From Clostridia bacterium (GTDB taxonomy: Bacteria > Bacillota > Clostridia > Oscillospirales > Acutalibacteraceae), in the NCBI GenBank assembly GCA_900763035.1, contig CAAFIS010000089.1, positions 1-10,668 of the forward strand: a stretch of DNA of 10,668 nucleotides, written 5' to 3'. Numbering within the stretch: the stretch's first letter is position 1; every line of letters starts with the position of its first letter. The notes under the pieces are model-generated. The model saw only the letters and a list, made by a program, of their open reading frames with translations. It was not told the DNA's origin and did no database searches. The translations under genes and the position numbers were made by a program. Positions 1-10,668 of this stretch are shown in pieces.

Positions 1-274
1 AGATCTCCTGCGGGGTGTAGCTCTTGCCGTCGATCGTCACCTTACGGTCGGTGCCCATGTCGCGCTTGATGGAGCTGATCGTGCGGTCCGGCGCGGAAAC
101 AGCCTGCTGCTTCGCCACACGGCCGACGATACGCTCGCCGTCCTTTTTGAACGCGACGACGGACGGGGTCGTGCGCGCGCCTTCCGCGTTGGGGATCACG
201 ACGGCTTCGCCGCCCTCGATGACCGCCACGCAAGAGTTAGTCGTACCAAGGTCGATACCGATGATCTTAGCCAT
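1..274 (-). CDS. dnaK: Molecular chaperone DnaK (Hsp70), N-terminal 91 residues, cut by left edge
   Basis: ATP-dependent cytosolic chaperone that binds exposed hydrophobic peptides, working with GrpE (encoded just upstream) and DnaJ. Only the start of the nucleotide-binding domain is present. It opens with [18 protein letters not shown], the phosphate-1 loop that holds ATP, followed by [14 protein letters not shown] and [11 protein letters not shown]. The direct passage from the IKR segment to the short MGTDRKV...YTPQEI stretch is the Gram-positive form; proteobacterial DnaK has an insertion of about two dozen residues here. The start is fixed by a strong Shine-Dalgarno GGAGGAA at 281-287. 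It is the third gene after hrcA and grpE, so it should be repressed through the CIRCE site at 2089-2115. Identity is certain; the rest of the gene, and any dnaJ, lie outside the window. Confidence 0.98.
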
Positions 275-299
275 AAGTCATTCCTCCAATAGTATCCGC

Positions 300-354
300 C
301 GGGCATATGCCCGAGGTCAGTCTGTTTGATCTATCAGATCCGGGCCATGCCCGG
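300..354 (-). other. Cluster of inverted repeats in the grpE-dnaK spacer
   Basis: The 104-base spacer between grpE and dnaK holds three short perfect inverted repeats. CCGGGC-CAT-GCCCGG lies at 340-354, GATCT-ATC-AGATC at 328-340 (sharing one base with the first), and CGGGCATATGCCCG at 300-313. None is followed by a U-run, so they are not classic intrinsic terminators. In an operon mRNA they could act as processing or stabilising hairpins that raise dnaK output above hrcA and grpE; that role is inference. No second CIRCE element is present in this spacer. Confidence 0.6.
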
Positions 355-378
355 CTTCTGCCGTTTTATCCGGCCGCG

Positions 379-969
379 TCAGTTCGCGACCTTGACCATC
401 GCGGGACGCAGCACCCGATCGCCTACCGTATACCCTTTTTGGTACACCTCGGTGACGGTATCCGCCTCCACGCCGTCCGCATCCTCGCGCATCACGGCGT
501 GATGCACGTTGGGGTCGAACGGTGCGCCGCTTGCCGGTATCTCCTCCAGACCCAGCTTATGCAGCGCCTCCATGAATTGCCGCATGACCAGATCCACGCC
601 GGCCTTGTATTCCTCGCCGGCAGGCGCGGCCACGGCCTTTTCCATGTTATCGAGGCTCGTCAGCAGGCCGCCGAGCAGCTCCGCCTTCGTGAACGCGCCG
701 ATCTGCTGCTTCTCCTGCTCCGTGCGGCGCTTGTAGTTGGCGTATTCCGCCAGCATCCGCTGGTAGAGATCCTTCGTTTCGTCCAGCTCCTTTTCGAGCT
801 TCGCGACCTGTGCCTCCAGATCCGCCACGCGGCGCTCTGCTTTTCCCTTTCCGCCCTTCTCGGCCTTTTCGGTCTTCGGGGCTTTGCCCTCCTTCGGCGG
901 CTCCGGCTGCGGCGCTGCCGTTTCGGCCGGCTCTGCCGTGCCGACGGGCTGCTTTTCTTCCTGCTCCAT
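379..969 (-). CDS. grpE: Nucleotide exchange factor GrpE
   Basis: GrpE releases ADP from DnaK and so resets the Hsp70 cycle in the cytosol. The protein is 196 residues from the chosen start. Residues 1 to about 45 are a charged, Pro/Ala/Glu/Lys-rich disordered tail. Residues about 46-105 form the long helix and coiled coil (ERRVADLEAQVAKLEKELDE, then YQRMLAEYANYKRRTEQEK). The C-terminal beta domain carries the family signature, FDPNVHHAV from residue 151 and then VYQKGYTVGDRVLRPAMVKV. An in-frame ATG at 987 lies six codons upstream, but codons 2-4 from it are the Shine-Dalgarno itself (AAGGAGGTC), so the ATG at 969 is the true start. It lies between hrcA and dnaK in the usual Firmicutes order, 39 bases after hrcA. 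Confidence 0.96.
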   Translation of the reverse strand: MEQEEKQPVGTAEPAETAAPQPEPPKEGKAPKTEKAEKGGKGKAERRVADLEAQVAKLEKELDETKDLYQRMLAEYANYKRRTEQEKQQIGAFTKAELLGGLLTSLDNMEKAVAAPAGEEYKAGVDLVMRQFMEALHKLGLEEIPASGAPFDPNVHHAVMREDADGVEADTVTEVYQKGYTVGDRVLRPAMVKVAN

Positions 970-992
970 AGGGGTGACCTCCTTCATTCGGT

Positions 993-1006
993 CCGGCGCA
1001 CGCCGG
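993..1006 (-). other. Short GC hairpin in the hrcA-grpE spacer
   Basis: CCGGCG-CA-CGCCGG forms a perfect inverted repeat directly after the hrcA stop and just ahead of the grpE Shine-Dalgarno. It has no U-run. The Bacillus subtilis dnaK operon transcript is known to be processed between hrcA and grpE, so a processing or end-protecting hairpin here is plausible, but this is inference from position only. Confidence 0.45.
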
Positions 1007-1008
1007 CA

Positions 1009-2043
1009 TCATGCCTCGTCATCGAACAGCTCCGCAAGGAGTTTGCCGATGGCGCCCGCGAAATATTCGATCCTGGGCACGGCGTCGGCGTAATTCATCC
1101 GCACCGGGCCGATGATCCCGATCGTTCCCTTCCCGCGGTGCCCCAGCGAATAGTGCGTCACGATCATGCTGGAGCCGCTCAGCTCCGGCAGCTCATCGCT
1201 GCCGAGGATGAGCTGCAATCCGCCCTGCTGGCTCTGCATCACGTCGCCGAGCTTCTGCCGCTCGTCGAGCAGATCCATCAGCGGCCGGGCGTTCTCCAGC
1301 GCGTAGTCCGGGTGGCGCAGCAGGTTCATCTGCCCGGAGAGCAGCACCTGCGAGGCGGCCGCCTCACGCACCAGACCGTAGAACGTCGACAGGATCGGCA
1401 GCAGCGCAGCGCCGCCGTCGCCCAGCTGCGTCAGCACCTCCTGCACGCTGTCGAGCGTGATCGCCGACAGCGGACAGCCAAGGAACCGGCGCGACAGGAA
1501 ATTCGACAGCCCCATCGTCACGGCGTTGGGGATATCCTGCCGACAGTGACACATCCGCGAACGCATGACGTCGTTGTCCGGCACGATCACCACGGCCATG
1601 TTGCGCGCCGACATCTGCATGATGTCGATCCGCCGCAGCGTCCCGTCCGCCCGTCCGGGGTCGGCCGCGACCGCCGCCGCAAGGCCCGTAGCATCCGCCA
1701 GCGCACGCGACGCGCTCTCGAGCAGCTGCTGCGGATCGCCCGCCGCGGCGTTCAGCCGCTCGTCGATCTCGCGCCGTTCCCGCTCGTCGAGTGGGCGGCG
1801 GTGCATCAGCTTGTCGATATACAGCCTAAACGCCTTGGCCGTGGGCAAACGCCCCGCCGACGTGTGCGGCTGCTCCAGATACCCCATGGCGGTCAGCGCC
1901 GCCATGTCGTTGCGGATCGTGGCGGAGGACACCCGATCCTCCAGCTGCTCCGCCAACGCCTTCGAGCCGATCGGCTCGCCTGTTTCGATATAAGCCTCGA
2001 TCACCAGAGAAAGGATCTTGGCCTTGCGGTCGTCCAGTCCCAT
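1009..2043 (-). CDS. hrcA: Heat-inducible transcriptional repressor HrcA
   Basis: HrcA binds CIRCE operators and represses class I heat-shock operons; its activity is tied to GroEL availability. The protein is 344 residues, the normal family size. Residues 1 to about 75 form the winged-helix DNA-binding domain, with SSATIRNDMAALTAMGYLEQ as the recognition region (39-58) followed by PHTSAGRLPT (59-68). The rest is the GAF-like dimerisation and effector region. An ATG at 2070 is in frame, but AAAGGAG at about 2054-2060 sits 11 bases before the ATG at 2043, which gives the family-typical start MGLDDRKAKIL; I chose that one. It is the first gene of the operon, directly behind its own CIRCE element, so it is autoregulated. 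The C-terminus is acidic (LFDDEA). Confidence 0.96.
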   Translation of the reverse strand: MGLDDRKAKILSLVIEAYIETGEPIGSKALAEQLEDRVSSATIRNDMAALTAMGYLEQPHTSAGRLPTAKAFRLYIDKLMHRRPLDERERREIDERLNAAAGDPQQLLESASRALADATGLAAAVAADPGRADGTLRRIDIMQMSARNMAVVIVPDNDVMRSRMCHCRQDIPNAVTMGLSNFLSRRFLGCPLSAITLDSVQEVLTQLGDGGAALLPILSTFYGLVREAAASQVLLSGQMNLLRHPDYALENARPLMDLLDERQKLGDVMQSQQGGLQLILGSDELPELSGSSMIVTHYSLGHRGKGTIGIIGPVRMNYADAVPRIEYFAGAIGKLLAELFDDEA

Positions 2044-2088
2044 CGGTCCTGCATCTCCTTTACTCGGCATCCGGGGACGATCGATGTG

Positions 2089-2115
2089 CTAGCACTCTTT
2101 GCCCCCGAGTGCTAA
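2089..2115 (-). promoter_or_regulatory. CIRCE operator of the hrcA-grpE-dnaK operon
   Basis: Read on the minus strand the site is TTAGCACTC, nine bases, GAGTGCTAG. It matches the CIRCE consensus (TTAGCACTC-N9-GAGTGCTAA) at every position except the last base. It begins four bases past the -10 box of the hrcA promoter, so bound HrcA would cover the transcription start. It is the only CIRCE seen in the window. Confidence 0.97.
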
Positions 2116-2119
2116 TGTT

Positions 2120-2148
2120 AGATTACCACGCTTTTGCCCCGCTGTCAA
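2120..2148 (-). promoter_or_regulatory. Sigma-A type promoter of the hrcA operon
   Basis: A perfect -35 TTGACA (2143-2148, minus strand) and a -10 TAATCT (2120-2125) are separated by exactly 17 bases, with CIRCE immediately downstream. The -10 box is only a moderate match (3 of 6), but the spacing and the abutting operator make the assignment firm. Confidence 0.85.
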
Positions 2149-2181
2149 GAGGCAATTGTGAATGTTTTGTTAAACCTTTCG

Positions 2182-2209
2182 GCTTTTTTGCCGCACGCGG
2201 CGAAAAAGC
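2182..2209. repeat. Long inverted repeat, T-run / GCCGC-GCGGC / A-run, in the divergent spacer
   Basis: This perfect-to-wobble inverted repeat has about 13 pairs: GCTTTTT on the left pairs with AAAAAGC on the right, around GCCGC-AC-GCGGC. On both strands the T-run precedes and the A-run follows the GC stem. That is the reverse of an intrinsic terminator, where U follows. It sits between the divergent hrcA promoter and the DUF11 gene. It may be a protein-binding palindrome or a cruciform-prone insulator; no function can be assigned from sequence. Confidence 0.5.
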
Positions 2210-2214
2210 ACACG

Positions 2215-2242
2215 CACCGGATGGACAGCGGCCCATATACTG
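2215..2242 (+). promoter_or_regulatory. Candidate mother-cell (sigma-K/E-like) promoter of the DUF11 gene
   Basis: CATATACTG at 2234-2242 fits the sigma-K -10 pattern CATANNNTA in 8 of 9 positions and also resembles the sigma-E -10 CATACANT. CACC at 2215-2218 fits the sigma-K -35 pattern mACm, although the 15-base gap is about one base short of the usual one. The same bases contain TATACT (2236-2241), a good sigma-A -10 lacking a recognisable -35. The start would fall near 2249, about 70 bases before the gene. This is a pattern match only. Confidence 0.4.
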
Positions 2243-2278
2243 ATAGTGGGACGTCTTGTCCGACGCGGGCGGCCGTCC

Positions 2279-2296
2279 TGCGCCTGCCCCGGCGCA
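2279..2296 (+). other. Leader hairpin ahead of the DUF11 gene
   Basis: TGCGCC-TGCCCC-GGCGCA is a perfect 6-bp stem with a 6-base loop, ending nine bases before the AGGAGG ribosome-binding site at 2305-2310. It could stabilise the mRNA 5' region or modulate initiation; neither can be decided from sequence. Confidence 0.4.
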
Positions 2297-2317
2297 TGAC
2301 CGACAGGAGGAGATCGG

Positions 2318-3172
2318 ATGGCGACTTTCACCAACCAAGCGACGCTGCGCTATACGGGCGGCGTCGTGAATTCGAACATCGCGACGGGCGAGCTGGTCGA
2401 TCCGCTCACCGTCACGAAAACGTCGCCGGGCGGCACGTACACGCCCGGCGAGAGCCTGACCTATGCGATCGGCATCGTCAATTCGGGCGAAGCGGCGGTG
2501 ACGGGTCTGACCGTGGAGGACGACCTCGGCGCGATCACGTTCGGCGCAGGCACGCTGCGCGCGCTGACGTATGAGGAGGGCTCCGTGCTGTACTACCGCA
2601 ACGGCGCCGTGCAGCCCGCGCCCGCCGTAACGGCGGATGCGGGCGGGCTGACCTTCACCGGGATCGCCGTCCCGGCGGGCGGCGACGCGGTGCTGATCTA
2701 CCGGGCGACCGTTTCGCCCTATGCCGCGCCCGGCGCGGGCGGCACGATCACGAACACCGTATCCGTGCGAAGCGGTACGGTCGGGCCGATCACGGCGGAG
2801 GAGACGGTATCCGCCGCAGCCGCGCCGCGGCTGACCATCGATAAGGGGCTGGCGCCCCGCACCGTGACCGAGAACGGCCGCGTGACCTACACGTTCACGA
2901 TCGGCAACCTCGGCAACACTGCGGCAACGGCCACGGACGGCGTCACCGTGACCGACACGTTCCTGCCCGTGCTGAGCGACCTCGTCGTCACGCTGGACGG
3001 CGAGACGCTCACCGCCGGCACGGACTATACCTACGCGCCCGCGACGGGCGAGTTCGCCACGGCGGCCGGGCGCATCACCGTGCCCGCCGCCGCATTCACG
3101 CAAAACGCAACGACCGGCGCATGGCAGACCGTCCCCGGCACTGCCGTGCTGACCGTGACCGGAACGATCTGA
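2318..3172 (+). CDS. Two-repeat DUF11 protein without signal peptide; possible self-assembling fibre subunit
   Basis: This 284-residue protein has a strong ribosome-binding site, AGGAGG at 2305-2310 and 7 bases from the ATG. It is Thr/Ala/Gly/Val-rich, contains no cysteine, and has only two lysines (K34, K176). There is no signal peptide, membrane segment or LPxTG anchor, unlike most large DUF11 surface proteins. Two DUF11-like domains are visible. The first runs about 30-150 (LTVTK at 30-34, then YTPGESLTYA, closing TITNTVSV at 143-150). The second runs about 172-284 (LTIDK at 172-176, then VTYTFTIGNLGN and VTVTDTF). The N-terminus TFTNQATLRY (3-12) matches the closing strand of domain one, while domain two ends at TGTI without it. 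The protein therefore reads as two ~142-residue units in permuted phase. Spore-appendage proteins P29a/b of Clostridium taeniosporum are, as I recall, of similar size and DUF11 type. The DUF11 call is firm; the biological role is inference. Confidence 0.8.
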   Translation: MATFTNQATLRYTGGVVNSNIATGELVDPLTVTKTSPGGTYTPGESLTYAIGIVNSGEAAVTGLTVEDDLGAITFGAGTLRALTYEEGSVLYYRNGAVQPAPAVTADAGGLTFTGIAVPAGGDAVLIYRATVSPYAAPGAGGTITNTVSVRSGTVGPITAEETVSAAAAPRLTIDKGLAPRTVTENGRVTYTFTIGNLGNTAATATDGVTVTDTFLPVLSDLVVTLDGETLTAGTDYTYAPATGEFATAAGRITVPAAAFTQNATTGAWQTVPGTAVLTVTGTI

Positions 3173-3210
3173 TGACCGCGGCGGGGCAGGCGCGGCAAGC
3201 AAAAAAGGGG

Positions 3211-3239
3211 TTGGCAAGTGCCGTAGGCTGTGCTATAAT
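3211..3239 (+). promoter_or_regulatory. Strong sigma-A promoter of the split transketolase operon
   Basis: TTGGCA (3211-3216, 5 of 6 to consensus), a 17-base spacer and a perfect TATAAT (3234-3239), with TGC directly before it as an extended -10. Transcription would start near 3246. This suggests strong vegetative expression, independent of the DUF11 gene upstream; no terminator is evident between that gene and this promoter. Confidence 0.9.
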
Positions 3240-3254
3240 AAGGATGAAGTAACG

Positions 3255-3275
3255 GCGTCCGCGGCAGACGGACGC
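3255..3275 (+). other. 5' leader hairpin of the transketolase operon
   Basis: GCGTCCG, a 7-base loop, and CGGACGC form a perfect 7-bp stem about 10 bases after the predicted transcription start and just ahead of the AAAGGG ribosome-binding site (3278-3283). It probably stabilises the mRNA 5' end. No known riboswitch can be recognised in so short a leader. Confidence 0.5.
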
Positions 3276-3290
3276 GGAAAGGGCGTAAAA

Positions 3291-4136
3291 ATGGATGCTT
3301 TGACCGAAAAGCAGTTGACCGTCATCGCAACGAAGCTGCGCATGGCGATCATCGAAGGCGTGTACCACGCAAAAAGCGGTCACCCGGGCGGTTCGCTGTC
3401 GATCGCGGAGGATCTGGCGTATCTGTACTGGAAAGAGATGCACATCGACCCCACCGATCCGAAGAAGCCCGACCGTGACCGCTTCGTGCTGTCCAAAGGG
3501 CACGCGGCCCCGGCGCTGTATGCCGCGCTGGCGCTGCGCGGGTATTTCTCCACCGACCTGATCCCCACCCTGCGGCACACCGATTCCATCCTTCAGGGAC
3601 ATCCGGACATGAAGCATATCCCCGGCGTGGATATGTCCTCCGGCTCGCTCGGGCAGGGGATCTCCGCCGCGGTAGGCATGGCGCTGGCTGCCAAGCTGGA
3701 CGGCGCGACGTGGCGCGTATACACGATCTTGGGCGACGGCGAGCTGGAGGAAGGTCAGGTCTGGGAGGCGGCGATGTTCGCCGCGGCCAAAAAGCTGGAC
3801 GACCTCGTCGTGATCGTGGACAACAACGATCTGCAGATCGACGGGCGCATCGGCGAGGTCAACTCGCCGTATCCGATCGCCGAAAAATTCGCGGCGTTCG
3901 GCTTCCACACGATCGAGATCGACGGCCACGATCTAAAGCAGATCGAGAACGCCCTGCGCACGGCGCTGACCGTCAAGGGCAAGCCCACCGCGATCGTACA
4001 GAAAACGGTCAAGGGCAAGGGCGTATCGTTCATGGAGGATCAGGTAGGCTGGCACGGCAACGCACCGAAGCAGGAGCAATACGAGGCGGCGATGGCCGAG
4101 CTGCGCGCGCGGCTGACCGAATTGGAGGGCGAATGA
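3291..4136 (+). CDS. Transketolase, N-terminal (thiamine diphosphate-binding) subunit
   Basis: First half of a two-gene transketolase, which moves two-carbon ketol units between sugar phosphates in the non-oxidative pentose phosphate pathway in the cytosol. The protein is 281 residues, matching the family of separate N-terminal subunits. Visible motifs are SGHPGGSLS (29-37), LSKGHAAPALY (67-77, cofactor-contacting His), GSLGQG (118-123), and the thiamine diphosphate/Mg site that starts GDGELEEGQ (148-156) and ends DNN (177-179). The active enzyme needs the next gene, which starts one base after this stop, so the two are co-translated and probably form a heterotetramer. The start follows AAAGGG with suitable spacing. 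Split transketolases are known in many Firmicutes and archaea. Confidence 0.95.
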   Translation: MDALTEKQLTVIATKLRMAIIEGVYHAKSGHPGGSLSIAEDLAYLYWKEMHIDPTDPKKPDRDRFVLSKGHAAPALYAALALRGYFSTDLIPTLRHTDSILQGHPDMKHIPGVDMSSGSLGQGISAAVGMALAAKLDGATWRVYTILGDGELEEGQVWEAAMFAAAKKLDDLVVIVDNNDLQIDGRIGEVNSPYPIAEKFAAFGFHTIEIDGHDLKQIENALRTALTVKGKPTAIVQKTVKGKGVSFMEDQVGWHGNAPKQEQYEAAMAELRARLTELEGE

Positions 4137-4137
4137 T

Positions 4138-5085
4138 ATGGCACTGCAAAAACAGGCGACCCGCGACGCCTACGGCGAGGCGCTCGTCGAGCTGGGCGCG
4201 CAGCGCGAAGATCTGATCGTTCTTGACGCAGACCTTGCCGCCGCGACCAAGACCGGGATGTTCAAAAAAGCGTACCCCGACCGGTTCATCGACGTCGGCA
4301 TCGCCGAGGGCAACATGATCGGCGTGGCAGCCGGGCTGGCCGCCGCAGGCAAGCTGGTGTTCGCCTCCTCGTTCGCGATGTTCGCGGCGGGCCGGGCGTT
4401 CGAGCAGGTGCGCAACGCCGTCGGCTACCCGCACCTCAACGTCAAGATCGGCGCGACCCATGCGGGCGTGTCCGTCGGCGAGGACGGCGCGACACACCAG
4501 TGCTGCGAGGATATCGGCCTGATGCGCACGATCCCCGGCATGGTGATCCTGAACCCGGCCGACGCCGTCGAGGCGAAAAAGGCCGTGTTCGCGGCCGCCG
4601 CGTGGGACGGCCCGGTGTACCTGCGCTTCGGGCGGCTGGCGCTGCCGGTCGTGACCGACGAGGCTGCTCCCTTCACGATCGGGCAGGCACAGACGCTGCG
4701 CGAGGGAGGCGATGTCACGATCATCGCCACCGGACTGCCGGTGGGCATGGCGCTGGAGGCGGCCGAGCTGCTGGCCGCCGAGGGCATCGCCGCGCGGGTG
4801 ATGAACATGGCCACGATCAAGCCGATCGACCGCGACGCGGTCGCCCGTGCGGCGGCCGAAACGGGCGCGATCGTCACCGTCGAGGAGCATAACATCATCG
4901 GCGGGCTGGGCAGCGCGGTGGCCGAGGTCGTTTGTGAAACGACGCCCGTGCCGGTGGTGCGCGTCGGCGTGCAGGACACGTTCGGCCGATCCGGCCCGGC
5001 CGCGGAGCTGCTGACGCTGTTCGGCTTCACGCCGGGGCATATCGGCGAGGCGGCGCGCGAGGCGCTCGCCCGCAAAAAGAACTGA
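4138..5085 (+). CDS. Transketolase, C-terminal (pyrimidine-binding) subunit
   Basis: Second half of the split transketolase. The protein has 315 residues. The pyrimidine-binding domain holds FIDVGIAEGNM (50-60), in which E57 is the glutamate that activates thiamine diphosphate. It is followed by SSFAMFAAGRAFEQVRN and by THAGVSVGEDGATHQ, which contacts substrate. The C-terminal transketolase domain follows (VTIIATG and MNMATIKPID, then TVEEHNIIGGLG), ending LARKKN. Related domains occur in 1-deoxyxylulose-5-phosphate synthase and pyruvate dehydrogenase E1-beta. However, the partner gene one base upstream and the absence of a fused N-domain fit transketolase. The ribosome-binding site GGAGGG (4124-4129) lies inside the end of the upstream gene, which indicates coupled translation. 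Confidence 0.95.
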   Translation: MALQKQATRDAYGEALVELGAQREDLIVLDADLAAATKTGMFKKAYPDRFIDVGIAEGNMIGVAAGLAAAGKLVFASSFAMFAAGRAFEQVRNAVGYPHLNVKIGATHAGVSVGEDGATHQCCEDIGLMRTIPGMVILNPADAVEAKKAVFAAAAWDGPVYLRFGRLALPVVTDEAAPFTIGQAQTLREGGDVTIIATGLPVGMALEAAELLAAEGIAARVMNMATIKPIDRDAVARAAAETGAIVTVEEHNIIGGLGSAVAEVVCETTPVPVVRVGVQDTFGRSGPAAELLTLFGFTPGHIGEAAREALARKKN

Positions 5086-5103
5086 CCGCAGAAAAACGAT
5101 AAC

Positions 5104-5149
5104 GGGGCGAAACGGCTATCCGGGCGACCGGACGGCCGTTTCGCTGCCC
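5104..5149 (+). terminator. Strong hairpin after transketolase genes, terminator-like but without U-run
   Basis: GCGAAACGGC (5107-5116) pairs perfectly with GCCGTTTCGC (5135-5144). Inside this stem, TCCGG-GCGA-CCGGA (5119-5132) forms a second stem, and GGG/CCC can extend the base. It lies 21 bases after the stop, where a terminator is expected, yet TGCCCTAGGG follows instead of a U-run. It may be a weak or factor-assisted terminator, or a 3'-end stabilising hairpin that allows read-through into the transporter gene. Confidence 0.5.
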
Positions 5150-5168
5150 TAGGGACCTGCGCGAATGC

Positions 5169-5188
5169 TGCCGCCGATAGAGGCGGCA
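5169..5188 (+). other. Leader hairpin ahead of the MATE transporter gene
   Basis: TGCCGCC, a 6-base loop, and GGCGGCA form a 7-bp stem ending a few bases before the AAGGGAGA ribosome-binding region (5193-5200). No convincing promoter is visible between 5086 and 5211, so the transporter may depend on read-through from the transketolase promoter. Confidence 0.4.
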
Positions 5189-5211
5189 AGAAAAGGGAGA
5201 ACATCCGGAAC

Positions 5212-6600
5212 ATGAAAAAGCAGATCGATATGTGTGAGGGGCCGCTGCTCGGCAACGTCCTGCGCTATACGATACCGATCGTCCTTACGGGCGTGCTGCA
5301 GCTGCTGTTCAATTCCGCCGACCTGATCGTGGTCGGCTGGTTCTGCGGACACGAGTCCGTTGCTGCGGTCGGCGCGACCGGTGCGCTGACCAACCTGATC
5401 ATCAACCTGTTCATCGGCCTGTCGGTGGGCGCGGGCGTTACGGTGGCGCAGGCCATCGGCGCCCGGCGGGACGGCGACATCGAGGAGACCGTGCACACGG
5501 CCGTGCCGGTGTCGGTGCTGTCCGGCGTGGTGCTGACCGCGATCGGTCTGCTGCTGTCGCGTACGTTTTTGGTATGGATGGGTACGCCGGACGACGTGAT
5601 CGGGCTGTCCACGGTCTATATGCGGCTGTATTTTTGCGGCATGGCGCCCTGTATGCTGTACAATTTCGGCGCCGCGATCCTGCGCGCCGCGGGCGACAGC
5701 CGCAGCCCGCTGATCTTCCTTACGATCGCCGGGGCGCTCAACGTCGTGCTCAACGTCATCTTCGTGGTATTCTTCGATATGAACGTGGCAGGCGTGGCGC
5801 TGGCGACGACGCTGTCGCAGACCCTGTCGGCCGCGCTGGTGCTGATCGCGCTGTGCCGCCGCACGGATGCCTGCCGCTTCACTTTCCGCCGCATGAAGAT
5901 CCACAAAACGGCGCTGTGGCGCATGGTGCGCATCGGGATGCCCGCCGGGCTGCAGGGGTCGCTGTTCTCGATCTCCAACGTGCTGATCCAGTCGTCGATC
6001 AACTCGTTCGGCTCGGTCGCGATGTCCGGCAACGCGGCATCGAGCAGCATCGAGGGCTTCGTGTACGTTTCGATGAACGCCGTGCAGCAGACGGCGATGA
6101 ACTTTGCCGGGCAGAACGTCGGTGCGCTGCACTATGACCGCGTGCGGCAGGTGCTGCGCGTGTGCATGGCGTGCGTGACCGGCATCGGGCTGGGGCTGGG
6201 GCTGATCGCGTTCTTTCTCGGCCGGCCGCTGCTGGGGATCTATATCACCGACAGCCCAGAGGCCATCCGGCTGGGCATGGAGCGCATGGGCTACATCGTG
6301 CTGCCGTATTTCCTTGACGGGCTGATGGAGGTCGCGACCGGCACGGTGCGCGGCATGGGCTATTCCATGGCACCCACGATCGCCACGGTCATGGGCGTGT
6401 GCGTGTTCCGCGTGGCGTGGATCTGGTGGATATTCCCGGCGCATCGGACGCTGGAAACGCTGTACGTCTCTTATCCGATCTCATGGATCCTGACGTTCGT
6501 CACGGAATACCTGATGTTCCTGTACTATTTCCGCAAGATCCGGCTGCGGCACGCTGACGCCGCAGCGCAGATCGCCGGACGGGTCGAGGCGCAGCCGTGA
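5212..6600 (+). CDS. MATE-family multidrug/toxin efflux transporter (NorM/DinF type)
   Basis: Inner-membrane antiporter that exports organic, often cationic, compounds using a sodium or proton gradient. The protein is 462 residues with about 12 hydrophobic segments in two halves, roughly 15-215 and 235-440, joined by a basic cytoplasmic loop (FRRMKIHKTALWRMVRIG, 225-242). Family features are MCEGPLLGNVLRYTIP (7-22), LFNSADLIVVGWF (32-44), the LRAAGDSRSPLIFL loop (157-170), GALNVVLN (174-181) and SFGSVAMSGNA (265-275). The start keeps the family-typical KKQID-M-x-EGPLL opening; GGGAGA lies 11 bases upstream, a slightly long spacing. The stop overlaps the GTG start of the next gene by four bases. 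Substrate cannot be told from sequence. Confidence 0.93.
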   Translation: MKKQIDMCEGPLLGNVLRYTIPIVLTGVLQLLFNSADLIVVGWFCGHESVAAVGATGALTNLIINLFIGLSVGAGVTVAQAIGARRDGDIEETVHTAVPVSVLSGVVLTAIGLLLSRTFLVWMGTPDDVIGLSTVYMRLYFCGMAPCMLYNFGAAILRAAGDSRSPLIFLTIAGALNVVLNVIFVVFFDMNVAGVALATTLSQTLSAALVLIALCRRTDACRFTFRRMKIHKTALWRMVRIGMPAGLQGSLFSISNVLIQSSINSFGSVAMSGNAASSSIEGFVYVSMNAVQQTAMNFAGQNVGALHYDRVRQVLRVCMACVTGIGLGLGLIAFFLGRPLLGIYITDSPEAIRLGMERMGYIVLPYFLDGLMEVATGTVRGMGYSMAPTIATVMGVCVFRVAWIWWIFPAHRTLETLYVSYPISWILTFVTEYLMFLYYFRKIRLRHADAAAQIAGRVEAQP

Positions 6601-7496
6601 GCGGCTACGTCTTCTCCGTCCCGCAGGAGTACGACGGGCAGACGCTGCAAACGTTTTTGCGGCGCGGCTGCGGGCTGTCGTGGCGGATGGTCGTCAAGCT
6701 CAAGCGCGTCCCCGGCGGCATGACCGCCGACGGACAGACGCTGCGCTCCATCGACCGCGTGCGCGCGGGACAGACCGTGCGCCTGACCATGCCGGACGAC
6801 GCGGTGAGGATCGAGGGCGCGGACATCCCGCTGACGGTCGCCTATGAGGACGATCACCTGCTGGTGATCGACAAGCCGCCGTATCTGGCCGTCCATCCCT
6901 CGGCCGGCAAGCCGGAGCCGACACTGGCCAATGCCGTGGTCGGCTATCTGGCCCGGCAGGGCGAGCCGCTGTCGTTCCGCCCGGTCAACCGGTTGGATCG
7001 CAACACCAGCGGTCTGCTGCTGGCTGCAAAGGATCCGCACATCGCCTATACGCTGGCGCAGAAGCCGCAGAAAGCCTATTACGCGATCGTGCTGGGCGAG
7101 CTGTGCGGCGAGGGGACGGTCGACCGGCCGATCCGCGTGCGGGAGGGCAGCTGCATCACCCGCGAGGTCGGCGAGGGCGGCAAGCCGAGCGTCACGCACT
7201 GGCGGGCACTGGCGACGGACGGCGAGATCACGCTGATCCGGCTGGTGCTGGAAACGGGGCGCACGCATCAGATCCGGGTGCACATGGCGTGGCTGGGGCA
7301 TCCGCTGGCGGGCGACACGATGTACGGCATGGACGAGACGTTGTTGCCCCGCCACGGTCTGCACTGTGCCCGCATGACGTTCGTCCACCCGGTAACGGGC
7401 GAGCAGATCGCGCTGTCCAGCCCGATCCCGCCCGATATGCGCGCGCTGCTGGAGGCGCGCGGCCTTTGGCGTGACGAATACGATATGCTGCCTTGA
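6597..7496 (+). CDS. RluA-family pseudouridine synthase
   Basis: Converts specific uridines in rRNA or tRNA to pseudouridine. The protein has 299 residues. An S4-like RNA-binding region occupies about 12-64 and is somewhat degenerate. The catalytic domain then begins VAYEDDHLLVIDKPPYLAVH (81-100). The catalytic motif is NRLDRNTSGLLL (131-142), with D134 the conserved nucleophilic Asp; Asn replaces the His often found before RLD, a variation seen in part of the family. KAYYAIVLGEL and GRTHQIRVHMAWLGHPLAGD complete the signature. Translation starts at GTG inside GTGA, where TGA ends the transporter gene. GAGG at 6586-6589 gives a 7-base spacing, and the S4 region would be truncated from any later start. 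The target base is not predictable (RluD/YlyB-like). Confidence 0.93.
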   Translation: MSGYVFSVPQEYDGQTLQTFLRRGCGLSWRMVVKLKRVPGGMTADGQTLRSIDRVRAGQTVRLTMPDDAVRIEGADIPLTVAYEDDHLLVIDKPPYLAVHPSAGKPEPTLANAVVGYLARQGEPLSFRPVNRLDRNTSGLLLAAKDPHIAYTLAQKPQKAYYAIVLGELCGEGTVDRPIRVREGSCITREVGEGGKPSVTHWRALATDGEITLIRLVLETGRTHQIRVHMAWLGHPLAGDTMYGMDETLLPRHGLHCARMTFVHPVTGEQIALSSPIPPDMRALLEARGLWRDEYDMLP

Positions 7497-7506
7497 CACG
7501 GCGGCA

Positions 7507-7557
7507 AAGCAAATAGGCGGGGCGGTCCGTTCGGACCGCCCCGCCTGTCGTTTGCTT
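7507..7557. terminator. Bidirectional intrinsic terminator between convergent operons
   Basis: The core is a perfect 14-bp stem, GGCGGGGCGGTCCG (7516-7529) with CGGACCGCCCCGCC (7532-7545). Outside it, AAGCAAA (7507-7513) pairs with TTTGCTT (7551-7557). On each strand the stem is preceded by an A-rich stretch and followed by a T-rich one (TGTCGTTTGCTT on plus, TATTTGCTTT on minus). It therefore serves both the pseudouridine synthase gene and proC, which converge here. Confidence 0.9.
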
Positions 7558-7587
7558 GCCCGGGATCGGGAGATATGCCGCGCAAGA

Positions 7588-8415
7588 TCACTCCTTGGCC
7601 ATCTCGCAGGTCTTTTCATAGGCTGCCGTGACGGCATCCATCGCCGCACAGCGCAGACCGGCGCGCTCCAGCGCGTGTACGCCGCGGATCGTGGTGCCGC
7701 CGGGGCTGCACACCGCATCCTTCAGCTCGCCGGGCGTGCGGCCGGTGGACAGCACCATCTGCGCCGCGCCCAGCACGGTCTGGGCGGCCAGCTCCGTCGC
7801 GACCTGCCGCGGCAGGCCGCATTCGACCGCGCCGTCCGCCAGCCCCTCGATGAACAGGTAGACGAACGCCGGTCCGCAGCCGGACAGCGCGCTGCCGGCA
7901 TCGATCAGCCGTTCCGGGACCGATACCAGCCGTCCCGCCGAGCCGAGCAGCACACAGAACTGCTCCAGCTGATCGGCGTTGACCCCGTTGGCCCCGGCAT
8001 ACAGGACCACGCCCTTGCCGACCTCAACGGGCGTGTTCGGCATGATGCGGATCGTGGGGCAGGTCATGCCCAGCATTTCGGTGATCCGGGCGACGGACAC
8101 GCCCGCCGCCATGGAAACGAGCACCGGCGGCATCAGCCGCTCCGCCAGCACGGGGCGCACCGTTTCCAGCAGCTCCGGCAGTGCCTGCGGCTTGACGCCG
8201 AGGAAGAGATAGTCGCTTTGTGCGATAACGGCGGCAGTATCCATCACGATGGCGTGCCTGCCCAGCCGCAGTGCCAGCTGCGTCGCCTTGCGCCGATCGT
8301 GATCCGTCAGCAGCAGGCTGACATCGGACGCCTTGTTGACGGCCATCGCCAATGCGCCGCCCATGTTCCCCGTCCCGATGAAGCCGACGTTGACGGGACG
8401 TTTTTCCTTGACCAT
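7588..8415 (-). CDS. proC: Pyrroline-5-carboxylate reductase ProC
   Basis: Last step of proline synthesis: NAD(P)H-dependent reduction of pyrroline-5-carboxylate to proline, in the cytosol. The protein is 275 residues, the usual size. The Rossmann nucleotide-binding loop is GFIGTGNMGGA (11-21). SGCGPAFVYLFIEGL and ELKDAVCSPGGTTIRGV in the C-terminal helical dimerisation domain carry the family signature. The reading frame is open further upstream, but GAAAGGAAGA lies just before the ATG at 8415 and the conserved Rossmann strand begins seven codons later, so that start is chosen. It is third in the proB-proA-proC order, 32 bases after proA, and ends 31 bases before the shared terminator. Confidence 0.96.
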   Translation of the reverse strand: MVKEKRPVNVGFIGTGNMGGALAMAVNKASDVSLLLTDHDRRKATQLALRLGRHAIVMDTAAVIAQSDYLFLGVKPQALPELLETVRPVLAERLMPPVLVSMAAGVSVARITEMLGMTCPTIRIMPNTPVEVGKGVVLYAGANGVNADQLEQFCVLLGSAGRLVSVPERLIDAGSALSGCGPAFVYLFIEGLADGAVECGLPRQVATELAAQTVLGAAQMVLSTGRTPGELKDAVCSPGGTTIRGVHALERAGLRCAAMDAVTAAYEKTCEMAKE

Positions 8416-8447
8416 ACCGATCTTCCTTTCTTTCGTCACGGCAGGAG

Positions 8448-9698
8448 TCAGCGCACCTGACCGCTGCCAAGGATGACGTATTTGTAGGTCGTCAGCTCCC
8501 GCAGGCCCATCGGGCCGCGGGCGTGCAGCTTTTGCGTGGAGATGCCCATCTCGCACCCCAGGCCGAACTCGCCGCCATCGGTGAACCGGGTGGAGGCGTT
8601 GACGTACACGGCCGCGCTGTCCACGGCGGCGGTGAACCGGACCGCTGCGGCCTCGTCCGCGGTGATGATGCTTTCGCTGTGGTGGGTGGAATGTGCCGCG
8701 ATGTGTCGGATGGCGGCATCCAGATCGTCCACGACCGCCACGGCCAGAATGTAGTCGAGAAATTCGGTATCGAAGTCATCCGGCCCGGCAGGCGTGCCGG
8801 AGATGAACGCCGCCGCCGCGGGGTCTAGCCGCAGCTCGACCGGATGGGGGCGCTCCGGCGCGCACAGGCGCGCCGCCAGCCGCGGCAGGAAATGCGCCGC
8901 GATGTCCCGATGGACAAGGCAGACCTCCGCCGCATTGCACACCGAGGGACGGCTGGTCTTGGCGTTGTCGATCACCGCGAGCGCCATGTCCTCGTCCGCT
9001 GCGCGGTCGACATAGATGTGGCAGATGCCGGTGCCCGTCTGGATGCACGGGACGGTCGCCTGCTCCACGCAGGCGCGGATCAGTCCCGCACCGCCGCGCG
9101 GGATCAGCAGATCCACCAGCCCTTCGGCGCGCATCAGCTCGTGCGCACTGTCGCGCGAGGTATCCTCCACCGGCACGATCAGGTCGGGATCCAGTCCCGC
9201 GCCCCGCAGCGCGCCGCGCAGGGCCGCGGCGATGGCCGCCGTACTGTGCGCGGCCTCTTTGCCGCCGCGCAGCACGCAGACGTTGCCGGACTTGATCGCC
9301 AGCGCCGCCGCGTCGGCCGTCACGTTCGGCCGGCTCTCGAAAATGATCGCAACGACGCCCAGCGGCACGCGTACCTTGCGGATCAGCAGACCGTTATCGC
9401 GGCGATGCTCCTCGATGATCTCGCCCACCGGGTCCGGCAGCGCCGCGACCTGACGGATGCCCTGTGCCATGACGCGGATGCGCCCCTCGTCCAGCCGCAG
9501 CCGGTCGAGCATGACGGCGGAGATCGCGCCCTCGGCCGCGGAAAGATCCTTTGCGTTCTCGCTCAGGATCGTATCCTTCGCCGCAAGCAGCGCGTCCGCC
9601 ATCGCGGGCAGTGCCGCGGCGCGCTGCGCCGCCGTTTGCGTGCCGAGACGCGCGGCAGCCCGCTTCGCGCGCAGCAGAAGCTCTTTCGTCGGGATCAT
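8448..9698 (-). CDS. proA: Gamma-glutamyl phosphate reductase ProA
   Basis: Second step of proline synthesis: NADPH reduction of gamma-glutamyl phosphate to glutamate semialdehyde, which cyclises to pyrroline-5-carboxylate. The protein is 416 residues, full length for this aldehyde dehydrogenase-superfamily enzyme. Visible are [20 protein letters not shown] (112-131, cofactor region), LRGGKEA (143-149), [11 protein letters not shown] (221-231) and the catalytic cysteine C254 in [11 protein letters not shown] (250-260). Near the C-terminus, [20 protein letters not shown] is the closing active-site segment. The ATG overlaps the proB stop (ATGA), and GGAGGAG sits just upstream inside proB. Coupled translation fits the idea that ProB hands labile glutamyl phosphate directly to ProA. 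Confidence 0.97.
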
Positions 9699-10474
9699 AG
9701 GCTCTCCTCCTTTGCGGGCAAAAAGCGTGTGCCGACCGCCTTGCCCTCTACGATGGCGTACAGCACGTCCGGATCCTTTCCGTTGGCGATCACCATGGGG
9801 ATGCCCGCCGCGGTACTGATCTCGGCCGCACGGAGCTTCGTCTGCATCCCGCCCGTGCCGAGCGTGCTGCCCGCGCCGCCGGTCATGGCGCGGATCTGCG
9901 GCGTGATGCCCTCCACCACCGGCAGCAGACGCGCACGCGGATCCTTGTGGGGATCGGCGGTGTACAGGCCGTCGATGTCAGACAGCAGGATCAGCAGATC
10001 CGCCTGCACCGCCACGGCCACGATCGCGCCCAGCGTATCGTTATCGCCGATCGCGATCTCCTCGGTCGCGACGGTGTCGTTCTCATTGACGATCGGCAGC
10101 GCGCCCAGCTCCAGCAGGCGCGTGAGGGTGTTGTGGACGTTGTGCTCCCGCTGCGGGTGCTGCACGTCGTCCGCCGTCAGCAGCACCTGCGCCACGGTGT
10201 GGTTGTGTTCCGTGAACAGCTTATCGTAGGTGTACATCAGCTCGCACTGGCCGACGGCAGCGGCAGCCTGCTTGGTAGGCATATCCGCCGGGCGGTGACC
10301 GAGCGACAGCTTGCCGACCCCCATGCCGATGGCCCCGGAGGAGACGAGCACCAGCTCGTGTCCGGCGTTCTTCAGGTCGCTCATGACCTCGCACAGCCGC
10401 CCGACGCGGCGGATGTTCAGCAGGCCCGTGGCGTGGGCCAGCGTGGATGTTCCGACTTTGATGACGATGCGCAT
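9695..10474 (-). CDS. proB: Glutamate 5-kinase ProB, short form without PUA domain
   Basis: First and normally feedback-controlled step of proline synthesis: ATP-dependent phosphorylation of glutamate. The protein is 259 residues and consists of the amino-acid kinase domain only. KVGTST (6-11) and SSGAIGMG (45-52) bind phosphate; PIVNENDTV (127-135) contacts glutamate; [11 protein letters not shown] (165-175) and LGTGGMQTK (205-213) form the ATP site. Enterobacterial ProB is about 370 residues because of a C-terminal PUA domain; here the chain ends right after the kinase fold (FLPAKEESL) and runs straight into proA, so this is a natural short form rather than a broken gene. The frame is open upstream, but AAGGAGA at 10481-10487 selects the ATG at 10474, where the conserved [11 protein letters not shown] begins. 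Confidence 0.96.
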
Positions 10475-10525
10475 GATCGTTCTCCTTTTTTCGCGCGGTG
10501 CGCGGATCTGTTCCCGTTCGGCAAC

Positions 10526-10554
10526 AGCATACCACGATCGGCGGCATTTCGCAA
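10526..10554 (-). promoter_or_regulatory. Probable sigma-A promoter of the proBAC operon
   Basis: On the minus strand, TTGCGA (10549-10554) and TATGCT (10526-10531) are 17 bases apart, each matching consensus in 4 of 6, with TGG before the -10 as an extended element. The start would be near 10519, giving a leader of about 45 bases. That leaves no room for a T-box, and no T-box core was seen. Confidence 0.65.
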
Positions 10555-10603
10555 GATGTGGGCAAAAATTCTCCGTCACATCGCCGGATCCGGCAAAAAA
10601 CGG

Positions 10604-10632
10604 TTGTGTTCGGCGCAGATCTCTGGTATAAT
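10604..10632 (+). promoter_or_regulatory. Strong extended -10 promoter firing out of the right edge
   Basis: A perfect TATAAT (10627-10632) preceded by TGG (extended -10), with TTGTGT (10604-10609) at 17-base spacing as a weak -35. It points away from proB, so a plus-strand gene or RNA should start just beyond the window; its identity cannot be seen. Confidence 0.75.
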
Positions 10633-10645
10633 AGCCTCGTAAGTC

Positions 10646-10663
10646 CGGTGCAGCGACGCACCG
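10646..10663 (+). other. Hairpin at the start of the outgoing transcript
   Basis: CGGTGC, a 6-base loop, and GCACCG form a perfect 6-bp stem within the first 25 bases of the transcript predicted from the 10604-10632 promoter. It could open a structured leader or a small RNA, but the window ends five bases later, so no class can be named. Confidence 0.4.
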
Positions 10664-10668
10664 ACGAT

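What the first reader, a model, noticed from the sequence alone, without database searches (positions are those of the whole stretch)
2318..3172. DUF11 protein is laid out as two circularly permuted ~142-residue units, suggesting head-to-tail donor-strand polymerisation
Seen: the N-terminal segment TFTNQATLRY (3-12) aligns with TITNTVSVRS (143-152), the closing strand of the first domain. The chain ends at TGTI (281-284), exactly where the second domain would need that same strand. The 284 residues thus divide into two units of 142. Known: DUF11 domains are immunoglobulin-like beta sandwiches that typically close with a TxTNxAxV strand. Inference: the orphan N-terminal strand of one subunit completes the open C-terminal domain of the next, as in donor-strand fibres (pili, spore appendages). 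The small size, two domains and strong ribosome-binding site fit an abundant structural subunit.
Basis: partly seen in the sequence, partly recalled or inferred. Interest (0 to 1): 0.75.

Follow-up and report, generated by a model that had tools for sequence, protein, structure and literature searches.

The report
Predicted self-welding spore fibre subunit
A small protein found in many gut Clostridia looks built so that the first strands of one copy plug into, and may chemically weld to, the unfinished last domain of the next copy, which would make a tough fibre on spores; this is predicted from sequence and not yet shown.

Summary
The 284-residue protein is two units of about 141 residues, each a two-strand hairpin followed by a DUF11 (CLIPPER) domain. 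Residues 2-26 match the hairpin at 142-166 that closes domain 1. Domain 2 lacks that hairpin. By a simple motif test the layout holds in 327 of 360 listed homologues.

New here: (1) Both domains carry the isopeptide residues of DUF11. Domain 1 has Lys34-Asp68-Asn146. Domain 2 has Lys176 and Asp213 but no closing-strand Asn; the matching Asn is N6 in the N-terminal strand. K176-D213-N6 is kept in 448 of 459 rows, and K34 and K176 are the protein's only lysines. (2) The N-hairpin coevolves with domain 2 and loses AlphaFold confidence when domain 2 is removed. (3) 73 of 80 upstream regions carry a sigma-K-like -10 box, usually followed by a leader hairpin.

Best reading: a late-sporulation mother-cell protein that assembles head to tail by donor-hairpin complementation, probably locked by a Lys176-Asn6 isopeptide bond. 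That the hairpin completes domain 2 is well supported. That it does so between chains, that the bond forms, and that fibres exist are untested; a self-closed monomer is not excluded.

The parts
2215..2218 (+). -35-like CACC, 15 nt before the -10 box (sigma-K type mACm)
   Evidence: read from the window; mACm at spacer 15 or 16 in 31 of 73 anchored upstream regions (logo)
2234..2242 (+). CATATACTG, -10 box of sigma-K/sigma-E type
   Evidence: CATANNNT in 73 of 80 upstream regions, 50 shuffles mean 8.1 and max 14
2249..2261 (+). short leader stem-loop (4 bp, GGAC/GTCC, found by eye) near the expected transcript start; weak in this window, stronger in many relatives
   Evidence: stem of 6 bp or more in 47 of 73 leaders against a shuffled mean of 13.5; the window's own 38-nt leader has z -1.5 and folds otherwise
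2305..2312 (+). ribosome-binding site AGGAGGAG
2318..3172 (+). two-domain DUF11/CLIPPER protein, 284 aa, no signal peptide (by eye)
2318..2395 (+). donor hairpin, residues 1-26 (strands 2-12 and 15-26)
2333..2335 (+). Asn6, proposed isopeptide partner of Lys176
   Evidence: N in 453 of 456 rows
2396..2821 (+). domain 1, residues 27-168, complete CnaA-like/CLIPPER fold including its closing hairpin 143-166
2417..2419 (+). Lys34 (isopeptide Lys of domain 1)
   Evidence: 458 of 459 rows
2519..2521 (+). Asp68 (catalytic Asp of domain 1)
   Evidence: 459 of 459 rows
2753..2755 (+). Asn146 (isopeptide Asn of domain 1, penultimate strand)
   Evidence: 457 of 458 rows
2822..3169 (+). domain 2, residues 169-284, CLIPPER fold lacking the closing hairpin
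2843..2845 (+). Lys176 (isopeptide Lys of domain 2)
   Evidence: 457 of 457 rows
2954..2956 (+). Asp213 (catalytic Asp of domain 2)
   Evidence: 456 of 457 rows

Best explanation
The gene makes a spore-surface structural subunit, transcribed late in the mother cell from a sigma-K-type promoter and kept in the cytoplasm (no signal peptide) until the mother cell lyses. Each subunit starts with a two-strand hairpin that is the missing closing hairpin of a DUF11/CLIPPER domain. The hairpin of one subunit inserts beside strand A of domain 2 of another, so subunits join head to tail into a string of complete CLIPPER domains. In domain 1, Lys34 and Asn146 form the usual internal isopeptide bond, with Asp68 as catalyst. 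In domain 2, Lys176 and Asp213 are completed by Asn6 of the incoming hairpin, which would weld subunits covalently, as a natural counterpart of split-pilin tags. Shown here: the layout, its conservation, the triads as conserved residues, the coupling of hairpin and domain 2, the promoter pattern. Inferred: completion between rather than within chains, bond formation, fibres, spore location.
For: Permuted-unit homology; unit 2 stops at DUF11 position 81 of 114 while domain 1 runs to 112. Triads: K34-D68-N146 in 456 of 459 rows and K176-D213-N6 in 448 of 459 (rows not de-duplicated). K34 and K176 are the window protein's only lysines, and 186 of 330 near-complete rows have exactly two. N6 is the homologue of N146 at offset 140. 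A DUF11 domain with Lys-Asp-Asn has a crystallographic isopeptide bond, and in CnaA-like domains the partners lie on first and penultimate strands (PMC12617251, passages and section 2.4). Coevolution: 9 of the top 100 couplings join residues 2-25 to 172-190 (1.2 expected by area), mirrored by 4 between the domain 1 closing hairpin and 30-48; crossed blocks 1 and 0. AlphaFold: hairpin pLDDT 85/90/83 with domain 2, 62/63/69 without; domain 1 blocks change little, at most 95 to 89 at 131-140. The hairpin + domain 1 model aligns over residues 1-168 to antigen I/II C123 (6e3f, 156 residues, 3.8 A). Strands 2-12 and 274-284 have the lowest entropy of eight segments compared (1.13 and 1.24; mean 1.72). 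Sigma-K-like promoter; 23 of 25 carrier genomes have SpoIVA.
Against: No experiment. Single-chain AlphaFold is compatible with the hairpin closing domain 2 of its own chain. The coupling signal vanishes when N-blocks are permuted within clusters at 62% identity but not at 75%, so it rests on between-clade differences and shared ancestry is not excluded. The most direct test, correlating the domain 1 closing-contact map with the hairpin-domain 2 map, was weak (r 0.044, 6 of 67 shifted maps as high; 0.049 and again 6 of 67 in the close rows), and the predicted pairing of 3-12 with 275-284 gives no coupling. N6 is not absolute: T in P0001, the window's nearest homologue (99% identical), H in P0072 and P0147. 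SpoIVA is common anyway (196 of 268 genomes without the family), so that enrichment is weak; G098 and G193 carry the gene without a SpoIVA hit. The full -35/-10 pattern is met by only 29 of 80 upstream regions. No conserved neighbour that could anchor or cap a fibre.
Confidence: 0.5

Rival explanations
1. Self-complemented monomer: the N-hairpin folds back and completes domain 2 of its own chain (with or without a K176-N6 bond), giving a closed, very stable two-domain protein that does not polymerise this way.
For: In the single-chain AlphaFold model the hairpin is confident only when domain 2 is present. FimA pilins show that a donor strand can also insert intramolecularly (PMC6615685, abstract). 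The coevolution cannot tell cis from trans.
Against: Linkers are short (27-29 and 167-171), so closure needs a two-domain ring with side-by-side domains; VIA aligns the full model over 28-284 with two-domain pilins (8wgg, 169 residues, 3.7 A), which suggests end-to-end packing.
Confidence: 0.25
2. Donor-hairpin polymer without covalent welding between subunits: N6 and K176 are conserved for packing only.
For: All structural evidence for hairpin-domain 2 complementation holds without a bond. [quoted passage not shown] P0001, P0072 and P0147 lack N6.
Against: Lys, Asp and Asn are each kept in over 99% of the rows that have a residue there, at the catalytic positions, and other lysines are few (median 2 per protein).
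Confidence: 0.15
3. Ordinary soluble or coat-embedded DUF11 protein; the N-terminal motif is only a conserved edge strand with no role in assembly.
For: No fibre, anchor gene or proteome evidence; stand-alone gene with no conserved neighbours.
Against: The N-hairpin is homologous to the strand pair that domain 2 lacks and its first strand is the most conserved of eight segments compared.
Confidence: 0.1

Closest known systems
DUF11/CLIPPER isopeptide domains (PF01345; 9IFR; PMC12617251, passages and section 2.4)
   Same: CnaA-like fold; Lys in the first strand, Asp mid-domain, Asn in the penultimate strand; domain 1 is a complete copy
   Different: Those described are intramolecular and typically sit in long secreted adhesins; here the second domain is split so that its Asn lies on the other end of the chain, and there is no signal peptide
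Clostridium taeniosporum spore-ribbon proteins P29a/P29b (PMC5749712, section 8 read)
   Same: 269 aa against 284; abundant spore appendage proteins; sigma-K-like promoters; in a gene cluster in which four of nine proteins contain DUF11
   Different: P29 genes sit in a cluster with collagen-like GP85; here a stand-alone gene. The text does not say which four proteins hold DUF11 (that is in a figure not held); that P29a/b are among them is my inference. P29 sequences were not obtained
Donor-strand polymers: FimA pili (PMC6615685) and TasA fibres (PMC9674648) (abstracts)
   Same: A strand of one subunit completes the fold of the neighbouring subunit
   Different: Here a two-strand hairpin in a two-domain DUF11 protein, with a probable covalent lock, no chaperone-usher genes nearby and no secretion signal
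Sporesilk, auto-crosslinking spore fibres (Remaut, Sleutel & Sogues 2025, seen only as cited in PMC12617251)
   Same: Cited as a natural autocatalytic intermolecular isopeptide bond, and as a spore fibre
   Different: Described there as an alpha-helical hairpin fold, not a CLIPPER domain; paper not held
F-ENA endospore appendages (PMC11952670, abstract and passages)
   Same: Spore fibres whose N-terminal hook peptide latches onto the neighbouring subunit
   Different: F-ENA is DUF4183 and has C3 symmetry; no such domain here
SpyTag/SpyCatcher (engineered split pilin domain; PMC6539128, listing only)
   Same: Isopeptide domain split into a strand and a receptor
   Different: CnaB-like (recalled), Lys-Asp and engineered; here CnaA-like, Lys-Asn and natural, if real

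Membership tests
DUF11/CLIPPER (PF01345) | Pfam match above the curated cut-off | tested here: met
   38.9 bits against 24.6
DUF11/CLIPPER (PF01345) | CnaA-like fold | tested here: met
DUF11/CLIPPER (PF01345) | Lys in first strand, Asp, Asn in penultimate strand | tested here: met
   K34-D68-N146 in domain 1, 456 of 459 rows; in domain 2 only with N6 from the N-terminus, 448 of 459. Positions matched by order and strand, not by a residue-level alignment to 9ifr
DUF11/CLIPPER (PF01345) | Isopeptide bond actually formed | not testable with these tools
   needs mass spectrometry or a structure
Donor-strand polymers (works like) | Ig-like fold that lacks strands in its own sequence order | tested here: met
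   unit 2 covers DUF11 2-81 of 114; strand order of the model
Donor-strand polymers (works like) | Donor segment inserts in a neighbouring chain | tested here: inconclusive
   hairpin-domain 2 coupling and AlphaFold dependence fit cis or trans
Chaperone-usher pili | Signal peptide and chaperone/usher genes beside it | tested here: not met
   by eye no signal peptide, strand from residue 2; window neighbours unrelated; no conserved neighbours in 80 loci
Sortase pili | Sorting signal and signal peptide | tested here: not met
   by eye: the chain ends right after strand 274-283 and starts in a strand
C. taeniosporum P29 appendage proteins | Late sporulation (sigma-K) promoter | tested here: met
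   as a sequence pattern; consensus from PMC5749712
C. taeniosporum P29 appendage proteins | Sequence homology to P29a/P29b | not tested
   P29 sequence not obtained
C. taeniosporum P29 appendage proteins | Cluster with collagen-like appendage genes | tested here: not met
   window neighbours are hrcA/grpE and transketolase; no recurrent partner in 80 loci
S-ENA / F-ENA | DUF3992 (recalled) / DUF4183 domain | tested here: not met
   Pfam scan at E 0.01 lists neither

The most novel reading that the evidence does not exclude
A natural covalent polymer built by one gene: the closing hairpin of a CLIPPER isopeptide domain has been moved to the other end of the chain, so that every head-to-tail contact is welded by an autocatalytic intermolecular Lys176-Asn6 bond. 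This would give proteolysis- and detergent-resistant spore fibres in perhaps one in twelve Clostridia species (25 of 293 genomes sampled), without sortase, chaperone, secretion or anchor genes beside it.
Probability: 0.42. Interest if true: 0.9.

Novelty: new variant of a known kind. Interest (0 to 1): 0.74.

Why it matters
The 80 named loci are mostly Clostridia, many from animal gut samples by their titles. If right, a spore-surface fibre of gut commensals can be made from one small soluble protein that polymerises and cross-links itself. That would bear on spore stickiness and transmission, suggest how DUF11-type appendage proteins assemble, and supply a natural CnaA-type split-ligation pair. 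It can be tested with one expression experiment and a denaturing gel.

Tried and rejected
Tried without use: PDB sequence search with the single protein (only 5od4, E 0.22) and with two profiles (best E 0.002 and 0.067); tRNA and Rfam scans (none); single-sequence similarity of 3-12 and 143-152 as proof (66 of 1000 shuffles reach it); a profile score without pseudocounts, whose numbers I do not use; strand-register coupling of 3-12 with 275-284 (none) and whole-map correlation (weak); SigK model TIGR02846 as a marker (30 of 30 genomes match, 11 over the cut-off, but 10 of 14 control genomes match too); searching the same 293 genomes with a broader alignment in the hope of P29-like genes (27 matches, no new full-length carrier). 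Sigma-70 promoter scan of 2071-3330 finds only the promoter before transketolase (3211-3239). Longer variants P0121 (440 aa) and P0142 (373 aa) hold internal duplications that look exact by eye and may be assembly artefacts; not used.

Considered and rejected: chaperone-usher or sortase pilin (no signal, no partner genes nearby); F-ENA or S-ENA (no such domain). Not tested: whether phages or plasmids carry the gene.

Full report
WHAT IS THERE. The window codes for a 284-residue protein at 2318-3172 (+) behind AGGAGGAG, between hrcA/grpE on the other strand and a split transketolase. Pfam finds DUF11 at residues 30-166 (38.9 bits, cut-off 24.6) and DUF7507 at 169-238, positions 1-69 of 105 (28.1, cut-off 27). 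By eye there is no signal peptide: a beta strand starts at residue 2. A homologue search hit its candidate cap: 2202 proteins at E <= 1e-3, 120 listed; of these 107 are 283 or 284 residues long. A second query (Roseburia faecis, L035) gave 6684, also capped; a third (distant member, L106) gave 125.

hhalign of residues 1-140 against 141-284, each from 459 rows, gives a local match that begins at residue 2 against 142 and runs 70 columns through hairpin and strands A-C, P 4e-9. If the columns of residues 2-26 are permuted, 2 of 12 runs still start in the first 10 residues; the other ten start at 17-29, and scores fall from 56.2 to 52.0-55.6. So the hairpin adds to a match carried mainly by the domain itself. 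Single-sequence similarity alone would not have been convincing (66 of 1000 shuffles). Domain 1 covers DUF11 positions 2-112 of 114; unit 2 ends at position 81, there below the cut-off. The last strand of domain 2 couples with its strand B (189-284, z 8.4), as strand 123-132 does in domain 1 (52-125, 50-127), so domain 2 stops one strand before the missing hairpin.

CONSERVATION. By a simple motif test, both the N-terminal motif and a C-terminus within three residues of the TGT-like end are present in 116 of 120, 112 of 120 and 99 of 120 listed proteins of the three searches. In 30 diverse members (29-59% identity to the window) N6, A8, S19 and N20 are among 17 invariant columns. Mean column entropy is 1.13 for residues 2-12 and 1.24 for 274-284, against 1.72 overall and 1.49 and 1.93 for the equivalent strands of domain 1.

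THE SPLIT TRIAD. DUF11 was renamed CLIPPER after a crystal structure showed a Lys-Asn isopeptide bond with a putative catalytic Asp; in CnaA-like domains the partners lie on first and penultimate strands (PMC12617251; passages and section 2.4 read). Domain 1 has all three: K34 (first strand), D68, N146 (penultimate strand), complete in 456 of 459 rows. Domain 2 has K176 and D213 at the matching places (offsets 142 and 145) but ends before the strand that should bear Asn. The homologue of N146, at offset 140, is N6. K176-D213-N6 is complete in 448 of 459 rows; of the 11 exceptions three replace N6 (T in P0001, H in P0072 and P0147), seven are gaps, and one is H for D213. K34 and K176 are the window protein's only lysines; 186 of 330 near-complete rows have exactly two. 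Of six positions that are conserved at 95% or more and identical in both units (offsets -140, 142, 145, 152 tried), three are this triad. None of the listings or passages I saw states such a split (searches); most subscription papers and preprints are not held, and not all of those searches aimed at this point.

DOES THE HAIRPIN SIT IN DOMAIN 2? Mean-field coupling analysis (459 rows, effective 211): of the top 100 pairs, 9 join residues 2-25 with 172-190 (strand A-A' of domain 2; 1.2 expected by area) and 4 join the domain 1 closing hairpin with 30-48; the crossed blocks hold 1 and 0. In the 338 rows closest to the window the numbers are 7, 3, 0 and 0. Against this: permuting N-blocks within clusters at 62% identity removes the signal (0 in three runs), while at 75% it stays (8, 9, 9), so it reflects differences between clades; the map correlation was weak; and no coupling was seen between 3-12 and 275-284, where several columns hardly vary. 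AlphaFold2 on the whole protein: mean pLDDT 94.9, pTM 0.80, N-terminal blocks 85/90/83. On residues 1-168 only: 62/63/69, domain 1 changed little (largest fall 95 to 89, residues 131-140). So in a single-chain model the hairpin needs domain 2. Single-chain prediction cannot show trans contacts, and FimA is known to do both (PMC6615685, abstract). The hairpin + domain 1 model aligns over residues 1-168 with antigen I/II C123 (6e3f, 156 residues, 3.8 A) and PrgB (8beg, 152 residues, 4.5 A); the other listed rows, except 8gsx (5-168, 10.9 A), start at residues 25-32. From the ranges alone, compared with the related row 3opu, I infer that the hairpin falls on the stretch just before a complete domain, where a preceding domain's last strands would be. 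The full model aligns with two-domain pilins over 28-284 (8wgg, 169 residues, 3.7 A). I read this as end-to-end packing, which favours trans; without coordinates I could not check.

WHEN IT IS MADE. Upstream of the start codon, CATANNNT lies within -90 to -21 in 73 of 80 regions (window plus 79 loci; 50 shuffles: mean 8.1, max 14). Anchored on it, mACm stands at spacer 15 or 16 in 31 of 73 regions, none at 17; control spacers 10-12 and 20-22 give 3 and 5. The whole pattern is in 29 of 80 focal and 1 of 778 other ORF upstream regions in the same loci; the stricter -10 alone in 62 of 80 and 31 of 778 (the other ORFs are mechanical calls). This matches the sigma-K consensus used for the C. taeniosporum appendage genes (PMC5749712, section 8). 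The window has CACC-N15-CATATACTG at 2215-2242. Nine distant relatives read on the right strand (L098, L099, L101, L102, L103, L106, L107, L108, L110) all have such a box at -46 to -62; of four nearer ones in the same output L088 has it at -53, L097 at -36, L096 at -95 and L092 lacks it. In a sample of 293 genomes of the class, 25 hold a full-length member (26 matches, one being a generic DUF11 repeat); 23 of the 25 have SpoIVA, against 196 of the other 268: a weak enrichment.

LEADER HAIRPIN. Just after the promoter most leaders form a stem-loop: mean z -2.2, below -1 in 59 of 73; stems of 6 bp or more in 47 of 73 (ten shuffles: mean 13.5, max 19), all 47 five-prime arms different, 35 of 47 starting 12-15 nt after the C of CATA, near the expected start site. 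The window's own stem is weak. I take this as an RNA-stabilising 5' hairpin of a highly expressed gene; untested.

CONTEXT. One copy per locus, with L058 broken in two pieces; single copy in five of six genomes checked, two copies in GAM79, one of them broken by TAG. No neighbour recurs in most loci (next best family in 14 of 80, an ABC-type ATPase judged by its sequence). So it acts alone or with partners encoded elsewhere.

MECHANISM AND ODDS. Hairpin completes domain 2: about 0.85. In trans, giving head-to-tail polymer: about 0.6. Covalent K176-N6 bond, given contact: about 0.7. Spore-associated: about 0.8. These are not independent; together I put the novel case at 0.42, and the best explanation, which leaves the weld as probable, at 0.5.

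COMPARISON. It is a member of DUF11/CLIPPER by sequence and fold. It works like donor-strand pili but is not a chaperone-usher or sortase pilin. It resembles C. taeniosporum P29a/b in size, promoter and probable domain; the paper says that four of nine cluster proteins hold DUF11 without naming them in the text I read, and shared ancestry was not tested. The natural precedent for a covalent spore fibre, sporesilk, is a different fold as cited in PMC12617251; I could not read it.

Noticed in passing
window 2090-2114: Inverted repeat TAGCACTC-N9-GAGTGCTA upstream of hrcA (minus strand), which looks like a CIRCE operator (recalled name)
   Followed up: no
window 3291-5085: Transketolase split into two adjacent genes (N- and C-terminal halves), with a sigma-70-like promoter at 3211-3239
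   Followed up: no
L058 8001-8852 and L086/L087: Lachnospiraceae bacterium GAM79 has two copies about 11 kb apart, one broken by an in-frame TAG
   Followed up: partly
P0001 residue 6: The nearest homologue (99% identical, 91 member sequences) has Thr instead of Asn6, the proposed cross-link residue
   Followed up: partly
P0121 and P0142: 440- and 373-residue versions with internal duplications that look exact by eye; either assembly artefacts or real unit duplication
   Followed up: partly
P0329, after about residue 286: A distant member with a Gly/Ser/Thr-rich repeat tail of about 75 residues, possibly a terminal or anchoring variant
   Followed up: no
leaders of L001-L080: A 5' leader hairpin directly after the promoter, with a different sequence in each of the 47 leaders that have a stem of 6 bp or more
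   Followed up: partly
L043: One family member lies on a contig titled Bacteroides sp. (MAG), perhaps misbinned
   Followed up: no
window 7588-10579 (minus strand): Proline biosynthesis genes (proC-, proA- and proB-like, named from their Pfam domains) lie in a row; the first two overlap by about 110 nt as called
   Followed up: no
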